A stretch of DNA of 64,000 nucleotides from Candidatus Nitrosotalea sinensis (lineage in GTDB: Archaea > Thermoproteota > Nitrososphaeria > Nitrososphaerales > Nitrosopumilaceae): contig NZ_FRFC01000004.1 of assembly GCF_900143675.1 (NCBI RefSeq), positions 1 through 64,000 on the forward strand, in the 5' to 3' direction. Shown here piece after piece: positions 1-64,000 of this stretch. Position numbers and translations under genes: made by a program. A model generated the notes under the pieces. It did not search any database, was not told the origin of the DNA, and worked only from the letters and a program-made list of their open reading frames with translations. Position 1 is the first letter of the stretch, and each line of letters begins with the position of its first letter.

Positions 1-1784
1 ATATTACAGTTCAAGATACTACCGCACCAACTATAACAATGACCAATATCAACGCCAAAGCGACAGGCCCATCTGGTGCCCCTGTAACATTCTCTGCTAC
101 TGCAACTGACATTGTTGACGGTACAGACCCAGTAACATGCGACCACAATTCTGGCGATACTTATCCTCTAGGCTCAACTACTGTAAGCTGTTCATCAACT
201 GATCATGCCGGAAATACATCACATGCATCATTTACAATTACAGTTGCAGAAACTACAGCACCATCAATTACATTGCCTGGTACAATAACACAAGAAGCAA
301 CAGGCCCATCTGGTGCCCCTGTAACATTCTCTGCTACTGCAACTGACATTGTTGACGGTACAGACCCAGTAACATGCACTCCAGCATCAGGCTCTACATT
401 TGCACTTGGCTCAACTACAGTCAACTGTTCATCAACTGATGCACACGGAAACACTGCATCAGGCTCGTTCCATATTACAGTTCAAGATACTACAGCACCA
501 GTACTTGCATTACCTACTCCAATTACGGCAACAGCAACTAGCACTGCTGGTGCCCCTGTAACATTCTCTGCTACTGCAACTGACATTGTTGACGGTACAG
601 ACCCAGTAACATGCACTCCGGCATCAGGCTCTACATTTGCACTTGGCACTGCAACTGTTACCTGCACTACAAGTGACTTACATAGCAATACATCAACTGG
701 CTCATTTACAGTTACAGTCAACCCAGGACCAGTTTCCACCGTAAAAATATCCCCGCCTACTGCAACTACAATAGTTGGCTCAACTCCTATCCAGTTTACT
801 GCAACATCACAAGATCAATTCGGTAACATAAGAACAGGTGATACTCTCACATGGTCTGTTGTTTCTGGAGGAGGTTCAATATCATCAACAGGACTATACA
901 CTCCTGGTACAACAGCTGATACTGCTACAATCACAGCAACAGATGGCTCTGTCTCTGGTACTGCTACTATAACACTCAACCCAGGACAAGTAACATCAGT
1001 TACAGTGTCTCCATCTACAGTTACTCTGACTTCGACACAGACGCAACAGTTTACTGCAACATCACAAGATCAATTCGGTAACATAAGAACAGGTGATACT
1101 CTCACATGGTCTGTTGTTTCTGGAGGAGGTTCAATATCATCAACAGGACTATACACTCCTGGTACAACAGCTGGCACAACTGTAATTGCAGCAACAGACA
1201 ACTCTATCTCTGGCTCTGCAATTGTTACGGCTAATAATCCAAATACTATAGTACAAAATCAAGGTGGAGCTAATCTAAAGGGAGACAACCTCCAGTTCCT
1301 TAACCTATCTAACTTTAATCTATCAGGTGACAACCTCAAGGGAGTTACACTTCAAGGTTCAGACTTGCAGGGTGCTAATCTCTCAGGCGCAAACCTAGCT
1401 GGTGCAAACTTGCAAAACGTTAACCTTGCAGGTGCAAACCTTTCTGGTGCAAACTTGCAAGGAGTTAATCTCTCAGGTGCGAACCTACAAGGTGCAAATC
1501 TAAAGGGAGCCAACCTACAAGGAACAAATCTACAAAATGACAATCTCTTAGGAGCAGACCTACAAGGAAACAACTTGCAAGGTGCTAATCTCTCAGGTGC
1601 AAACCTACAAAACGCTAATCTCTCAGGTGCGAACCTACAAGGTGCAAATCTCCAAAATGCTAACATATCTGGAGCAAATCTAACAGGAGCCAATGTACAT
1701 AAAGCAAATCTCCAAGGTACAATTACTAGTGGAATCACTCCATCTACTTTGTCAGGTTGCTTGAATAACTCCGTCTGTCAATAG
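1..1784 (+). CDS. Repetitive surface protein, HYR + Big-like + pentapeptide repeats (3' part)
   Basis: The frame is open to the left edge, and the residues before the first in-window Met (ITVQDTTAP) repeat a motif seen later in the protein, so the gene begins outside the window. In order there are about three HYR-type repeats of roughly 80 residues (each opening near TFSATATDIVDGTDPVTC), two Ig-like Big domains that are nearly identical, then about 150 residues of pentapeptide repeats of the A-N-L-x-G type forming a right-handed beta helix. It ends with a Cys pair (SGCLNNSVCQ). No membrane anchor is visible at the C-terminus. This is typical of a large secreted or S-layer-associated adhesin; binding partner unknown. 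DNA-level repeats imply recent internal duplication. Confidence 0.85.
   Translation, partial: ITVQDTTAPTITMTNINAKATGPSGAPVTFSATATDIVDGTDPVTCDHNSGDTYPLGSTTVSCSSTDHAGNTSHASFTITVAETTAPSITLPGTITQEATGPSGAPVTFSATATDIVDGTDPVTCTPASGSTFALGSTTVNCSSTDAHGNTASGSFHITVQDTTAPVLALPTPITATATSTAGAPVTFSATATDIVDGTDPVTCTPASGSTFALGTATVTCTTSDLHSNTSTGSFTVTVNPGPVSTVKISPPTATTIVGSTPIQFTATSQDQFGNIRTGDTLTWSVVSGGGSISSTGLYTPGTTADTATITATDGSVSGTATITLNPGQVTSVTVSPSTVTLTSTQTQQFTATSQDQFGNIRTGDTLTWSVVSGGGSISSTGLYTPGTTAGTTVIAATDNSISGSAIVTANNPNTIVQNQGGANLKGDNLQFLNLSNFNLSGDNLKGVTLQGSDLQGANLSGANLAGANLQNVNLAGANLSGANLQGVNLSGANLQGANLKGANLQGTNLQNDNLLGADLQGNNLQGANLSGANLQNANLSGANLQGANLQNANISGANLTGANVHKANLQGTITSGITPSTLSGCLNNSVCQ
63..614 (+). 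repeat. Direct DNA repeats encoding HYR modules
   Basis: A 78-bp block at 63-140 recurs exactly at 300-377, and its last 68 bp recur exactly at 547-614. Identity extends to silent positions, so these are recent duplications or gene-converted copies rather than protein-level conservation alone. Confidence 0.9.
792..1173 (+). repeat. 127-bp perfect direct repeat in the Big-like domains
   Basis: Positions 792-918 and 1047-1173 are identical over 127 bp, in frame, with a 255-bp (85-codon) period equal to one Big-like domain. Such a repeat could expand or contract by recombination. Confidence 0.93.
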
Positions 1785-1839
1785 ATTTTTAAAAACAAAA
1801 AAGAGGACTTTGAAATTATTAAATCAAGATAAAGATTTT

Positions 1840-2004
1840 TTAGAATTCTATCTTGTCTTTCTCATTGAGTAGAAACTTTTTTGATTTTCTTACTCCTTTT
1901 AGATCGAACCAGCTTATCTTCAGGGTGACTTTTTTCCCCTTGATTTCATCTACTGTTATCTTGTCTGCAGTTTTCACAAGTTCACTTAGTGTTTGATTTG
2001 ACAT
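1840..2004 (-). CDS. Small basic hypothetical protein (54 aa)
   Basis: A reverse-strand frame with ATG at 2004 and TAA at 1840 encodes a 54-residue Lys-rich protein. It starts MSNQTLSELVKTADKI and has a central beta-like stretch (GKKVTLKISWF). Composition and codon use look coding, and it is the only convincing frame in this gap. I recognise no family; the lysine excess would allow nucleic-acid binding, but that is inference. It converges on the surface-protein gene. Confidence 0.55.
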   Translation of the reverse strand: MSNQTLSELVKTADKITVDEIKGKKVTLKISWFDLKGVRKSKKFLLNEKDKIEF

Positions 2005-2194
2005 TTTTTTACTTGATTTTATTTTTCAATTTGATTCTTGGGAAATAATTTTATGAACATTTTGTTAAAAATAATCCACGCTGTTTTATTCCTGGGGAAA
2101 ATGACTTGATCTTGCTGATCGATTAAGCTAGTGTTATGATAAATCAGCTAAGTTGTTGAGTATCTATAATATGCAAAAATTATATAATTGTACC

Positions 2195-2458
2195 ATGCTT
2201 CAAGCACAACTCAGTAAAGACATTGAAACCACATGTGTCATGATTAACTGTGAATCAGGCTCTGAAGGCAGAATAATTGATGAGATCAAGGAAATCGCTG
2301 GAGTTAAAGAAGCAGTAAGAACAACCGGTCCATACGACATACTTGCCATCATAGAATCAAACACTGTCGAATCTCTTAAAGAAATCATAGAAAACAGGAT
2401 TCGCAAGATTCCAAACGTGAATGCAACCACAACACTTGTCATTGCATCAAGATTCTAG
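2195..2458 (+). CDS. Stand-alone Lrp/AsnC RAM-domain protein
   Basis: The protein consists only of the ligand-binding RAM (Lrp/AsnC C-terminal) fold, about 87 residues, with no helix-turn-helix. Typical features are VMINCESGSEGRI, then IKEIAGVKEA, GPYDILAII and a closing R-K-I-P-N-V strand. Such proteins oligomerise and sense amino acids or partner with full-length Lrp proteins. I chose ATG 2195 because the family begins just before this first strand; an in-frame ATG at 2171 and a TTG at 2153 lie in AT-rich sequence that looks like promoter. Paralogues lie at 53446 and 60629. Confidence 0.85.
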   Translation: MLQAQLSKDIETTCVMINCESGSEGRIIDEIKEIAGVKEAVRTTGPYDILAIIESNTVESLKEIIENRIRKIPNVNATTTLVIASRF

Positions 2459-2513
2459 ATATTTTATAAAATAACAGCATAAACTACTTGTGCTGGTGTG
2501 ATGGTATCATATC

Positions 2514-2684
2514 ATGAAAGTAATCAGCTATAAAAAATTCCGTCAATCGCAGGCAGAATACTATGATACTACTGAAGGCAAATTATCGCGAGCCGAAGTC
2601 ATAAAAAAACTAGAATCTTTCCTGGCTCAAAAACTGGGTGAAGGTCAAGATTTTTTTGAAAAATACAAAGTGCGCGAAGCTTGA
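2514..2684 (+). CDS. Small hypothetical protein (56 aa)
   Basis: ATG 2514 to TGA 2684 encodes 56 residues starting MKVISYKKFRQSQAEYY, followed by an amphipathic helix (AEVIKKLESFLAQKLGE) and a charged tail. The mix of Lys, Glu and aromatic residues is normal for a real archaeal protein. It converges with the SNF2 helicase gene, 3 bp away. Function unknown. Confidence 0.6.
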   Translation: MKVISYKKFRQSQAEYYDTTEGKLSRAEVIKKLESFLAQKLGEGQDFFEKYKVREA

Positions 2685-2687
2685 ATC

Positions 2688-4406
2688 TTATTTTGAAACA
2701 CTATGTGCTAACCTGTCATGAATCTGGGCTAGAATAAGCTCAGCCTTTTCCTTGTTCTCAAAGGTCTCTGCTTTTTCATCCATGATTGCATCGATTTCAT
2801 AACTCTTGTCTACTAGAACATTTGCAACATGATCATCTAGTGTACCGTTACCCATCAAATAATATGCAAATACTGTATTTTTCTGTCCTATTCTATGAAG
2901 TCTGTCTTCTGCTTGTCTGTGTATTGCAGGACTCCAGTCAAGTTCTGCAAATATGACATATCGTGCCTTGCTTAGGTTGATGCCAACATTTCCTGCACGA
3001 AGTCCTGCTATTATCAACTTGGTCTCACCATTCTGGAACCTGTCAATTCCCTCTTGTCTTTCCTTGTCACTTTGTCCTCCAATTATTGATGCAGGAGAAT
3101 ATTCTGCAAGGCTTCTATGTAGAAGCTCATGTATTGCCTTGTGATGACAAAAGACAACTACACTTTCTTCTATCTCCATGATGTTTTTGACAAATTCTAT
3201 GACATGTGGAACTTTGGCAACACCAGCAGCTTGTCTTTCACTCTGAATTGCTCTCTTGTATGATGAAAACTTGTCAAATGCACTTGTTGCACTTTTTTGC
3301 TCTTCTTCTAGTCTCTCCCATATTTTGCCAAGCTCTGTCTGGTAATAGTTGATATCGGAATCAATCAGTTCCTTGTATCGTACTTTGTCCTTTAACTCCT
3401 TTAATACGTCTGATTTTTTGCGTCTTAGCATGACATGCTTGCGTAATTCCTCTCCAAGGCTTGCTCTCTTGTTTTCAAGAACAATTGCCTTTCCTTTTTC
3501 ATTGACATAGCAAAAGTATTCACAAAATTCCTCAAACGTACCTAAAAGTCCGGGTCTTAGAATGTCTACTATTGGCCATATTTCTGAACCTCTGTTGTAA
3601 ATTGGAGTACCTGAAAGGCCAATTCTGTATTTTATAGATTCAAGTGCTGCAAGCTTTTTGACTGCAGTGTATTTCTTTGTGGTCTTGGAACGCAAATGTT
3701 GAACTTCATCACAGACAATTGTTTTGATGTTCATCTTTGAAAGGTCGTTTGTTCTCTTGTGCAACAAATCATAATTGATGATGTACACGTCATATTTTCC
3801 AAGATCTTGAGCCTTGCCTGTTCTGATAAGAACCGATGATGGGTGTTCATCTTCTATTATCTTGCCATTTCGACTGCGTTTTTTCAAGAATTTTTGAATC
3901 TCTCTCTGCCAATTGTTTAATGTAACAAGCGGTGCAACAATGAGTACTGGAAATGTCTGTTTTTCTGTAGCCAAATATGACAGGGTCTGCACCGTCTTGC
4001 CCAAACCCATTTCATCTGCCAAAAGTGCATTGCCTGATGACTTTAAAAGAAAGTCTAGTCCCTCTCTCTGAAAATCTAATAATTGACCCCTGAACTGGTT
4101 TCCAGGGTTTGCTTTTCGAAGCTTTTCAATCCTTGTCCACTTTTTTTGTGGGGTGATGACTTTGCGAACCTTTCTATGCCATATTGACTTTGACTTTATC
4201 TCAAGTGGATATCTATCCATTATCCATTTTATCTTCTCAACATTTTGGACCGTATCTGGCACTATGGCTTCTTCTGGGCCGTTTCCATACCATGCATGTG
4301 GTATTACGCGGGCAACCATGCTTACTGCTCGTGAGCCTGTAAGCTTCCAAGTCCAATTCTTAGAGTATGTATCCAAGACATACTCGAGTGTGCCAAATTC
4401 TTTCAT
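2688..4406 (-). CDS. SNF2/SWI2-family ATP-dependent DNA translocase
   Basis: This is a 572-residue superfamily-2 helicase of the SNF2 type, presumably a dsDNA translocase that remodels protein-DNA complexes. Visible motifs are Walker A in LLADEMGLGKT, the DEVQ Walker B box, motif III GLSGTPIYN, and the C-terminal RecA lobe with AGLRAGNVGINL and the arginine-finger motif RQAEDRLHRIGQ. The N-terminal ~120 residues carry no chromatin-reader domain I can recognise. Length fits a minimal SNF2 core of the HARP/SMARCAL1-like or bacterial HepA-like kind. It is transcribed alone, so its target is not indicated by context. Confidence 0.92.
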   Translation of the reverse strand: MKEFGTLEYVLDTYSKNWTWKLTGSRAVSMVARVIPHAWYGNGPEEAIVPDTVQNVEKIKWIMDRYPLEIKSKSIWHRKVRKVITPQKKWTRIEKLRKANPGNQFRGQLLDFQREGLDFLLKSSGNALLADEMGLGKTVQTLSYLATEKQTFPVLIVAPLVTLNNWQREIQKFLKKRSRNGKIIEDEHPSSVLIRTGKAQDLGKYDVYIINYDLLHKRTNDLSKMNIKTIVCDEVQHLRSKTTKKYTAVKKLAALESIKYRIGLSGTPIYNRGSEIWPIVDILRPGLLGTFEEFCEYFCYVNEKGKAIVLENKRASLGEELRKHVMLRRKKSDVLKELKDKVRYKELIDSDINYYQTELGKIWERLEEEQKSATSAFDKFSSYKRAIQSERQAAGVAKVPHVIEFVKNIMEIEESVVVFCHHKAIHELLHRSLAEYSPASIIGGQSDKERQEGIDRFQNGETKLIIAGLRAGNVGINLSKARYVIFAELDWSPAIHRQAEDRLHRIGQKNTVFAYYLMGNGTLDDHVANVLVDKSYEIDAIMDEKAETFENKEKAELILAQIHDRLAHSVSK

Positions 4407-4582
4407 AATCTATAATTCTTCGACATTGGTACACTCGATTTATGAATCTTTTACTCTGGTACTATGATCGCAGTTTTTTCAATTCATTCTATCTTTGAAA
4501 CAGTTTTAAAAGAAAAGATGGGCTTTTTCAAAAATTTAGCATAAAATCAGATAAATCTTTCAAAAGGGATGCTGTGAAAGAA

Positions 4583-5626
4583 CTACTTTGCAAATTTTCT
4601 TTTGAATTTCTTTAGTTTATCCAACCCAAGTGATTTGCCAAAGAATTTCCTTACGTAAAAGTATGCAACTGCTGTAGCAACTGCTGCCGAGCCTACTACT
4701 GTAGCAACAATGGGCCAAAATACTGTCTCATGGTTTGGATATAGGCCAAACACCGTGGCAATTGTGTTTGGCACAAGTTCTGCAGTACCTGCCACTGTCC
4801 ACCAAATTATCAATATTGTGACCTTGTTTGTGACTTCGGTCTGCACAACGTTTGCACCTGTGGCAACCATCTGCATGACGTTCTCTGACATCTGTATCTG
4901 CCTGTCAAGTCTTCCCAAAATTACCTCAAATTTGGCAAGTATTACTTCATCATCTGAAACAAGATCTGCATCTCCATACTTTAGATTGTGGACTGTGTCA
5001 TAGCTTGCCCAGATTGCATTCAAAAATGTCAAAAGTGATGTCTTCATACTTGACAATTCCAATGAAATGTCTCTTGTGACTTGTCTTGATCCTGCCAGGT
5101 CTATCTCAAATTGTTCTGCTCTTTCTACAATTAATCTAAGGATGGAAAAATTGGCCTCACTTATCTCGTCGATTATTCTTGCCAAAAGTATTGTCTGTCT
5201 ATCTGCCCAACTATCTGCTTCCTTTGGGAGTTTTCTCAAAACCGTTGGTGCATAGTTGTACAAGCGTGCAATCTTTCCTCCATAATCGTCGTGAATTGTT
5301 ACTATGAGATCTTTTTTCATGAATATCAAAATCGGAGCAGTAAGTGTTGTGTTGTTTCCTGGCACTACAAATGGTATCATCAACCCAAGCATGTCTCCTC
5401 TATCTTCGTAGCTTGAGACGTATCCAGACAAGAGAACTGACGGATCCATGCTTATACTTAATTTATTGAGGATCTTTGGGGTTTCCTCAATGATGTTATC
5501 GACAACACACTCTATCCAAGTAAGATGACCTGATGATGTAATTGCGGGAAGCTCATCAAGCTCTACAGCTGGTTTCTTAAACGGAACGCCTTCTTGCATG
5601 CCAGCTACGCTGATTGCCTTTATCAT
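4583..5626 (-). CDS. CorA-like two-TM membrane protein lacking the GMN motif
   Basis: Length (347 aa) and layout match the CorA divalent-cation channel family: an N-terminal alpha/beta cytoplasmic domain, a long helical stalk (about residues 150-265), then two transmembrane helices (about 268-290 and 300-325) and a basic tail. The signature Gly-Met-Asn after the first membrane helix is absent; the corresponding loop reads ATVFGLYPNHE. The protein may therefore be a CorA relative with altered selectivity, or a non-transporting paralogue. The pentameric channel role is family knowledge; the missing GMN is seen directly. Monocistronic. Confidence 0.7.
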   Translation of the reverse strand: MIKAISVAGMQEGVPFKKPAVELDELPAITSSGHLTWIECVVDNIIEETPKILNKLSISMDPSVLLSGYVSSYEDRGDMLGLMIPFVVPGNNTTLTAPILIFMKKDLIVTIHDDYGGKIARLYNYAPTVLRKLPKEADSWADRQTILLARIIDEISEANFSILRLIVERAEQFEIDLAGSRQVTRDISLELSSMKTSLLTFLNAIWASYDTVHNLKYGDADLVSDDEVILAKFEVILGRLDRQIQMSENVMQMVATGANVVQTEVTNKVTILIIWWTVAGTAELVPNTIATVFGLYPNHETVFWPIVATVVGSAAVATAVAYFYVRKFFGKSLGLDKLKKFKRKFAK

Positions 5627-5779
5627 GTCTAGGGGGACAATTTGGACTTATATACACTTATTCGTAAACAAAAACTTACAACTTTTACCATCTGTTGCTT
5701 TTTTTCAAAACTGTTTCATCTTGATTTTTGGTATCATCATGTCCTAACATAATAATAGAGTTCTATGTGGTCTTATGGT

Positions 5780-6061
5780 ATGAAAGTACTTGTTGATGAA
5801 ATGTATGATGGTTATGATACCAGACTCAAGGAGTTTGGTTATGATGCATTTAGTGTCAAAAAACTGATTGCACAAGGAAAAAAACTGTCAAGTGATTATT
5901 CTGTAATAAAATATGCTGAAGAAAATGGAATGATTGTGGTCACAGAAGATGTGGAAATTGGAAATGCATGCAAAGAAAATAACATTAGATGTGTACTGTT
6001 AGATAGTGAAACTATATTCAAGATAATACTTGAAGATCTAAGCAAGTATAAAGAACTCTAA
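5780..6061 (+). CDS. PIN-like DUF5615 family protein
   Basis: About 93 residues beginning MKVLVDEMYDGYDTRL. The opening strand plus acidic residues, the central GMIVVTEDVEIGNACKE and the closing CVLLDS strand match DUF5615/Mut7-C-like PIN folds, a group that includes putative toxin ribonucleases. No antitoxin gene sits beside it. I chose ATG 5780 over ATG 5765 because the first beta strand of the fold starts there. Its stop overlaps the stop of the convergent DedA gene by 4 bp. Confidence 0.75.
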   Translation: MKVLVDEMYDGYDTRLKEFGYDAFSVKKLIAQGKKLSSDYSVIKYAEENGMIVVTEDVEIGNACKENNIRCVLLDSETIFKIILEDLSKYKEL

Positions 6062-6681
6062 TTGCTCTGTGGTTTTCCGATCTTCTTTTTGGCAATTATT
6101 ATTGCGATAATTATGATTCCTACTATTACTGCACCGTCTATGTAATCAGAATAGTGTCTTATCTTTGTCCATTGTTCACCTAATGCCATTCCTACATAGG
6201 TCAACATTGCACTCCATGCCAGAGATCCTACAAAGGTGTATGCGGAAAATTTCTTTAAATTCATCTTGGCAACACCTGCTGGCAATGAAATGTATGTTCT
6301 CACTGCAGGCAAGAGTCTACTTACAAATGTAGAACGGTCTCCGTATTTTTTAAAATAAGATTCAGTCCACTCTAGATGAGATTTTTTCAAAAGTACGTAT
6401 TTTCCATATTTTATGATAAACTCTCTGCCTAGTTTTACTCCTATTACATAAGCAATCAGCGAACCTACCAGATTTCCTACCGCTCCTGCAAGTATTGTAA
6501 TTATTGGATTTAGTTTTCCGGTTGAAACCAAATATCCTGAAAATGGCATTATTACTTCGCTTGGGATTGGTATGAGCGCGCTTTCTGCCACCATTAGGAA
6601 GAATATCCCAAGGTAGCCTGTGCCTGATATTGTGTTTATTACAAAATTTGCTAGATTGCTGATTATGTCAAGTGTTACCAT
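6058..6681 (-). CDS. DedA/VTT-domain membrane protein
   Basis: This 207-residue integral membrane protein has the VTT (SNARE-associated) signature: ESALIPIPSEVIMPFSGYL near residue 30, GNLVGSLIAYVIG, then RLLPAVRTYISLPAGVAKM, followed by GSLAWSAML. DedA proteins are membrane-lipid scramblases or flippases linked to envelope homeostasis and proton-motive force. Four to five hydrophobic segments are visible and the Lys-rich tail is probably cytoplasmic. Single gene, with no operon partner. Confidence 0.9.
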   Translation of the reverse strand: MVTLDIISNLANFVINTISGTGYLGIFFLMVAESALIPIPSEVIMPFSGYLVSTGKLNPIITILAGAVGNLVGSLIAYVIGVKLGREFIIKYGKYVLLKKSHLEWTESYFKKYGDRSTFVSRLLPAVRTYISLPAGVAKMNLKKFSAYTFVGSLAWSAMLTYVGMALGEQWTKIRHYSDYIDGAVIVGIIIIAIIIAKKKIGKPQSN

Positions 6682-6716
6682 TGTCTCTCAAATACCTCTA
6701 GTATGCAAGCTAAATC

Positions 6717-6884
6717 TTACCACATTCCACCGGTGCTGGTACCAGGTTCATCAAAGTTTCGTTGTGGAGCATGTTTGTGTGCTTTCTTCATATGTCTGTC
6801 TAGTCTTACTGGATCGTGAAGTTCAAGACCGCATTCCTTGCATTTTGTTGCAGGCTGCTCTTCCTTCTTCTTGAAAAGCCCCAT
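6717..6884 (-). CDS. C2H2 zinc-finger microprotein (55 aa)
   Basis: ATG 6884 to TAA 6717 encodes 55 residues with one C2H2 finger: C15-x2-C18 (CKECG) and H31-x4-H36 (HMKKAH). It is preceded by a Lys-rich start (MGLFKKKEEQ) and followed by a disordered Gly/Thr tail. Single small fingers of this type are frequent in Thaumarchaeota and may bind nucleic acid or protein. It lies between dedA and a methyltransferase on the same strand. Start and stop are unambiguous. Confidence 0.8.
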   Translation of the reverse strand: MGLFKKKEEQPATKCKECGLELHDPVRLDRHMKKAHKHAPQRNFDEPGTSTGGMW

Positions 6885-6960
6885 GATATCACAATCTACT
6901 TTCTGAGATAATAATTCTTACGGAAAAGTAACTTGACAGTATTTGCAAAAATTGAAAAGC

Positions 6961-7015
6961 TCTGCGTAGAGAGAACCTACGCAGAATAGCAACCAGACGG
7001 AAATGGTATGCTATG
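6961..7015. other. Tandem hairpins in an intergenic gap
   Basis: Positions 6961-6969 and 6977-6985 form a perfect 9-bp stem (TCTGCGTAG / CTACGCAGA) with a 7-nt loop. Immediately after it, ATAGCA (6986-6991) can pair with TGCTAT (7010-7015). Read on the minus strand, the first stem is followed by a T-rich run. It may therefore terminate the methyltransferase transcript, or be part of a small structured RNA. Confidence 0.5.
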
Positions 7016-7047
7016 AAAAATTGTAAATGCGTCGTATTGATAAGGGT

Positions 7048-7896
7048 TTATTTTTTGCACTTGATCAGGGCATATTCTATTATCTTGTCATTTGCAGCCT
7101 GCTTCATCTTCATCATTGACTTGAACAGTATGCTTTCTACATATGACGGATATCTATCTAGTATCTTTTCTCTCAAGTTGATGCGATTTTTGATGTAATA
7201 GTCTGCAAGCGGTACGTACACTTTTGATCCTATCATTTTGATCTCCATGATCTCAAGATCATGTTCTTGTATTGTTTCTTTGATGATGTCAAGACTGTAA
7301 TGTTCTGATGACCATGTAAATTGGAGTATCCCTGTCTGCATGATGCCAACTTTTGAGGGTCTTGTCAATATTGGAATTGCAATGACCATGATACCTTCTT
7401 TTTTCAAGATGCGATTTGATTCTGATATGAAATCATCAAGTGGCTTGAAGTGTTGTGCTGATTCTAGGGCAATTATTCTGTCATGTGTTGAACTTGCAAT
7501 TGGTATTTTGGTGGCAGTAGAATTTACAGGATTTATCTTGTATGATTTTTGATTCTTGTTTGCTTCTACTAGCTGGTTTTTGTTGATGTTGATACAAGTT
7601 ATCTCTATGCCAGGATAGTCTTTCTTCCATAGAAATGACGGCTCTGAAAAACCACTACCTACATCCAAAACAAATTCTGTCTTGTCAAGTTCTGCCATTT
7701 TTCCTGCCATGCGACAAAGATTCTCTTGGGCCTCTAATGGGCTAGATGTGTTTTCTTCCCAGTATCCGAAATTGAGAAAATTTCCTCCAGTTGAAGCTTG
7801 CATCACTCCTGCAAGATAGTCATACAGGTTTACAACATCATTTTCTTTTCTTCTTAGAGTCCATAGTATCACCTTGATTGGATTTGGGTTGTTCAC
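7048..7896 (-). CDS. Class I SAM-dependent methyltransferase
   Basis: This 282-residue protein has the SAM-binding motif I VLDVGSGFSEPSFLW (about residue 90), an acidic motif II region (ITCININKNQL), a motif IV-like DRIIALESAQHF and the post-motif ILKKEGIMVIAIPI. The closest general type is the small-molecule or quinone/sterol methyltransferase group (UbiE/gamma-tocopherol-like, with the GGNFLNFGYW stretch before motif I). Substrate cannot be read from sequence. No pathway neighbour. Confidence 0.8.
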   Translation of the reverse strand: MNNPNPIKVILWTLRRKENDVVNLYDYLAGVMQASTGGNFLNFGYWEENTSSPLEAQENLCRMAGKMAELDKTEFVLDVGSGFSEPSFLWKKDYPGIEITCININKNQLVEANKNQKSYKINPVNSTATKIPIASSTHDRIIALESAQHFKPLDDFISESNRILKKEGIMVIAIPILTRPSKVGIMQTGILQFTWSSEHYSLDIIKETIQEHDLEIMEIKMIGSKVYVPLADYYIKNRINLREKILDRYPSYVESILFKSMMKMKQAANDKIIEYALIKCKK

Positions 7897-7978
7897 TGGA
7901 ACAAATCTCTCAAATCGGGTCTATTAAGATATGAATTTTTATTGAATTTGATGTGGCGGAGCTTTTTATTTAGCAGGT

Positions 7979-8245
7979 ATGCAACAACTGGATATGGAAA
8001 AGTGCGATTCCAGAACTCGAGCATACAAAAATGGCAAAACATTTGATCAATGCAGAGATATTGCAAAATCACTTTCATCTGAACTTGAAGAAAAGATTGC
8101 CAAGGAAGGCCAGGTTGCATGGGATGAAATTTTGCAGACTGCCCAACATGACGAGTTGGTGTACAAGCTCACACTCAAGTATCTAAGACAAGACGGTTAT
8201 GATATTGGGGACTGGAAAAATCCGCGTGTAAAGCCTATTGTTTAG
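7979..8245 (+). CDS. Conserved-looking hypothetical protein (88 aa)
   Basis: A soluble 88-residue protein, mostly helical and charged, beginning MQQLDMEKCDSRTRAY and ending DIGDWKNPRVKPIV. No metal or nucleotide motif is visible. It overlaps the 3' end of the convergent membrane-protein gene by 11 bp. Coding character is good; function unknown. Confidence 0.65.
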   Translation: MQQLDMEKCDSRTRAYKNGKTFDQCRDIAKSLSSELEEKIAKEGQVAWDEILQTAQHDELVYKLTLKYLRQDGYDIGDWKNPRVKPIV

Positions 8246-9056
8246 GTTCTACTGCGCAACTTCCACTAGATCTTAATTTTCTTGCCATGATTAGTGGTGT
8301 AACAAGAAGGACTGGAATTGACACTGCGATAAATATTGTCTGTATCTGTGCCTCAAAGCTTGTTAAAAATAATGTAAATGTTGTAGCTCCTGCCCCGAAT
8401 CCAAATAGCATAGTAAAGATGGTTCCCGCACATGTGGGACATCCTACAAAGAGTCCTGTCACTGCACCAAATGCACCAAGTTTTCCACCGCTTTTTGCAA
8501 TGGAAAATACAGTTGATGATACTGCAAAGTTTAGTCCAACAAGAAATGACACTGTCACAAGCAGTAGCAAATTCAGTGGAATTATCTGCAATCCTATGTG
8601 TTCTGTGAAAAATGCAAATATCATTGGCATGTATCCTGGAAGATCACAACATGGTGAGAGCTCTATGTGCGGTGGTTTTGGAAATCCATAATCTGTCGCA
8701 TTAATGTCTGGCTTGTAAATTATTATCCCTGATGTGAACGCAAAAAATAACCCATAACCTATTGCACTGATTATGAAAATCTTTTTTGATCTGTCATTGT
8801 GTATTGCATTTGCTATTATTGAAGAAATGCTCGAGTCTGATGTTGTTATTTTTGCCTTGTACATTTTATAAAATCCCCAACCTATTGCCGCAAATGAAGC
8901 AAACAACACAACGTATGTTGCAATTGCAAGTCTCTGTAATGCTGGCATTGCAGCAGGAGTTACTATGGTGTTGTCATTTTTTGCATATGCTAGAAATGAA
9001 ACTGCTATTGCTAGAAATCCTACTAGTATGAGTGCAAGATATGATCTACCTAGCAT
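8235..9056 (-). CDS. Polytopic membrane protein with CPTC motif
   Basis: This 273-residue protein has about six hydrophobic segments. It carries two cysteine sites: SPCCDLPGYMP in an extracytoplasmic-looking loop and VGCPTCAGT at the start of a membrane helix. The paired cysteines recall thiol-redox or metal-handling membrane proteins, but I cannot assign a family. The final segment ends with a short Arg/Lys-rich tail containing one more Cys. Single gene between two convergent or divergent neighbours. Confidence 0.7.
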   Translation of the reverse strand: MLGRSYLALILVGFLAIAVSFLAYAKNDNTIVTPAAMPALQRLAIATYVVLFASFAAIGWGFYKMYKAKITTSDSSISSIIANAIHNDRSKKIFIISAIGYGLFFAFTSGIIIYKPDINATDYGFPKPPHIELSPCCDLPGYMPMIFAFFTEHIGLQIIPLNLLLLVTVSFLVGLNFAVSSTVFSIAKSGGKLGAFGAVTGLFVGCPTCAGTIFTMLFGFGAGATTFTLFLTSFEAQIQTIFIAVSIPVLLVTPLIMARKLRSSGSCAVEPKQ

Positions 9057-9112
9057 CTAATTATCCAAAACTTCACTTCTGACATTAAATTCTATCTCAT
9101 TTTTTCTACAAA

Positions 9113-9574
9113 GTGTTTATTTTGGGTGCTCTGCTATCTAATCTAGTCGTGAAGATCGACGAACCCCAAGATTCTGATTATGCTGAGACCAAGATAACCT
9201 ATGTTGGTTTTGTAGATCCCTATGGAGTAGAAGGTATTCTGATATTGCGAGCAGATGATGGTAAAGAATTTCACATGCGCGCCTTTTCAGGAGAGGTTGC
9301 AAGGCACATATCTAATTTCATAGAGGGTCAACGTGGCGCAATACCTACCATATACAATATGGTTGAGGAGATTGCTGAACTAAATGAACTGGTCCTTGTA
9401 AAAATCAAGGTCTATGAGAGTGGTAATGTGCTTCGTGCAAATATCTACTTTACAGGAAAACATGATCTTGTGATGCGAAACTATAGGGCGTCTGACGCAA
9501 TAGCTCTTGCAACATTCTACAATATTCCAATACTTGTGCGCAAAAACTTGTTGAAAGAAAAGATGGAAGCTTAG
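9113..9574 (+). CDS. Bifunctional-nuclease (DUF151/BFN) domain protein
   Basis: This 153-residue protein matches the BFN/DUF151 fold: DPYGVEGILILRADDGKEF (the conserved strand pair), then RAFSGEVARHISNFIEG and YRASDAIALATFYNIPI near the C-terminus. Plant and bacterial members show combined RNase/DNase activity; archaeal roles are not established. GTG 9113 is the only reasonable start. Its stop overlaps that of purP by 4 bp in a tail-to-tail arrangement. Confidence 0.85.
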   Translation: MFILGALLSNLVVKIDEPQDSDYAETKITYVGFVDPYGVEGILILRADDGKEFHMRAFSGEVARHISNFIEGQRGAIPTIYNMVEEIAELNELVLVKIKVYESGNVLRANIYFTGKHDLVMRNYRASDAIALATFYNIPILVRKNLLKEKMEA

Positions 9575-10662
9575 GTTAAAACCTTGTCTAGTTTTCCTTC
9601 TTGCTGAGCTATTCTTAATTCCATTGCAATTCGTCTGCCAACTCCAAAAGTCTCACCGTACTTGTATTTTGTATATGGACTTGTGGTGGCAAGAATTGGA
9701 TTTCCTGGAACTCGAAGTGATACATCGTAGACTACAATTTCCAAGTCTCGTGTTATGACACTCTGCAAGGAGAATGGCCCGATTATCCCTGGTGCATATT
9801 CTCTTTTCACTGCATTGACAAACTTGTCACCCATGTCGATTACTTTTTCAAGAAGTGATTCACGGATGCTCGCTGGTGTGTGTCCCACCTCGATATTTTG
9901 AAGTTCAATGTCTGTCTCAAGTTGTTGTTTTGCAGGTAAAGATACAAAATCATGCAAGTTTGTCTGGAGTCTTCTTTCTATCCCGAGAAAGTCTACTTCC
10001 TTTGATATTGGTGTATGGAAATAATTGAAATTAAAATATGTCCCGACAACAAATTCTTCTATGCTGGCAGTCTTGAGGGCCTCTCTTGAGATTAGTCCCT
10101 GTCGTATTTTTGTCTCTGTCTTATCCTTGTATTCTGCATATGATGATACGTTGAAAAAGGCCCTTTCCAGTTTGCGTTTTTTTTCTTGAACCTTGACAAT
10201 TACTGGTCTGTCAATGTCTTTTGGATCTTTGTATAATCTTGGAAGTCTAATCTTTGCTTTTTGCAGGAGATAGTATTGGTTTTTCTTGTTTGCTCTCTCT
10301 TCTGCTTGGAATAATGCTCTGTTTCCAAATAACGGTATCTTGAATTTGTTTTCTACTCCCTCATATCCCAAATATGCAGTAAGTGCTCTGTGTGGAACAA
10401 CTATGGTTCCTGCATCTCTGAGCCTTGTTTGTATCTTTGGCGATAACATGTCATGGAACTTGTTTACTATTATGATCTCGTCTGCAATTCTTGAAAATCT
10501 CTTGTATGGTATCTCTCTGCCTTTCTGGCAAACTACTACTGTCTTGAAACTCTCGTCTTTTGCTCCATCCATTATTTCAAGGGCAGAATGGCTCCCAAGT
10601 GCTCCTATTGTGATATCTGAATAATTATTTGCAATATCTAGAATCTCTGATTTTTTTATCAC
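9571..10662 (-). CDS. purP: Formate-dependent FAICAR synthetase PurP
   Basis: At 363 residues this is the ATP-grasp enzyme that formylates AICAR with formate and ATP in archaeal purine synthesis. Supporting stretches are the N-terminal IGALGSHSALEIMDGAKDE, VPHRALTAYLGYEGVE, the ATP-grasp segment PVIVKVQEKKRK, and the C-terminal GPFSLQSVIT followed by FEVYDVSLRV-like sequence (here LEIVVYDVSLRVPGNP). Length is normal for the family. It is not next to other pur genes. Confidence 0.93.
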   Translation of the reverse strand: MIKKSEILDIANNYSDITIGALGSHSALEIMDGAKDESFKTVVVCQKGREIPYKRFSRIADEIIIVNKFHDMLSPKIQTRLRDAGTIVVPHRALTAYLGYEGVENKFKIPLFGNRALFQAEERANKKNQYYLLQKAKIRLPRLYKDPKDIDRPVIVKVQEKKRKLERAFFNVSSYAEYKDKTETKIRQGLISREALKTASIEEFVVGTYFNFNYFHTPISKEVDFLGIERRLQTNLHDFVSLPAKQQLETDIELQNIEVGHTPASIRESLLEKVIDMGDKFVNAVKREYAPGIIGPFSLQSVITRDLEIVVYDVSLRVPGNPILATTSPYTKYKYGETFGVGRRIAMELRIAQQEGKLDKVLT

Positions 10663-10757
10663 GCCGTATCTATTTTGTATGGGTAAAAAAGCGTTCTGCC
10701 ATCTGAAGTGCTAATATAATTTGTAAAACGTATTTGGAAATGTTTTTTTCAAAAACC

Positions 10758-10934
10758 CTACTTGAGTTCTTCCTTGTCTTTGAAATCCTTTAGTTCTTTC
10801 TCAGATTCTAATCTGCCTTTCTCAAACTCGCCTTTTGCCTTGCCAAAGGTTCGTGCAAGCTCTGGGATCTTTTTTGCACCAAATATTAAAACCCCTATGA
10901 TTACTACGGCAATTATTACATTTTCATATGCCAT
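10758..10934 (-). CDS. tatA: Twin-arginine translocase subunit TatA
   Basis: ATG 10934 to TAG 10758 encodes 58 residues: a short N-terminus, one transmembrane helix (VIIAVVIIGVLIFGAKKIPE), the family's FGxxKIPEL hinge (FGAKKIPELAR), then an amphipathic helix and a charged tail. TatA forms the translocation pore for folded Tat substrates. It lies 21 bp downstream of tatC in the same orientation, so the two form an operon. This Tat system could export cupredoxins and other redox proteins. Confidence 0.93.
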   Translation of the reverse strand: MAYENVIIAVVIIGVLIFGAKKIPELARTFGKAKGEFEKGRLESEKELKDFKDKEELK

Positions 10935-10955
10935 TGGTGGCTTGAATGCGGCATC

Positions 10956-11753
10956 TTAGGATTTAAGTGTTGCAATATTGTGTGCTTGTTTTTCTGATAT
11001 CATCATTCCTATGAGATACAATACAATCATGGGTCCTGCTACAAACCACATTGTGACACCGCTTCCGTCTGGGGTTATTGCAGCTCCCAATATGACCATC
11101 GCAATTGCCGCATACCTGATATTGTTTCTCCAGAATTTTGGATCAATCAAACCTGATGCAGTAAGTGCATACATGATTAAAGGTAGCTGAAATGACACTC
11201 CAAATGCAAGTATGAATTGGAGAACAAATGTGATGAAATCCATGATGTTCAAAAATGTAAGCAACTCTGCGGACTGGCCATATTTGTAGAGAAATTCTAG
11301 GATGTATGGTGTTACAAAAAAATATGAAAACAATCCACCTATTACAAAAAGAACAATTGCAGGAATTGTTATGTTTCTAATTATTAGAATCTCTTTTCTG
11401 TGTAATGCTGGTGACAAAAAGCCCACAAATTCTTTTACTATTACAGGCATTGCAAATACCATTCCCAGTAATATTGCAATGTAAAACTGGGAGAAAAATG
11501 CCTGACCAGGGGCTGTTTGGATGAGCTGTACTGTTGATGGTAAAAGATGATGCTTCATTGATACTGTCAGCTGTGCGGCCATGTTGTCAAATGGACTAAA
11601 TGTTGGATAGTATAGCTTTATTCCATTGTACATAAATGGCGTTAGGTGAAAACTGAGAATGAAAAATGATATTACGCCAACTGCAATGGCTGATCTAAAT
11701 ACTCTTTTTCTGAGATCCTCCAAATGTTGCATAATGGTCATTGGCTTATCCAT
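10956..11753 (-). CDS. tatC: Twin-arginine translocase subunit TatC
   Basis: A 265-residue polytopic protein with six predicted membrane helices. It starts with the conserved TatC N-terminus HLEDLRKRVFRSA and has FSQFYIAILLGMVFAMPV, with TPDGSG before the last helices. TatC binds the RR signal peptide and recruits TatA. ATG 11753 gives a short MDKPMTIMQ leader ahead of the conserved HLEDLR. tatA follows directly. Confidence 0.95.
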   Translation of the reverse strand: MDKPMTIMQHLEDLRKRVFRSAIAVGVISFFILSFHLTPFMYNGIKLYYPTFSPFDNMAAQLTVSMKHHLLPSTVQLIQTAPGQAFFSQFYIAILLGMVFAMPVIVKEFVGFLSPALHRKEILIIRNITIPAIVLFVIGGLFSYFFVTPYILEFLYKYGQSAELLTFLNIMDFITFVLQFILAFGVSFQLPLIMYALTASGLIDPKFWRNNIRYAAIAMVILGAAITPDGSGVTMWFVAGPMIVLYLIGMMISEKQAHNIATLKS

Positions 11754-11803
11754 TATAGATCATAAAATGGGCTATTCTGTATTAATAGTCTATTACTGGA
11801 ATA

Positions 11804-12262
11804 TTATTTTCCAGGAATCGGAAGAATTTTACCTGATGGCAGGTTGCTTTTCTCTTGCTCTTCGACACTAAAGTTTTCAAGCTCTATTGTAAGTTCAGTA
11901 CTTACCTCAAAGTTGTTGCCCAGTTGAACTGCCAAGTCTGCTATCTCATTTGGCGCGTATATCTCACGTGAGCCTTTTAGAAATATTCTGGAGCCTTTTT
12001 CTGCAGGTTCTCCGCCGAATTTCTCCTTTAGGAACTTGGTTATCTTGTCTACCTCATCTTGTTCAATCATGTTGTGATAAAATGTCACACCCTTGATGGA
12101 ATCATAGTCCCAGGGAGTTCCATTTCTGTAAATGTATACTCCAAAGACTGCGCCCTTGTCGTCTTTGGGACATTTTATCTCCCAAATCAAAACTTTCTTT
12201 TGGTCATACTGTGCCTTTCTTACATCTTCTACTGTAAGCTTCCAGTATCTCAAGCGGCTCAT
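11804..12262 (-). CDS. Conserved hypothetical protein (152 aa)
   Basis: A soluble 152-residue alpha/beta protein starting MSRLRYWKLTVEDVRKAQ. The segment AVFGVYIYRNGTPWDYDSI and the FLKEKFGGEPAEKGSRIFL region look like a small folded domain, and the end is Pro/Lys-rich. I recognise no family. It sits upstream of tatC on the same strand with a 50-bp gap, which could place it in the tat transcription unit. Confidence 0.65.
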   Translation of the reverse strand: MSRLRYWKLTVEDVRKAQYDQKKVLIWEIKCPKDDKGAVFGVYIYRNGTPWDYDSIKGVTFYHNMIEQDEVDKITKFLKEKFGGEPAEKGSRIFLKGSREIYAPNEIADLAVQLGNNFEVSTELTIELENFSVEEQEKSNLPSGKILPIPGK

Positions 12263-12405
12263 GATATCAAATCGATGAATATCTACGGTTAATGAGCCTT
12301 ACTAGACGTACCATATGGTGTAAAGTATGAGAAATTGTTGCTAAATTTCGTATATCAATGGCATCCTTGTTATTGTAGTATTGAACTGTCTATGGTATAG
12401 AAAAG

Positions 12406-13869
12406 ATGATCTTGTCTAGCATGCAAAAAATCAAACCTGCATATCTTCTTGGAATAATTTTGGCACTGGCAGGATTTACACATCTATGGAATGCTACGGG
12501 ATTTCCAGATGTCTTTTTTGATGAAGGTGTCTACCTGGCAAGAGCCATGAATGTACTAGATGGGTTAGGGCCTCAGGTGGGTTATTTTCATGATCATCCA
12601 TTCTTTGGTCAGATCTTTCTTGCTGCTTCTCTTGGATTGACGGGATTTCCAAATTCTCTGCATCCATCCATGAATCAAGACTCGATTGCTTTGTTGTATC
12701 TTGTACCTAGAATTCTAATGGGACTGTTGGCAGTACTGGATACGTTTCTTGTGTATCTTATTGCTGACACAAAATATGGGAAAAAAATCGCCCTTGTTGC
12801 ATCTCTATTGTTTGCAGTCATGCCGATAACATGGGTACTTAGAAGTATTCTTCTAGACTCGATATTGTTGCCGTTTTTCTTGTCTTCTATCTTTTTGGCA
12901 TTAAAGATGTCAAACTCGAACAAGTATTTTCTCTCACTTGTATCTGGCATATTTTTGGGACTTGCTATCTTTACAAAAATTCCTGTCTTTACAATGATTC
13001 CTCTTGTTGCAGGTCTTGTGTATTTTCATTCTGGAAAAGATGCAAAGACTTTGGTATTGTTTCTCGTACCTGTCTTGTTGATACCTCTCTTGTGGCCCCT
13101 CCAGGCTGCAGAGACACATCAATTTGATCTCTGGATGAAAGACGTATTGTGGCAGACACAAAGACACAGTACTGGATTGCCATACATATCACTCCTCTTT
13201 TATCAAATGGACCCTGTCCTGTTTGTGCTTGGAGTGTCAGGAATGGGCTATGCCATACTTAGACGCAATTATCTTGTCTTGTTCTGGATTGTTCCTTTTG
13301 TTTTGTTTTTGTTGATGATTGGATACAATCAATACTTTTACTGGATACCCGTACTGCCTGTATTTTGTATATCTTCAGCAATACTGTTGATTGATATCTT
13401 GGAAAAAATTAGGAAAAAGGGTACTGACAAGGTTATCAGAATCATAGTAGTGTCAGGCATTGCAGTATTTGGACTTGCAAGTACGATCATGGTCATCAGT
13501 ACAAATCTCACAAATACAGAGTTTGCTGCTGCTGCATATGTGTTACAGAATGCTACTAATGATACAACAGTTCTTGCAAGCCCTGTATATTCTTGGATGC
13601 TAAATTATGTTTTTCACAAGGAAAATGTTCCAAATGATTATTCTTATGTTCTGTTTGAACCAATAAAGACAAACAAAGTATTGCTTGTTGCAGATCCTCA
13701 CTTTTTGATAGATATTCCTAGAGGAAAACAGCTGGCTCAAATATACAATGATTCAAAGACTGTTGCCACTTTTGATGAAGATGTGTCAATGTACAATACC
13801 AATGGTTATCCTTATTCCAGTATCAGACTGAATTTAGATGGAATGCATATTGAGGTAAAAGCAAAGTAA
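12406..13869 (+). CDS. GT39/GT83-like membrane glycosyltransferase
   Basis: This 487-residue protein has about ten to twelve membrane helices. The first extracytoplasmic loop carries an acidic motif, FPDVFFDEGVYLARA, followed by GYFHDHPFFG. This is the layout of PMT/ArnT-type transferases, which use polyprenyl-phosphate sugars. It probably glycosylates surface proteins or lipids; acceptor and sugar are unknown. The start may be ATG 12406 or ATG 12421, which is directly before the basic residues leading into helix 1. No sugar-synthesis genes are adjacent. Confidence 0.85.
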   Translation: MILSSMQKIKPAYLLGIILALAGFTHLWNATGFPDVFFDEGVYLARAMNVLDGLGPQVGYFHDHPFFGQIFLAASLGLTGFPNSLHPSMNQDSIALLYLVPRILMGLLAVLDTFLVYLIADTKYGKKIALVASLLFAVMPITWVLRSILLDSILLPFFLSSIFLALKMSNSNKYFLSLVSGIFLGLAIFTKIPVFTMIPLVAGLVYFHSGKDAKTLVLFLVPVLLIPLLWPLQAAETHQFDLWMKDVLWQTQRHSTGLPYISLLFYQMDPVLFVLGVSGMGYAILRRNYLVLFWIVPFVLFLLMIGYNQYFYWIPVLPVFCISSAILLIDILEKIRKKGTDKVIRIIVVSGIAVFGLASTIMVISTNLTNTEFAAAAYVLQNATNDTTVLASPVYSWMLNYVFHKENVPNDYSYVLFEPIKTNKVLLVADPHFLIDIPRGKQLAQIYNDSKTVATFDEDVSMYNTNGYPYSSIRLNLDGMHIEVKAK

Positions 13870-14011
13870 TGTGTTCAGTGTTTTGATTGGTTGGATATCA
13901 TTTGGAATGTCTTCACATCAGTTGATATGTGATGATCCTTGTTATCTAAAAAATAACAACATGGTAGGTTAGAACTACATAACTTGATGCAATTCTAACG
14001 CATTTGTCAGA

Positions 14012-14095
14012 TTACCCATATGTCTTTCCACACGTAGAACACTTCCAATGGTTTTCTTTTACAGTCCATTGGTGCTTGTGTTGATTTGTAGTCAT
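14012..14095 (-). CDS. Zinc-ribbon-like microprotein (27 aa)
   Basis: ATG 14095 to TAA 14012 encodes only 27 residues, MTTNQHKHQWTVKENHWKCS followed by TCGKTYG. A C-x2-C pair plus three histidines (H6, H8, H16) could hold one zinc ion. I chose the short form because upstream codons would overlap the divergent HxlR gene and its promoter. It is at the limit of what can be claimed, but its composition closely resembles the other zinc microproteins here. Confidence 0.5.
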   Translation of the reverse strand: MTTNQHKHQWTVKENHWKCSTCGKTYG

Positions 14096-14177
14096 GTTGT
14101 ATCTTATACTAGATATACAAAGGTAAGCATATAAGTTAGAAAGTGAGAATATGGATATCAAGTGAGGATATGGAAAG

Positions 14178-14582
14178 TTGAAAGAAGAAGAATGCAAAGT
14201 CTTGCTAGACTCTATGAAGGCTTGTCCTATTGATAATACTTTTAAAATAATTGGCAAAAAATTCACAGTTCACATACTACGAAACATGACAAAGCTTCGT
14301 CAGAATAGATTCAATCAGTTTCTTGACTCTGTGGAGGGCATCAACCCCAAGACTCTCTCTGCAAGGTTGAGGGAGATGGAGAAAAATGGAATAATTGAGA
14401 AGCGTGTCTATGCTGGAACTCCTGTGAAGATAGAGTATGTCGTTACAAAAAAGGGACTTGCTTTAACTCCCATCTTGGAATCCATGGCTGCATTCTCAAT
14501 GCAATATTGCGCAAAAGATGTTTTCAAGGATGGAAAACCGAGAATTACTAGAGAGATCTACAAATCTTCTGAAGCTACATGA
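14178..14582 (+). CDS. HxlR-family winged-helix regulator
   Basis: A 134-residue protein with the HxlR signature: CPIDNTFKIIGKKFTVHILRN, then RFNQFLDSVEGINPKTLSARLREMEKNGIIEK as recognition helix and wing, followed by YVVTKKGLAL. Such regulators often sense redox or electrophiles through the N-terminal cysteine (here C15, in KACPID). The only frame-compatible long start is TTG 14178; ATG 14211 would remove the N-terminal helix. It lies upstream of the TFB gene and may act on it or on the divergent microprotein. Confidence 0.9.
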   Translation: MKEEECKVLLDSMKACPIDNTFKIIGKKFTVHILRNMTKLRQNRFNQFLDSVEGINPKTLSARLREMEKNGIIEKRVYAGTPVKIEYVVTKKGLALTPILESMAAFSMQYCAKDVFKDGKPRITREIYKSSEAT

Positions 14583-14643
14583 TTTCATGTTCTATGACCC
14601 TGCTTACTTTTGGGTAATCTGGTATAGGTACAGTTACTTGACA

Positions 14644-14652
14644 TTTTAAATA
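14644..14652 (+). promoter_or_regulatory. TATA box for the TFB gene
   Basis: TTTTAAATA lies about 27-30 bp upstream of ATG 14679, the spacing expected if the transcript is leaderless or has a very short leader. Confidence 0.55.
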
Positions 14653-14678
14653 CTTTCAAGTGTATACTAACTATACAA

Positions 14679-15602
14679 ATGATATCTAGTAATAAACAAA
14701 AATTGGTATTTGAAAACAAGCCACAAATTCATGGCGGCAAACCACATGGACCGTTTGTGACTGATAGCATCAGGGGAGAGATACTGTGCGCACGCTGTGG
14801 AATGGTGCTTGCAGATAAAGTTGAGGAACTCGGATCTGACAAGTTACAGACTGAAGATTACAATACTAGTACACGTACAGGACTTGGTTCTGCATTATCA
14901 ATTCATGACAAAGGTCTGTCTACCATAATAGGAAATGTGGACAGGGATGCAGCAGGAAACTCAATTTCCACATCAATGAAGTACACATTTAACAGATTAC
15001 GAACATGGGATACTAGAAGCAAATCAAGTTCTTCTGAAAGAAATCTCCGTTCTGCATTTGTTACAATGGGAGCTGTTCAAACAAAACTTGAACTCTCTGA
15101 TGCTGTAATTGAGAGAGCAGCTTATCTGTACAGAAAAGCGCTTGCAAAAAATATCATTCGAGGAAGAACAATTACTGGAATGATCTTGTCTGCATTATAC
15201 GTGGCATGCAGGGAATCAGGAGTGCCAAGAACGTTGCAGGATATCTCTGTTGCAGGAAATATTTCATTCAAGAATCTCTCAAGACACTATAGAGTATTTG
15301 TAAAAGCACTAGATGTACATGTTGGCTCGCTAAACCCTGCAGAACTTGTATCAAAAATTGGTACATCTGTAGATCTCAGTGAAAAGGCAAAAAGAGATGC
15401 ATTGGAAATAATTGCAACTGCAAAACAAAAGGGACTAACTGATGGCAAAAATCCTATATCTCTTGCAGCAACTGCATTGTTTTTGTCTGGTACCTTAAAT
15501 GAGGAGAATGTAACCCAGGATAAGATTGCTAAAGCATCAGGTGTCAGTACTGTTACGATACGAAATATCACCAAAATATTACGAAAAAATCGCGTCGTAT
15601 AG
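14679..15602 (+). CDS. tfb: Transcription initiation factor B with incomplete zinc ribbon
   Basis: This 307-residue TFIIB homologue bridges RNA polymerase and the TBP-promoter complex. The two cyclin-like repeats are clear (about residues 105-200 and 205-305), including IIRGRTITGMILSALYVACR and NPISLAATALFLSG. The N-terminal ribbon keeps only the second cysteine pair, C37-A-R-C40; where the first CxxC should be there is FENKPQIHGG. The B-reader region is also shifted. It is therefore probably one of several TFB paralogues, perhaps for a special promoter set, rather than the general factor. Confidence 0.93.
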   Translation: MISSNKQKLVFENKPQIHGGKPHGPFVTDSIRGEILCARCGMVLADKVEELGSDKLQTEDYNTSTRTGLGSALSIHDKGLSTIIGNVDRDAAGNSISTSMKYTFNRLRTWDTRSKSSSSERNLRSAFVTMGAVQTKLELSDAVIERAAYLYRKALAKNIIRGRTITGMILSALYVACRESGVPRTLQDISVAGNISFKNLSRHYRVFVKALDVHVGSLNPAELVSKIGTSVDLSEKAKRDALEIIATAKQKGLTDGKNPISLAATALFLSGTLNEENVTQDKIAKASGVSTVTIRNITKILRKNRVV

Positions 15603-15676
15603 GGTACCAGCACTAGAAATAAGGGCTCAAGGCTACATCTGGTATAAAATTGAAAGCCAATCTGTTTGAATCCTTG

Positions 15677-16069
15677 ATGACAAAAATGGGTAATGATTTT
15701 CCAAATTCGCCCAGGGTGCATGCTGATTGGGAGTTTGCACTTGTTGCCAAGTCTTCAAAAAAGGTCCAGAATACAAAAAAATTCCGTCTTGTTGCAATCG
15801 CACTCTCAAATGAACACAAGGCACATGTTGGGATAATCATACCTGAGCTGAGCAGCGAATATGTCGAGCTTCCAAGTCTTGTGTACAAATTTTTGTCGCA
15901 ACTTGAGCATGATAATACCATGTCTAGCATGTCAAAGCTAGAATTTACCGGGACTGTTTATCTGTATACGGACAAGTTGCTTGTATCTGAAGATTCTATA
16001 AAAAAACACTTTGAAAAAGATAACATGCTAGTACAATTCAAAGTGGAAAAACAAAACCCCTTCATGTAG
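15677..16069 (+). CDS. Hypothetical protein (130 aa)
   Basis: A soluble protein of unknown family with a strand-rich centre (FALVAKSSKKVQNTKKFRLV, VGIIIPELSSEYVELPSLV) and a helical C-terminus. A TATA-like GGTATAAAA at 15641-15649 lies about 30 bp before ATG 15677, so I prefer that start; a TTG at 15650 would add nine residues. It follows tfb by about 75 bp in the same direction. Confidence 0.6.
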   Translation: MTKMGNDFPNSPRVHADWEFALVAKSSKKVQNTKKFRLVAIALSNEHKAHVGIIIPELSSEYVELPSLVYKFLSQLEHDNTMSSMSKLEFTGTVYLYTDKLLVSEDSIKKHFEKDNMLVQFKVEKQNPFM

Positions 16070-16363
16070 TTGCTGTATTGTATTTTACAGGATTGCTTTC
16101 GCTTATGAAACTATTGAATTGGTGACAAGTGAAATGCCTGTCTTTAGGCTCATTTGGGCTGATGTAGAAATAATATCTCCGTAAAATGGTGACATGAACA
16201 TTATCATCCACGCTGCAAATATTCTGCACCAGGGTCTCATGAATTAGTATGGGTTTTTTATTTATAATAATTTGCGCAGCTTTGTTACTGAACAATGTTA
16301 GTGCATTTCTTACAAAATAATATCAATAAAATATTATAACAAAAAGAAGGAATTTTTCTGGAG
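16070..16363. other. Intergenic gap, no convincing gene
   Basis: Neither strand has a frame with credible coding character; a 77-codon reverse frame is rich in unlikely residue runs. The gap contains one copy of the 16-bp inverted repeat (16283-16298) and an AT-rich run before the exported-protein stop. Confidence 0.5.
16283..16298 (+). repeat. 16-bp inverted repeat, left copy
   Basis: TGTTACTGAACAATGT here is the exact reverse complement of 16945-16960 on the other side of the exported-protein gene. The two copies are about 650 bp apart and bracket one gene, suggesting a shared regulator-binding site. Confidence 0.6.
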
Positions 16364-16906
16364 TTATACGCGTAATCCGCTAGACAAGTCTTGGCTGTCT
16401 GATGTTGGATTTGTATTTCCAGACTGGGTTGAATTTCCAGAAGGATACATGCCTCTCATGTTACCTTTGTGAAATCCATGCTTCATTCCTCCATGACCCA
16501 TTCCAAACATTCCTCCAAATTGCATTTGATGACCTGGTGATGTATACAAGACAGTGTTATTTGATGGATCAACTATCACCATGTATGACATGCTCTTGTC
16601 ATCTATTACATTGAAGGCATAGACCACATATCCTTGCATGACTGTCAATCTTCCACTGATTGTCTTACCATTTGTCACTGCAGCTGCTGCGGTATCTGCG
16701 GCTGTAGAGAATTTGGTAGACACGTTAGACATGATTGTCTGCTGAAGGTTGATGGAGCCTTGAATGTGTGGTGACTGTGTTTGAGTTGGTTGTTGGGTTG
16801 AAGCAGAATCGGCATATGCTGCAGACAATCCTATTGTAGCAGTTATTGCTACACCTAGAATTATTGCAAATAGGCTACGATTTCTGGTCAAGTCTTTTGC
16901 GTTCAT
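16364..16906 (-). CDS. Exported PepSY-like protein with His/Met-rich tail
   Basis: A 180-residue secreted or anchored protein. Residues 1-33 form a signal peptide (basic RNRSL, hydrophobic core, cleavage near AYADSA). Residues 60-125 resemble a PepSY domain (GKTISGRLTVMQGYVVYAF, MVIVDPSNNTVLY). The tail is rich in Gly, His and Met (MFGMGHGGMKHGFHKGNM), which suits copper or other metal binding at the surface. It is probably regulated through the repeat at 16945-16967. The metal role is inference. Confidence 0.75.
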   Translation of the reverse strand: MNAKDLTRNRSLFAIILGVAITATIGLSAAYADSASTQQPTQTQSPHIQGSINLQQTIMSNVSTKFSTAADTAAAAVTNGKTISGRLTVMQGYVVYAFNVIDDKSMSYMVIVDPSNNTVLYTSPGHQMQFGGMFGMGHGGMKHGFHKGNMRGMYPSGNSTQSGNTNPTSDSQDLSSGLRV

Positions 16907-16944
16907 GCACCTACTACTGGATTGATTTTATAAAGAATTACGCC

Positions 16945-16967
16945 ACATTGTTCAGTAACATTGTTAG
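16945..16967 (-). promoter_or_regulatory. Probable operator upstream of the exported-protein gene
   Basis: The 16-bp inverted-repeat copy at 16945-16960 overlaps a second ACATTGTT: the octamer occurs at 16945-16952 and again at 16958-16965, a 13-bp period. The site lies about 40 bp upstream of the gene's ATG, next to an AT-rich TATA-like stretch, where a regulator would be expected to act. Confidence 0.5.
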
Positions 16968-17030
16968 TTGTAGAAATTGCATTTACATCCCTAGATAACG
17001 ACTAAATATTAGACACAAAGAGGTGCTTTT

Positions 17031-17519
17031 ATGGAAGTAATTCCCAGTGGCCGTCTTGAACTCTTGTCTGAGATGGAAGAAAAATATGAAAAAAAGGACA
17101 AGCAGTATTTTGTCAAATTGCTAGATGACAAGGATTTTGTAATTAGATGCAGAGCAGTCTGCATTCTTGTAGATATGGGTGGAGAAGATGTTGTACCGCA
17201 TGTGGCAAATGTGCTAAAAAATGACTCTAATGAATTGGTCAGACATGAAGCTGCATTTTCTCTTGGGCAGATGTGTCTTAGAAGTGGAATCAAACCCCTT
17301 GAAGATGCAACACGAAATGACCCTAGCTTGTTTGTAAGACATGAGGCAGCAGTTGCACTTGGAGTGATTGGCTCACAGGATGCAAAGGAGACACTTCAAA
17401 AAGCATTGGAAGATTCAAGTGAACAAGTGCGAGATTCTGCAGTAGTGGCATTGTCTAACTTGAAATTCATGGAAAGCATGTGCAAAAATGATAGGTTTGC
17501 CAAGCTAACTGGCGGCTAG
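17031..17519 (+). CDS. HEAT-repeat protein with two His-Glu motifs (DOHH-like half)
   Basis: A 162-residue protein of about four HEAT repeats. Two repeats carry His-Glu at the same place: LVRHEAAFSLGQM (H72-E73) and FVRHEAAVALGVIG (H104-E105), 32 residues apart. Deoxyhypusine hydroxylase binds its di-iron centre through His-Glu motifs in such repeats, about 33 apart in each half of a protein of about 300 residues. This is half that size, so a homodimer could rebuild a site. Ordinary E-Z HEAT or phycocyanobilin-lyase-like proteins share the ALG pattern but usually not both HE pairs. The family is clear; the hydroxylase role is inference. Confidence 0.75.
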   Translation: MEVIPSGRLELLSEMEEKYEKKDKQYFVKLLDDKDFVIRCRAVCILVDMGGEDVVPHVANVLKNDSNELVRHEAAFSLGQMCLRSGIKPLEDATRNDPSLFVRHEAAVALGVIGSQDAKETLQKALEDSSEQVRDSAVVALSNLKFMESMCKNDRFAKLTGG

Positions 17520-19591
17520 AGAGGAGTAACCAAAGTTCCGTCAGGTGTTGACTTGAATTCATAAATTGTGTCAATATTGGAATTTTCAAATATTTCAGAA
17601 TCATGTGTTATTATGATGAATTGGGATATTGCATCAATGTTTGATTCAAATGCTTGTGATAACACACTTACAAGTGATTTTCTTCTTTCTTGATCAAGAT
17701 GGGTTGTTGGTTCATCAAGTATTATGAAATTCAAGTTAGATGATCCCATGAGATGCGCCATGCCTAATCGTAATGCAAGTGCAATACTTACCTTCTCGCC
17801 TCCGCTCAATGATTCTAAATCAAGTTCAGAATTTCCAGAATGACATGTTATTACAATGTCTCGTGCTTTATCCTCTAGTGATATTCTTTGTATCTTTACA
17901 TTAAATGTTGTAAGGTATTCTGAAGCTTTTTGAGATATGGTTCCAAGTGCCCATGATCGAAGACTAGTAGCAACAGGACCATCTCTATTGTATATTTGAT
18001 TTCTTATTGTTTCAAGGGTTGTAATGTATTGTTTTGCGTCTTGTAATTCTGCAATTGCATTTGAGATTTGAGCAGTTTCATCTTTGTATAATCTCAGTTT
18101 TGCATCCACTGATCCAATTTCTCGTTCTATTGTGCCAATGGATCCACGTTGTTGTTCTAATCTTAATTTTAATTCCCTGAACTTGTCAGAATCAAACCCT
18201 TTAGTCTCTTCAATCAATGCTGATATTGTTTTTATCAAATCTGAGGAATAATCATCAATTGCGTACTGGAGGATGTTTGTAATGTTTAATTCAAGCGGTA
18301 TGTTTTTTGTACTTGTTTCAATAGACTCTATTTCCTTACTGAGGATGGATAAATCGTCTTGATCCTTTATTTTGTGAAGTGCCAGAATTCCTTCTGCTTT
18401 TGTAATTTGTATCCATTTTTGATCAAGTTCTCTTTTCTTGCTTTGCAGCAAATTCTCTTCTTTTGTTAACATGTCTGTCTTATTTTTTAGCACTGTCAGT
18501 TCTGATTTGAGGTGTCCTTCTTCAAAGAGTGGGTTGAGTTTGTCTACCTTTGAATCGCATACTGGACATTTGCCATCTATTAGGTGAAGCCTGTTTGCAA
18601 TCTCCTGCTGACCTCTGATCATTGCAATTTTTTCTCCGGCTTCTTTTGTCTGTCCTCGAATCCTGTCAATGTCTGCTTGTATATTTTTCATTTCTTGCTC
18701 TATGTGAGGTTTAACTGATGTAATGGAAAGACTGTTTGTACACTCTGCTAACCTTCTCTTTTTTTCGTCCACTTCTCTTTTCTTTGTCGTTATGAAATTT
18801 TTCAGGTATTTTACAAGATCATCTTTTTTGTTAACTATTTCTTTTATTTTGAGTTCTTTTGGTGTTTCTATTTCAATCTCTTGTTGTAATAAAAGAAACT
18901 TTTGTTCTTGTATTATTCTGTCATCTTCAAGTTTTTTCTTTTGTGGTTCTAGCATTGTTATTTCTTTTTGAATGTGTTCAATCCTGTTTTGTAATGTAAG
19001 AATATCGGTGTCATCATGACCAATCTTTGTTTTCACTGTCAATCTGAAATTATCTATTGTCTTTCGCATTGATTCGTAAGCAATATCCAGTTTGTCTATT
19101 CCAATTATTGCGTTTACAAGCTCTTTGAATTTTTTAGGATCTGCTTCAATTATTGTTTGAAGTTCTCCCTGCTGAACGATTGATGCAACCTTTAGTTTCT
19201 CAAAATCAAGGCCTACAAGTGATTCTATTGTTTTTGTCATAGATTCTCCAAATTGTTTTCTCTCTCCTGCAGCAAGTGAAATTATCTGGCCGTCTTTTTT
19301 TTCATTTAGTACTGCTCCTACTGTTCCTTTGGAGTCTATCTTTCTGATTGCTTCAAATTGCCTGTCCCCGATGGAGAATTCCACCTTTGCATATGATTGG
19401 TTATCTCCTCGTCGGAGTAATCCTTTTGTAGATTTGCGCAAATGTTCTCCAAACAACGCAAATGTAATTGCATCAATTATGCTTGATTTTCCTGCTCCAT
19501 TTGGTCCTACAAATACTGTCACACCTTTCTCAAAGGTTAATTTTGTATTCTTGTGAGACAGAAAGTTCTCAAGCTCAACTGATTGTAACAT
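17516..19591 (-). CDS. rad50: DNA double-strand break repair ATPase Rad50
   Basis: An SMC-like ATPase of about 691 residues: Walker A in VFVGPNGAGKSSIIDAITFA near the start, Q-loop SIVQQGEL, coiled coils around a zinc hook (GKCPVCDSKVDKL, about residue 350), signature LDLESLSGGEKVSIALAL and Walker B FIILDEPTTHLD. The coiled coils are shorter than in most archaeal Rad50 proteins (around 850-900 residues). ATG 19591 gives the canonical MLQSVELENFLSH start; codons further up lie deeper inside mre11. It overlaps mre11 by 17 bp, consistent with translational coupling. Confidence 0.95.
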   Translation of the reverse strand: MLQSVELENFLSHKNTKLTFEKGVTVFVGPNGAGKSSIIDAITFALFGEHLRKSTKGLLRRGDNQSYAKVEFSIGDRQFEAIRKIDSKGTVGAVLNEKKDGQIISLAAGERKQFGESMTKTIESLVGLDFEKLKVASIVQQGELQTIIEADPKKFKELVNAIIGIDKLDIAYESMRKTIDNFRLTVKTKIGHDDTDILTLQNRIEHIQKEITMLEPQKKKLEDDRIIQEQKFLLLQQEIEIETPKELKIKEIVNKKDDLVKYLKNFITTKKREVDEKKRRLAECTNSLSITSVKPHIEQEMKNIQADIDRIRGQTKEAGEKIAMIRGQQEIANRLHLIDGKCPVCDSKVDKLNPLFEEGHLKSELTVLKNKTDMLTKEENLLQSKKRELDQKWIQITKAEGILALHKIKDQDDLSILSKEIESIETSTKNIPLELNITNILQYAIDDYSSDLIKTISALIEETKGFDSDKFRELKLRLEQQRGSIGTIEREIGSVDAKLRLYKDETAQISNAIAELQDAKQYITTLETIRNQIYNRDGPVATSLRSWALGTISQKASEYLTTFNVKIQRISLEDKARDIVITCHSGNSELDLESLSGGEKVSIALALRLGMAHLMGSSNLNFIILDEPTTHLDQERRKSLVSVLSQAFESNIDAISQFIIITHDSEIFENSNIDTIYEFKSTPDGTLVTPL

Positions 19592-20738
19592 TTCTTGCTC
19601 CTTTTTTGAATTTCTCAAAATTTTCTATTACTGCTTGACTTGATTCATCTGCGTTACCTTTTGACAAAAGAGGTAAAAGTTCGTTTATTGCAAAATTTGC
19701 CATCTCTGTAGAGCCAAGTATTTCTTTTGCAATTCTCTGCATCTCTTCTTCTATCTTAAGAGGTTTGTCGATAAAGACAGAGCCACTTGCTTGTTCTTGA
19801 GATATGTGCTTCCAAAAACAACGTAGTGTAATCTCTGTTAGTCTAGCTACTTGTGATTGAATTATTCCAGGCTCTGTCATCTTACCTGTTATCTTTAATT
19901 CAACCACGGGTTTTCTTGTCAAAGTTCGTATCTTTTCCATAAGCATGTTTACATCATTTGAAATGGAATCAATCGAGGTTTTAATGGAAAGTTGTGTGCG
20001 TATGTCAAGTTTTATCCATGTTGGAGACGCTTCTTTTGTTGAAATATCTACCTGATAGAATCCCTTCTCTGTTTCTTTAATCCCTTCACTTGATGTAAGC
20101 TCAATTGATCCTGGATATGCAAGAGGACCTCCAAGATGAGAAAATTGTCTTAGCTCATGCTCATGAAGATGACCCATTGCATAATATGTAAAATTTTTTG
20201 GAAGATCAGACGAGTTCAACTCCCCTGCAAATTTGTTTACTTCTGTTATTCCTTGATGTAGTACCAGTATCTTATGTCCTTGGTGTTTTTTGGCTTCTGC
20301 ATCAATTCGTGCAAGTTCTGGCTCAAAGCTTTCGCTCTCTGCCTTTCTGCGCTTGTCGAATCCTGCGATTAATACATCCTTGTGAAAGATTGGATTTCCA
20401 TCTCCAATGTATTTTGAAAAACCCAAGTTGTGATACACAAATGGCACAGGTGTTGACCTTATTCTGCTGATGTCGTGCTCTCCAAGTATAAAATAAGAAT
20501 CAATATTATTTTTCTTCAAACGTCTTAATGCATTAGCAAGTACTAGTATTGCTTTTCCACTTGGGTTGGGAACGTGAAATATGTCTCCTGCCAGTAGAAC
20601 AAAGTCTACGTGATCTTTTATCGATGTATCAATTGCCTGGTCAAATGCAGTGTATACATCGTTTTCACGTTCTTCTGAATGGTACTGAACAAAACCTAGA
20701 TGAGTGTCAGAGATGTGAGAAAAGATCATCTTAATCAA
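19575..20738 (-). CDS. mre11: DNA repair nuclease Mre11
   Basis: A 387-residue calcineurin-like phosphoesterase. Motifs are FSHISDTHLG, LLAGDIFHV, ILGEHDISR, LVLHQGI and AMGHLHEHE. It processes broken DNA ends together with Rad50, HerA and NurA. Motif III is usually GNHD with Asn as a metal ligand; here it is GEHD. The C-terminal part (about 260-387) is the helical capping and Rad50-binding region. ATG 20738 and ATG 20729 are both possible; the first overlaps herA by 8 bp. Confidence 0.95.
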   Translation of the reverse strand: MIKMIFSHISDTHLGFVQYHSEERENDVYTAFDQAIDTSIKDHVDFVLLAGDIFHVPNPSGKAILVLANALRRLKKNNIDSYFILGEHDISRIRSTPVPFVYHNLGFSKYIGDGNPIFHKDVLIAGFDKRRKAESESFEPELARIDAEAKKHQGHKILVLHQGITEVNKFAGELNSSDLPKNFTYYAMGHLHEHELRQFSHLGGPLAYPGSIELTSSEGIKETEKGFYQVDISTKEASPTWIKLDIRTQLSIKTSIDSISNDVNMLMEKIRTLTRKPVVELKITGKMTEPGIIQSQVARLTEITLRCFWKHISQEQASGSVFIDKPLKIEEEMQRIAKEILGSTEMANFAINELLPLLSKGNADESSQAVIENFEKFKKGARNVTIS

Positions 20739-22251
20739 GCAAAAGATCTTTTTGGATCATAGATTTTGTTGATTCTTTTGCAATCTCTTTGAACTTGTCT
20801 GTCTGGCTCCATTCTGATACTGCATTAAGGTCTGAGCCTGATTTCTTACTTTTTACTTCGTCTACATGTACAATTGAGGGGAGATTAACCCATTGTCCAA
20901 TCAACACTGCATCACCAATATTTAGAGATGATAATTGTGAAAGTAGGTCTTTACTCAACGATTCTGCGGCCGATGCAATCTGCTGTTGATCATCGTCTTG
21001 CACTATCTTCATTATTGCAAGTGATCCCATCTGACTCAATACGTTGGGATCGATATTTCTAGGTCTCTGGGAAACCACCCCTAGACCAATTCCAAATTTG
21101 CGTCCCTCTCTTGCCACTTTTGATGCCCAGTATTTTGTGTCAGTGTGCTCTCCTTTTGGAATGAAGACATGAGCTTCTTCTATTATTACAAAAACAGGGG
21201 CAAGAAACTTGTTACTTTTCTTAGTGGATGATTTTCCTTTCTTTTCCCATACTGCATTTTTTCTATGTTGCAATAATTCCTGTAAATAATATGCAAGGCC
21301 TGCATTTGCCTGTCTTTCGCTAAGCTCTGATATGTTTAACACATTTACCCGGCCTTCTTTGATGAGCTCTACCGGGTCTCCACAGTCTGGGTCCAGTATG
21401 TCTGAGAATCGGTGTTTTGCATCATCTATCTTGTCCAAGACTCGACTTGCGCTGTCTGCATAACCTTTTGTCATGTGACCAAAAGATCTAGTACTTTCTT
21501 CAAGTGCTTGCCAAAAGTCCTTTGACTGCTTGACTGATTCTGTAAATGATTCTCGCAAGGCCCTTTGCTGCTTGTCTGCATTTTCTCTTAGTTCTATGAC
21601 CTCTGCAAGCTTGTCTGCAGGCAAAAGTCTTGGATTTATTTTTGCCATCATATAGTTCATCTTGGGCACATCAAGATTTTCATAATCATTGTGGTAATCA
21701 AAAATAATCAGTGTACCGTTTAATGACGCTACATGCCTTGCAATAAGTGATACCAAATTACTTTTTCCCATTCCTGTCATTGCAAGTATTGCTAGATGTC
21801 TTGAGACTATTTTGTTGATGTTTATCCTGGCCTCAATGCTAGAATTTCTCAAAAGAGAACCAATCCTAATCCATTCTTCTGATGATGGGCCAAATATTAC
21901 TCCTAGATCCTTTTGTGTTGCCTCTAAAATTGAGGTTCCTGGAAGGGGAGGTACTGCAGGGAGAATCATCTGACCTCTTTGCAGTTTGTCCAAGAATCCT
22001 AATATTCCGATTTTCACCTTGTAGTTCTTGTCTCTTGAATTAAGGTCTGCAACTTCTTTGCTCTCAACTGCCTCATCAAAATTTCTAACATCTGTTAATG
22101 CCTCACTTGAAATTATTGATTTTTCAACAAGACCTAAAATTTTTCCATCTTGTGAATCAATTATGACATACTCTCCAACCGATAGTGGTTTTGATGACTG
22201 GACTGTAACATCTGTAGGTCTTGATTCTCCTATCACTACACCTATTGTCAA
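20731..22251 (-). CDS. herA: Bipolar DNA helicase HerA
   Basis: A 506-residue FtsK/HerA-type hexameric translocase that drives end resection with NurA. An N-terminal HAS-barrel (about 1-110) precedes Walker A AMTGMGKSNLVSLIARH and the Walker B region VFVIIEEAHVFIPKG. The sensor/arginine-finger segment is VAREGRKFGIGLGVVSQRPRNI. TTG 22251 overlaps the nurA stop as TTGA, so the two are translationally coupled; no alternative start fits. It is the second gene in nurA-herA-mre11-rad50. Confidence 0.95.
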   Translation of the reverse strand: MTIGVVIGESRPTDVTVQSSKPLSVGEYVIIDSQDGKILGLVEKSIISSEALTDVRNFDEAVESKEVADLNSRDKNYKVKIGILGFLDKLQRGQMILPAVPPLPGTSILEATQKDLGVIFGPSSEEWIRIGSLLRNSSIEARININKIVSRHLAILAMTGMGKSNLVSLIARHVASLNGTLIIFDYHNDYENLDVPKMNYMMAKINPRLLPADKLAEVIELRENADKQQRALRESFTESVKQSKDFWQALEESTRSFGHMTKGYADSASRVLDKIDDAKHRFSDILDPDCGDPVELIKEGRVNVLNISELSERQANAGLAYYLQELLQHRKNAVWEKKGKSSTKKSNKFLAPVFVIIEEAHVFIPKGEHTDTKYWASKVAREGRKFGIGLGVVSQRPRNIDPNVLSQMGSLAIMKIVQDDDQQQIASAAESLSKDLLSQLSSLNIGDAVLIGQWVNLPSIVHVDEVKSKKSGSDLNAVSEWSQTDKFKEIAKESTKSMIQKDLLLD

Positions 22252-23087
22252 TTCAATACCTCTCTTGAACCAATTTCATTTCCAAGTCCATATAGACTAA
22301 CCAATCTTGAAAGATCAGAATTAGTTATCTTGCAGTTTTCATGTGCAAGTTTTAATGAATATGGGTATCCGCCCACACTATTCTTTGTAATCATGTCTAG
22401 TAAATTCTTTATTTCTGATTCTTGATGATCAGAACCCAAGAGTTCTATTTTGATAAGTGGCGTAGAGTCTCTTAGTCTTGCATAGACATATGTTACTACC
22501 TTTCCTGGTCCAAGACTAGGGTCTGTAAAGATCTTGCTAAATCCTGGTGTCTTGGCGGCATGATTGTAATAAAAAATGTCTCCTGCTACTGAGCCTAATT
22601 TTTCAAACTGTTTTCTTGCAGATGATGTCTTTGATATGAAAATCACATTGTTATTCTTTTTAATTGCAGATGTGATAGAGCCTCCAAGCGAGGCCTGTCT
22701 TGTAAGAAATTGTGAATACAAAGAACCATCCATTGCAACAAGGTCTGCCTTTTCTACTGAATTAACACATGCTTCTACTTCCATCTTACTTGCCTGTGTC
22801 TCAAGTTCTGGTGATGGTTGTCCTAGGCCTTGATTGTGCTCTTCGTATATTATCTGGCCATCTGATTTTACTGCGACTCCTGAGACTACCCACAATTCTA
22901 ATCCTTGAAACTTGGTACTATTGTAACTACTGTCAATCCCTGCAATTTGAGAGTCTTTTTTTTGAGGTGTATACTCGATCCAGTTATTTTTTGCCTTTTC
23001 TATTATTTGATTGAATTTTTCTCCTTTAAAGATGGATCTTGCCTCGTCTCTTTTTTTTATAGCATCACGATATACGGTATTTAGCAT
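22248..23087 (-). CDS. nurA: 5'-3' nuclease NurA
   Basis: A 279-residue NurA-domain nuclease. Conserved acidic sites are visible in AGIDSSYNSTKF (first metal-binding Asp), VAMDGSLYSQFL (second), and the C-terminal YSLKLAHENCKI. It resects DNA ends as a dimer docked on HerA. It is the first gene of the repair operon, with ATG 23087 about 110 bp from the divergent aldehyde dehydrogenase start. Confidence 0.93.
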   Translation of the reverse strand: MLNTVYRDAIKKRDEARSIFKGEKFNQIIEKAKNNWIEYTPQKKDSQIAGIDSSYNSTKFQGLELWVVSGVAVKSDGQIIYEEHNQGLGQPSPELETQASKMEVEACVNSVEKADLVAMDGSLYSQFLTRQASLGGSITSAIKKNNNVIFISKTSSARKQFEKLGSVAGDIFYYNHAAKTPGFSKIFTDPSLGPGKVVTYVYARLRDSTPLIKIELLGSDHQESEIKNLLDMITKNSVGGYPYSLKLAHENCKITNSDLSRLVSLYGLGNEIGSREVLN

Positions 23088-23199
23088 AGAACACCTTTGT
23101 CTGAGTAGATAAAATGTTTCTCGTTTGAAATAGGTTTGTCCCCAAGCTAATGTAGATTTGACATTAAAACAAGTTAAATCACAGTTTGGTATATTGATA

Positions 23200-24771
23200 A
23201 TGACGATGTTTGAGAATGAAAAAACATACGGAAGATTTGCGGAAAATAATTCTATTGATGAATTTCACAAGAAATTTGATGACTCGGTAACTCGTATCCA
23301 GAAAGATTTTGGACAAAACTATCCCATGATTATTGGCGGAAAAGAGATCTTTTCTAATGACATTTTTGAAGTCCGTTCTCCTGCTGACAGAAATTTGATC
23401 CTTGGACGATTCCCGCTCGCTACAAAGGAAGATACCTTGCATGCAATAGAGACTGCCAGAGATTCGTTTTTCAAGTGGGCCTTAGTGCCTTATGAAACAA
23501 GAGTTAGAATATTCAGAGAGGTTGCAGACATTTTCTCTCAAAACAAGTTTGATCTTGCAGCAATCCTGAGTTTTGAAAACGGAAAAAACAGACTTGAAGC
23601 AATGGGAGATCTTGACGAGTCAATAGACTTTATGAGATTTTATGCAGAACAACTTGAAATCAACCAGGGATTCTCAAAGCAGACAAAAAGTGCTACATCA
23701 AATGAAAATACAAAGAGCGTGCTAAAACCGTATGGCGTCTGGGGAATAATATCTCCATTCAATTTTCCATCTGCAATTGCAATAGGGATGACATCTGGAG
23801 CGCTGATAACCGGAAATACTGTTGTCCTAAAACCGTCAAGTGATGCGCCAATTTCTGCATTCAAGTTTGTAGAGTCAATATATCACAAACTGCCTCCTGC
23901 TGCAATAAACTTTGTAACAGGTTCTGGCAGTATAGTCGGAAAGACAATTCTCTCAAGTGACATCATTGAAGGAATTGCATTTACAGGCTCTAAACAGGTA
24001 GGCATGTCTGGATATTCTACAGTCACATCTCACAGGCCAAGGCCATTTATCTCAGAGATGGGAGGGAAAAACCCAGCCATAGTCTCAGCATCATCTGATA
24101 TTGAGAAAGCAACAGACGGTGTAATGCGCGCAGCCTTTGGATATAGCGGACAAAAATGTAGCGCATGCTCACGTGTCTATGTCCACAAGTCCATTGCGCC
24201 AAAATTCCTAGATATGCTTGTTGCAAAGACTCGGGCGCTCAAAGTTGGAAAACCATGGGAGAAAGACTCGTACATTGGACCTGTCATAAATGCGGATGCT
24301 GTACAAAAATTCCAAAATGCATCTAATATTGCAAAAAAAGATGGCAAGATACTGTGCGGTGGAGACCTTGTACCTGATGCATCATGCAAGGATGGCAACT
24401 TTGTCATGCCAACAATTGTGGCAGGCCTTCCAAAAGATCATGAACTAATCCGAGAGGAATTATTTTTGCCGTTTCTTTGCGTTGAGGAGTTTGACAACTT
24501 TGATGAAGCAATCTCTCTTGCAAACAAGAGCAACTATGGTCTTACTGCCGGAGTCTTTAGCCAGGACAGGACCGAGATTGAAAAATTCTTTGAAAAAATT
24601 GAGGCAGGTGTCACGTATGCAAATAGAGCAGCCAGTGCTACTACTGGAGCAATGGTTGGGGCACAACCATTTGTTGGATGGAAAGATTCTGGAATCTCTG
24701 GCAAGGGAGCAGGAGGCGCATACTATTTACTACAATTCTTGCGAGAGCAAACTCAAACACGATGCGAGTGA
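23200..24771 (+). CDS. 1-pyrroline-5-carboxylate dehydrogenase (ALDH family)
   Basis: A protein of about 523 residues of the NAD(P)-dependent aldehyde dehydrogenase superfamily. Visible sites are the catalytic Asn in ISPFNFPSAIAIG, the coenzyme loop FTGSKQVG, the catalytic Glu in ISEMGGKNPAIV and the nucleophilic Cys in YSGQKCSACSRVYVH. The GKNRLEAMGDLDESIDFMRFYAEQ region and the convergent proline dehydrogenase gene point to P5C as substrate, giving glutamate from proline. ATG 23200 is preferred; a TTG at 23158 lies in promoter-like sequence. It overlaps the proline dehydrogenase gene tail to tail by 19 bp. Confidence 0.9.
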   Translation: MTMFENEKTYGRFAENNSIDEFHKKFDDSVTRIQKDFGQNYPMIIGGKEIFSNDIFEVRSPADRNLILGRFPLATKEDTLHAIETARDSFFKWALVPYETRVRIFREVADIFSQNKFDLAAILSFENGKNRLEAMGDLDESIDFMRFYAEQLEINQGFSKQTKSATSNENTKSVLKPYGVWGIISPFNFPSAIAIGMTSGALITGNTVVLKPSSDAPISAFKFVESIYHKLPPAAINFVTGSGSIVGKTILSSDIIEGIAFTGSKQVGMSGYSTVTSHRPRPFISEMGGKNPAIVSASSDIEKATDGVMRAAFGYSGQKCSACSRVYVHKSIAPKFLDMLVAKTRALKVGKPWEKDSYIGPVINADAVQKFQNASNIAKKDGKILCGGDLVPDASCKDGNFVMPTIVAGLPKDHELIREELFLPFLCVEEFDNFDEAISLANKSNYGLTAGVFSQDRTEIEKFFEKIEAGVTYANRAASATTGAMVGAQPFVGWKDSGISGKGAGGAYYLLQFLREQTQTRCE

Positions 24772-25649
24772 ATAAACGAACTACCAAGCAACAATATGTT
24801 TCGCTTTCTTTCCTTTAGTCGTCGTATGGAATATGGGAGCCAGTTTGTTCCATATGGAATGTATTCTGCAACTGCAAAGCCATCTTTTACCAAAGTGGGT
24901 TTTAACTCATCGCGTATCCCTTTTAGCATCTGAAACTCAAACTTGCGCTCATGCTTTCTTGATAGATTAATTGCCATCTTGATTAGCTTTGAATCATGGG
25001 TGGCTATTGCAAATTCATTTGCATCATCAAACAGCCTTTTCATGAGTTTTTTGTAATTTTCATCAACATCATGTCTTGTCCTGTATGCATTTTTTGGACT
25101 CTCATGATACGCACCCTTGACTAGCCTTATCTTGGCTCCCTTTCTTAGGAGCATCTCAAGGTCTTTTTGAGTCCGCTTGAGGTTTGCTTGTATAACAATA
25201 CCTAATCTCTCATATTTTTCAAACAGTGAAAGGTAAATTGCAAACGTGTCACTTGTATACTCTGATGACTCCATGTCTATCCACACAAAAGCCAAGTCTT
25301 GCAATGCCTGCTCTATTATTGTCTCTAGATTCTTGCTGCATTCTTTTGTGCCTAGTGCAAGGCCTACCTGGGTTGGCTTGATTGAGAGTCCGCCAGTAAC
25401 TTTTGCCTTTCTTAAATTAGATACTAGAGTAAGGTATTCGTCTACTGTCTGGTTTATCTTTGGTTTTGATACCATGTGCTCTCCAAGCTTGTTTAGTATG
25501 GCATTCATACCGTTCTTGTTTGCTTGGCGTGCAGATTGTAGAGCATCATCCATTGTATCACCTGCTATCCATTGTCTTGCTATCTTGAAGAGAACTTTCT
25601 CAACAAGAGGTGATTTTTCCATTTTTGTATCAATTCTGTATTGGAACAT
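24753..25649 (-). CDS. Proline dehydrogenase (FAD)
   Basis: A 298-residue beta/alpha-barrel protein of the PutA/PRODH family, oxidising proline to P5C. Diagnostic stretches are VWIDMESSEYTSDTF, IRLVKGAYHESPKNAY, AIATHDSKLI, FEFQMLKGIRDEL and the C-terminal proline-binding helix YSIRRLKERKRN. The length is that of monofunctional archaeal and Thermus-type enzymes. An internal ATG at 25622 (MEKSPLVEK) is an equally good start. It pairs with the convergent P5C dehydrogenase. Confidence 0.92.
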   Translation of the reverse strand: MFQYRIDTKMEKSPLVEKVLFKIARQWIAGDTMDDALQSARQANKNGMNAILNKLGEHMVSKPKINQTVDEYLTLVSNLRKAKVTGGLSIKPTQVGLALGTKECSKNLETIIEQALQDLAFVWIDMESSEYTSDTFAIYLSLFEKYERLGIVIQANLKRTQKDLEMLLRKGAKIRLVKGAYHESPKNAYRTRHDVDENYKKLMKRLFDDANEFAIATHDSKLIKMAINLSRKHERKFEFQMLKGIRDELKPTLVKDGFAVAEYIPYGTNWLPYSIRRLKERKRNILLLGSSFIHSHRV

Positions 25650-25722
25650 TTGTGTAATTCAATATTCTGGTAGGTATCCATGAATAACAGATTTAACAAG
25701 GAAGAATTTTTCTTAAATGTGA

Positions 25723-26541
25723 TTGAAACGAGTAGGACTGCTTGGATGTGGAGCCATTGGTACAGAGATTGCACATGCCATAGATTCTGGCAAGATATCT
25801 GCAAAGCTCACACACATCTATGACTTTTCAAAAGAAAATTCAAAAAAACTTGTAGACTCGCTTACAGCAAAACCTATCATAACAGAAAATGTCGGACTAC
25901 TTGCAGCATCACCTGTTGATATGATAATTGAAGCAGCTTCACAGGATGCTGTACGCGATGACATACTTACTATATTGCAAAACAGAAAAGATGTAATGAT
26001 AATGAGTGTTGGTGCACTACTTGATGAATCCATCTTGGATATAGTACTTGATGGATGCGAACACTTTAACAAAAAAGTCTATCTTCCATCTGGTGCCATT
26101 GTAGGACTTGATGGCATCCGTGCAGTACAGGACGAGCTTGACTCTGTCACACTTGTTACAACAAAGCATCCAAAGGCACTAAAAGGTGCCAAGTTCTTTG
26201 AAAGTTATAAGATAGACCCAGATAACATAACATCACCTACTGTATTGTACCAGGGAAGTGCTCAAGAAGCAGTAAGGCTGTTTCCTGCAAACATTAACGT
26301 CGCAGCCCTCTTGAGTCTTGCAGGGCTTGGCAGCCAAAAAACCCAGGTCAAGATAGTTGCAGATCCTAAAACCGATAAGAACACTCATGAAATCCAGGCA
26401 GAAGGCAAGTTTGGCAAATTTGCAATCAAGGTGGAAAATGTTCCTAGCCCCTCAAATCCAAAGACAAGCAGGCTTGCAACCCTTGCTGCAATAGAATGCT
26501 TGAAAAAAATCTGTGGCACGTCACTTAACATAGGAACGTAA
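25723..26541 (+). CDS. nadX: L-aspartate dehydrogenase NadX
   Basis: A 272-residue Rossmann protein opening GLLGCGAIGTEIAHAI, with the aspartate-dehydrogenase segments AASQDAVRDDI, VYLPSGAIVGLDGI and ANINVAALLSLAGLG. The enzyme makes iminoaspartate for quinolinate synthesis, replacing L-aspartate oxidase. TTG 25723 is the only start compatible with the first strand (LKRVGLLG). It is followed by nadA, about 90 bp downstream. Confidence 0.92.
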   Translation: MKRVGLLGCGAIGTEIAHAIDSGKISAKLTHIYDFSKENSKKLVDSLTAKPIITENVGLLAASPVDMIIEAASQDAVRDDILTILQNRKDVMIMSVGALLDESILDIVLDGCEHFNKKVYLPSGAIVGLDGIRAVQDELDSVTLVTTKHPKALKGAKFFESYKIDPDNITSPTVLYQGSAQEAVRLFPANINVAALLSLAGLGSQKTQVKIVADPKTDKNTHEIQAEGKFGKFAIKVENVPSPSNPKTSRLATLAAIECLKKICGTSLNIGT

Positions 26542-26632
26542 TGGTAAATCTTGCCACCTTATACGGCAGTTGCAATAAATTTGTCAACATCATGACGCTT
26601 TAAAGAAGAATCACTCCAAATTATACTGTAAA

Positions 26633-27571
26633 ATGGATATCAAATCTGAGATACTCAAACTAAAAAAAGAAAAGGACGTTCTTATTCTTGCTCATAATTA
26701 TCAACTTCCTGATGTCCAGGATGTAGCCGACTATGTCGGAGACTCGCTGGGCCTGTCACGACAAGCAGCCAAGACCACGCAAAAAACAATTCTGTTTTGT
26801 GGAGTGCATTTCATGGCCGAGACTGCAGCAATTACATGTCCTGACAAGACAGTGTTGATTCCAGACCTTGGTGCAGGATGCTCACTTGCAGATACCATCA
26901 CTGCACCTGAGCTACGAAAATGGAAATTAGAACATCCAGGAGCAATTACTGTTGGATATGTCAACACTTCAGCAGAAGTAAAGGCCGAGCTTGATTATTG
27001 CTGCACTTCATCTAATGCTGTTAATGTAGTAAAATCAATTCCAAAGGAAAAAGAAGTCCTCTTTTTGCCTGATATGTTCTTGGGCTCTTATGTTGCCAAG
27101 ATGACAAACAGAGACAACATGTTCATCTGGGCAGGAGAGTGTCATGTACATGCAGGTATTCGATCAAAGGACGTACAAGAAAAGCTAAACCAATTTGCAA
27201 ATGCCGAGTTTCTTGTCCACCCAGAATGTAGTTGCACCTCATCTGTAATGTATGATGTGGCATCTGGAGATTATGGCTCAAGACAAGTCCAGGTATTGTC
27301 AACAGAAGGTATGATGACTCATGCCCAAAATTCCTCATCAAAGCAATTTGTTGTTGCTACAGAGACTGGAATATTGTACCGAATGCAAAAACAAAACCCG
27401 GACAAGCAATTCATACCAATGTCTGAAAACGCAGTATGCAAGTACATGAAGATGATTACACCTGAAAAAGTACTATCATCACTCCAAGAAAACAAGTATC
27501 AAGTCAAAGTGCCAAGAAACATTGCAGAAAAGGCACATCTTGCAATAGACAGAATGCTTGCAATCAACTAA
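26633..27571 (+). CDS. nadA: Quinolinate synthase NadA
   Basis: A 312-residue 4Fe-4S enzyme that condenses iminoaspartate with dihydroxyacetone phosphate. Family stretches are LAHNYQLPDVQDVADYVGDSL, FCGVHFMAETAAI, VLIPDLGAGCSLAD, VNTSAEVKA, LPDMFLGSYVAK and HPECSCTSSVM. Three conserved cluster cysteines are apparent: near residue 83 (GAGCSLAD), near 203 (PECSC) and late in the protein (ENAVCKYMK). It is downstream of nadX and convergent with nadC (8-bp overlap). Confidence 0.95.
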   Translation: MDIKSEILKLKKEKDVLILAHNYQLPDVQDVADYVGDSLGLSRQAAKTTQKTILFCGVHFMAETAAITCPDKTVLIPDLGAGCSLADTITAPELRKWKLEHPGAITVGYVNTSAEVKAELDYCCTSSNAVNVVKSIPKEKEVLFLPDMFLGSYVAKMTNRDNMFIWAGECHVHAGIRSKDVQEKLNQFANAEFLVHPECSCTSSVMYDVASGDYGSRQVQVLSTEGMMTHAQNSSSKQFVVATETGILYRMQKQNPDKQFIPMSENAVCKYMKMITPEKVLSSLQENKYQVKVPRNIAEKAHLAIDRMLAIN

Positions 27572-28388
27572 CTTCTAAACTCAAATCAAGGCCTGTAACA
27601 GCACTTGTGAGTCTTCCAATTGATATCATGTCAACGCCAGCCTTGGCATACTTTGATACATTGGAATAATCAATCCCGCCTGATGCCTCTATCTTTACTT
27701 TATTTCTAAGATTCAATTCTTTTAATTTTGATATGACTTTTTTTATATCATTTGGCGCCATATTGTCAAGCATGATTATTGATGCTCCACACTTGACAGC
27801 AGTTATTGCATCCTCCAAGTTCTCAACTTCAACTTCGAATTTTTTGTATTTTCTTGCCGCACTTTTTACCAAATTTACAAAAGAGTCTGATGCTGCAATG
27901 TGATTGTCTTTAATCATGACCATCTGGTCAAGTGATATTCTATACTTGTGGCCTCCGCCTATCTCAACTGCATCCTTGTCAAAGATTCTAAGACCGGGAG
28001 CTGTCTTTCTTGTAGAGTACAAGGCAACCTTTGGATTTGCAGCACGAATCTTTTTTGCATACATGTTTGTCTGGGTTGCAATTCCGCTCATACGTGACAT
28101 TAGATTTAGTGCCGTTCTCTCACAGGATAGTACTGCATACGCATACCCTGATACTGTGATTATTTTTTGATTCTCAGATACTTGTTGCCCATCTTTTTTG
28201 TGTATGGTAACTGAGCATCCGCGTGACCTGAAAATATATGCCGCATACTTGACTCCTGCAACGATACCTCTTTGTCTTGATATTATGGTACCAGTAATTT
28301 TTTTTCGCGGCAGTAATTTACTTGTGATGTCCCCTGAACCAATATCTTCAGCAAGAAATTTTTCTAGATAATTTTTTGCACTTTGCAA
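27564..28388 (-). CDS. nadC: Nicotinate-nucleotide pyrophosphorylase NadC
   Basis: A 274-residue quinolinate phosphoribosyltransferase. Conserved parts are EDIGSGDITS, CERTALNLMSRMSGIAT, STRKTAPGLRIFDKDAVEIGG, MIKDNHIAA, VEVENLEDA and IEASGGIDYSNV. It completes the de novo NAD pathway with the convergent nadX-nadA pair. It begins with TTG 28388, one base after the spt4 stop, so it is cotranscribed with rpo7-spt4. Confidence 0.94.
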   Translation of the reverse strand: MQSAKNYLEKFLAEDIGSGDITSKLLPRKKITGTIISRQRGIVAGVKYAAYIFRSRGCSVTIHKKDGQQVSENQKIITVSGYAYAVLSCERTALNLMSRMSGIATQTNMYAKKIRAANPKVALYSTRKTAPGLRIFDKDAVEIGGGHKYRISLDQMVMIKDNHIAASDSFVNLVKSAARKYKKFEVEVENLEDAITAVKCGASIIMLDNMAPNDIKKVISKLKELNLRNKVKIEASGGIDYSNVSKYAKAGVDMISIGRLTSAVTGLDLSLEVS

Positions 28389-28389
28389 C

Positions 28390-28578
28390 TTAGGTTACCT
28401 TGAGTGCATACTTGCCTTTCTCTTTTATTCCAAGAGATTTTGCAACAACAGAATTTTCTGGGTCTACAACAAGAACAGAACTTGACCAGTCCGGACTAAG
28501 ATCTGATGACTTGCATATTGGACATACTTTACCCACTGTAACAAATTTGCATTTGCGACAAGCAAGCTCTCGTACCAT
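28390..28578 (-). CDS. spt4: Transcription elongation factor Spt4
   Basis: A 62-residue zinc protein with two cysteine pairs, CRKC near residue 7 and CPIC near 19, followed by SSDLSPDWSSSVLVVDPENS. This matches archaeal Spt4 (once called RpoE2), which pairs with Spt5 on elongating RNA polymerase. It follows rpo7 by 6 bp, the usual archaeal rpo7-spt4 arrangement. Confidence 0.93.
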   Translation of the reverse strand: MVRELACRKCKFVTVGKVCPICKSSDLSPDWSSSVLVVDPENSVVAKSLGIKEKGKYALKVT

Positions 28579-28584
28579 TTCTTA

Positions 28585-29220
28585 TCACTTGGTCTCCGAT
28601 GCTTTTGCTTTTTCAGCGCCTGCTGATGGTGCCTTGGGTTTTTTTACCTCTGCTGCAGCTGCGGCAGCAGGATTCTTACTCTTTTTGATTTCTTCCTCAA
28701 TCCATTCATCTGCACCAAGGAATGGCTGTCTGCAAGTAATACCGACTTTCATAGCTGCTGTCTTACCAATTGATACCGCAGTGATTCTTGCACGGAGTGT
28801 AGTGCCAATTTTCATTGTTCTTCCACTCTGGTTTGCCAAAATCATGCCGGACTTGACATCGCTCTTTAGATAATCATCCATTATTTGTGACAAGTGTAAC
28901 AATGCATCTGTTGCACCAATTCTTACAAATGCACCAAAGTCTGTAATTTCTACAATCTCTCCTCGAACAATCTCTTGGAGTTTTGGTGAGAATGTTAATG
29001 CTGTAAATTCTACTCTGTGATAAGTTCCACCATCGCCTGCAATGACCTTACCCATCTTTTCGACCTTGGTCTCAAGTATCATGATGACATAACCCAATTC
29101 TGGATTTATCATACTCTCATATTTTTCACGCAAAATTGTAATTGCTGCCTTTTTGAGTGATTCACCAAATAGTTTAGGCGGTATTCTAACTACATCAGTA
29201 AGGGTAGATATAGAAAACAT
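28585..29220 (-). CDS. rpo7: RNA polymerase stalk subunit Rpo7 (RpoE')
   Basis: A 211-residue subunit: the N-terminal tip domain (DVVRIPPKLFGESLKKAAI, NPELGYVIMILE) and an S1 domain (IVRGEIVEITDFGAFVRIGATDALLHLSQI). It forms the polymerase stalk with Rpo4. The C-terminus has an unusual low-complexity Ala/Lys/Pro extension of about 35 residues (AAAAAAEVKKPKAPSAG). It is the first gene of rpo7-spt4-nadC. Confidence 0.94.
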   Translation of the reverse strand: MFSISTLTDVVRIPPKLFGESLKKAAITILREKYESMINPELGYVIMILETKVEKMGKVIAGDGGTYHRVEFTALTFSPKLQEIVRGEIVEITDFGAFVRIGATDALLHLSQIMDDYLKSDVKSGMILANQSGRTMKIGTTLRARITAVSIGKTAAMKVGITCRQPFLGADEWIEEEIKKSKNPAAAAAAEVKKPKAPSAGAEKAKASETK

Positions 29221-29286
29221 CCAAAAATGAACATTAAAATTGAATTTATGAATCTTTTGATGGCCAGACTGTTTTTTTCGTTTATG

Positions 29287-29294
29287 TTTAAATA
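29287..29294 (+). promoter_or_regulatory. TATA box for the Mrp-type ATPase gene
   Basis: TTTAAATA lies about 27 bp upstream of ATG 29318, consistent with transcription starting at or very near the start codon. Confidence 0.5.
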
Positions 29295-29317
29295 GCGTAT
29301 TTGAGATTTTTTATTTT

Positions 29318-30406
29318 ATGGTAACAGTTGATCAAGTACTATCTACGCTTGGTACTGTCATCGATCCAGATCTCAAAAAAGATATCGTCTCAATGGGGAT
29401 GATAAAAGATGTCGAGATAAATGGAAATGATCTCAAATTCACACTAGAGCTTACAACTCCTGCATGTCCTTTCAATGACCAAATTGAACAAGATGTAAGG
29501 GCTGCAATTGCAAAAATAAAAGATATCTCAAAATTTGATCTCAAAGTTACAGCCAAAGTCATGGAAGGACGATCACTTAGCATGGACGAGATGTTGCCGA
29601 CTGTAAAAAACATCATCGGTGTTGCAAGTGGAAAAGGAGGAGTAGGAAAAACAACTGTCTCTGTTAACTTGGCACTTGCACTTGCACAGACTGGTGCCAA
29701 AGTTGGATTGCTTGACGCAGACATCTATGGACCAAGTGTACCGTTGATGCTTGGCATGGGAAAATCTGCAATGGAAGTTGACAATAATAAATTACAGCCT
29801 GCTGAATCACACGGACTCAAAGTTGTGTCATTTGGTTTCTTTGCAGACCAGGCACACCAGGCTGCAATATATCGTGGTCCTATAATATCTGGAATACTAA
29901 AACAATTTCTGGTTGATACCAACTGGTCTGATCTTGACTATCTAATTGTAGACTTGCCTCCGGGAACTGGTGACATTCCATTGACACTTGCACAAACCAT
30001 TCCAATTACTGGTATTGTTGTAGTTACAACTCCGCAAGAAGTTGCAAGCAATATTGCAGTCAAGGCATTTGGCATGTTCCAAAAATTGAATATCCCAATA
30101 ATGGGAGTAATAGAAAACATGAGCTACTTTGTATGTCCTAATTGTACTTCAAAGCATTACATCTTTGGAAAGGAAGGTGCCAAAAAGATGAGCGAGACAC
30201 ACAACCTGCCATTTTTGGGCGAGATTCCATTAAACCCTGGAATCATGGAAGGCTCTGACAGTGGCAAACCTGTTTTAGTAACTGACCCAAACTCTGTCTT
30301 GTCCCAGGCCTTTATGGTTGTGGCAAAAAATGTTGCTGCCAGATGCAGCATGCTTGCATCTCAACTAAGCGAAGAGATGAAAGCAGAGGTCGCAACTCAA
30401 AAATAG
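29318..30406 (+). CDS. Mrp/NBP35-type Fe-S carrier ATPase
   Basis: A 362-residue protein with an N-terminal MIP18/DUF59 domain (about 1-85, including TTPACPFNDQIE) and a deviant Walker A P-loop domain (GVASGKGGVGKTTVSVNLALA; then LLDADIYGPSVP, DLPPGTGDIPLTLAQ). C-terminal YFVCPNCTSKHYIFG supplies the CxxC that binds a bridging 4Fe-4S cluster in a dimer. It transfers Fe-S clusters to apo-proteins. The dephospho-CoA kinase gene follows after 19 bp. Confidence 0.94.
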   Translation: MVTVDQVLSTLGTVIDPDLKKDIVSMGMIKDVEINGNDLKFTLELTTPACPFNDQIEQDVRAAIAKIKDISKFDLKVTAKVMEGRSLSMDEMLPTVKNIIGVASGKGGVGKTTVSVNLALALAQTGAKVGLLDADIYGPSVPLMLGMGKSAMEVDNNKLQPAESHGLKVVSFGFFADQAHQAAIYRGPIISGILKQFLVDTNWSDLDYLIVDLPPGTGDIPLTLAQTIPITGIVVVTTPQEVASNIAVKAFGMFQKLNIPIMGVIENMSYFVCPNCTSKHYIFGKEGAKKMSETHNLPFLGEIPLNPGIMEGSDSGKPVLVTDPNSVLSQAFMVVAKNVAARCSMLASQLSEEMKAEVATQK

Positions 30407-30425
30407 CTCAAAACAAAGGAAAGCT

Positions 30426-30926
30426 GTGCACTTACCAGAAAATCTTCGTTCTGAATTAAAAAAACCGCTTGGAGTCCTAATTCCTGATTTTCAAGTTACC
30501 AAGGCTGCTGTAAAAAGTTACATCTCAAAAGATGCATTTGTGATTACAGTCGGTGATGCAACAACTGACAAACTTGTCTCATACGGGATTAATCCTTCAC
30601 TTCAAATTGTTGACTCGCTTGAAAAAAGAAACAAGCGGGACTTGCCTTTTGGATATGTCAAAACCATATTGCATTGCAAAAATCCTGCAGCACAAATTAC
30701 TTCTGAAAGCATTGATGGTATCAAAAAAGCACTAGGTATGGCTCCACCTGTTCGACTTGTCATAGACGGGGAAGAAGACTTGCTTGTATTGCCTGCTGTG
30801 ATATATTCCCCTGAAGGCTCTGTTGTTCTATATGGCCAGCCAAATGAAGGGCTTGTAATAGTTCAAGTAACAGAGGAGATAAAAAACAAGGCAAGAAAGA
30901 TAATGGATATGATGAGTGGGGAATGA
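30426..30926 (+). CDS. GTP-dependent dephospho-CoA kinase
   Basis: A 166-residue DUF359-family enzyme, which performs the last CoA step in archaea. Family stretches are KPLGVLIPDF at the start, FVITVGDATTDKLVSYG, NPAAQITSESI and LVIDGEEDLLVLPAVIYSPEGSVVLYGQPNEG. Start is GTG 30426. It is cotranscribed with the Mrp-type gene. The assignment rests on the well-described archaeal family. Confidence 0.9.
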   Translation: MHLPENLRSELKKPLGVLIPDFQVTKAAVKSYISKDAFVITVGDATTDKLVSYGINPSLQIVDSLEKRNKRDLPFGYVKTILHCKNPAAQITSESIDGIKKALGMAPPVRLVIDGEEDLLVLPAVIYSPEGSVVLYGQPNEGLVIVQVTEEIKNKARKIMDMMSGE

Positions 30927-31081
30927 GGAGACGGTGGCTGTATGATATTGAATGATTAATCTAATGTAATTTCTGACCCTGCTTTACCAATGAAATGGTT
31001 GAAATAAAAAAATCCACCAGTGTCAAGATGATTTTTGACAAGATACATTAATTTTTCAAAATTTGAAAAATTCTATTACTG

Positions 31082-31444
31082 ATGAAACTTGATTCTGAAT
31101 TACGTTTTAGGATACTTGAAAAAGTTGGAGTATACTCGGCACGATTTAGTATACCAGAACCCAAGATATTACTTACAACAAAAGAAGTACTAGAGATGCC
31201 AAAAGAGATAACTCAAGGGAGGAGAACTTCGGCATACAAGTATCTTGGAGTGTCATACATCCAAGATAATGTCGTGTTTTTGAATGTAAGAAAAATCCAG
31301 GATGACAAGATGCTTGAAAATACCATAGTCCATGAGTTGATTCACATGAGGTTTCCATACCTGAGTCATGGCAGGAGATTTAACAAGATGGTGCGACGTG
31401 GTCTTGCAGGCTGGACATTCAAGCCATATGCCAAGAGACGCTAG
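31082..31444 (+). CDS. Small zinc metallopeptidase (SprT/YgjP-like)
   Basis: A 120-residue protein with H84-E85-L-I-H88 in VHELIHMRFPYLSHGRRFN and a third candidate ligand H96. This is the arrangement of YgjP/WLM/SprT-type minigluzincins. The upstream half forms a beta sheet with KYLGVSYIQDNVVFLNVR before the active-site helix. Target unknown; SprT relatives act on DNA-protein crosslinks or damaged proteins. Its upstream gap (30927-31081) contains no other gene. Confidence 0.85.
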   Translation: MKLDSELRFRILEKVGVYSARFSIPEPKILLTTKEVLEMPKEITQGRRTSAYKYLGVSYIQDNVVFLNVRKIQDDKMLENTIVHELIHMRFPYLSHGRRFNKMVRRGLAGWTFKPYAKRR

Positions 31445-31447
31445 GTC

Positions 31448-31630
31448 TTATTTTTCCTCTACCACTGTAGTCATGTCAAGCTTGTCTATTTGTGCCTCGA
31501 TGGTCTGTTTCATGGATTCGCTGTGCTGGGTGCAAAACTTGAAAAATCCGTCAACTGTCTCAAAACAGCCGCATATCCACTTGGTCTGTATGTCTCCTTC
31601 AACTGTTAGCCTGTTGTAGCTTTTCTTCAT
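31448..31630 (-). CDS. Small Cys-containing hypothetical protein (60 aa)
   Basis: A 60-residue soluble protein starting MKKSYNRLTVEGDIQTKWIC, with a C-G-C pair and a further Cys in FKFCTQH. Three cysteines and one His could hold a metal. It converges with the peptidase gene 3 bp away. I recognise no family. Confidence 0.6.
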   Translation of the reverse strand: MKKSYNRLTVEGDIQTKWICGCFETVDGFFKFCTQHSESMKQTIEAQIDKLDMTTVVEEK

Positions 31631-31703
31631 GGTATCACTACCATATTTGAGGATAAAAAAGAGTTTTTAAAAATAATTAAAATCAAAAAAGAAAGATTAG
31701 ATC

Positions 31704-31961
31704 TTACGGGCAGCCTTCCATTTTTTGGATGAAATAGCCTTTCTTTTGGATCTCGTTTGCAATTGGTTCTGGTGCACCCTGTGAATGGCAGAATTGACAT
31801 TCTTCGGTTGAAACCTTTGAATCACCTTCACCTATGCTTTTTAGCCATTCTTTTGCATACTGGATTGCCATTTGGTGATCCTTTTTGCTTGTAATGACAT
31901 CAAAGTGCATGGTGTGACCGTCTTTTGCATCTACGTATGTATCGTATACGTGTATTTCCAT
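31704..31961 (-). CDS. DUF2024 family protein
   Basis: An 85-residue protein matching the DUF2024 pattern: MEIHVYDTYVDAKDGHTMHFDVIT at the start, YAKEWLKSIG in the middle and the C-terminal EECQFCHSQGAPEPI. Function unknown in any organism as far as I know. The C-x2-C-H cluster looks metal-binding. Its length is normal for the family. Confidence 0.85.
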   Translation of the reverse strand: MEIHVYDTYVDAKDGHTMHFDVITSKKDHQMAIQYAKEWLKSIGEGDSKVSTEECQFCHSQGAPEPIANEIQKKGYFIQKMEGCP

Positions 31962-32013
31962 ATCAGAAATTAGAAAAAAGGGATATTTAATCTAATTTGG
32001 ATATATTTTTAAC

Positions 32014-32397
32014 ATGATGCGCAAAGCAAGGCTAGTCATTTCAGGTATTGCCATACCTGTAGATCTCGATGATACTAATGCGTCAACAACAATGAAAGAA
32101 ATAATCAACATCATGCCCATATCTACTGTAATTCATGTCTGGGGAGAAGAGCTGTACACTGACGGTATCCCAATAGATGCAAAACTTGAAAATCCAAAAT
32201 CACTTGTAAGTCCAATGGATGTTGCCTACTGGCCGCCTGGAAATGCACTATGTTTCTTTTTTGGACCTACGCCTCTAAGTCAGAATGGTGAGATCAAACC
32301 GTATTCTCCTGTCACGGTTATAGGAAAAATAAACCCCGAGATGCCTTTTCCAAAGATAGCAGACGGCTCAAAGGCAAAATTTGAGATTATTTCATAA
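32014..32397 (+). CDS. Cyclophilin-like fold protein (TM1367 type)
   Basis: A 127-residue all-beta protein. The segments IHVWGEELYTDGIPI, VSPMDVAYWPPGNALCFFFGPTPLS and SPVTVIGKI match the TM1367-like cyclophilin-fold family (DUF3830/DUF369-like). The catalytic Arg of true prolyl isomerases is not evident, so an enzymatic role is doubtful. Tandem ATGs at 32014 and 32017; a TATA-like stretch precedes at about 31998-32006. Confidence 0.8.
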   Translation: MMRKARLVISGIAIPVDLDDTNASTTMKEIINIMPISTVIHVWGEELYTDGIPIDAKLENPKSLVSPMDVAYWPPGNALCFFFGPTPLSQNGEIKPYSPVTVIGKINPEMPFPKIADGSKAKFEIIS

Positions 32398-32424
32398 AAC
32401 CTTTTACGTTAGTTTGAATAATTA

Positions 32425-32529
32425 ATGCCGTTGTGGAGCATTAAATCCGAGCTAAAATGCAAGGACTGTGACACTGTATTTACAGACAGAGATCACCTTG
32501 AAAGACACAAAAAGGTTCACAAAAAGTAG
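32425..32529 (+). CDS. C2H2 zinc-finger microprotein (34 aa)
   Basis: ATG 32425 to TAG 32527-32529 encodes 34 residues with a nearly classical finger: C12-x2-C15, F19, L25, H28-x3-H32 (CKDCDTVFTDRDHLERHKKV then H). It is little more than the finger itself. It follows the cyclophilin-like gene by 27 bp and may be cotranscribed. Strong motif, very short frame. Confidence 0.75.
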   Translation: MPLWSIKSELKCKDCDTVFTDRDHLERHKKVHKK

Positions 32530-32553
32530 TTCGTGATTATATTTCAAAACATA

Positions 32554-32961
32554 TCATGATACTTTCAAGGGAATCTGGACAATCCCTGAATTGTAAATAT
32601 ACGCCATGAACTTGTCTTCTATATTTGAGAATATCACCCAGGGTACATCATTTACCTCCATGTACTTTTTGTCAGTAGAAGATGGATATGGCTCAGATAC
32701 TGGATGGGAGTGAAATATCCCACTTACATCAAGGTTCTTTTTCTCTGCTTGGCTGTATGCTGATATTAATTCATCATTTGATATTGTAAAATTCACTGGT
32801 GATTCCTCGATATTTTTTGCAAAGAAAATATCTTTTATTGTAGTGATATTGTTTTCTGTCTTTCCAAATAATATGGCACATGATTCATTTGGAGAATTTT
32901 TTTTAGAGTGCTCTGCAAGTAGTTTTATCTGACTTGATGATATCGCTATTTGTTTAATCAT
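32554..32961 (-). CDS. JAMM/MPN+ metalloprotease
   Basis: A 135-residue JAB1/MPN+ domain alone. The metal and catalytic set is complete: E26 in NESCAILFG, H84-x-H86 in FHSHPVSEPYPS, and D97 in SSTD. Archaeal relatives cleave ubiquitin-like SAMP conjugates or other C-terminal Gly linkages, or take part in sulfur transfer. No SAMP or E1 gene is adjacent. The start overlaps the membrane-cupredoxin gene's stop by 4 bp (translational coupling). Confidence 0.92.
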   Translation of the reverse strand: MIKQIAISSSQIKLLAEHSKKNSPNESCAILFGKTENNITTIKDIFFAKNIEESPVNFTISNDELISAYSQAEKKNLDVSGIFHSHPVSEPYPSSTDKKYMEVNDVPWVIFSNIEDKFMAYIYNSGIVQIPLKVS

Positions 32962-34067
32962 CCTACTGTTACTTTACCAGTCATCCATGGGTGGACTGTA
33001 CAAAAGTATGGAGTTGTACCTTCTTTTGTAAATGCAAACTGGAAAGTCTTGCCTGGCTTGACTAGACCAGAATCAAACAATCCTCCTGGTGTGGAATCAG
33101 TTGGAGCGCCGCTTGTTACAGTGTGTGCTACACTGTCAGCATTTGTCCAGACTACGGTAGTTCCTGCCTTTACTGTAATCTCTTGAGGATCAAAGTATTT
33201 CTGACCTGTTGCTTGCTTTGATGCACCACTTGAGATGGTGACATTTGCAAACATTGGAGCAGTGATTTCTATCTTGCCTGTCATGAATGGATGAACTGTA
33301 CACATGTAATTGTACTCCGTAGCATTAAGTTTTGATGTATCTAGTCTGAATGTATTTCCTGGTTTTATGATGCTTGAATCAAATATTGCCCCATCAGGTG
33401 CATTGGTAACTGTATGTGGCACCTTGTCATTGTTCTTCCATTCTATGATGTCCCCTTTTGGAACTGTGACCTCATTTGGAGTAAAGCTTGGATTTCCTTG
33501 CACTGATGCGTTTGCAGGAATCTCTATTGATATTACTGGAACATTTGATGTTGGCGCAGTAGAGTTTGTTGCATTCTGGCCTGCGGTTGGTAAATGGAAT
33601 TGGGCACCTGGTCCAATGAATCCAAATGCTGTGTAAGAGCCAATTCCTACTATCATTGCTGCTACAAATATTGTAGCAACTGGCTTGAAGTACTTTGGCT
33701 TTTTCATTGAGAAGAATGCCAAAACTATGGTTGGAACTAGAATGATTATCAGTAATCCTGTAAAGACTGGCAATGATGTGACTATTTTATTTTGACCGAT
33801 TGCATATGTTGCAACAGAGCCTGCTATACCAAAGATGACAAGCGTGGTTGCCTTGGCTCTTGGGCTTGTGGAAACTCCTCCACTTAGAATTCCTGCCGAC
33901 AAAAATATCATTCCTACAAACATTGTAAGTCCTGAAAGGGCCTGCATTCCTGTAAGGAAAGTGTTTGCGATACCCAAATATGATAAAATTACTCCTGCCA
34001 TTCCTATTGCAGTAAGTCCCATTCCTGGCATCATGAGGTCCCAGTCACTCATTTGTGGTTGTTCCAT
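32958..34067 (-). CDS. Membrane protein fused to two cupredoxin domains
   Basis: A 369-residue protein. Residues about 12-155 contain four to five transmembrane helices and residues about 185-369 two plastocyanin-like domains. Each cupredoxin has a type-1 copper set: VPHTVT with CTVHPFM in the first, VAHTVT with CTVHPWM in the second (His, Cys, His, Met). It probably carries electrons on the outer face of the membrane, as is typical of ammonia oxidisers rich in copper proteins. It is the first gene before the JAMM protease. Confidence 0.92.
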   Translation of the reverse strand: MEQPQMSDWDLMMPGMGLTAIGMAGVILSYLGIANTFLTGMQALSGLTMFVGMIFLSAGILSGGVSTSPRAKATTLVIFGIAGSVATYAIGQNKIVTSLPVFTGLLIIILVPTIVLAFFSMKKPKYFKPVATIFVAAMIVGIGSYTAFGFIGPGAQFHLPTAGQNATNSTAPTSNVPVISIEIPANASVQGNPSFTPNEVTVPKGDIIEWKNNDKVPHTVTNAPDGAIFDSSIIKPGNTFRLDTSKLNATEYNYMCTVHPFMTGKIEITAPMFANVTISSGASKQATGQKYFDPQEITVKAGTTVVWTNADSVAHTVTSGAPTDSTPGGLFDSGLVKPGKTFQFAFTKEGTTPYFCTVHPWMTGKVTVG

Positions 34068-34147
34068 GAGGTGACATACTTAATTCTTTTGAACGTCGAC
34101 GGCCAATCTTCGAAGAAATTAAATTCCCTGCAAAACCGCCAAGATCT

Positions 34148-35029
34148 GTGGGATTAAAGGAAATACTTGAAGTATCAAAACCTAGAATCATAGTTTTACT
34201 TGTAATCACTGCCATCACCTCGATGTACGCTGCAAGCATTTTGATCGCACACAAGCCACTTGATGGAATAACTTTGATTCATCTTATCATTGCAGGTGCA
34301 TTGTCATCGGCTGGTTCCAGTGCACTAAACCACTATTACGACAGAGATATCGATCCACTGATGAAAAGAACAAGCACAAGACCAATTCCGTCTGGAAGAA
34401 TATCTGCTCGCAGCGTCTTGATGTACGGGCTGGGAGTAAGTGCAATATCTGTAATTTATGCATGGTTTACATTAAATCCAGTATCTACATTTTTCATCGC
34501 ACTTGGAATATTTTTCTATGTCATGGTGTATACTGTATGGCTCAAGCGCAACAACTGGACTAATATTGTCATAGGTGGATTTGCAGGAAACTGCGCATCG
34601 ATGGCAGGATGGGCTGCAGCGACAGGCTCAATGGACCTTCTTGGAGTGCTCGTTGGAATGCTAGTCTTTGTATGGACTCCTTCCCACTTTTGGTGTCTTG
34701 CAATGAAGATACGGGACGACTATGCAGAAGCCAAGGTGCCAATGTTGCCTGTCTTGATTGGAATGCAAAAGACTTCAAAGTATATTTTGATAAATACAGC
34801 AATACTGCTGCCATATTCTATCTCACTTGTTGCATTTGGACTAGGCTATGTCTACCTCGGAGTGGCACTGGTATCAGGTGGCTTGATGTTGCTGTACCAT
34901 TACAAGCTGACAAAGACTCCAACTTCTGACTTTGCATGGAAGGCATACAAGGTCACAGCCCCATATTTGACAATAATCTTTGTAGGAATTGCACTTGATG
35001 CAGCGTTTCACATTCCAATAATAAAATAA
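34148..35029 (+). CDS. ctaB: Haem o synthase (protohaem IX farnesyltransferase)
   Basis: A 293-residue UbiA-family membrane prenyltransferase with about eight helices. The first Asp-rich motif is NHYYDRDIDPLMKRTSTRPIP, the second is in KIRDDYAEAKVPMLPV. It attaches farnesyl to haem b for terminal oxidase assembly. GTG 34148 is the assigned start. The same frame stays open upstream to 34070, without ATG, GTG or TTG but with protein-like residues. Divergent from the cupredoxin gene. Confidence 0.94.
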   Translation: MGLKEILEVSKPRIIVLLVITAITSMYAASILIAHKPLDGITLIHLIIAGALSSAGSSALNHYYDRDIDPLMKRTSTRPIPSGRISARSVLMYGLGVSAISVIYAWFTLNPVSTFFIALGIFFYVMVYTVWLKRNNWTNIVIGGFAGNCASMAGWAAATGSMDLLGVLVGMLVFVWTPSHFWCLAMKIRDDYAEAKVPMLPVLIGMQKTSKYILINTAILLPYSISLVAFGLGYVYLGVALVSGGLMLLYHYKLTKTPTSDFAWKAYKVTAPYLTIIFVGIALDAAFHIPIIK

Positions 35030-35082
35030 AAAGTTATTTTTAAAATTGCATGGTATTTTTTGAAAATTTGTCTGTGATGGAA

Positions 35083-35397
35083 TTATTCTTCTATTTCTTG
35101 TTCTTGGTCAACGCCAGGAAATCCAGACTCGTACTCTCGCTCTAGGTTTTCCATGTTTTGCTTTTCTATTTCATCTTCACCTTCTTCTTTTTCTGCAATC
35201 TCTATCCTGCGGTCCTCTTTTGTCAGCCATGTAACCTTGATCAAGCCATAGATCTCTAGATTAAGTAATGTCTTGTTGAACTCGTCTTCCGGAATTGATA
35301 TTCCTGCTTTTATGAGTGCTTTTGATAATTCAGAATCGGTAAGAGATCCTGCTATCTTGATTTTTTCATATACAATGTTTCTAAGTGGTATTGCCAT
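35083..35397 (-). CDS. Winged-helix-like hypothetical protein (104 aa)
   Basis: Residues 1-65 look like a small winged helix (SLTDSELSKALIKAGISIPE, LLNLEIYGLIKVTWL). The C-terminal 35 residues are highly acidic (KEEGEDEIEKQNMENLEREY). It sits 2 bp downstream of cdc48 on the same strand and is probably cotranscribed. The role could be transcriptional or Cdc48-related; neither is shown. Confidence 0.65.
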   Translation of the reverse strand: MAIPLRNIVYEKIKIAGSLTDSELSKALIKAGISIPEDEFNKTLLNLEIYGLIKVTWLTKEDRRIEIAEKEEGEDEIEKQNMENLEREYESGFPGVDQEQEIEE

Positions 35398-35399
35398 AT

Positions 35400-37568
35400 C
35401 TAACCGTAAAACGCCTTGTCCATTGGTTTTGGTAATGCATATGTTATATTATCTTTGACAGTCATGTACCAGTCCTCTACTCCCTTTGTAATTGAAGGCT
35501 TCACATTTCTTAATGCTGTTGAAAAGTCTGCGCTTGTTATCTTTGGGCTATTGTTTCGCATTGCATTGACTGCTGCCTCTCTGCACACTGCAACAAGGTC
35601 AGCACCGCTGTACCCTTTTGTCGCAACTGCAATCTCTTTGAGGTCCGTGTCCCCTGAGAGTGGCATCTGTTTTGTAAGTAGTCGGATAATCTCAAATCTT
35701 CCCTTCTCATCTGGCGGAGGTACAAAGATTATCAAGTCCAGTCTGCCTGGTCGTATCAGTGACGGGTCGATAAGGTCTGGCCTGTTTGATATTCCAAGCA
35801 CTACGACTCTTGAGGCTCCTCCGTCTTCCATCTCTGTCAAGAGCTGACTCAAAAGCCTCTCACCTACTCCTCCTTCGTCGTTTGACTTGAATCTTGCAAG
35901 TGAGTCAAGCTCGTCAAATATTATAATACACGGAGATGAAGTCTTGGCTTTTCGAAATATTTCCCTTATTGCCTTTTCAGATTCTCCGACCCACTTTGAT
36001 AGTACTTCAGGTCCGCGTACTAGAATCATGTTTGCACCACTCTCTGTTGCAAGTGCGCGCGCAAGCAATGTCTTGCCGCATCCTGATGGACCATACAATA
36101 ATGCTCCCTTGGGCGGCTTGATTCCCATCTTTTGGAATTTTGCAGGCTCTTTTATTGCTGTAATTAGATTATCTTCAAGTGTTCGCTTGGCATCATCTAG
36201 TCCTCCTACTTCTTTCCACCACACCTTTGGACTCTCAACGTAGAATTCACGCATTGCAGTAGGTACAATTTCATGCATTGCGTCATAGAAGTCCTGCAGT
36301 GTTATCTTCATCTTTTGTAGTATCTCTGGTGCAATCTTTTCAGTCTCTGTCTCTATCTCTGGGAGAAATGTTCTAAGTGCCTTCATTGCAGCTTCTCTGC
36401 AAAGTGACTTGATGTCAGCTCCTGTATAACCGTGTAATTCTGATGCAAGTTTTTTTAGATCAACATCTTGCAACGGCATGCCTCTTGTGTGAATCTGTAA
36501 TATCTCTAATCTGCCGTCTGCATTTGGAACTGATATCTCTATTTCCCTGTCAAATCTTCCTGGTCTTCGAAGGGCTGGGTCGACGCTGTCTGGCCTGTTT
36601 GTTGCACCAAGCACGATGACGTTTCCTCTGTCATTTAGGCCGTCCATTAATGCTAGCAGCTGTGCAACTACTCTCTTCTCAACATCTCCGTATGCTTCTT
36701 CTCTTTTTGGAGCAATTGCATCAATTTCATCTATGAATATTACACTTGGCGAGTTTTCTCTTGCCTCCTTGAATATGTCTCGCAATCTTGCCTCTGTCTC
36801 ACCATAATACTTGTTCATGATTTCAGGCCCATTGATAGAGTAAAAGTTGGCCTCTGATTCACTTGCAAGTACCTTTGCAATCAATGTCTTACCGCATCCT
36901 GGTGGACCATACAACAATATTCCACTGTGCGGTTCTATGTTCAATCTTGAAAAGACCTCCGGATGTCTTAATGGAAGCTCGACAATCTCTCGCATTCTTT
37001 TTGTCTGTGTCTTGAGTCCGCCTATTTCCTCAAATGTAACGCGGACCTTCTTGTCCACTGATGTTTCGCTAAGTATTGTTACTGATGTGCTTCGCTCTAT
37101 CTTTACCACTGCTTTTGGCGCAATCTTGTGAATCTTGAAATCCATGGAATTTCCTAGAATCATTACAGATATCTCGTCTCCTTCTGAAAGCGGCAGTCCT
37201 CTGAGTCTGTTTTTTACAAAATCTGTAAATTCCTTGTCTACTGTAACATTTCCATTTACTGGCATTAGTGTGACACTTTTTGCAGGCTTGGCAGTAATCT
37301 TTCTGACATTGACTAGATCGTTTATTCCAATTCCAGCATTCTTTCTTGTCTGGCCGTCTATTCGTATAACATCTGGAGCCTTGTTGTCATCATCTGCAGG
37401 CCAAACTATTGCGCAGCTGGCTCTTTTCCCAATGATTTCAATCATGTCACCTGCTTCTACTTTTAAAAACTCCATTGCCTCTGGTTCGATTCTTGCTCGT
37501 CTTTTTCCGACGTCTCTTTGTTTTGCTTCGCCGACCCGCATCTGTAGCAGTTCGTCTTTTTTAGTCAA
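35400..37568 (-). CDS. cdc48: Cdc48/VCP AAA+ ATPase
   Basis: A 722-residue hexameric unfoldase with an N-domain (about 1-185) and two AAA+ modules. D1 has [15 protein letters not shown] and IIFIDEID-type Walker B ([13 protein letters not shown]). D2 has [15 protein letters not shown] and [11 protein letters not shown]. Arginine-finger segments ([19 protein letters not shown] and its D2 equivalent) are present. The last residues, AFYG, fit the hydrophobic-Tyr-X tail used by archaeal Cdc48 to dock on the 20S proteasome. It is in an operon with aEF1-beta and a zinc-ribbon gene. Confidence 0.97.
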
Positions 37569-37576
37569 GGTGACAC

Positions 37577-37858
37577 CTACTTCATGTCAACCGATGTTCG
37601 GCTCAATCCTAACACTTCAAATTCTCCTACTCCTTCAACACCGCGTACTGTGTTTTCAAGAGAATCCATCTGTCCTTCCTTGTCGTCCAGGGCAAACTCT
37701 GCATTAAGATAGTATAGACCAAAAGCAAGTGGTTCCTTTGTATATTTTGAAAGAGTGATTCCTTCCTTTAGTGAGGAGCCAATTTGTTTTGCAATGTCAT
37801 CCAGATTGACTTCAGTTCCTGTTGGAAGAATTTTTGCTCTTAGTGATAATCGTGCCAA
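37577..37858 (-). CDS. Elongation factor 1-beta (aEF1B)
   Basis: A 93-residue exchange factor for aEF1A. The family pattern is present: LSLRAKILPTGTEVNLDDIA at the start, EPLAFGLYYLNAEFALDDKEG in the middle and ENTVRGVEGVGEFEVLGLSR at the end. The length is normal for the archaeal form. It lies 3 bp from the zinc-ribbon gene and 8 bp from cdc48. Confidence 0.93.
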   Translation of the reverse strand: MARLSLRAKILPTGTEVNLDDIAKQIGSSLKEGITLSKYTKEPLAFGLYYLNAEFALDDKEGQMDSLENTVRGVEGVGEFEVLGLSRTSVDMK

Positions 37859-37861
37859 TTT

Positions 37862-38041
37862 TTACGGTCCTTCAAAAGTACATGAGTTGCATTTGTATGG
37901 TCTTGCTGCTTCTCTGCAACTCTCGCATCTCCAAAGCAATACAGAGCCGCAACTTGGACAGTTAAATTTTACACACTTATCATTAGGCATAATAGGTCTG
38001 TGACAAGAACTGCACACAGGTAATGCTATGGTTGATGACAT
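37862..38041 (-). CDS. Multi-CxxC zinc-ribbon protein (59 aa)
   Basis: ATG 38041 to TAA 37862 encodes 59 residues with four cysteine pairs: C10-x2-C13, C28-x2-C31, C39-x2-C42 and C51-x2-C54. This is the pattern of the archaeal two-zinc HVO_2753-like / Zn-ribbon RNA-binding family. It is immediately upstream of aEF1-beta, which supports a translation-linked role. The gene is easily missed because of its length. Confidence 0.9.
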   Translation of the reverse strand: MSSTIALPVCSSCHRPIMPNDKCVKFNCPSCGSVLLWRCESCREAARPYKCNSCTFEGP

Positions 38042-38091
38042 GAATAAAACTCGATTTCTACCGCATTTATATCTTGCTTATGATTTTTGAT

Positions 38092-39228
38092 TCAGCTAAA
38101 CAATCTTCTCAGTTCATTTCCCAAGATTGCCTGGATTGCTTTTGCCGATCCACGTACACCCAACATCTTTGCAACTGATGTGGTATGAAAATCAAAACTT
38201 CCTTCGGCTGAGATCTCATCGAGCATCTTTGGTGTGACTGATTGGCAAATGGAATCAATGGACTGATTGTCCAGTCTCTCAAGCAACGATCTTGCAAGAA
38301 GCATATTCTCAAATTCTTTTCCAAACTTTGCAGCCCATTTTTCCTGGTATGCTCCTAGCCTGGAGGTATCATTTGATTCTAAAAATTCTGAGATTGCCTC
38401 ACCCGCGTATATTCCTCCCATTCCTGATGTGTATATGCCGCCTGCAGTTGTGGGCTTGGCCTGGCCTGCCGCATCACCTATTGTGACCATGTTTCCTGAA
38501 ACAAACTCCTTGATTGGGCCCTTTACCCAGATCGGCGCAAAAATTTTTCTTATAGTTGAATGCTTTCCTTTTTTACCAAGAAACTCTTCTAGTGCATCTG
38601 CAGAATTGATTCCTCTTCCTGCAACTCCTACTTTGGCCTCATCCCTTCTTGTTGGTATGACCCATGCAAAATATCCCGGATATTTTTCTTGGTCCAAATA
38701 TACCTCGATTCTTTCCTTGTCTATCCAGTCTGCAAAGACTTCGTATTGTGCTGATTGTAATATTCCAGTCCTGTCTTTTTGAACAAGGGATGTAACTCCT
38801 CTTGCATCAACTATTATCTTACACGTTATCTCGCCTTCTGAGGTCCTGACTCCTTGTTTTGTAATTTCTCTCAACGATGTCTTGACTTGAATCTCTGCAC
38901 CCTTGACTTGGGCTTGGTGTGCAATTTGTTTATCGAACTCTCTCCTGTCCAAGACTATGACTTGTTGTGGTCTTGCATCAAGTGTGAAACTCTTGCCTGA
39001 TGGCGCAATCAGTTTGGCAGAGCGTATCTTGTTGTCAAGTGTAGCTCGTATTGGTATTATGCCAAGGTCGTCCATCGCAGGTATGCTGACAACTCCTCCG
39101 CAATGCTCTGGTGTGCCAATTTCATAGTCTTCTTCTATAACTAGGACCTTGTGACCTCTTGCAGCAATCTCTCTTGCACACAAAAGCCCTGCTACGCTTC
39201 CGCCTGCTACGACTACGTCATAATCCAT
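38092..39228 (-). CDS. Geranylgeranyl reductase family flavoprotein
   Basis: A 378-residue FAD enzyme. It has an N-terminal Rossmann dinucleotide fold (DVVVAGGSVAGLLCAREIA), PEHCGGVVS (the family's Cys motif), a C-terminal FAD-binding stretch (GDAAGQAKPTTAGGIYTSGM) and the substrate-side YFAWVIPTRRDEAKVGVAG. It probably saturates the geranylgeranyl chains of archaeal membrane lipids, although some paralogues act on menaquinone. Single gene. Confidence 0.93.
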   Translation of the reverse strand: MDYDVVVAGGSVAGLLCAREIAARGHKVLVIEEDYEIGTPEHCGGVVSIPAMDDLGIIPIRATLDNKIRSAKLIAPSGKSFTLDARPQQVIVLDRREFDKQIAHQAQVKGAEIQVKTSLREITKQGVRTSEGEITCKIIVDARGVTSLVQKDRTGILQSAQYEVFADWIDKERIEVYLDQEKYPGYFAWVIPTRRDEAKVGVAGRGINSADALEEFLGKKGKHSTIRKIFAPIWVKGPIKEFVSGNMVTIGDAAGQAKPTTAGGIYTSGMGGIYAGEAISEFLESNDTSRLGAYQEKWAAKFGKEFENMLLARSLLERLDNQSIDSICQSVTPKMLDEISAEGSFDFHTTSVAKMLGVRGSAKAIQAILGNELRRLFS

Positions 39229-39525
39229 TTTTACAAACTAATCTGTATTCGCACTATTAATTCAATGTGGGGTTGTACGTGTTATTTTTAATCCAGTGAA
39301 AATGATTTGAAATCACATCTAGTTTATGTCACTGCATCATTTTACTTGGGTGTATCACATTGACTTGTTTTGCAAGCCTTTGAATTTGTTATATTTTATA
39401 AATAATTTGTAAATGTTCGTATAAAACATAATTTATTCATGTTTTAATTTATTAGATACAAATAATACATTTTCTTGAACTTTTTAAACAAGTTCGTTGC
39501 ATGTGGGCTGTAGTATGGAGGCTAT
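39229..39525. other. AT-rich divergent intergenic region
   Basis: I found no gene in this 297-bp gap. It contains a TATA-like TTTTTAAA at 39481-39488 and a Shine-Dalgarno-like GGAGG at 39517-39521, both facing the methyltransferase operon, and several AT-rich blocks (around 39395-39480). Confidence 0.5.
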
Positions 39526-40359
39526 TTGGTGCTAGCAAACTCTGTATCTGATTTTTACACTCAGCAGTCATCGACTTATGACAAAATAGAAGGCTGCTCA
39601 TATTGGGAGAAATTATATCTTGAATATAACAAACTTGTTCAAAATCATCTTCATTCAAAAAAGCCACGAACTTTAGATTTAGGGTGTGGTACCGGACTTA
39701 CCACTAGTCTACTAATGCAAACAAGAAACGAAGCAGTTGGACTTGATCTTACTTGGAGATTGTTAAAGACAGCTCAAGGAAAATACAACACACATCATTT
39801 TTCTCCAATTAATGCCGAAATAACCCATATTCCATTTCAGGACAAATCTTTTGAAAGAATAATTTGTCTTAATACACTTGAGCATATTGAAGATATAGAA
39901 CAAGCACTCGCAGAAATTGCAAGAATATGTGAAAAAGGAGGCGAGTTTCTCTTTGACATTCCATCTTCTAGCATATTTGATGTGTCGTATTTTCTTGGTC
40001 ATTATGGGAAAAATGGCCTAGTTTCTGCATTACAGGGAATGTACAAAAACAAGGTAATGTTTGAATGGGAATCTCATGATGATAATTTTGAACCAATCAA
40101 AGTCAAGACATATCGATACAATCCACGATTTTTTGAAAAATTGGTATCATCATATGGATTTGAGATCGTTGGTAAAAGGGGAGTTCATATTTCAACAATG
40201 ATAATTCCTGAAAAAATACAGGCTAATTCCTTTTCACCCTTTTTGTCTGTCATAAACAAGAAACTTGAAAAGATAGATGACAGACTTAACTCCTTTTCAT
40301 TTTTCAAAAATCATGCATTATACATCTTGTATGAATGCAGGATGAGAGAAAATGACTAG
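39526..40359 (+). CDS. SAM methyltransferase, first gene of a three-gene operon
   Basis: A 277-residue class I methyltransferase: motif I TLDLGCGTGLTTSLL, motif II region AVGLDLTWRLLK, motif IV ERIICLNTLEHIEDIEQAL and motif VI GGEFLFDIPSS. The start is TTG 39526 or GTG 39529; a GGAGG at 39517-39521 is better spaced for the GTG. It overlaps the next gene by 8 bp, and that gene abuts the flavin oxidase, so the three are likely translated from one message. Substrate unknown. Confidence 0.85.
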   Translation: MVLANSVSDFYTQQSSTYDKIEGCSYWEKLYLEYNKLVQNHLHSKKPRTLDLGCGTGLTTSLLMQTRNEAVGLDLTWRLLKTAQGKYNTHHFSPINAEITHIPFQDKSFERIICLNTLEHIEDIEQALAEIARICEKGGEFLFDIPSSSIFDVSYFLGHYGKNGLVSALQGMYKNKVMFEWESHDDNFEPIKVKTYRYNPRFFEKLVSSYGFEIVGKRGVHISTMIIPEKIQANSFSPFLSVINKKLEKIDDRLNSFSFFKNHALYILYECRMREND

Positions 40360-40894
40360 TCATATTTCAATGAATCTGCCTATACAAGATTCTGCGCCAA
40401 TCACCGGTAGCATGAAAATATGCAATGAATGTACCTCCAAATCCTGCTGTACTGATTTTGCAGAACCATTGCTGTTTCCTTCTGACCTGGAAAAGCTTAG
40501 ATCCGTAGAGAAATCTGGTTCTGAATATGTCAAGGAGATTGCAATTGACAATGCGAAAATTCATGTGATAAAAAAGGCAATTGGTTCAAAATCCTGTGTA
40601 TTTCTAAATCCTGAGAATAATTTTTGCAGTATTTATGAAAACAGACCATTTGATTGTAGAATGTATCCTTTTGACATCATATGGATAAATGACGCTTATC
40701 ACTGGATAATCTACTCATGTAGTCCTAATGGAGATTGGGGTTGGGTTGAACAGTATCTACAGAAATTGGAGAAAGACTCTCAGTTTTGTGAGGTGATAAA
40801 AAACAGGAACATTTTTCGTCTTGTCTCTATTGATTATATGCGTACTTCAACCAAAGTACCATCATTTGTAGTCTTAAGGAAGGTAGAATACTAA
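40352..40894 (+). CDS. YkgJ-type CxxC...CC cysteine-cluster protein
   Basis: A 180-residue protein with the YkgJ/UPF0153 cysteine arrangement: CNECTSKSCC near residue 25, then SKSCVFLNPENNFCSIYENR with PFDCRMYPF. Such clusters probably bind zinc or an Fe-S cluster; the same set occurs in the FliB lysine N-methylase group. It is the middle gene of the operon with a methyltransferase and a polyamine-oxidase-like flavoprotein, suggesting a shared modification pathway. Confidence 0.85.
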   Translation: MTSHISMNLPIQDSAPITGSMKICNECTSKSCCTDFAEPLLFPSDLEKLRSVEKSGSEYVKEIAIDNAKIHVIKKAIGSKSCVFLNPENNFCSIYENRPFDCRMYPFDIIWINDAYHWIIYSCSPNGDWGWVEQYLQKLEKDSQFCEVIKNRNIFRLVSIDYMRTSTKVPSFVVLRKVEY

Positions 40895-42448
40895 ATGGAA
40901 GAAAATCATGATGTAATAATACTTGGTGCTGGAATGTCAGGTATTGCGGCAGCTCTTAGATTACAACATTATGGTTATGATGTTGTGATATTAGAGTCAA
41001 GAGATAGGATTGGAGGCAGAATTCATACTGATAACTCACTTGGTGCATCACTTGACAAGGGCGCATCCTGGATAAGTGGAATAAGGGAAAATCCTATCTA
41101 CAAGTTGGCAGACAAGTACAACATCAAGCTAAAAAGAGTGGATGAAGGGGAATCTTATTCTGTATATGATCACGATGGAACAAAATTAGATAATGTATTT
41201 CAAAGTAAAATGAAATACGAGTGGACTGACTTTCTTCACTTTATGCAAAATGAACAAAGTCATGTTGGAATTCGCAAAACTCTAGGTTCTGTAGTACAAC
41301 AATATCTTTTGAAAAATAAACTATCTCCTGATATTCAGAGTGATTTTGAATATGCCATAAGTATGTTAGAAAATGATTGGGCAGGGTCTGTTGAAAAACT
41401 TTCTGCAAAATACTGGGATCATATTGGATATATCTTACCTGGTGGACAGGATGTTTTTCCAGATGGTTATATGACAATAGTCAATGGCCTAGTAAAAGAA
41501 TTAGGTGAAGAAAAGATACGTCGAAATCATGTTGTCAAGACTGTAAAGTATGATGATAACGGCGTCAAAGTTATTTTGGAAAATCAAAATATCTTTAATG
41601 GAAAATATGTAATATGCACGTTTCCTCTAGGGGTACTGAAAAAAAATCATAGTGAATTATTTATGCCAAATTTGCCTGGTGAAAAAATCACTGCCATACG
41701 CCACATAGGTATGGGAATATTTCACAAAACATATTTGAAATTCCCTCAAGTCTTCTGGCAAGAAGATGCGGACAAGGCCTGGATAAATTACGTATCTGAA
41801 AAAAAAGGTGTCTGGAATACCTTTGTTAACATGTACAAAGTAAATGGCCAACCAATTCTTCTTGGGCTAAATGCGGCTGACTATGCAGAGGAGATTGAAC
41901 CTAGATCTAAAGACGAGATTGTACGAGAAGCAATGAAAGTGTTAAGAACGATATATAAAGAAAAAACACTAGACCCTGTTGATTCGCTTGTAACAACTTG
42001 GCTCAATGATCCATTTTCATACGGCGCATATTCTTATGTCGGAGTAAATGGCACTCCTGATGATTATGACAAGATAGCCGCTCCTGTTAAAAATGAACCT
42101 GGCACAACATATCGTGTTTTCTTTGCTGGTGAAGCTACTACCAAATTCTATCCTGCAACTGTTCATGGAGCATACATGACAGGACTTCGTGAAGCAAACA
42201 GGATATATGCATTTGATAAAAAACTTCGTGAACCAAGTGAACAACAATTTCCAGATGAAAAAGAATGGCTAGTATTTCCCGAGCAAGTAATTTGCCCTGT
42301 AGGAAAAGACCTGATAGTTCAAAAACAAGTAATTGGCGGAAAAACTAGGCTAATTCCACACTGTGTGACACCCCAAGAAAAAGCACAAAAAGTAGATGGT
42401 AAGGAATGGCTTGATTCTATTACTTCTACTCCTTGGGATTATTTCTGA
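40895..42448 (+). CDS. Flavin amine oxidase (polyamine-oxidase-like)
   Basis: A 517-residue FAD enzyme of the monoamine/polyamine oxidase superfamily. The N-terminal dinucleotide motif is VIILGAGMSGIAAALRLQHY with RIGGRIHTD, and the C-terminal FAD motif is FFAGEATTKFYPATVHGAYM. An aromatic/glycine ASWISG site is also present. About 75 residues after the core form an extra C-terminal segment containing two Cys (VICPVGKD, PHCVTPQ). It begins one base after the preceding stop. Candidate substrates are polyamines, or an amine made or methylated by its partners; this is inference. Confidence 0.88.
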   Translation: MEENHDVIILGAGMSGIAAALRLQHYGYDVVILESRDRIGGRIHTDNSLGASLDKGASWISGIRENPIYKLADKYNIKLKRVDEGESYSVYDHDGTKLDNVFQSKMKYEWTDFLHFMQNEQSHVGIRKTLGSVVQQYLLKNKLSPDIQSDFEYAISMLENDWAGSVEKLSAKYWDHIGYILPGGQDVFPDGYMTIVNGLVKELGEEKIRRNHVVKTVKYDDNGVKVILENQNIFNGKYVICTFPLGVLKKNHSELFMPNLPGEKITAIRHIGMGIFHKTYLKFPQVFWQEDADKAWINYVSEKKGVWNTFVNMYKVNGQPILLGLNAADYAEEIEPRSKDEIVREAMKVLRTIYKEKTLDPVDSLVTTWLNDPFSYGAYSYVGVNGTPDDYDKIAAPVKNEPGTTYRVFFAGEATTKFYPATVHGAYMTGLREANRIYAFDKKLREPSEQQFPDEKEWLVFPEQVICPVGKDLIVQKQVIGGKTRLIPHCVTPQEKAQKVDGKEWLDSITSTPWDYF

Positions 42449-42489
42449 CTAGTTATTTCTATGACGACAAATTGTGTTTGTACTCTGAT

Positions 42490-43155
42490 TTATTTTTGAT
42501 ATTCTACCCTATCAGAAAAAACTAACTCTTTTCCATATTCTTTTTTGTATTCTCTCTTGGCATCCTCGTAAAGTGTTTCTAAAACATTTTCGTTTCTGTC
42601 TTGCCTTTCTATGATCTTTTCTCTGATGTGGTCCATAAATTCGTCATCAAAAATAGTTCTCATTTGATTAAATGCATACCTGAAAATCCAATGATGGGAC
42701 ATTTTTTCCATGTATATTATCCAACACGTCCATTCGTATTCTGTTAACTTGGACTTTTCTTTTTTCAAAAACCACACTCTTTCATACATGTCAAATTCTG
42801 CAACGTAAAATTGATAAAGTAAAATTTCGTGCTCATCTAAAATTATTTTATTGTCATCTATTCCTATGTGTTTTTGAGGGATCTTGACTTTTTCAAAAAT
42901 CTCTAACGTTTCACCGTTCTCAATTTGAAATGTTATCAACTCATGATGCTGCTCTCTCAAATCTCCATATTCATCAACCTCGATTGCCTTTCTTTGTAAC
43001 ACTGTTGCATAAACTAAAACTCCAATAGTTGCCGCAAAAAATACAGAGGTTGAAAAATTGACCCAAACTCCTACCTCATCTGTATTAGAATCAAAACCAA
43101 AAAAATTCATTGCCGCATAGATTATGATCTGTAACTGCACCGATGTAGTACTCAT
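42490..43155 (-). CDS. Membrane-anchored hypothetical protein (221 aa)
   Basis: One or two hydrophobic segments near the N-terminus (about 5-20 and 30-50) precede a roughly 165-residue soluble domain rich in Glu, Lys and aromatic residues (for example LYQFYVAEFDMYERVWFLKKE). The topology resembles DUF4760-like proteins, but I cannot confirm that. No catalytic motif seen. Convergent with the oxidase operon. Confidence 0.65.
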   Translation of the reverse strand: MSTTSVQLQIIIYAAMNFFGFDSNTDEVGVWVNFSTSVFFAATIGVLVYATVLQRKAIEVDEYGDLREQHHELITFQIENGETLEIFEKVKIPQKHIGIDDNKIILDEHEILLYQFYVAEFDMYERVWFLKKEKSKLTEYEWTCWIIYMEKMSHHWIFRYAFNQMRTIFDDEFMDHIREKIIERQDRNENVLETLYEDAKREYKKEYGKELVFSDRVEYQK

Positions 43156-43325
43156 TTATTCTATTTATGAGATTCTGTCAAGCCTGTGATAATATCATGA
43201 GTTTTACAATAAACATCTCTGTAAATTTAAATTTTACAATAAAAAACATATTATTATAAAAAATTCTATTGTTTTTTTCTTTTAAATCGTCATCTCTATA
43301 ACGTGCTGTTTCTCAATTATGTATA

Positions 43326-44117
43326 ATGTCTGAAAGCATTCCAATCAAGATAACTCGAATTGATTATCGTGTAATAGCATTGATCTTTGGAATCTTTGTT
43401 GGCATGTTGATCTATGACTACAAGTATGAAGACTATGTCAATAATAATTTCACACTTGCAGACGTTGTAATTATTCTTGCCCCTCTTGCGGGTGGCATCA
43501 TGAGCGTTTTTGTAGCAAGAAGATATTGGTCTTCAGCAATACTTGGCAAGACATATCTTGCATTAGGAATAGGTCTACTGTTTTATTTTATAGCAAATGT
43601 TCTATATGAGTATATTTCAGATTTTGTCGCTCCTCCTCCCGCGGCAGCTCCTTTTCCAAGCATTGCTGATGCATTTTGGGTTACAATGTATCCATTTCTC
43701 TACTATCATTTGGTAGTCAATATCACACATTTCAAAAAAACTCTCAATAGACGTCATGTAATATGGATGGCTGTAATAATTGGGGTTACCACGGGAACCT
43801 TTCTTTATACTTCACTTTCACAAAAACCTCCACTAGATTTTGCGTATTTCCTTGGTCTGTATTATGTAGTAGTTGATGCAGGTCTGCTGGCACTTGCAAT
43901 CTTAGGGGCAATGGTATTTCGTTCAAGTATTTTGGGAAAAGTTTGGTTATTGCTTGTCATTGGTTTTCTTATCTATTCTTTTGCTGATTATTGGTACTAT
44001 GATTATCTGACTCTATTTCCTGATCAATACAGTGACTCACATCCAGTTAACATGGTGTGGGTGTTAGCCTTTATGATAATGACTTATGCACTATACAAAC
44101 ATAAGAAAACTCTATAA
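43326..44117 (+). CDS. Seven-to-eight-TM membrane protein
   Basis: A 263-residue integral membrane protein with seven or eight hydrophobic helices. A Pro/Ala-rich extracytoplasmic loop (DFVAPPPAAAPFPSIADAFW) resembles the sensor halves of some archaeal histidine kinases and diguanylate-type regulators, but no kinase or cyclase domain follows. ATG 43326 is preceded by a very AT-rich 170-bp region. A zinc microprotein gene follows after 24 bp. Confidence 0.7.
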   Translation: MSESIPIKITRIDYRVIALIFGIFVGMLIYDYKYEDYVNNNFTLADVVIILAPLAGGIMSVFVARRYWSSAILGKTYLALGIGLLFYFIANVLYEYISDFVAPPPAAAPFPSIADAFWVTMYPFLYYHLVVNITHFKKTLNRRHVIWMAVIIGVTTGTFLYTSLSQKPPLDFAYFLGLYYVVVDAGLLALAILGAMVFRSSILGKVWLLLVIGFLIYSFADYWYYDYLTLFPDQYSDSHPVNMVWVLAFMIMTYALYKHKKTL

Positions 44118-44141
44118 GTGAAATAGCTATATTGTCATAAC

Positions 44142-44249
44142 ATGAAATATGTCCCTCTGTCACAAGTAATTGTCTGCGGAACATGTCACGCACACGTTGA
44201 AAAATCAAGAATTGAAGAACATTTGATAGATTACCACATGTGGAACTGA
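44142..44249 (+). CDS. C2H2-type zinc microprotein (35 aa)
   Basis: ATG 44142 to TGA 44247-44249 encodes 35 residues, with C12-x2-C15 (VCGTCHAH) and H27 with H32 in EEHLIDYHMW. This fits one zinc site. It follows the membrane-protein gene by 24 bp on the same strand and could be its partner. Short but with a clear motif. Confidence 0.65.
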   Translation: MKYVPLSQVIVCGTCHAHVEKSRIEEHLIDYHMWN

Positions 44250-44311
44250 TCTCCTACTATTTACTGTGTTACTAGTCATTTAGTTGCCACTGTTTTATAT
44301 TCAAATGAAAT

Positions 44312-45496
44312 CTATTGGAGTTTGCTATTTGTTATTATGAATTTAATCGCTGACATGTGAGAACTGAACATCATCGGGTGAGATGTTTTTGCAATCTGTA
44401 CATGTGGTATCTTTGATCTTGCTATACCAGGCAAATGGTTTGCAATTATGATAAATCCATCATTTTGGTTTGGATCTATACTAAATGCAGCAAATGGTAC
44501 CGGCTTTTCGTACAAATACATTTCAAATATTCCAGGAAAATTTTCCTTTTGTATCTCATCGTGTAGTCTTTTAAGTGTAACAAAATGGTCTTGAGAAATT
44601 ATGATTGGTTCATAATCTGGTGAGGAGTTTCTTGAATTCGCATTAGGATCCGTTATGATGAATTTGATATTGATTCCGTTTTTTAATATGTTTTTTATAA
44701 ATTCAGAAAAAGTTCTACCCTCTATGTTGTATGCAATGTCTTGAAAAGCTTCGCCTATCTCTATTATCTCAGATCTTGCATTTTGTATCATTTCGATTTT
44801 TTCATCTGTTGATAGTTGTTCATCTTCTATATGCAATTGACGCTTGACATGATTCTTAAGTCCTGTGCGTTTTGACGCAATTTCATAAATCTTGGTCTTA
44901 CCATATCCTTTTAACGTCACAGAGATTGGCTTGCTGATTAACACATCATCATAATTTTTCAAAAATGTCATAGCAGTATCATGCAAACTACTGTTTATCA
45001 AAATCTGATTTTCTGTGGCATATTTTTCAATGCGCGAACAAATATCCATGGACATTCCAAATATGTCTATTCTATTGTTTAGTTTTATTTTCTCAATAAT
45101 GCCCAAAACAAGAGCAGCTTTGGTAGGTATGCTTTTTCTGTTTGAAATCTCTATTACATTAATTGCAGCAAGACACGCACTTAGTGGATCTTTGAATAAT
45201 GCCACCACCCCATCTCCAGTTTCTTTTAACACTTCTCCATTCAGTCTTTTTATTATTGCCTTGCAAATCTTGTCGTGCATCAATATCTTTTGCATGGCTT
45301 CCATGTGTCCAATTTTTAACTTCAGTGAGGTAGATTCAACCAAATCAAATATGACTATTGTTTCTAGATTAGTCTGATTCTTGTACTGAGTCTGACCCAT
45401 GCTTTGGTATAGTTCATTTAGTCTAGAATCTAACTCTCCAAACTTTGAGACCTCAGAAATTATTTTTTCAATGTCATTTAGAATAACACTGGGCAT
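44312..45496 (-). CDS. Class III nucleotidyl-cyclase-fold protein with C-terminal sensor-like domain
   Basis: A 394-residue protein. Residues about 45-205 are a class III cyclase homology domain: the first metal Asp is D51 in IVIFDLVEST, the second D95 in KETGDGVVALF. The Asn/Arg pair that stabilises the transition state reads D151-I-C-S-R155, so Arg is kept and Asn is Asp. Residues about 225-394 form a separate domain (IKFIITDPNANS) resembling the ligand-binding part of archaeal regulators. Activity is uncertain; a paralogue lies at 52688. Confidence 0.82.
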   Translation of the reverse strand: MPSVILNDIEKIISEVSKFGELDSRLNELYQSMGQTQYKNQTNLETIVIFDLVESTSLKLKIGHMEAMQKILMHDKICKAIIKRLNGEVLKETGDGVVALFKDPLSACLAAINVIEISNRKSIPTKAALVLGIIEKIKLNNRIDIFGMSMDICSRIEKYATENQILINSSLHDTAMTFLKNYDDVLISKPISVTLKGYGKTKIYEIASKRTGLKNHVKRQLHIEDEQLSTDEKIEMIQNARSEIIEIGEAFQDIAYNIEGRTFSEFIKNILKNGINIKFIITDPNANSRNSSPDYEPIIISQDHFVTLKRLHDEIQKENFPGIFEMYLYEKPVPFAAFSIDPNQNDGFIIIANHLPGIARSKIPHVQIAKTSHPMMFSSHMSAIKFIITNSKLQ

Positions 45497-45623
45497 TTTG
45501 TATTATGTACATCTTCGAAAACCTGCCTATTGAAGTTTTTTAGTAAATATTTGAAAATTGGTGCATGGTATTTCTAATTTTTCAATTTCATTTTATCATG
45601 TATTTTTTTAGAAAAAATGGGTT

Positions 45624-45761
45624 CTAGTGGCTATGACCGCAACCACAAGAGTGATGGCTTTCTTCCATATGTTGGTCCTTGCCTGCGCACTTGGAACATT
45701 TGTTAGAACCTGTGGCAGAAAAGAATCCAATACCGCATGATACGCATTTCATACCTGGCAT
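45624..45761 (-). CDS. Zinc-ribbon microprotein with His-rich tail (45 aa)
   Basis: ATG 45761 to TAG 45624 encodes 45 residues. C6-x2-C9 and C22-x2-C25 make a zinc ribbon (MKCVSCGIGF, NKCSKCAGKD). The tail, ESHHSCGCGHSH, adds two Cys and four His and could bind another metal. Small Cys/His proteins of this kind are frequent in Thaumarchaeota. Confidence 0.8.
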   Translation of the reverse strand: MPGMKCVSCGIGFFSATGSNKCSKCAGKDQHMEESHHSCGCGHSH

Positions 45762-45851
45762 GTATATAGTAAATTATGACCGTTATTTATGGATATTTTA
45801 TAATTTCATTTTTTGTATCTTATCTGCATTCTCGAAAGTTTAACATGTCCT

Positions 45852-46226
45852 ATGGTTATCAAAAATCAGATGGGTACAATAAAACAAGTAATAGTTGTCA
45901 GAAAAGATCTAGGGATGGGTACAGGAAAGATTGCAGCCCAGGTCGGACATGCATGTGTGTTGGGGGCAGAACATGTCAGAAAATCAAACAGGGAATGGTT
46001 TGATCAATGGGAAAGATACGGACAAGAAAAAGTTGTACTAAAAGTATCTAGCCTCTCAGAATTAGACAAGGTGAAAAAAGATGCAATATATCATGATCTT
46101 CCCTGGTCTGAGGTTACAGATGCAGGCCACACCCAAATTGAGCCTGGTACTATAACTTGCATCTCAATTGGTCCTGCACCTGAAGAGATGATTGACAAGG
46201 TTACAAGGGATCTAAAACTTTTGTAA
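45852..46226 (+). CDS. pth2: Peptidyl-tRNA hydrolase, Pth2 type
   Basis: A protein of about 124 residues with the Pth2 fold: QVIVVRKDLGMGTGKIAAQVGHACV (catalytic Lys/His region), WFDQWERYGQEKVVLK, and the C-terminal SEVTDAGHTQIEPGTITCISIGPAPEE. It releases tRNA from stalled peptidyl-tRNA. ATG 45852 or ATG 45870 is the likely start; longer frames have an unrelated N-terminal tail. Single gene. Confidence 0.95.
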   Translation: MVIKNQMGTIKQVIVVRKDLGMGTGKIAAQVGHACVLGAEHVRKSNREWFDQWERYGQEKVVLKVSSLSELDKVKKDAIYHDLPWSEVTDAGHTQIEPGTITCISIGPAPEEMIDKVTRDLKLL

Positions 46227-46230
46227 TTGG

Positions 46231-46488
46231 CTATATCTTGTGCTCTCTGTCTTTGACTTTGGCATCATATGTGGCAGTAATATTGTCCCCAATCTTTGCA
46301 TTGCATGGTATATCGCGTATGATGTATCCATCATTTGTTTCTGCAGTGCACTTGCCTGCTTCTACGTAAACAACATGGACTGTTTCAGTAACCATGCTTG
46401 GGATTAAATTCCAGAATGGGAAAACTATTGTAGCCATAACAACTACTGCGGCAACAATTGCTCCTACTGCAAGGAGTTTCTCATTCAT
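46231..46488 (-). CDS. Small membrane-anchored protein (85 aa)
   Basis: One N-terminal transmembrane helix (about residues 5-27, LLAVGAIVAAVVVMATIVF) is followed by an extracytoplasmic beta-rich domain with two cysteines (AGKCTAET, RDIPCNAK) that could form a disulfide. I recognise no family. It converges with pth2 4 bp away. Confidence 0.7.
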   Translation of the reverse strand: MNEKLLAVGAIVAAVVVMATIVFPFWNLIPSMVTETVHVVYVEAGKCTAETNDGYIIRDIPCNAKIGDNITATYDAKVKDREHKI

Positions 46489-46617
46489 GATCTTGGTCGG
46501 TTTGTCTCCGTTATTTAGTATTACTGGCTATTGGTACTCTGAACAGGAAAATCATTAAACTCTCTGTCTATGAAAATCTTAGAAATATTATTATGCGAAC
46601 CTTTACTTGAAAAGCAC

Positions 46618-46902
46618 ATGTTCGTGGTTGCAGCAGAGATCCAAGTCAAAAAGGGCTCAGAAGACCAATTCAAGAGCTGGATAACTGAATCAAATCAGGA
46701 ACTATCCAAGTTTGATGGATTTGTAAGAAGAAGACTTCTTGAGACACGTGCTGGAAAACACATCATTTTGGTAGAGTTTGAAACACAAAAGCAGTTTGAA
46801 GACATGCACAAGACTCAGGAACACTTTAGGATTCAATCAAAGGGACATTCATATCTTGAAGGTCCACCAAAACCAACCTTTTACGAAGTCGTCTCTCAAT
46901 AG
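46618..46902 (+). CDS. Antibiotic-biosynthesis-monooxygenase (ABM) domain protein
   Basis: A protein of about 94 residues with the dimeric alpha/beta barrel pattern of ABM proteins: MFVVAAEIQVKKGSEDQFKSW, then FDGFVRRRLLETRAGKHIILVEFETQKQFEDM. Members include haem-degrading and quinone-forming enzymes, but many have unknown substrates. ATG 46618 starts at the first strand; ATG 46570 would add 16 unrelated residues. Confidence 0.85.
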   Translation: MFVVAAEIQVKKGSEDQFKSWITESNQELSKFDGFVRRRLLETRAGKHIILVEFETQKQFEDMHKTQEHFRIQSKGHSYLEGPPKPTFYEVVSQ

Positions 46903-46922
46903 TGTAACTGCTTGATTTTGTA

Positions 46923-47291
46923 TTATAAATAATGTATCTTCATGTGATTGTTGTGTACTGCCTCAAATTGAGTAACGTGTCCGCAATGAACACATGAGAA
47001 AAATTGGTCTGTTGGGCCGCTTGGTTTGGCTTCCAATTTGTAGTCATCTATTGGTATTATAGTGATTGTATTTTTCTTTTGAATAACTGCAAAGTGTTTC
47101 TCAATTGATAATGATGTAAGAAAACTCTTGATTGCCTGGATCACGTTTGATGGGTCAATATATTCATCAGTTATTGGTGCTAGTACAAACTCGTGCAATT
47201 TTAGAGCAGGCATAGCCCCAACTTGGTCTGATGTGTAAATAGCAAGAGGCGACTTGAGGGCATCTATGTCTTTACAGTCTACTGTAATCAT
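46923..47291 (-). CDS. Hypothetical protein with C-terminal zinc finger (122 aa)
   Basis: A protein of about 122 residues from ATG 47291. An alpha/beta domain of about 90 residues (LAIYTSDQVGAMPALKLHEF, FAVIQKKNTITIIPIDDY) ends in a C2H2-like finger, CVHCGHVTQFEAVHNNHMKI. Longer frames would run into the divergent FilR1-type gene at 47347, so I trimmed the start. Divergent arrangement suggests it may be a target or partner of that regulator. Confidence 0.65.
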   Translation of the reverse strand: MITVDCKDIDALKSPLAIYTSDQVGAMPALKLHEFVLAPITDEYIDPSNVIQAIKSFLTSLSIEKHFAVIQKKNTITIIPIDDYKLEAKPSGPTDQFFSCVHCGHVTQFEAVHNNHMKIHYL

Positions 47292-47346
47292 GTCTTGATT
47301 GAAATGACTAGTAAGATTTACATAAATACTTTGAATCTTATTTCCT

Positions 47347-48147
47347 GTGGGCAACATATATGAAAATGCCGCAAATGATTTTCTCGAACTTGCAAGTGAG
47401 CAAAGACTAAAAATAATTTTCAAACTGTTAGAACAAAAATCAAAAATCTCAAACATGGCAAAAGAACTTCACGCTACGGTTCAAGAAGTGCACAGAAATT
47501 TTGAACGACTCTCTAATGCTGGACTGATAATGAAGGACAAGGATGGATATTATGATTTGACTACGTATGGTAAAACAATGTGTACACAGGTTCCTTCATT
47601 ACTGTTTCTTTCAAAGAACCGAAAATATTTTGAAAATCACGACTTTGGTGATATTCCAATGAAGTTCATACAAAGAATAGGAGCATTGGCAGGAGGGCAA
47701 CAAATCAAAGGATTTGTCAAGGTACTGGAACAATGGAAACTAGTATACAAGAATGCTGATGAGTATATTTACGAACTTTTCACCGAAGTTCCGTTGGACC
47801 TAATTGAGCCTCTGCTGGACAGGGTAAAACATGGAATTGTCTTCAACTATATCTTCTCTGATACTGTGATTGTCCCAAAGGGCAGAAAAGAACTTCTCGG
47901 CAAATTGGGAATGAAAGATTTGCTTGACAAGGGGCTAGTTGAAAGAAAGATGAAAGAAAATGTTAAGGTTGTTGTAGTGCTAAATGAGAAAGAGGCATGC
48001 GTGTTGTTCCCTACACTTGATGGAGATGCAGATATGAGAGAAATGTTTTACAGCAAAGACACTCTGTTTCACGAGTGGTGCCTTGATTACTTTAGGTACT
48101 GCTGGTATAACTCTGGACCATTCCAAGAAAACAAGATTCCGGAATAG
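47347..48147 (+). CDS. FilR1-type winged-helix regulator, copy 1
   Basis: A 266-residue regulator. The N-terminal winged helix (about 10-75) contains SKISNMAKELHATVQEVHRNFERLSNAGLI. The rest is a DUF1724/FilR1-like ligand-binding domain, ending LFHEWCLDYFRYCWYNSGPF. It is a clear paralogue of the protein at 51626-52423, along the whole length. Start is GTG 47347. It is divergent from the zinc-finger gene at 46923 and is followed after 30 bp by a methyltransferase. Confidence 0.85.
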   Translation: MGNIYENAANDFLELASEQRLKIIFKLLEQKSKISNMAKELHATVQEVHRNFERLSNAGLIMKDKDGYYDLTTYGKTMCTQVPSLLFLSKNRKYFENHDFGDIPMKFIQRIGALAGGQQIKGFVKVLEQWKLVYKNADEYIYELFTEVPLDLIEPLLDRVKHGIVFNYIFSDTVIVPKGRKELLGKLGMKDLLDKGLVERKMKENVKVVVVLNEKEACVLFPTLDGDADMREMFYSKDTLFHEWCLDYFRYCWYNSGPFQENKIPE

Positions 48148-48177
48148 ATTAGTACTGTTATTTTGTGTTGATTTTCT

Positions 48178-49059
48178 GTGCACCAATCAAGTTTAGAGTA
48201 TATGCAATGTGTCAAATGCAATAATGATTTAAAATTAGAAGTGTTTGAGCACGATGATGAAATCATCGAAGGGATGCTCTCTTGTACTGGTTGTGGCAAC
48301 ACGTATCCCATAATATCCTCGATTCCTTTTCTAGTTGATGATCTTTCTCTGTATTTTTCAATAAGGGCAAAATTGGGTGGATATCTTTTGTTGCATGCAA
48401 AAAACTTGAAAATAAAATCTGTCATCAAAAAAGCATTACAGAAAATACCTCATATGGGAAATGATACTACTGATCTGGAAAAAAATTGGACTACGATATA
48501 CAAACAAAGTAAAAAGTCACAATTTCATCTAGCACTACAGAATGTCATAACTAGGATGCCAAAATGTAATCTCGTAGTAGAGCACGGTTGCTCAATAGGC
48601 ACAACAACTGTGGCATTGGCAAAAAAATCCAATACTGCATTTGGGATTGATAAATCATTTTTTGCTCTAGTGGAAGCAAAAAAGCACAGACTGCAAAATG
48701 TAGATTTTTTCCTGGCTGACTCACTATCACATCCATTTGGAAAAACAAGATTTGACATTGTTGTAGCATTAAATGTCTTGGAGCTTATAGAACCATCGAA
48801 TCTCTTACAGGTAATTAATCGTCAGGCAAAAAAATTTCTCATTTTATCTGATCCATATGATTATGAGCGAGGGAAAAATTCTGTGAAAACAAGACTGGAT
48901 GAAACATCAATAAGAAAAAAAATACGACAATATGGATTTCAGTTGATCCTCAATTCTACCAAGCCGCAATTTTTTGCCTGGGTTCTCAAAGTGAATCCTC
49001 GTTTGACACTACACTACAAAGTTGATCTGCTTGTTGCATCCAGGAAATACCTGTTCTAA
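48178..49059 (+). CDS. Methyltransferase with Trm112-like zinc ribbon
   Basis: A 293-residue protein. The N-terminal domain (about 8-60) is a Trm112-like ribbon with C11-x2-C14 and CTGC near residue 36, followed by NTYPIISSIPFLVDD. A class I SAM-binding domain (about 110-230) has LVVEHGCSIGTTTVALA and DIVVALNVLELIEPSN. It is probably cotranscribed with the FilR1-type regulator. Start is GTG 48178. Substrate unknown. Confidence 0.82.
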   Translation: MHQSSLEYMQCVKCNNDLKLEVFEHDDEIIEGMLSCTGCGNTYPIISSIPFLVDDLSLYFSIRAKLGGYLLLHAKNLKIKSVIKKALQKIPHMGNDTTDLEKNWTTIYKQSKKSQFHLALQNVITRMPKCNLVVEHGCSIGTTTVALAKKSNTAFGIDKSFFALVEAKKHRLQNVDFFLADSLSHPFGKTRFDIVVALNVLELIEPSNLLQVINRQAKKFLILSDPYDYERGKNSVKTRLDETSIRKKIRQYGFQLILNSTKPQFFAWVLKVNPRLTLHYKVDLLVASRKYLF

Positions 49060-49136
49060 TTGCGTCAGAAAATCTGGTTGTTTTGCATTTGGTGTAAAAA
49101 TATTCACTGTAAATATTACCAGAATTTCCTCTTTTA

Positions 49137-49144
49137 GCTTAAAT
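49137..49144 (+). promoter_or_regulatory. TATA box for the exported Asn/Met-rich protein
   Basis: AGCTTAAATAC surrounds positions 49137-49144, about 24-27 bp upstream of ATG 49167, the spacing expected for a nearly leaderless transcript. Confidence 0.5.
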
Positions 49145-49166
49145 ACTGACTAGAAAAAGCATAGTT

Positions 49167-49877
49167 ATGAAATTTAGCATACTGCTTGTTGTGGCAACAG
49201 TGTTGGCAAGCGCCATGGTTGTACCAATTGGCTCATCATACGCAGCCAACTTTACTGCTACATCAGCTGGCGTTCAGACTAATACTGGTCAACCAATCAC
49301 AAATCATACTATGCCCATGATGAATTCTACTGGAATGAATCAGACTGGAATGTCTATGACAAATTCTAGTACTAAGAGTCAGACCAATATGCCTTTGATG
49401 AACTCTACAGGAATGAATCAAACCATGACATCAAGCACTATTGTACCTAATGCCAATGATACAAAAGCAGCCCAGAAAGTATCTGACTTTATTCATCAAG
49501 CAATATCTGACTTTAATCAACAAGGAATTGAAACTAAGCAAGCTATTGCCGATTGCAGAGACAAATTACAATCTGCAAGCCCTGATCAAATATCAGGTGT
49601 TCGAAATGGCTATTGCACAACCAATCTTAGTGCTATCAAACTAAAATATCAAAATGAGAGATCTCAATATGCTGACTTGATAAAGAACTATAGACAAAGC
49701 GTGATGGTAATCATAAATGATGCACATGGTCTTCCTGTGAGCAAATCTACACTTGGTGATGCACTTACACAACTTGGAATGATGATGCATTCATCATCAG
49801 GCATGATGAGCAGGGCATCTACATTGAACAATACTAACTGTGTGAATACATCTGGTCTGCCTACTGGTCGCTGCTAA
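49167..49877 (+). CDS. Exported Asn/Ser/Met-rich protein (236 aa)
   Basis: A signal peptide (residues 1-26, cleavage near SYAAN) precedes a low-complexity region with two copies of PLMNSTGMNQT-like repeats (about 50-95), rich in NxS/T sites for glycosylation. A helical domain (about 100-200) follows with two Cys (IADCRDKL, NGYCTTNL). The end has a further pair (NTNCVNTSG, GRC). Probably a surface or pseudo-periplasmic protein. Function unknown; the many Met could bind copper. Confidence 0.75.
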   Translation: MKFSILLVVATVLASAMVVPIGSSYAANFTATSAGVQTNTGQPITNHTMPMMNSTGMNQTGMSMTNSSTKSQTNMPLMNSTGMNQTMTSSTIVPNANDTKAAQKVSDFIHQAISDFNQQGIETKQAIADCRDKLQSASPDQISGVRNGYCTTNLSAIKLKYQNERSQYADLIKNYRQSVMVIINDAHGLPVSKSTLGDALTQLGMMMHSSSGMMSRASTLNNTNCVNTSGLPTGRC

Positions 49878-49920
49878 ACTCCAAAACCTATTTTACTAGT
49901 CTTTTAATCTCTAAAATAAA

Positions 49921-50841
49921 ATGAAATCAGTCAATTTTACACTCCTTGCTGACGAATCAATTGCAAAGGATTTTGGAAAAAAAGGAACAACTACTGATAT
50001 TACAATTTATGATAAAAAAGAGTCGGGGGTTCTACGCACTTGGACACTGCCTACCTCATTTCCTGATAAAATCCAGTCTCTGCTTCAAGCAATCAACATG
50101 GGAGAATATGTGATACTGCATGTGGCCAAGCTTGACAAATTTACAGGTGAGCAAATAATTGCACTTGATGTGCTAGGAAAAGAGAAAGGAATTTTATCTC
50201 ATTCATTTGATGTTGACAGGAATACGCTGCTTTCCATGATAAAAGGTACGGTGGTAGAAAAATATGCCCTAGTCGAGCCAGAAAACCTGAAAAAAGAAAT
50301 TGATTTACTAGAACCCATCTCACGAGATGGCCCGGCACAGATTGTAGTTGATCATTGTTTTGATGTGAAAGGCGTTGGCACGGTAATTCTTGGCAAGTTA
50401 TCTAAAGGAACAATCAAGGTGTATGAAAATCTGAAAATTTTTCCAAAAGGATCTGATGTTGTAGTCAAATCCATCCAGATGCACGATGACTCGGTTGAAA
50501 ATGCATCCTCGCCTGCAAGAGTAGGTCTTGCTGTAAAAGGTGTTACACCTGATGACGTTCAGCGTGGCGATGTTCTTTGCATGCCAGATGTTGTTCAAAT
50601 CTCGCAAGAAATTGAGATAGATTATGTTCAAAGCAAATTCTTCAAGGATAAGATATCTGAAAACCAGATGTTTCTTGTAAATATTGGATTACAGATACGA
50701 CCAGTCAAGATAGTGTCACTGACTCCTGTGAAACTCTCTCTGGGAAAACCAATTGTATACGAGAAAGGTGACATTTGTGTTATACTAAAACCCGAATCTA
50801 CCTCGATACGTATTGTGGGGAGCGGTAAAATAACAAAATGA
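49921..50841 (+). CDS. EF-Tu/SelB-like protein without GTPase motifs
   Basis: A 306-residue protein. The C-terminal two-thirds match EF-Tu domain II and III-like barrels (VDHCFDVKGVGTVILGKLSKG, then GLAVKGVTPDDVQRGDVLC). The N-terminal ~110 residues stand where the GTPase domain would be, but no P-loop, DxxG or NKxD is visible (the KLDK-like stretch is AKLDKFTGEQI). It is therefore an inactive relative of the SelB/EF1A family, seen in archaea without a selenocysteine system. It may bind tRNA or the ribosome. Confidence 0.82.
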   Translation: MKSVNFTLLADESIAKDFGKKGTTTDITIYDKKESGVLRTWTLPTSFPDKIQSLLQAINMGEYVILHVAKLDKFTGEQIIALDVLGKEKGILSHSFDVDRNTLLSMIKGTVVEKYALVEPENLKKEIDLLEPISRDGPAQIVVDHCFDVKGVGTVILGKLSKGTIKVYENLKIFPKGSDVVVKSIQMHDDSVENASSPARVGLAVKGVTPDDVQRGDVLCMPDVVQISQEIEIDYVQSKFFKDKISENQMFLVNIGLQIRPVKIVSLTPVKLSLGKPIVYEKGDICVILKPESTSIRIVGSGKITK

Positions 50842-51033
50842 TCCTAATAGAACCAGTATTCGTCTATAGTGGTTGCTGATGAATTGACAATTATCATGTG
50901 ATCATTATGTCAAATGTCTATTCTATTGATTAGTTCATTTTGAAATCTATGTCATCAATCTGTTAGCTATACATATGAATATTTGATGAATCTGTGAATT
51001 CATGTTAATATATTACGAATGTGATTATCTACC

Positions 51034-51621
51034 ATGAGCGTGTATGATACATTATCAGTACCGCTTAGATATGTGGACTCTATTGAAAAAAAGCAACATA
51101 TTCTATTGGTTTATGATGACATCGAATATGCACAAATGGTTGAATTTAGATTCTTGAAAAATGGATTGGCCAATAGAGAAAACGGTCTGTATGTAACTCA
51201 TGAAGATTCTGGTTCAGTAGTTTTGAAATTTTTGAACTATGGTATTCCTATACAATATTTCAATAACGGAAAATTAAAAGTAATACAACTTCATAACGTA
51301 TGTGGAACTGCTGAACAGATATCAGATAAGAGTAAAAAAGATGTAGAAATGATACTTGCCAATCTGGTTCCTCCATATAGAATCACTGGAAGGATTGTAC
51401 CAGATGTATCTACACTTGATGGCATATCAGTCCAATTAGATCTTGAAGATAGGACTCATTCATGCTTTGAAGATTTTGGCGGTTCTATCATGTGTACGTA
51501 TGATATATCTAAGATTGAAAAAACAAAGAGAAAAGCATGGCTAGAAAAACTTCGACAGACTCACCATGTTGTCATACATACAACACAATCTGGAGAAGGT
51601 AGTGTAGTCTCAACTCTGTGA
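51034..51621 (+). CDS. MEDS/DcmR-type sensory domain protein
   Basis: A 195-residue protein with the MEDS (DcmR sensory) fold. HILLVYDDIEYAQMVEFRFLK resembles the first strand and helix, and GLYVTHEDSGSVV the second. It is related to KaiC-like folds but shows no Walker A. Such domains sense small carbon compounds in DcmR. There is no attached output domain, so it must act through a partner, perhaps the convergent FilR1-type regulator 4 bp away. Confidence 0.75.
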   Translation: MSVYDTLSVPLRYVDSIEKKQHILLVYDDIEYAQMVEFRFLKNGLANRENGLYVTHEDSGSVVLKFLNYGIPIQYFNNGKLKVIQLHNVCGTAEQISDKSKKDVEMILANLVPPYRITGRIVPDVSTLDGISVQLDLEDRTHSCFEDFGGSIMCTYDISKIEKTKRKAWLEKLRQTHHVVIHTTQSGEGSVVSTL

Positions 51622-51625
51622 CTTA

Positions 51626-52423
51626 TTATTTTAGTTTGGCTTCTCGAAAAGAATCTGATATGTCCCAATTGTAATTGAAATAGTCCAGGCACCATTCGTG
51701 AAATAGTGGATCTTTTGAAAAAATTGCCTTACTTACATCTACTTCTCCATTTGTTGGGAACATAATTCCTGCTTCTTTCTCATTTAGTATGACAATGGTA
51801 CTCACATCTTTTTTCATTTTACGTTCAATAGCCCCGCTCTGAATGTATTCTTTGAATCCCATCTTGTCTATCATGAATTTTCTTTCTTTTGGTATTATTG
51901 CAGATTCTGAAAAAATTGATCTAATTTTAGTTCTGTCTGTTAATTTTTTTATCAAAATCTCCATGACATCAGGGGTATATGGTACCTCAAATAGAATGTT
52001 GTAGATATATTGTTCCGCATTTTCATATATTTCATTACAACGTTCCTGCACTTTAACAAAACCGTTTATGATTTCTCCTTTGTCTAGTACTCCAATTCTA
52101 TGGATAAATTTGAGGGGCAACTGTTCAAAATCATGATTTTTAAAATATTTTTTATTTCTAAGTAGAAAATTAACAGTAGATATCTGAGAACCTAATATTT
52201 TCCCTAGTGAAGTTATGCTGTAACTACCATCTGGATTTTTGGAAATAAGATCTGCATTGACCAATCTCTCAAAATTCCTGTACACTTCTGGTATAGTTGC
52301 TCCTAATTCTTTTGCAATGGTGGAAATCTTGGTCTGTTTATCTAATAATTTTAGCAAAATCTCTAAACGTTGTTCTCCTGAAAGTTCTGCAAACCTATTC
52401 GCAATTTCTTCATATTCTCCCAT
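51626..52423 (-). CDS. FilR1-type winged-helix regulator, copy 2
   Basis: A 265-residue paralogue of the regulator at 47347. It has the same winged helix (TKISTIAKELGATIPEVYRNF) and the same C-terminal DUF1724/FilR1-like domain, with VILNEKEAGIMFPT and LFHEWCLDYFNYNWD. It lies in opposite orientation to copy 1 with about 3.5 kb between them. The recognition helix differs (TIPEVYRNF against TVQEVHRNF), so targets may differ in part. Confidence 0.85.
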   Translation of the reverse strand: MGEYEEIANRFAELSGEQRLEILLKLLDKQTKISTIAKELGATIPEVYRNFERLVNADLISKNPDGSYSITSLGKILGSQISTVNFLLRNKKYFKNHDFEQLPLKFIHRIGVLDKGEIINGFVKVQERCNEIYENAEQYIYNILFEVPYTPDVMEILIKKLTDRTKIRSIFSESAIIPKERKFMIDKMGFKEYIQSGAIERKMKKDVSTIVILNEKEAGIMFPTNGEVDVSKAIFSKDPLFHEWCLDYFNYNWDISDSFREAKLK

Positions 52424-52467
52424 GGGTACAAATCCGCTCCTTGGAATCTAAAGTTTGTCTTGTTATC

Positions 52468-52593
52468 TTATGATTCAGGCCAATTGGTTTGACATTGAAA
52501 ACAGAATCCTCGGTATCCTCGATACTGGGGAATGTATGCTATTTGTGCTTCCTTTGAACCACAAGATTGACATTTTATTGTCAGTTTTTTCAT
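52468..52593 (-). CDS. Zinc-ribbon microprotein (41 aa)
   Basis: ATG 52593 to TAA 52468 encodes 41 residues with C8-x2-C11 and C31-x2-C34 (KCQSCGSKEA, GFCFQCQTNW), a complete zinc ribbon. It is upstream of the FilR1-type copy 2 on the same strand, 44 bp away, and could be cotranscribed with it. Confidence 0.75.
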   Translation of the reverse strand: MKKLTIKCQSCGSKEAQIAYIPQYRGYRGFCFQCQTNWPES

Positions 52594-52687
52594 ATGGTAT
52601 AATGGCATATCTTTGATACTTTAATGGAACTTGATTCACCAGCTAAGTTCTTGCAGGATTAGCTAACCGCTAGATATCTATTACTAT

Positions 52688-53368
52688 GTGAATATGTACA
52701 ACATGAGTCTCATTACGCATCAGATTGCAAACATAACAGAGCGTCAAAAAATAGCAGAAATAATCAAGAAAATAAAGAATGATGCTAATAACGATATTTC
52801 ATTCTATGACGTACAGAAGAGTTACTGTATTGGAATCGTTGACATGGTAAGCTCTACAAAAATTACAGCGCATTTAGAACATGGTAAAATGTGCAATTAT
52901 TACAAAATATATCTTAATTCTATGAATGAAATTGTAAAAGAATTCGGTGCCGTTGTGACAAAAAATGTAGGTGATAGTATATTGTATTATTTTCCAGATA
53001 CTCATGATGCTGAAAATGAGGATTCTTTAAGAACCGCATTAGAATGTAATTTGGCCCTGGTTGATTCTCGTCAATATGTTAACGATCTACTAGAAGAATA
53101 TGGTTTACCTCCAGTCAGCTATAGAATAAGTTCTGATTATGGAAGATTATCTATTGCAAAATCTTTTCATTCTACGCGTGAGGATGTATTTGGTCCCACA
53201 GTTAACATGTGTGCCAAGATAAACAGTATGGCAATGCCTAACAGTGTAGTTGTTGGTGGAGATTTGTACCAGATTGCACGATCATTGAAATGTTATCGAT
53301 TTCATTCATTAGTAGGACTTCAAATTGGAGTCAGACTTGATTATCCCGTATATTCAATATGTAGATAA
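52688..53368 (+). CDS. Class III nucleotidyl-cyclase-fold protein, single domain
   Basis: A 226-residue class III cyclase domain with a short helical N-terminus. Metal Asp D52 lies in GIVDMVSSTK and D96 in KNVGDSILYYF. The transition-state pair is N173-M-C-A-K177, so Asn is kept and Arg is Lys, the reverse of the paralogue at 44312. Start GTG 52688 (or ATG 52694). Whether it makes cAMP, makes cGMP or only binds nucleotide cannot be read from sequence. Confidence 0.8.
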   Translation: MNMYNMSLITHQIANITERQKIAEIIKKIKNDANNDISFYDVQKSYCIGIVDMVSSTKITAHLEHGKMCNYYKIYLNSMNEIVKEFGAVVTKNVGDSILYYFPDTHDAENEDSLRTALECNLALVDSRQYVNDLLEEYGLPPVSYRISSDYGRLSIAKSFHSTREDVFGPTVNMCAKINSMAMPNSVVVGGDLYQIARSLKCYRFHSLVGLQIGVRLDYPVYSICR

Positions 53369-53445
53369 AATTGAATATGATTTGTGTTGTTTGAAAATAT
53401 TTAGCTGTAAATACAAGTCGAAATGATATATCAGAAAACACAAAT

Positions 53446-53718
53446 ATGTTTATGCAAACATCCGGTTCTCCAAAATATGTAGAAAGTGCATATGTGATGA
53501 TAACTTGTGAGGACTGTACCCAGTCAATGATAAGTGAACTAGAGTCAATCCCAGAGATAAAAGAGATTCATCCTACATGTGGTAACTATGACGTCATAGT
53601 TAAGATTGAAACCGACTCTGTAGACATTCTAAGACAAGTCATTTTGGAAAAAATAAGAAAAATCGAACAAATACGTTCAACCACAATATTGATCTCTTCT
53701 CCAGTTCTGGTCTATTAG
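53446..53718 (+). CDS. Stand-alone Lrp/AsnC RAM-domain protein
   Basis: A 90-residue RAM domain without HTH: AYVMITCEDCTQSMISELE, IPEIKEIHPTCGNYDVIVKI and KIRKIEQIRSTTILI. It carries an extra C-x2-C (CEDC) at the first loop, absent from the copies at 2195 and 60629. It may respond to thiol redox or bind metal; that is inference. It follows the cyclase-fold gene by about 80 bp. Confidence 0.83.
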   Translation: MFMQTSGSPKYVESAYVMITCEDCTQSMISELESIPEIKEIHPTCGNYDVIVKIETDSVDILRQVILEKIRKIEQIRSTTILISSPVLVY

Positions 53719-53846
53719 ACTTGGTACGGAATTTTTTTAAAATAATGTTATCCTGATTATATTCATTCTATTTTATGATGTTAATCTTGTCATTTGTTTG
53801 TCCATATAGATTCAATAAATAGGTCCATTGCATTTGTTATATCGGT

Positions 53847-53972
53847 ATGACTCACATTGATACAGTTGCACTTGCATCATGGTCTGCTCTAACTGCTATA
53901 TGCATGATAGTAGTAGGTTTTGTCTATATTCGATTCACCGGACATAAGAAAAATGAACCTTCTCCATCTTGA
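53847..53972 (+). CDS. Single-TM microprotein (41 aa)
   Basis: ATG 53847 to TGA 53970-53972 encodes 41 residues: a short polar start, one transmembrane helix (about residues 11-29, ending GFVYIRF) and a Lys-rich cytoplasmic end (TGHKKNEPSPS). It overlaps the start of the DUF99 gene by 20 bp, which suggests coupling. Function unknown. Confidence 0.6.
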   Translation: MTHIDTVALASWSALTAICMIVVGFVYIRFTGHKKNEPSPS

Positions 53973-54513
53973 AAAGAAAGGTCTGCGGGGATTATCTATT
54001 TCTGAGAGCTTCAAGCAAGGTGATGTTAAATCAAAACTTGCGGGAGTTGTAATGCGCAGGGATTTTGTAATAGACGGATTTGTTTTTGGTACCTGTACTG
54101 TAGAAGGCGATGATGCAACCAAGTCCATTCTTGAAATGTATGAAAAGCTAGAAAGATCAGACATCAACTTCATTTTGATATCTGGGCTGATAATTGCAAT
54201 GTATAATGTTGTAGATGTATCACAAATTTACAAAAAGACAAGATTGCCTGTGATTGGTGTTACATATGAAAAGTCCTCTGGAATTCAAGATGCAATACGT
54301 CATCATTTTCCAAATTCAAGTCAATCAAAAATTGCTCAATATGAAAAACTAGGTCAACGTCATACCATAACGCTGCATTCTGGATATGATCTTCATATTA
54401 GAACTGAAGGTTGCACAGTAAAAGATGCAAAAACAATATTGGACAATTTTACGCTACAGGGTGCAATACCGGAACCCCTTCGAGTTGCACACCTGTTGGC
54501 AAAATCTGTGTAA
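53953..54513 (+). CDS. DUF99 (endonuclease dU-like) family protein
   Basis: A protein of about 186 residues from ATG 53953. Family stretches are LEKKGLRGLSISESF, LAGVVMRRDFVIDGFVFG, DINFILISGLIIAMYNVVD, RLPVIGVTYEKSSGI and PEPLRVAHLLA. DUF99 includes the archaeal deoxyuridine endonuclease (EndoQ-unrelated, EndoV-like) involved in repair. The catalytic acidic residues cannot be fixed from this reading. It overlaps the TM microprotein gene. Confidence 0.83.
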   Translation: MNLLHLEKKGLRGLSISESFKQGDVKSKLAGVVMRRDFVIDGFVFGTCTVEGDDATKSILEMYEKLERSDINFILISGLIIAMYNVVDVSQIYKKTRLPVIGVTYEKSSGIQDAIRHHFPNSSQSKIAQYEKLGQRHTITLHSGYDLHIRTEGCTVKDAKTILDNFTLQGAIPEPLRVAHLLAKSV

Positions 54514-54515
54514 TT

Positions 54516-54899
54516 TCATCTTCTTTCTTCCTTGGTTATCTTCCAGTCTCCGTGAGCAAGTCTTGAGGATTCAAATTCGATCTGACCTATTACCCTGTCA
54601 CCTTTTTTTACCACACCGTATTCATTTTTTGCAAACCGCATCAGGAATTTCCTAGTTTTGTATCCTCCTTCTATTACCTTGATCTTAAAGCGCTTGCTTG
54701 CCCTCATTGTCAACTCTCGTGCAGCCTTTGGATCACCTATTAAAGAAAACATTTCAAATGTGCCAAAATTTCTAGTCTTTATCTCCTGGTTGTACAGTCT
54801 TGCCTCGAATTTCCAACCCATCTTCTTGGCTTCTTCATTCATCCATTCTATTGCCTGTTCCCCATACCCTTGCTCTACCCCAAAGGTCTCAGAATCCAT
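54516..54899 (-). CDS. Hypothetical protein (127 aa)
   Basis: A basic alpha/beta protein of about 127 residues from ATG 54899, starting MDSETFGVEQGYGEQAI, with KFEARLYNQEIKTRNFGTFE in the middle and a charged C-terminus ending KITKEERR. A TATA-like AATTATATT (about 54921-54929 on the reverse strand) sits 25 bp before this ATG, supporting it over a longer frame. No family recognised. Confidence 0.6.
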   Translation of the reverse strand: MDSETFGVEQGYGEQAIEWMNEEAKKMGWKFEARLYNQEIKTRNFGTFEMFSLIGDPKAARELTMRASKRFKIKVIEGGYKTRKFLMRFAKNEYGVVKKGDRVIGQIEFESSRLAHGDWKITKEERR

Positions 54900-54979
54900 G
54901 ATGATTGTCTTTATCAGCAGAATATAATTTGAAAACAGATCTGACATAATATTATTAGAACGAACGCATCACAAGTTGC

Positions 54980-56140
54980 ATGAAGCGCACTGCCTCTGAT
55001 ATTCGAAAAGCAATTGAGGCAAACTGGAATGAATATCTTTCACGGTATGCAAATTTGTTCTCATCTAATCATGTATCAGGGTCTACGCCGCCATCTGTAT
55101 TTGTTGGAGCTTATGGATATCCCAAAGTCTTGGTAGGTCCAATGCTGCCTCCTTTACATGGTGATACTTCGATACTTGATTCTCCTGAGAACTGGACTGG
55201 GAAAAGCCTTGAGGATATAGTCAATTATAGATTAAGCCTAGTGCGTGGCACAAAATCCGTCAAGATAAATGATGTGGGGCAGAAATACATTGAAAACCTA
55301 CAAGACATGTCAATGTCATCCAAGTCAACCGATGCAGAAATGGAACTTGTAAAAAATGCATCTCCTGTAGTATCAATTGATGGCGAGAGTCCGCTTTTTG
55401 GACCAATTGGAGAGATAAAATCTGCCAAGTTTGGAAACTCGTCATCTGACAAAAACATCCAGAGAGCATTTTATGATAAGGATCTCTTGGCTCAGGATGC
55501 AGTAATAGACCTCTACAATAGAGGAATTGAAATCTCAAAAATCCAAAAATGCTTCAGCATTGGAATGTTTGGAAAAGACCGAAAGCTTGTGCCAACCAGA
55601 TGGAGCATTACTGCAACTGATGATATGGTATCAAAGTCGCTTGTAAAACAAATTGTTGATTATGATGTGCTTGACACTACTTTGGTTTTTTCATATAATC
55701 ATCTTGGAAACTTTTTCTGCGTCATCATGTTTCCAAGTCGCTGGATGTTTGAAATGCAGGAAGCATGGTATGATGAGAAAGGCAATGTAGGTTTTGGTTC
55801 TGATTTTGAAGATATGAGGGGCTTGTCTCATTATCCTGAGACTGCAGGGGCTCATTTTGCATCCAGGCTTGCAGTGTCTGAATATCTTGTTGAACGCCAA
55901 GCCCAGGCAGCAGTGATGGTACTTCGTGAGATCAGGCCTGAATATGCAGTTCCAGTAGGTGTTTGGCAAGTACGGGAAGGAATCAGAATGGCATTAAAAC
56001 AAAAACCATTTTCTGTTTCAAATTTCCAAGAAGGACTTGATCTTGCTTGCAAGGGATTAAGCATTGACAAAAAAGAATGGCTCGCACACAGTAGACTGTA
56101 TGTGGCAAAAAAACAAAAAACAATATCTGACTTTTTCTAG
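54980..56140 (+). CDS. nreA: DNA repair protein NreA with PCNA-binding tail
   Basis: A 386-residue protein with the archaeal Nre layout. Conserved stretches include PPSVFVGAYGYPKVLVGPMLPP, SPENWTGKSLEDIVNYRLSLVRG and VPTRWSITATDD. The C-terminus is QKTISDFF, an exact PIP box (Q-x2-I-x2-F-F), which fits the reported NreA-PCNA interaction. The N-terminus lacks the extra zinc finger found in NreB-type proteins. Role in DNA damage repair is family knowledge. Confidence 0.93.
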   Translation: MKRTASDIRKAIEANWNEYLSRYANLFSSNHVSGSTPPSVFVGAYGYPKVLVGPMLPPLHGDTSILDSPENWTGKSLEDIVNYRLSLVRGTKSVKINDVGQKYIENLQDMSMSSKSTDAEMELVKNASPVVSIDGESPLFGPIGEIKSAKFGNSSSDKNIQRAFYDKDLLAQDAVIDLYNRGIEISKIQKCFSIGMFGKDRKLVPTRWSITATDDMVSKSLVKQIVDYDVLDTTLVFSYNHLGNFFCVIMFPSRWMFEMQEAWYDEKGNVGFGSDFEDMRGLSHYPETAGAHFASRLAVSEYLVERQAQAAVMVLREIRPEYAVPVGVWQVREGIRMALKQKPFSVSNFQEGLDLACKGLSIDKKEWLAHSRLYVAKKQKTISDFF

Positions 56141-56177
56141 TTGCTAGAGTTTTTATTTAACACGATTTGGACTTAAT

Positions 56178-57125
56178 TTGTTGCAAAACAAAAGTGTCAT
56201 TTACGCTCTGGTAATTCTTGCTTCGCCCATATTGTTTGCACTTGCTGTGTTTCCAGATACTTTTAGTCTTGGATGGAATCAAGGCAGGGGCGGATTTCTT
56301 TTTGCAATGGCATTTGTTGCAGCAGAGCTTATGGGTCTAAAACTAGACATACCAAAAAAACGACTGATTGCCATAATTCCTATTGCTGGAGTGGTTATAG
56401 TATATCTAACCAGTCTAGAATTTGGATTAAAACACTATCTTGTTTCAATAGCTCCTCAATTTCATGTCTTGATAAATGACTCGTGGACATGGATGTGGGA
56501 TTTTATTGTTATTGCTATCTTCTTCATGGTGAGTATGACCGTACTGTTTGGGAAAAGATGGATTAGAATATCTCCAGCAGGTCCAATCTATGCGGCAGGA
56601 ACTGCAATAATCTTATCACTTGATGCCTTTTTCCCGTATGATTCTCTAGGTCCATTGCAATATGTTGTACCTTATCTTGTAAAAATCGATGTCTTTCTCA
56701 TAGGTCTGTTCCACATGGGTCATGCTACCGCTCATGGAAATGCAATGTTCCTTGTTGGAGATCATGGTCCATTTGCATTGCAGGTATTCTGGCCATCTGC
56801 AGGTGTTCACAGCATAATCATCTATTCACTTGTAATGATGGCATTCTTGCTCAAGATGAACATACCAAGAAACAGAAAGCTTGGATATTTTGCCATGGGT
56901 GTAATAGGAACCATAACTGTAAACATTATCAGAATATTTTCTCTCTCTATCTTTGTACTCAAGGTATCAACAAACGTAAACGAGTTTGAATCATTTCATG
57001 GCATAGCAGGTGAGATAATGTTTTTGCCATGGCTGTTCATATTCTTGTTGATAGTAACATATGTTGAGACAAAACGTATCAAGAAATTAGGAACTGTGCA
57101 ACATGAATCTGATACAAGTAAATAG
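56178..57125 (+). CDS. Thaumarchaeal archaeosortase-family protein (Ser variant)
   Basis: A 315-residue protein with eight or more membrane helices and the exosortase/archaeosortase catalytic triad region. The usual Cys is Ser: FWPSAGVHSIIIYSL (S207) in place of the C-S-G type motif. Arg is R252 in VNIIRIFS and His is H274 in ESFHGIAGEIMF. Archaeosortases cleave C-terminal PEF/PGF-type tails and attach the protein to lipid. The Ser form is the thaumarchaeal type as far as I recall. Start is TTG 56178. The next gene overlaps by 23 bp. Confidence 0.9.
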   Translation: MLQNKSVIYALVILASPILFALAVFPDTFSLGWNQGRGGFLFAMAFVAAELMGLKLDIPKKRLIAIIPIAGVVIVYLTSLEFGLKHYLVSIAPQFHVLINDSWTWMWDFIVIAIFFMVSMTVLFGKRWIRISPAGPIYAAGTAIILSLDAFFPYDSLGPLQYVVPYLVKIDVFLIGLFHMGHATAHGNAMFLVGDHGPFALQVFWPSAGVHSIIIYSLVMMAFLLKMNIPRNRKLGYFAMGVIGTITVNIIRIFSLSIFVLKVSTNVNEFESFHGIAGEIMFLPWLFIFLLIVTYVETKRIKKLGTVQHESDTSK

Positions 57126-57585
57126 CGTTGAACATGGAACCTATCGCCTGGAAGAAATTTTCACTAATCTAAAACAAGCACCAATTCTTTTACAGGTATT
57201 TGAAACAAAAAAAATTCTAGATGACGTATTTGAGAAGACTGTTGTGATAGTAAATGACAGTACTCATTACATGCATGTGACAAATGATGATGCATCAATA
57301 GTCATAGGAAAAAAACATCTCCACAGCTCTGAAAAGAAAATTCTTTACTTGGACATAATACACGAATTGGTTCATGTAAAACAACAAAGAAAAGGACTTG
57401 ATCTGTATGACAAATCATATTCGTATGTTGACAGGCCGACCGAGATTGAAGCCTACCAAATTGCAGTAGAAGAAGCAAGACGACTTGGCATGAATGATGA
57501 CGAGATATTTGAATATCTCCATGTGGATTGGATATCTAACGAAGAACACAAGAGACTGGCATCCAAAGTTGGAGTTATTGTTTAA
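57103..57585 (+). CDS. HELVH zincin-like metallopeptidase
   Basis: A 160-residue soluble protein with H87-E88-L-V-H91 in LDIIHELVHVKQQRKG and downstream E114/E116 in RPTEIEAYQIAVEEA, the gluzincin-like pattern. There is no signal peptide. Its ATG lies inside the archaeosortase gene, 23 bp before that gene's stop, so the two are translated together. It could process archaeosortase substrates or be functionally separate. Tail-to-tail overlap of 4 bp with dpo4. Confidence 0.82.
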   Translation: MNLIQVNSVEHGTYRLEEIFTNLKQAPILLQVFETKKILDDVFEKTVVIVNDSTHYMHVTNDDASIVIGKKHLHSSEKKILYLDIIHELVHVKQQRKGLDLYDKSYSYVDRPTEIEAYQIAVEEARRLGMNDDEIFEYLHVDWISNEEHKRLASKVGVIV

Positions 57586-58676
57586 AAGAATCTTGTAATG
57601 TCTGCCTGTCCTGCCATCTCTGAGAAATCTGAAACTCGCACACCTAGGCGCCTTATTGGAAGTTTTTGATCTTCAAGTGATTCTTTTAACAGCTGTAATG
57701 TAGTTTTCCTTAGTTCCTCAAGGCTTGATGTGGGATTGCGAAGTGTTCTTGATTTTGTCCTGTTTGACAAATCTGATTGCACAAATTGTATTCCTACTGA
57801 TCTGAATTGTATGTTGTCCTTGATTATGGTATGGTGCAAATCCTCGCATAATCTTTCTAAATCCTCTGATAAAAATTGGAAATCCTTGGAATCTTGCTTT
57901 AGTGTAATTATTCTACTGTATTGGATTGGGTCGTGTCTTGCAGATACTGGATCGTCATCTATTCCTCTTACTGCATTGTAGATGTATGCTCCTATCTTTC
58001 TTCCAAATAGTCCGTTTAGTGTAAATACATCTATGTTTCGTAGCTGTGCTATCGTTTCAATCTTCATCTCTGTGAATTTTTCTTCTGTCTTTTTTCCTAT
58101 TCCTGGAATTGTCCTTACTGGCAAGGGATCTAAAAATGCCTCCATGTCTTGGGGTTCTATAATTGTCAAACCATCTGGTTTTCTATGTCCTGATGCAATC
58201 TTGGAGATGAGCTTGTTTGATGAAACTCCTATAGTGCTTGAAAGTTTCATAGTTGTACGAAGAGAATTTTTTAGCTGCTGTGCTAAATGTGATGCATTTT
58301 TAAAACTTTGATCTGTGCGTTTGGTCACATCAAGATATGCCTCGTCTCTTCCGACGTATTCAAAAATATCTGCATGGTCTCTAATTATCTTCATTGCATT
58401 GTCAGAGACTTCGGTGTAATAATCAAAATCCGTTGGCAAAAAAACTGCTTCTGGAATCTCTTCTAATTTCTTTTTTGCAAACTTGATGGGCATTCCTGAC
58501 TTGACACCGTATTTTCTTGCGATATAGTTTGCAGTTGCAATTGCTCCACTGTCTCCTCCTCGGTCAGAATATACACAAACTGCAACAGGTCTAGTCTTCA
58601 ATTCCGGCCTTCTAATTTCTTCACATTGTGCATAGAAGTAATCAAAATCAATGTGGAATATGACTCGGCTGTTCAC
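57582..58676 (-). CDS. dpo4: Y-family DNA polymerase IV (Dpo4)
   Basis: A 364-residue translesion polymerase. Catalytic acidic residues are in FHIDFDYFYAQCEE near residue 8 and YVGRDEAYLDVT near 107. The thumb helix-hairpin-helix is PVRTIPGIGKKTEEKF, and the little-finger domain occupies about 240-345. The C-terminus QADITRFF is an exact PIP box for PCNA. The usual S-I-D-E site reads G-R-D-E here. Single gene. Confidence 0.95.
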   Translation of the reverse strand: MNSRVIFHIDFDYFYAQCEEIRRPELKTRPVAVCVYSDRGGDSGAIATANYIARKYGVKSGMPIKFAKKKLEEIPEAVFLPTDFDYYTEVSDNAMKIIRDHADIFEYVGRDEAYLDVTKRTDQSFKNASHLAQQLKNSLRTTMKLSSTIGVSSNKLISKIASGHRKPDGLTIIEPQDMEAFLDPLPVRTIPGIGKKTEEKFTEMKIETIAQLRNIDVFTLNGLFGRKIGAYIYNAVRGIDDDPVSARHDPIQYSRIITLKQDSKDFQFLSEDLERLCEDLHHTIIKDNIQFRSVGIQFVQSDLSNRTKSRTLRNPTSSLEELRKTTLQLLKESLEDQKLPIRRLGVRVSDFSEMAGQADITRFF

Positions 58677-58768
58677 ACTACTTTTTGTCTGAAATCCTTA
58701 TTACATTATTGTTTAGTCCTGTCTTGACAACTGAATCGTCTAAATATGATACCTCAATAGACACTGTA

Positions 58769-59014
58769 ATGGATTATCCAATTGTTGCCGAATCCGACGG
58801 GATAAAGATTCGATCGGACAAAATGGAAACTGACAAGATGTATTATTGCATATACCAAGAAAAAATACTGTTATTCTATAAGGAAAAAAATGAAATGCTA
58901 AACTGTTATGAAATAGCAGAGCAAGAGATCGTTGACAAGGTAAAAAAATCACAATCAGAAGACATTGAACAAATTCTGCAAAAATATCTAAAAGAAAAGA
59001 ACGTATCCTACTAG
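58769..59014 (+). CDS. Hypothetical protein (81 aa)
   Basis: A soluble 81-residue protein starting MDYPIVAESDGIKIRSDKME, then KMYYCIYQEKILLFYKEKNE and a charged C-terminal helix. ATG 58769 is chosen because TAAATAT at 58741-58747 is about 25 bp upstream; a TTG at 58685 would add 28 residues of weak coding quality. No family recognised. Confidence 0.5.
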   Translation: MDYPIVAESDGIKIRSDKMETDKMYYCIYQEKILLFYKEKNEMLNCYEIAEQEIVDKVKKSQSEDIEQILQKYLKEKNVSY

Positions 59015-59070
59015 TGGACAGTACTGTGCAATGCTTTTGTGTGCTAACTATTAAATAAAACACAACAAGA

Positions 59071-59358
59071 GTGGGTCTTGTGTCAAGACCTTCCAATATT
59101 GTATTCATTGGGAAAAAACCCATTCTTACATATCTTAATGCAACACTTACACTTCTTGCAAATGAGCCAACCGTGACTATAAAGGCAAGGGGAAATAGCA
59201 TCGTGACTGCTGTTGACGTATCTCAAATGATTGTGAAAAAAATGAGCGCCATGGGATACCGAGTAAGTGGAGTGAGAATATTCTCAGAAAGACTGGAATC
59301 TAAAGATGGAAAAGAAAGAAATGTATCCACTATTGAGGTAGACGTCTCAAAAAACTAG
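59071..59358 (+). CDS. alba: Chromatin protein Alba
   Basis: A 95-residue Alba-family protein that binds DNA and RNA. Family stretches are NIVFIGKKPILTYLNATLTLL, VTIKARGNSIVTAVDVSQMI and YRVSGVRIFSERLESKDGKE. The Lys acetylated in Sulfolobus Alba lies in the GKKP stretch. Start GTG 59071 or GTG 59080 (VSRPSN). It is followed one base later by a small membrane-protein gene. Confidence 0.95.
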   Translation: MGLVSRPSNIVFIGKKPILTYLNATLTLLANEPTVTIKARGNSIVTAVDVSQMIVKKMSAMGYRVSGVRIFSERLESKDGKERNVSTIEVDVSKN

Positions 59359-59359
59359 G

Positions 59360-59596
59360 ATGATAAAAAAACAATCATTGTGGATTTTTATAATAATTGG
59401 GATTGGTTCTCTTGTCGGGATGATTTCATATCTGGAATCTTCTGGCTTTTGTTCTGTACGACAACTAGATCTTGTATATGGTATGAAAAAATATTCTGAT
59501 ACAAATGATGCTCAGCTATGTGATACATTGAATACGAAAATATCAAAATTCAACGATGATTGTAAATCAAATATTGAAGAACTAGATTGCGGCTAA
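59360..59596 (+). CDS. Small single-TM protein (78 aa)
   Basis: An N-terminal transmembrane helix (about residues 7-26) is followed by a 50-residue extracytoplasmic part with four cysteines (GFCSV, QLCDT, DDCKS, LDCG), likely two disulfides. It begins one base after alba. No family recognised. Confidence 0.65.
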   Translation: MIKKQSLWIFIIIGIGSLVGMISYLESSGFCSVRQLDLVYGMKKYSDTNDAQLCDTLNTKISKFNDDCKSNIEELDCG

Positions 59597-59598
59597 TC

Positions 59599-59847
59599 CT
59601 AGTATGCAAAAAGCTCTGATGTATTTCTTATGTATTTTTTTAAAAAATTGAGTGTATCCTCGACACTGTCTCTGTAATGAAATTCATCCTTTGCACCATT
59701 TGATATGTCAATACAATATCTCTTGGCAGTCTTGTTTACAAATACATGTTCATCTTCATTATCTATTCTGATTCCTTCGTCAGTGTCTAGAATCTTCAAT
59801 AATTTTTCAAGATCTGCTTGTGTGATTTTTCTCTCTTTGTATATCAT
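59599..59847 (-). CDS. Hypothetical protein (82 aa)
   Basis: A soluble 82-residue protein: MIYKERKITQADLEKLLKIL, then a beta hairpin (RIDNEDEHVFVNKTAKRYCI) and a closing helix. It starts inside the PAC2 gene's last codons (4-bp overlap), so it is the second gene of that unit. No family recognised. Confidence 0.65.
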   Translation of the reverse strand: MIYKERKITQADLEKLLKILDTDEGIRIDNEDEHVFVNKTAKRYCIDISNGAKDEFHYRDSVEDTLNFLKKYIRNTSELFAY

Positions 59848-60560
59848 CCATAAATTGCATCCTTGAGTGGGCCTGCTTCGTGCTCTGCTTGTTTGAGATT
59901 CTCTTCTATGCCTTCTGCTTCACTGAGTAACGATTTCAGATCACATGAGGCTCCTGGAACGAGTTTTGACATTGCCATGCAAATCTCTGCACCGGCTCTA
60001 AAATCAGGGCCAGATTCTTTTGCCTTGCATAATAACACCAAAACATTGATGTTCTCTATCTTGCCTTCATTTAACAAAATTCCTGGTATTCCTGGAACTG
60101 TACCGTTTCGCAAGACTGGAATGTTTGCTTGTCTGAGTTTGTCCTTTGCCACATCTGTACTTCCAACTCCTATCACTGATGGAGTTTCATCATCCCCCTT
60201 TATTGCAGAACTGCTGACAATAAATGAACACTTGTGTTCTTTTGCCCATTTTAGCATGACACGTGCTACATCGCGATGAATTGATTCATGTGGAGTAAGA
60301 TATGATGAAAATACTGCTACTTTGAGATTTTTGTTAACTAGAATTCTTGCAGGAAAGTTTGGCACCTCATCTCTTACTATGCTGATTGGAGGAAACAATT
60401 CTGAATCAAGGACACCTGCTAACTCAAATTCAGCCGTTGTGTTGACAAGAGACTCTGTGGCAATTGCATTTGCTAAACCTGTATATGGAAAACCATCTAT
60501 GAGGTAACCCTCTTTGATGTCTATTGGTGCTATTTCTTTTACAAATACTTCATTTCCCAT
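59844..60560 (-). CDS. PAC2-family (proteasome assembly chaperone-like) protein
   Basis: A protein of about 238 residues: DGFPYTGLANAIATESLV at the start, ELFPPISIVRDEVPNFPARI, SSSAIKGDDETPSVIGVGST and RNGTVPGIPGILLNEG. These are the hallmarks of archaeal PAC2/COG1938 proteins, thought to help proteasome assembly. ATG 60560 is chosen because a TATA box at 60582-60592 is about 27 bp upstream; a GTG at 60578 would add six residues. Confidence 0.9.
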   Translation of the reverse strand: MGNEVFVKEIAPIDIKEGYLIDGFPYTGLANAIATESLVNTTAEFELAGVLDSELFPPISIVRDEVPNFPARILVNKNLKVAVFSSYLTPHESIHRDVARVMLKWAKEHKCSFIVSSSAIKGDDETPSVIGVGSTDVAKDKLRQANIPVLRNGTVPGIPGILLNEGKIENINVLVLLCKAKESGPDFRAGAEICMAMSKLVPGASCDLKSLLSEAEGIEENLKQAEHEAGPLKDAIYG

Positions 60561-60581
60561 AATGTCACTATTAGACACACC

Positions 60582-60592
60582 TTTTTAAATAT
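60582..60592. promoter_or_regulatory. TATA-like box between PAC2 and the RAM-domain gene
   Basis: TTTTTAAATAT lies about 27 bp from the PAC2 ATG (reverse) and about 40 bp from ATG 60629 (forward). On the reverse strand it reads ATATTTAAAAA, a good archaeal TATA box. Confidence 0.5.
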
Positions 60593-60628
60593 GGATATCA
60601 TTTTATGTAGCGAAAATGTAATTTGTTT

Positions 60629-60874
60629 ATGGAAACACTCTACATCCTGATTAACTGTGATCTAGGCTCAGAGGTAGAGATAATCAACGAGCTTGCAAAA
60701 ATACCTGAAGTAAAAGAAGTACGAGGAACATACGGAATATATGACATATTTGTAAAACTCCAGGCTGATTCTAGCTCTATACTTGAATCTCTAATTACGC
60801 ACAAGATTAGACGACTTCCAAAAGTTCGTTCTACTGTGACACTAACCCCAATCCTTTCCCAAGGTGGGCGTTAA
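60629..60874 (+). CDS. Stand-alone Lrp/AsnC RAM-domain protein
   Basis: About 81 residues of RAM fold only: METLYILINCDLGSEVEIIN, KIPEVKEVRGTYGIYDIFVK and KIRRLPKVRSTVTL. It is the third such protein in the window, closest in pattern to the copy at 2195. ATG 60629 gives the usual start before the first strand; a TTG at 60623 is possible. The CysRS-like gene follows 8 bp later, so they are probably cotranscribed. Confidence 0.87.
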   Translation: METLYILINCDLGSEVEIINELAKIPEVKEVRGTYGIYDIFVKLQADSSSILESLITHKIRRLPKVRSTVTLTPILSQGGR

Positions 60875-60882
60875 GTCAAAAA

Positions 60883-62043
60883 ATGCTCCGACTCTACAAT
60901 TCTTTTTCTCTATCTAAAGAGGACTTTGTTCCGTTTGAAAAAAATCTGGCCAAGGTATTCATCTGTGGTCCTACTGTTTATGACTACATGCATCTTGGAC
61001 ATGCCAGAATTTTTTTAACATATGACATTTTATCCCGATTTTTAAATGATCAAGGAATCAAAACCGATGTTCTTGTAAATATTACTGACATCAACCAACA
61101 GGTGTTTCGTAAAGCCAAAGAAAACAACACTGCCTGTAAACAGGTTGCAGAATTTTACACAAATGAATTCATATCTGATCTAAGTTTGCTTGGAATAAAA
61201 AGCGTAAGCAGAATTGTATATGTTTCAGATTATGTTCCATTTATCGAATCTGAAATAAAAAAACTAGAAGAAAAACAAATTGCCTACTATGCACATGGCA
61301 ATGTCTACCTGGATGTCTCTCAGGTGCAAAATTATGGAAAACTGTCGCAACAAACTAGAGACCAAATAGACATGCATAGGCTTGACATTGGACCTGGAAA
61401 AAGAAATCCTGAGGATATAATGCTGTGGAATTGTAGTGAAGATTTTGACTTTACTTGGGAAAGTGAGTTTGGCAAAGGTGTACCATGGTGGCATATGCAA
61501 GATACCGCAGTGGCAATTGCAAATTTTGGTAAAAATTATGACATACATGGAGGTGCACATGAGCTCTTGTATCCTCATCATGAGGCGCATCTTGCACAAT
61601 ACCAGTTAATTACAGGAGAACAATCACCCATCAAAACCTGGATGCATGTAGGCCTTGTCTTGTCAAATGGGGAGAAGATGTCAAAATCCATCGGAAATGT
61701 TGTATGGGTAAAAGATCTGGTAAAAAAATATGGACATGAATTGATACGTCTGTATCTGTTTTCACGACATTATAGAGAAGATCTTAATTTTTCTGAAAAA
61801 GACATGCTTGCGCAAAAACCGTTGCTTGAGCTCATACATCTCACTAGATTGAGTGTTTCAGAATATACCGATGACAGTCTCCTGCCTGCTATGCATAGGT
61901 TTGTAGATTCTTTGTGTGATGATCTTGACACACCAGCGGTACTCTCACATCTTGAAAAAATATGTCAAAATGTACAAGAGGGCACAAAATTGAGTAAGAC
62001 TGATTTTAATCGTATGTGCATGATACTTGGCATCACGATATGA
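60883..62043 (+). CDS. cysS: Cysteinyl-tRNA-synthetase-like protein, short, changed zinc site
   Basis: A 386-residue class I synthetase core: C28 in VFICGPTVYDYMHLGHAR (HIGH-type motif) and KMSKS at 265-269. CysRS binds zinc through Cys, Cys, His and Glu. C28 is kept, but WHIECSAM reads WHMQDTAV (D207 for Cys) and HHENE reads HHEAH (H236 for Glu). The protein is also shorter than typical CysRS (about 450-480 residues), lacking most of the C-terminal anticodon part. It may be the genome's CysRS or a cysteine-ligase paralogue of the MshC kind. Confidence 0.88.
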   Translation: MLRLYNSFSLSKEDFVPFEKNLAKVFICGPTVYDYMHLGHARIFLTYDILSRFLNDQGIKTDVLVNITDINQQVFRKAKENNTACKQVAEFYTNEFISDLSLLGIKSVSRIVYVSDYVPFIESEIKKLEEKQIAYYAHGNVYLDVSQVQNYGKLSQQTRDQIDMHRLDIGPGKRNPEDIMLWNCSEDFDFTWESEFGKGVPWWHMQDTAVAIANFGKNYDIHGGAHELLYPHHEAHLAQYQLITGEQSPIKTWMHVGLVLSNGEKMSKSIGNVVWVKDLVKKYGHELIRLYLFSRHYREDLNFSEKDMLAQKPLLELIHLTRLSVSEYTDDSLLPAMHRFVDSLCDDLDTPAVLSHLEKICQNVQEGTKLSKTDFNRMCMILGITI

Positions 62044-62741
62044 TTTCACGAATTGAAGAAAATGATCTAGGTTTTACTAGCCTCTGGAGCAATGCTAAAA
62101 AAATGGAATGTGGCACATTGTTCCTAAATACATTGTTTACAGATGATCTTTTTTTTAACAAATTATCTGATGTTTCATGTATTAGCGAGCAAATGATTGA
62201 TGAATCCATAAAATATTTTCAGAAAGAACATTTGCTCCCCTGTGTATATTCTGTAAATTATAAAGAACTTGAAAATCTGCTTGAAAGAAAAGGATTTGTG
62301 CATCATGATACGTTGCACGTATTAAAAAGAAATACTGGAGAAAATAGGAAAATAAGTGCAATCAAAATAAACACTGATACTGTTTCACTGTGGACTGATA
62401 TTTTTTGCAGGGCATATGATTGTCTAGAATGGGGACCAGATGTGACAAAAGCTGTTGAAAATTCGTTACAGTGTGCAGATTACTTTATAGATGAATCAAA
62501 GAGCTCATGCGTGGCTCTATATGAGAAAAATGATATTCTTGGCCTGTATTGTCTTGGAACCGTCACTGATCGAAGAAATAGCGGGCTTGCCTCACTGCTT
62601 GTTGACTTTGCATCAAATGAGGTCAAATCAAGGTCTTTAGAATGCCTTATCCTGGAAACATATGGCAGGGATAATCTTTTGAAATTTTATTCAAAGCTTG
62701 GATTTGAACAGGTCTATGAAAAAAAAGTCTATACTATTTGA
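62040..62741 (+). CDS. GNAT-family N-acetyltransferase
   Basis: A protein of about 233 residues. The acetyl-CoA site is TDRRNSGLASLLVDFASNEV (the R/Q-x2-G-x-G/A-type motif A), with LIYE-like ILETYGRDNLLKFYSKLGFEQ at the end. The first ~110 residues form a separate half, as in two-lobed GNATs. ATG 62040 overlaps the preceding TGA (ATGA), so it is coupled to the CysRS-like gene. Substrate unknown. Confidence 0.8.
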   Translation: MISRIEENDLGFTSLWSNAKKMECGTLFLNTLFTDDLFFNKLSDVSCISEQMIDESIKYFQKEHLLPCVYSVNYKELENLLERKGFVHHDTLHVLKRNTGENRKISAIKINTDTVSLWTDIFCRAYDCLEWGPDVTKAVENSLQCADYFIDESKSSCVALYEKNDILGLYCLGTVTDRRNSGLASLLVDFASNEVKSRSLECLILETYGRDNLLKFYSKLGFEQVYEKKVYTI

Positions 62742-63672
62742 GCTTGGAAACTAGTGCAGAATAAAGGAAAGGTAGAATGGTTGTTGCTTCAGCATGGATT
62801 GTAGTCTGCTTGGCATTTTTTGTCACTTTGCCCCATGATATTGCTTCTCTGACAAGTGCTCCACTAAGACTTCCGTCAAATTCTTGAGCTGTTGTAATGT
62901 ATACTGCATAATCTAGACCTTCTCGATATTGGTTCCACCATAAAGTGTGGTGTTTTGATATTCCGCCGCCTATCATGAGTGCTCCTGATTTTTTTGCCTT
63001 GAATATCAATCCTGACAACAAGTCGCCATCTGCAACAATGTTGAGCTTAAAATCTGCATGATTTTGTGAAAACATCCAGATTTGACTTCCTACTGCACCG
63101 TCCATTATGCCAGGTACTATTACAGGTATGTTGTTTTTGCTTGCCCAGTACAAGAACGAGTCTTCTCCCAAGTTCTCACCTATCATTTTTGTTATCTCAT
63201 GAGTTGACATGTCTTTCTTGCCTTCCTTGTATGCTTTTTGCAAAAAGCCCTGCATCTTTTCTTCTATGAGTGGACCGTAGCTTTTCAGAGGGACTAGAAC
63301 ATTTCCTAATCTGTGAATTTCTTTTTCGACAAGCTCACTATCATCCATTGTAAATGATCCTTCTAGATAATTGGAATAATGTCGAGCAATATCATGATCT
63401 AGCGCACCGCATGTTGTTATTATGACATCACACATTTTGTTTTTCACCATGTCTGTAATTATGCCTCTCAGGCCGGTTGACACCACTGCCCCCACAAATG
63501 ACATGAATTTCAAACAATTCTTGTCTTCGATCATGGAAGTTAGTATGTTGAGGCCGTCTACCAGATTCTTGGATTCAAATCCACCTGATTTTGACATTTG
63601 TTCAAATATTGACTCTATGGAATCTCCTTTCTTGATGGATATGTCTTTAACTGGTTTACCAGGCTTTATCAT
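62734..63672 (-). CDS. dys: Deoxyhypusine synthase
   Basis: A 312-residue enzyme that transfers the aminobutyl group of spermidine to aIF5A. Diagnostic parts are FVGAVVSTGLRGII, ITTCGALDHDIAR, VIVPGIMDGAVGSQIWMF, the active-site Lys in GGGISKHHTLWWNQ, and VYITTAQEFDGSLSGA. The length is typical for the archaeal form. It links to the DOHH-like HEAT protein at 17031 in the same window. Confidence 0.95.
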   Translation of the reverse strand: MIKPGKPVKDISIKKGDSIESIFEQMSKSGGFESKNLVDGLNILTSMIEDKNCLKFMSFVGAVVSTGLRGIITDMVKNKMCDVIITTCGALDHDIARHYSNYLEGSFTMDDSELVEKEIHRLGNVLVPLKSYGPLIEEKMQGFLQKAYKEGKKDMSTHEITKMIGENLGEDSFLYWASKNNIPVIVPGIMDGAVGSQIWMFSQNHADFKLNIVADGDLLSGLIFKAKKSGALMIGGGISKHHTLWWNQYREGLDYAVYITTAQEFDGSLSGALVREAISWGKVTKNAKQTTIHAEATTILPFLYSALVSKLK

Positions 63673-63759
63673 GAAAACCCAAATTAGTTTTGGGCTATAA
63701 AATCCTCTGTTCTAAATCACAAGTAATTAATATAATGGGTTATTTGGTAGCTATCGAAG

Positions 63760-64000
63760 TTGGGTAAGAAAATAAAGATTGCAATAGCTGGAGTTGGTAA
63801 TTGTGCTTCGGCAATAATTCAAGGTGCAAAATATTATACTGAAAATAGACATGACACAATCGGCCTTACGGCCTATAATATCGGAGGATATGAACCAGGA
63901 GATATTGAGGTTGTAGCGGCATTTGACGTGGCAGACACCAAAGTAGGCAAAGATGTAGCAGAAGCCATCTATGCAAGACCAAATAATACCATTACAGTGG
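63760..64000 (+). CDS. ino1: Myo-inositol-1-phosphate synthase (5' part)
   Basis: The first 80 residues run to the right edge. They start L(M)GKKIKIAIAGVGNCASAII, a Rossmann NAD-binding motif, followed by GLTAYNIGGYEPGDIEVVAA and FDVADTKVGKDVAEAI. This is the archaeal inositol-3-phosphate synthase pattern, needed for inositol phospholipids and solutes. TTG 63760 is the only start after the in-frame stop at 63748. The gene continues beyond the window. Confidence 0.88.
   Translation, partial: MGKKIKIAIAGVGNCASAIIQGAKYYTENRHDTIGLTAYNIGGYEPGDIEVVAAFDVADTKVGKDVAEAIYARPNNTITV

Follow-up and report, generated by a model that had tools for sequence, protein, structure and literature searches.

Hypusine occurs in some archaea, and no homologue of deoxyhypusine hydroxylase (DOHH) has been found in any (PMC5178350, 2016; PMC6105217, 2018; PMC7773846, 2020; PMC8153317, 2021); on this point the four papers state the same as the sequence-only reading of the DNA analysed here, according to which no archaeal DOHH is established. 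The question raised by this locus is whether a half-size HEAT-repeat protein of Candidatus Nitrosotalea sinensis, encoded in a stretch of 64,000 nucleotides (the window), could be the missing enzyme. We consider it probable, with real room for doubt, that this candidate is a homodimeric, O2-dependent di-iron hydroxylase of aIF5A-deoxyhypusine. The features concerned are collected in the table.

Features of the window, with position, strand and basis of assignment
Feature	Position	Strand	Basis
Candidate homodimeric deoxyhypusine hydroxylase, half-size HEAT protein, 162 aa	17031..17519	+	ORF, HEAT_2, human DOHH as best natural PDB relative, AF2 model
GAGGTG, Shine-Dalgarno-like, 5' of ATG	17020..17025	+	Read from sequence
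H72-E73; counterpart of DOHH H56-E57 and H207-E208	17244..17249	+	Invariant 99/99, HMM alignment
G79-Q80; counterpart of DOHH G63-Q64 and G214-Q215	17265..17270	+	Invariant 99/99; PMC9117371
H104-E105; counterpart of DOHH H89-E90 and H240-E241	17340..17345	+	Invariant 99/99, HMM alignment
C-terminal Thr-Gly-Gly of the window protein	17508..17516	+	Conserved in ammonia oxidisers and f16/f31
rad50-like gene, convergent with the HEAT gene	17516..19618	-	ORF, P-loop/SMC-type sequence
Deoxyhypusine synthase (DHS), enzyme one step earlier	62734..63672	-	PF01916, E=7e-103 at G000:C4:62755-63609

The open reading frame starts with ATG, and its product is matched by Pfam HEAT_2 (E=7e-24) and is the sole significant match of its kind in its own genome (99.9% complete). 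The two His-Glu (HE) pairs, H72-E73 and H104-E105, had been described from the letters as lying 32 residues apart in consecutive HEAT repeats; the reading frame and an AF2 model (pLDDT 93) confirmed this, each pair being placed near the start of the second helix of its hairpin (model helices 68-81 and 100-113). The rad50-like gene overlaps the stop codon by 4 bases, an arrangement also seen in L117, and is probably functionally unrelated. The product of 16364-16906 on the minus strand, 180 aa long, opens with a signal-like stretch and ends in a tail rich in Gly, Met and His (MFGMGHGGMKHGFHKGNMRGM); it may bind metal.

Comparison of the family profile with the PDB placed human DOHH (E=1.6e-35) far ahead of any other natural protein, the runner-up standing at 1.8e-12 (proteasome RPN2 and YibA lie near 1e-12). 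Each half of human DOHH aligned with the profile at about 65 bits, the HE pairs and all metal ligands falling in register, and the window protein is 34% identical to each half. The human sequence used agreed with 4d4z but for one difference over 289 aligned residues; H56/H89 and H207/H240 are 33 residues apart on it, which bears out the spacing of about 33 within each half on which the sequence-only reading relied. In DOHH, iron is anchored by H56, H89, E90, H207, H240 and E241, and the substrate is bound by E57, E90, E208, E241 and a glycine pair that includes G214 (PMC9117371); the second glycine of the pair is printed there as G65, the equivalent glycine in the sequence being G63. All of these residue types are invariant in the archaeal half.

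Superposition of the AF2 model on 4d4z gave a TM of 0.71-0.72 and an rmsd of 1.7 over 128-130 residues, that is, one DOHH half. As proof by itself the fold comparison was rejected: DOHH is outscored by designed alphaRep HEAT proteins, with unrelated HEAT proteins not far behind. The VIA Z for DOHH is 15.8, and unrelated HEAT proteins reach up to about 15, so little is proved by the fold in isolation. That generic designs score about equally would also be expected if the protein were an ordinary, metal-free HEAT scaffold for protein-protein contacts in which the HE pairs are structural or binding residues, and HEAT proteins are mostly non-enzymatic (PMC9040561). Conservation speaks against such a scaffold, which we regard as improbable. 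H72, E73, G79, Q80, H104 and E105 are identical in 99/99 distinct full-length orthologues, with identities to the window protein down to 39%, whereas none of 199 HEAT-like repeats of unrelated HEAT proteins, drawn almost entirely from two HEAT-rich bacterial genomes, has HE at the equivalent, highly variable positions; these positions vary in alphaRep designs too. From these counts it appears that the HE pairs are kept by function and not by the fold, and they occur in two consecutive repeats, in the register of DOHH.

DOHH is a symmetric dyad with its iron centre formed between two arms (PMC8153317); a half-size protein with the ligands of one arm would rebuild the site as a homodimer. Each chain of the window protein would then contribute half of a DOHH-type active site; in the resulting two-fold homodimer, with the concave surfaces facing, four His-Glu pairs would come together to bind two irons. 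With O2 and electrons, this homodimer would hydroxylate the deoxyhypusine set by DHS on the loop lysine of aIF5A, giving hypusine. Dimerisation, iron, the use of O2 and aIF5A as substrate are features that we infer for the window protein; the aIF5A encoded in the same genome has the loop SKPGKHG, which contains the modifiable lysine.

Nearly all ammonia-oxidising archaea retain the half-size HE/HE gene. Strong orthologues, mostly of about 160-190 aa, were found in the Nitrosopumilaceae genomes sampled from the phylum and in the other families of ammonia oxidisers. The order that contains these also has them in additional families (f56, f61, f62 and f66), and two families farther away in the phylum, f16 and f31, have them in some genomes. 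Open reading frames of 760-960 aa with weak matches in many relatives were set aside as far larger proteins; weak HEAT similarity in proteins of about this size (L089-L107) recurs as background matches throughout the phylum. No fused four-HE HEAT protein was seen in archaea in a search that covered this phylum only, and no shared neighbours of the HEAT gene were found in most lineages. The C-terminal TGG is near-invariant in ammonia oxidisers and in f16/f31 (one reduced genome has VGG) and absent from f61/f62/f66; other lineages end in ARERAPRP or KKMPHP. The Thr-Gly-Gly could reach the active site or bind a partner.

DHS occurs in nearly all archaea, and was present in 29/30 and 41/41 of the genomes tested. 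The DHS gene that had been noted in the window is indeed there, but as support for a hydroxylase it is weak by itself, and was discarded as evidence, since it lies 45 kb away and is nearly universal. A second DHS homologue lies on the same contig, 24 kb past the end of the window (G000:C4:87449-88339); two homologues are found in nearly all these genomes, adjacent or divergent in several. Close linkage with the HEAT gene was found in two lineages. In G134, of a deep lineage (f16), about 75 bp separate the start of the HEAT gene from a divergently oriented DHS homologue, and a second DHS adjoins this homologue. In G426 (f3) DHS directly follows the HEAT gene on the same strand, the two open frames being about 75 bases apart, although this contig could stem from a relative, because the genome is fragmented and other members of the genus gave no strong match. 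Among the genomes examined no other close linkage was found, and most have no DHS neighbourhood; in G017 and G049 DHS lies about 5 kb from the HEAT gene. In the f62 genomes G306, G333, G346, G361, G369 and G371, the distance between the HEAT gene and the second DHS homologue stays within 33-43 kb; the larger neighbourhood is therefore conserved, the genes not being adjacent.

These neighbourhoods bear on the most serious of the three alternatives, by which the protein is a homodimeric di-iron (or other di-metal) HEAT oxygenase acting on a substrate other than aIF5A, be it a different protein or a small molecule. The evidence for the metal site names no substrate, most genomes lack a DHS neighbourhood, and the C-terminal tail differs by lineage; against this stand the DHS neighbourhood in two lineages, the position of DOHH as the nearest characterised relative and the retained equivalents of Gly63/Gly214, and we judge a different substrate to be unlikely, if deserving of attention.

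The use of O2 by a hydroxylase of aIF5A was considered through haem-copper oxidase subunit I (COX1, PF00115), sought in 102 genomes of known HEAT-gene status; strong matches (E below 1e-30) were scored as present and tallied by hand. COX1 was present in 39 genomes with the HEAT gene and absent from 4, these 4 being at most 90% complete; of those without the HEAT gene, 32 had COX1 and 27 did not. When only genomes at least 95% complete were counted, COX1 was found in 22/22 with the HEAT gene versus 9/24 without (Fisher p=3e-6, a significance inflated by shared ancestry). Many COX1-bearing relatives lack the HEAT gene; the direction of the association fits an O2-dependent enzyme that is dispensable to some aerobic relatives. 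aIF5A is retained in lineages that have no COX1, so the HEAT gene is not required for aIF5A as such.

Many Nitrosopumilaceae, and some Nitrososphaeraceae, have a second half-size HEAT family, of about 166-178 aa and with two HE pairs in consecutive repeats (L075, L076, L077, L080, L082, L195, L196 and L201); G355 and G416 contain it and gave no strong match to the window family. Its members resemble the window protein in size and in their HE pairs, but lack LGQ and TGG, are patchily distributed and were not found in the genome of the window. In a low-resolution, long-branched tree of DOHH and the two archaeal HE/HE families, the second family lies, relative to the midpoint root, on the same side as DOHH (91/84). 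This placement, together with its own two HE pairs, would suit a scheme in which the hydroxylation of aIF5A belongs to the second family (about 170 aa), or this family supplies a heterodimer partner, and the window protein does something else. We think this highly improbable: the placement depends on long branches, the family was not found in the window's genome, the 0.8-Mb genome G489 keeps the window family with no match to the second one found, and an unsystematic look showed no DHS neighbourhood for it. In the same tree the human DOHH halves group together (100/97), as expected from fusion and in line with an origin by duplication and fusion. That the window protein is at once the missing archaeal deoxyhypusine hydroxylase, as a homodimer, and a representative of the pre-fusion state, in which a half-size gene had yet to be duplicated and fused into the two-armed enzyme of eukaryotes, we put forward as a tentative and rather doubtful proposal.

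The DOHH-like reading is partly supported: strong but indirect support comes from the invariant ligands in register with both halves, the DHS neighbourhood in two lineages, the restriction to COX1-bearing genomes and the presence of the aIF5A substrate; the DHS in the same window adds little by itself. Counting against hydroxylation of aIF5A are the small number of genomes with a DHS neighbourhood, the lack of counterparts to E93/E244, the confounding of the COX1 link by shared ancestry and the existence of the second HE/HE family in many of the same genomes. Our literature search, which did not reach preprints and most subscription journals, found no paper linking hypusine with Thaumarchaeota/Nitrososphaerota, and a prior description of an archaeal candidate in those sources is possible. 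For Sulfolobus acidocaldarius, in which hypusine has been reported, a control search returned no HEAT_2 match, so this species probably uses something else; the hypusine of Sulfolobus is left unexplained by the half-size candidate. The protein nevertheless provides a specific, conserved and small DOHH candidate, strong and testable, in an archaeal group that ranks among the most abundant; if the proposal is true, it would be a di-iron HEAT enzyme of minimal, symmetric build and would offer a plausible ancestral form of eukaryotic DOHH.

Among known systems, the E-Z/PBS-lyase HEAT proteins (NblB, CpcE/CpcF, YibA) have the repeat fold in common with the window protein, which falls far below the curated NCBIfam cut-offs for the PBS-lyase, NblB and CpcE models (best NblB, 41.7 of 300 bits); its HE pairs are also no feature of the unrelated HEAT repeats counted. 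With DOHH (human 4D4Z/4D50, yeast Lia1), an enzyme with a di-iron centre and a stable peroxo intermediate, it shares HEAT hairpins with HE pairs in successive repeats; in both proteins the first pair is followed by LGQ, and the second is embedded in VRHEAxxALGxIG. The fold, the HE register and the substrate-side equivalent of Gly63/Gly214 (G79) are likewise found in the window protein. It differs in being archaeal and not eukaryotic, in its spacing of 32 instead of 33 residues, and in having Val/Ile/Ala in its family where DOHH has E93/E244 beside the second motifs; it has 162 aa, about five hairpins and two HE pairs, whereas DOHH carries eight hairpins and four HE motifs in one chain. Because this one-chain, four-motif architecture is absent, membership of DOHH is not claimed; the claim is that the protein, in a genome that like those with DOHH has the DHS and IF5A pathway, works like DOHH.
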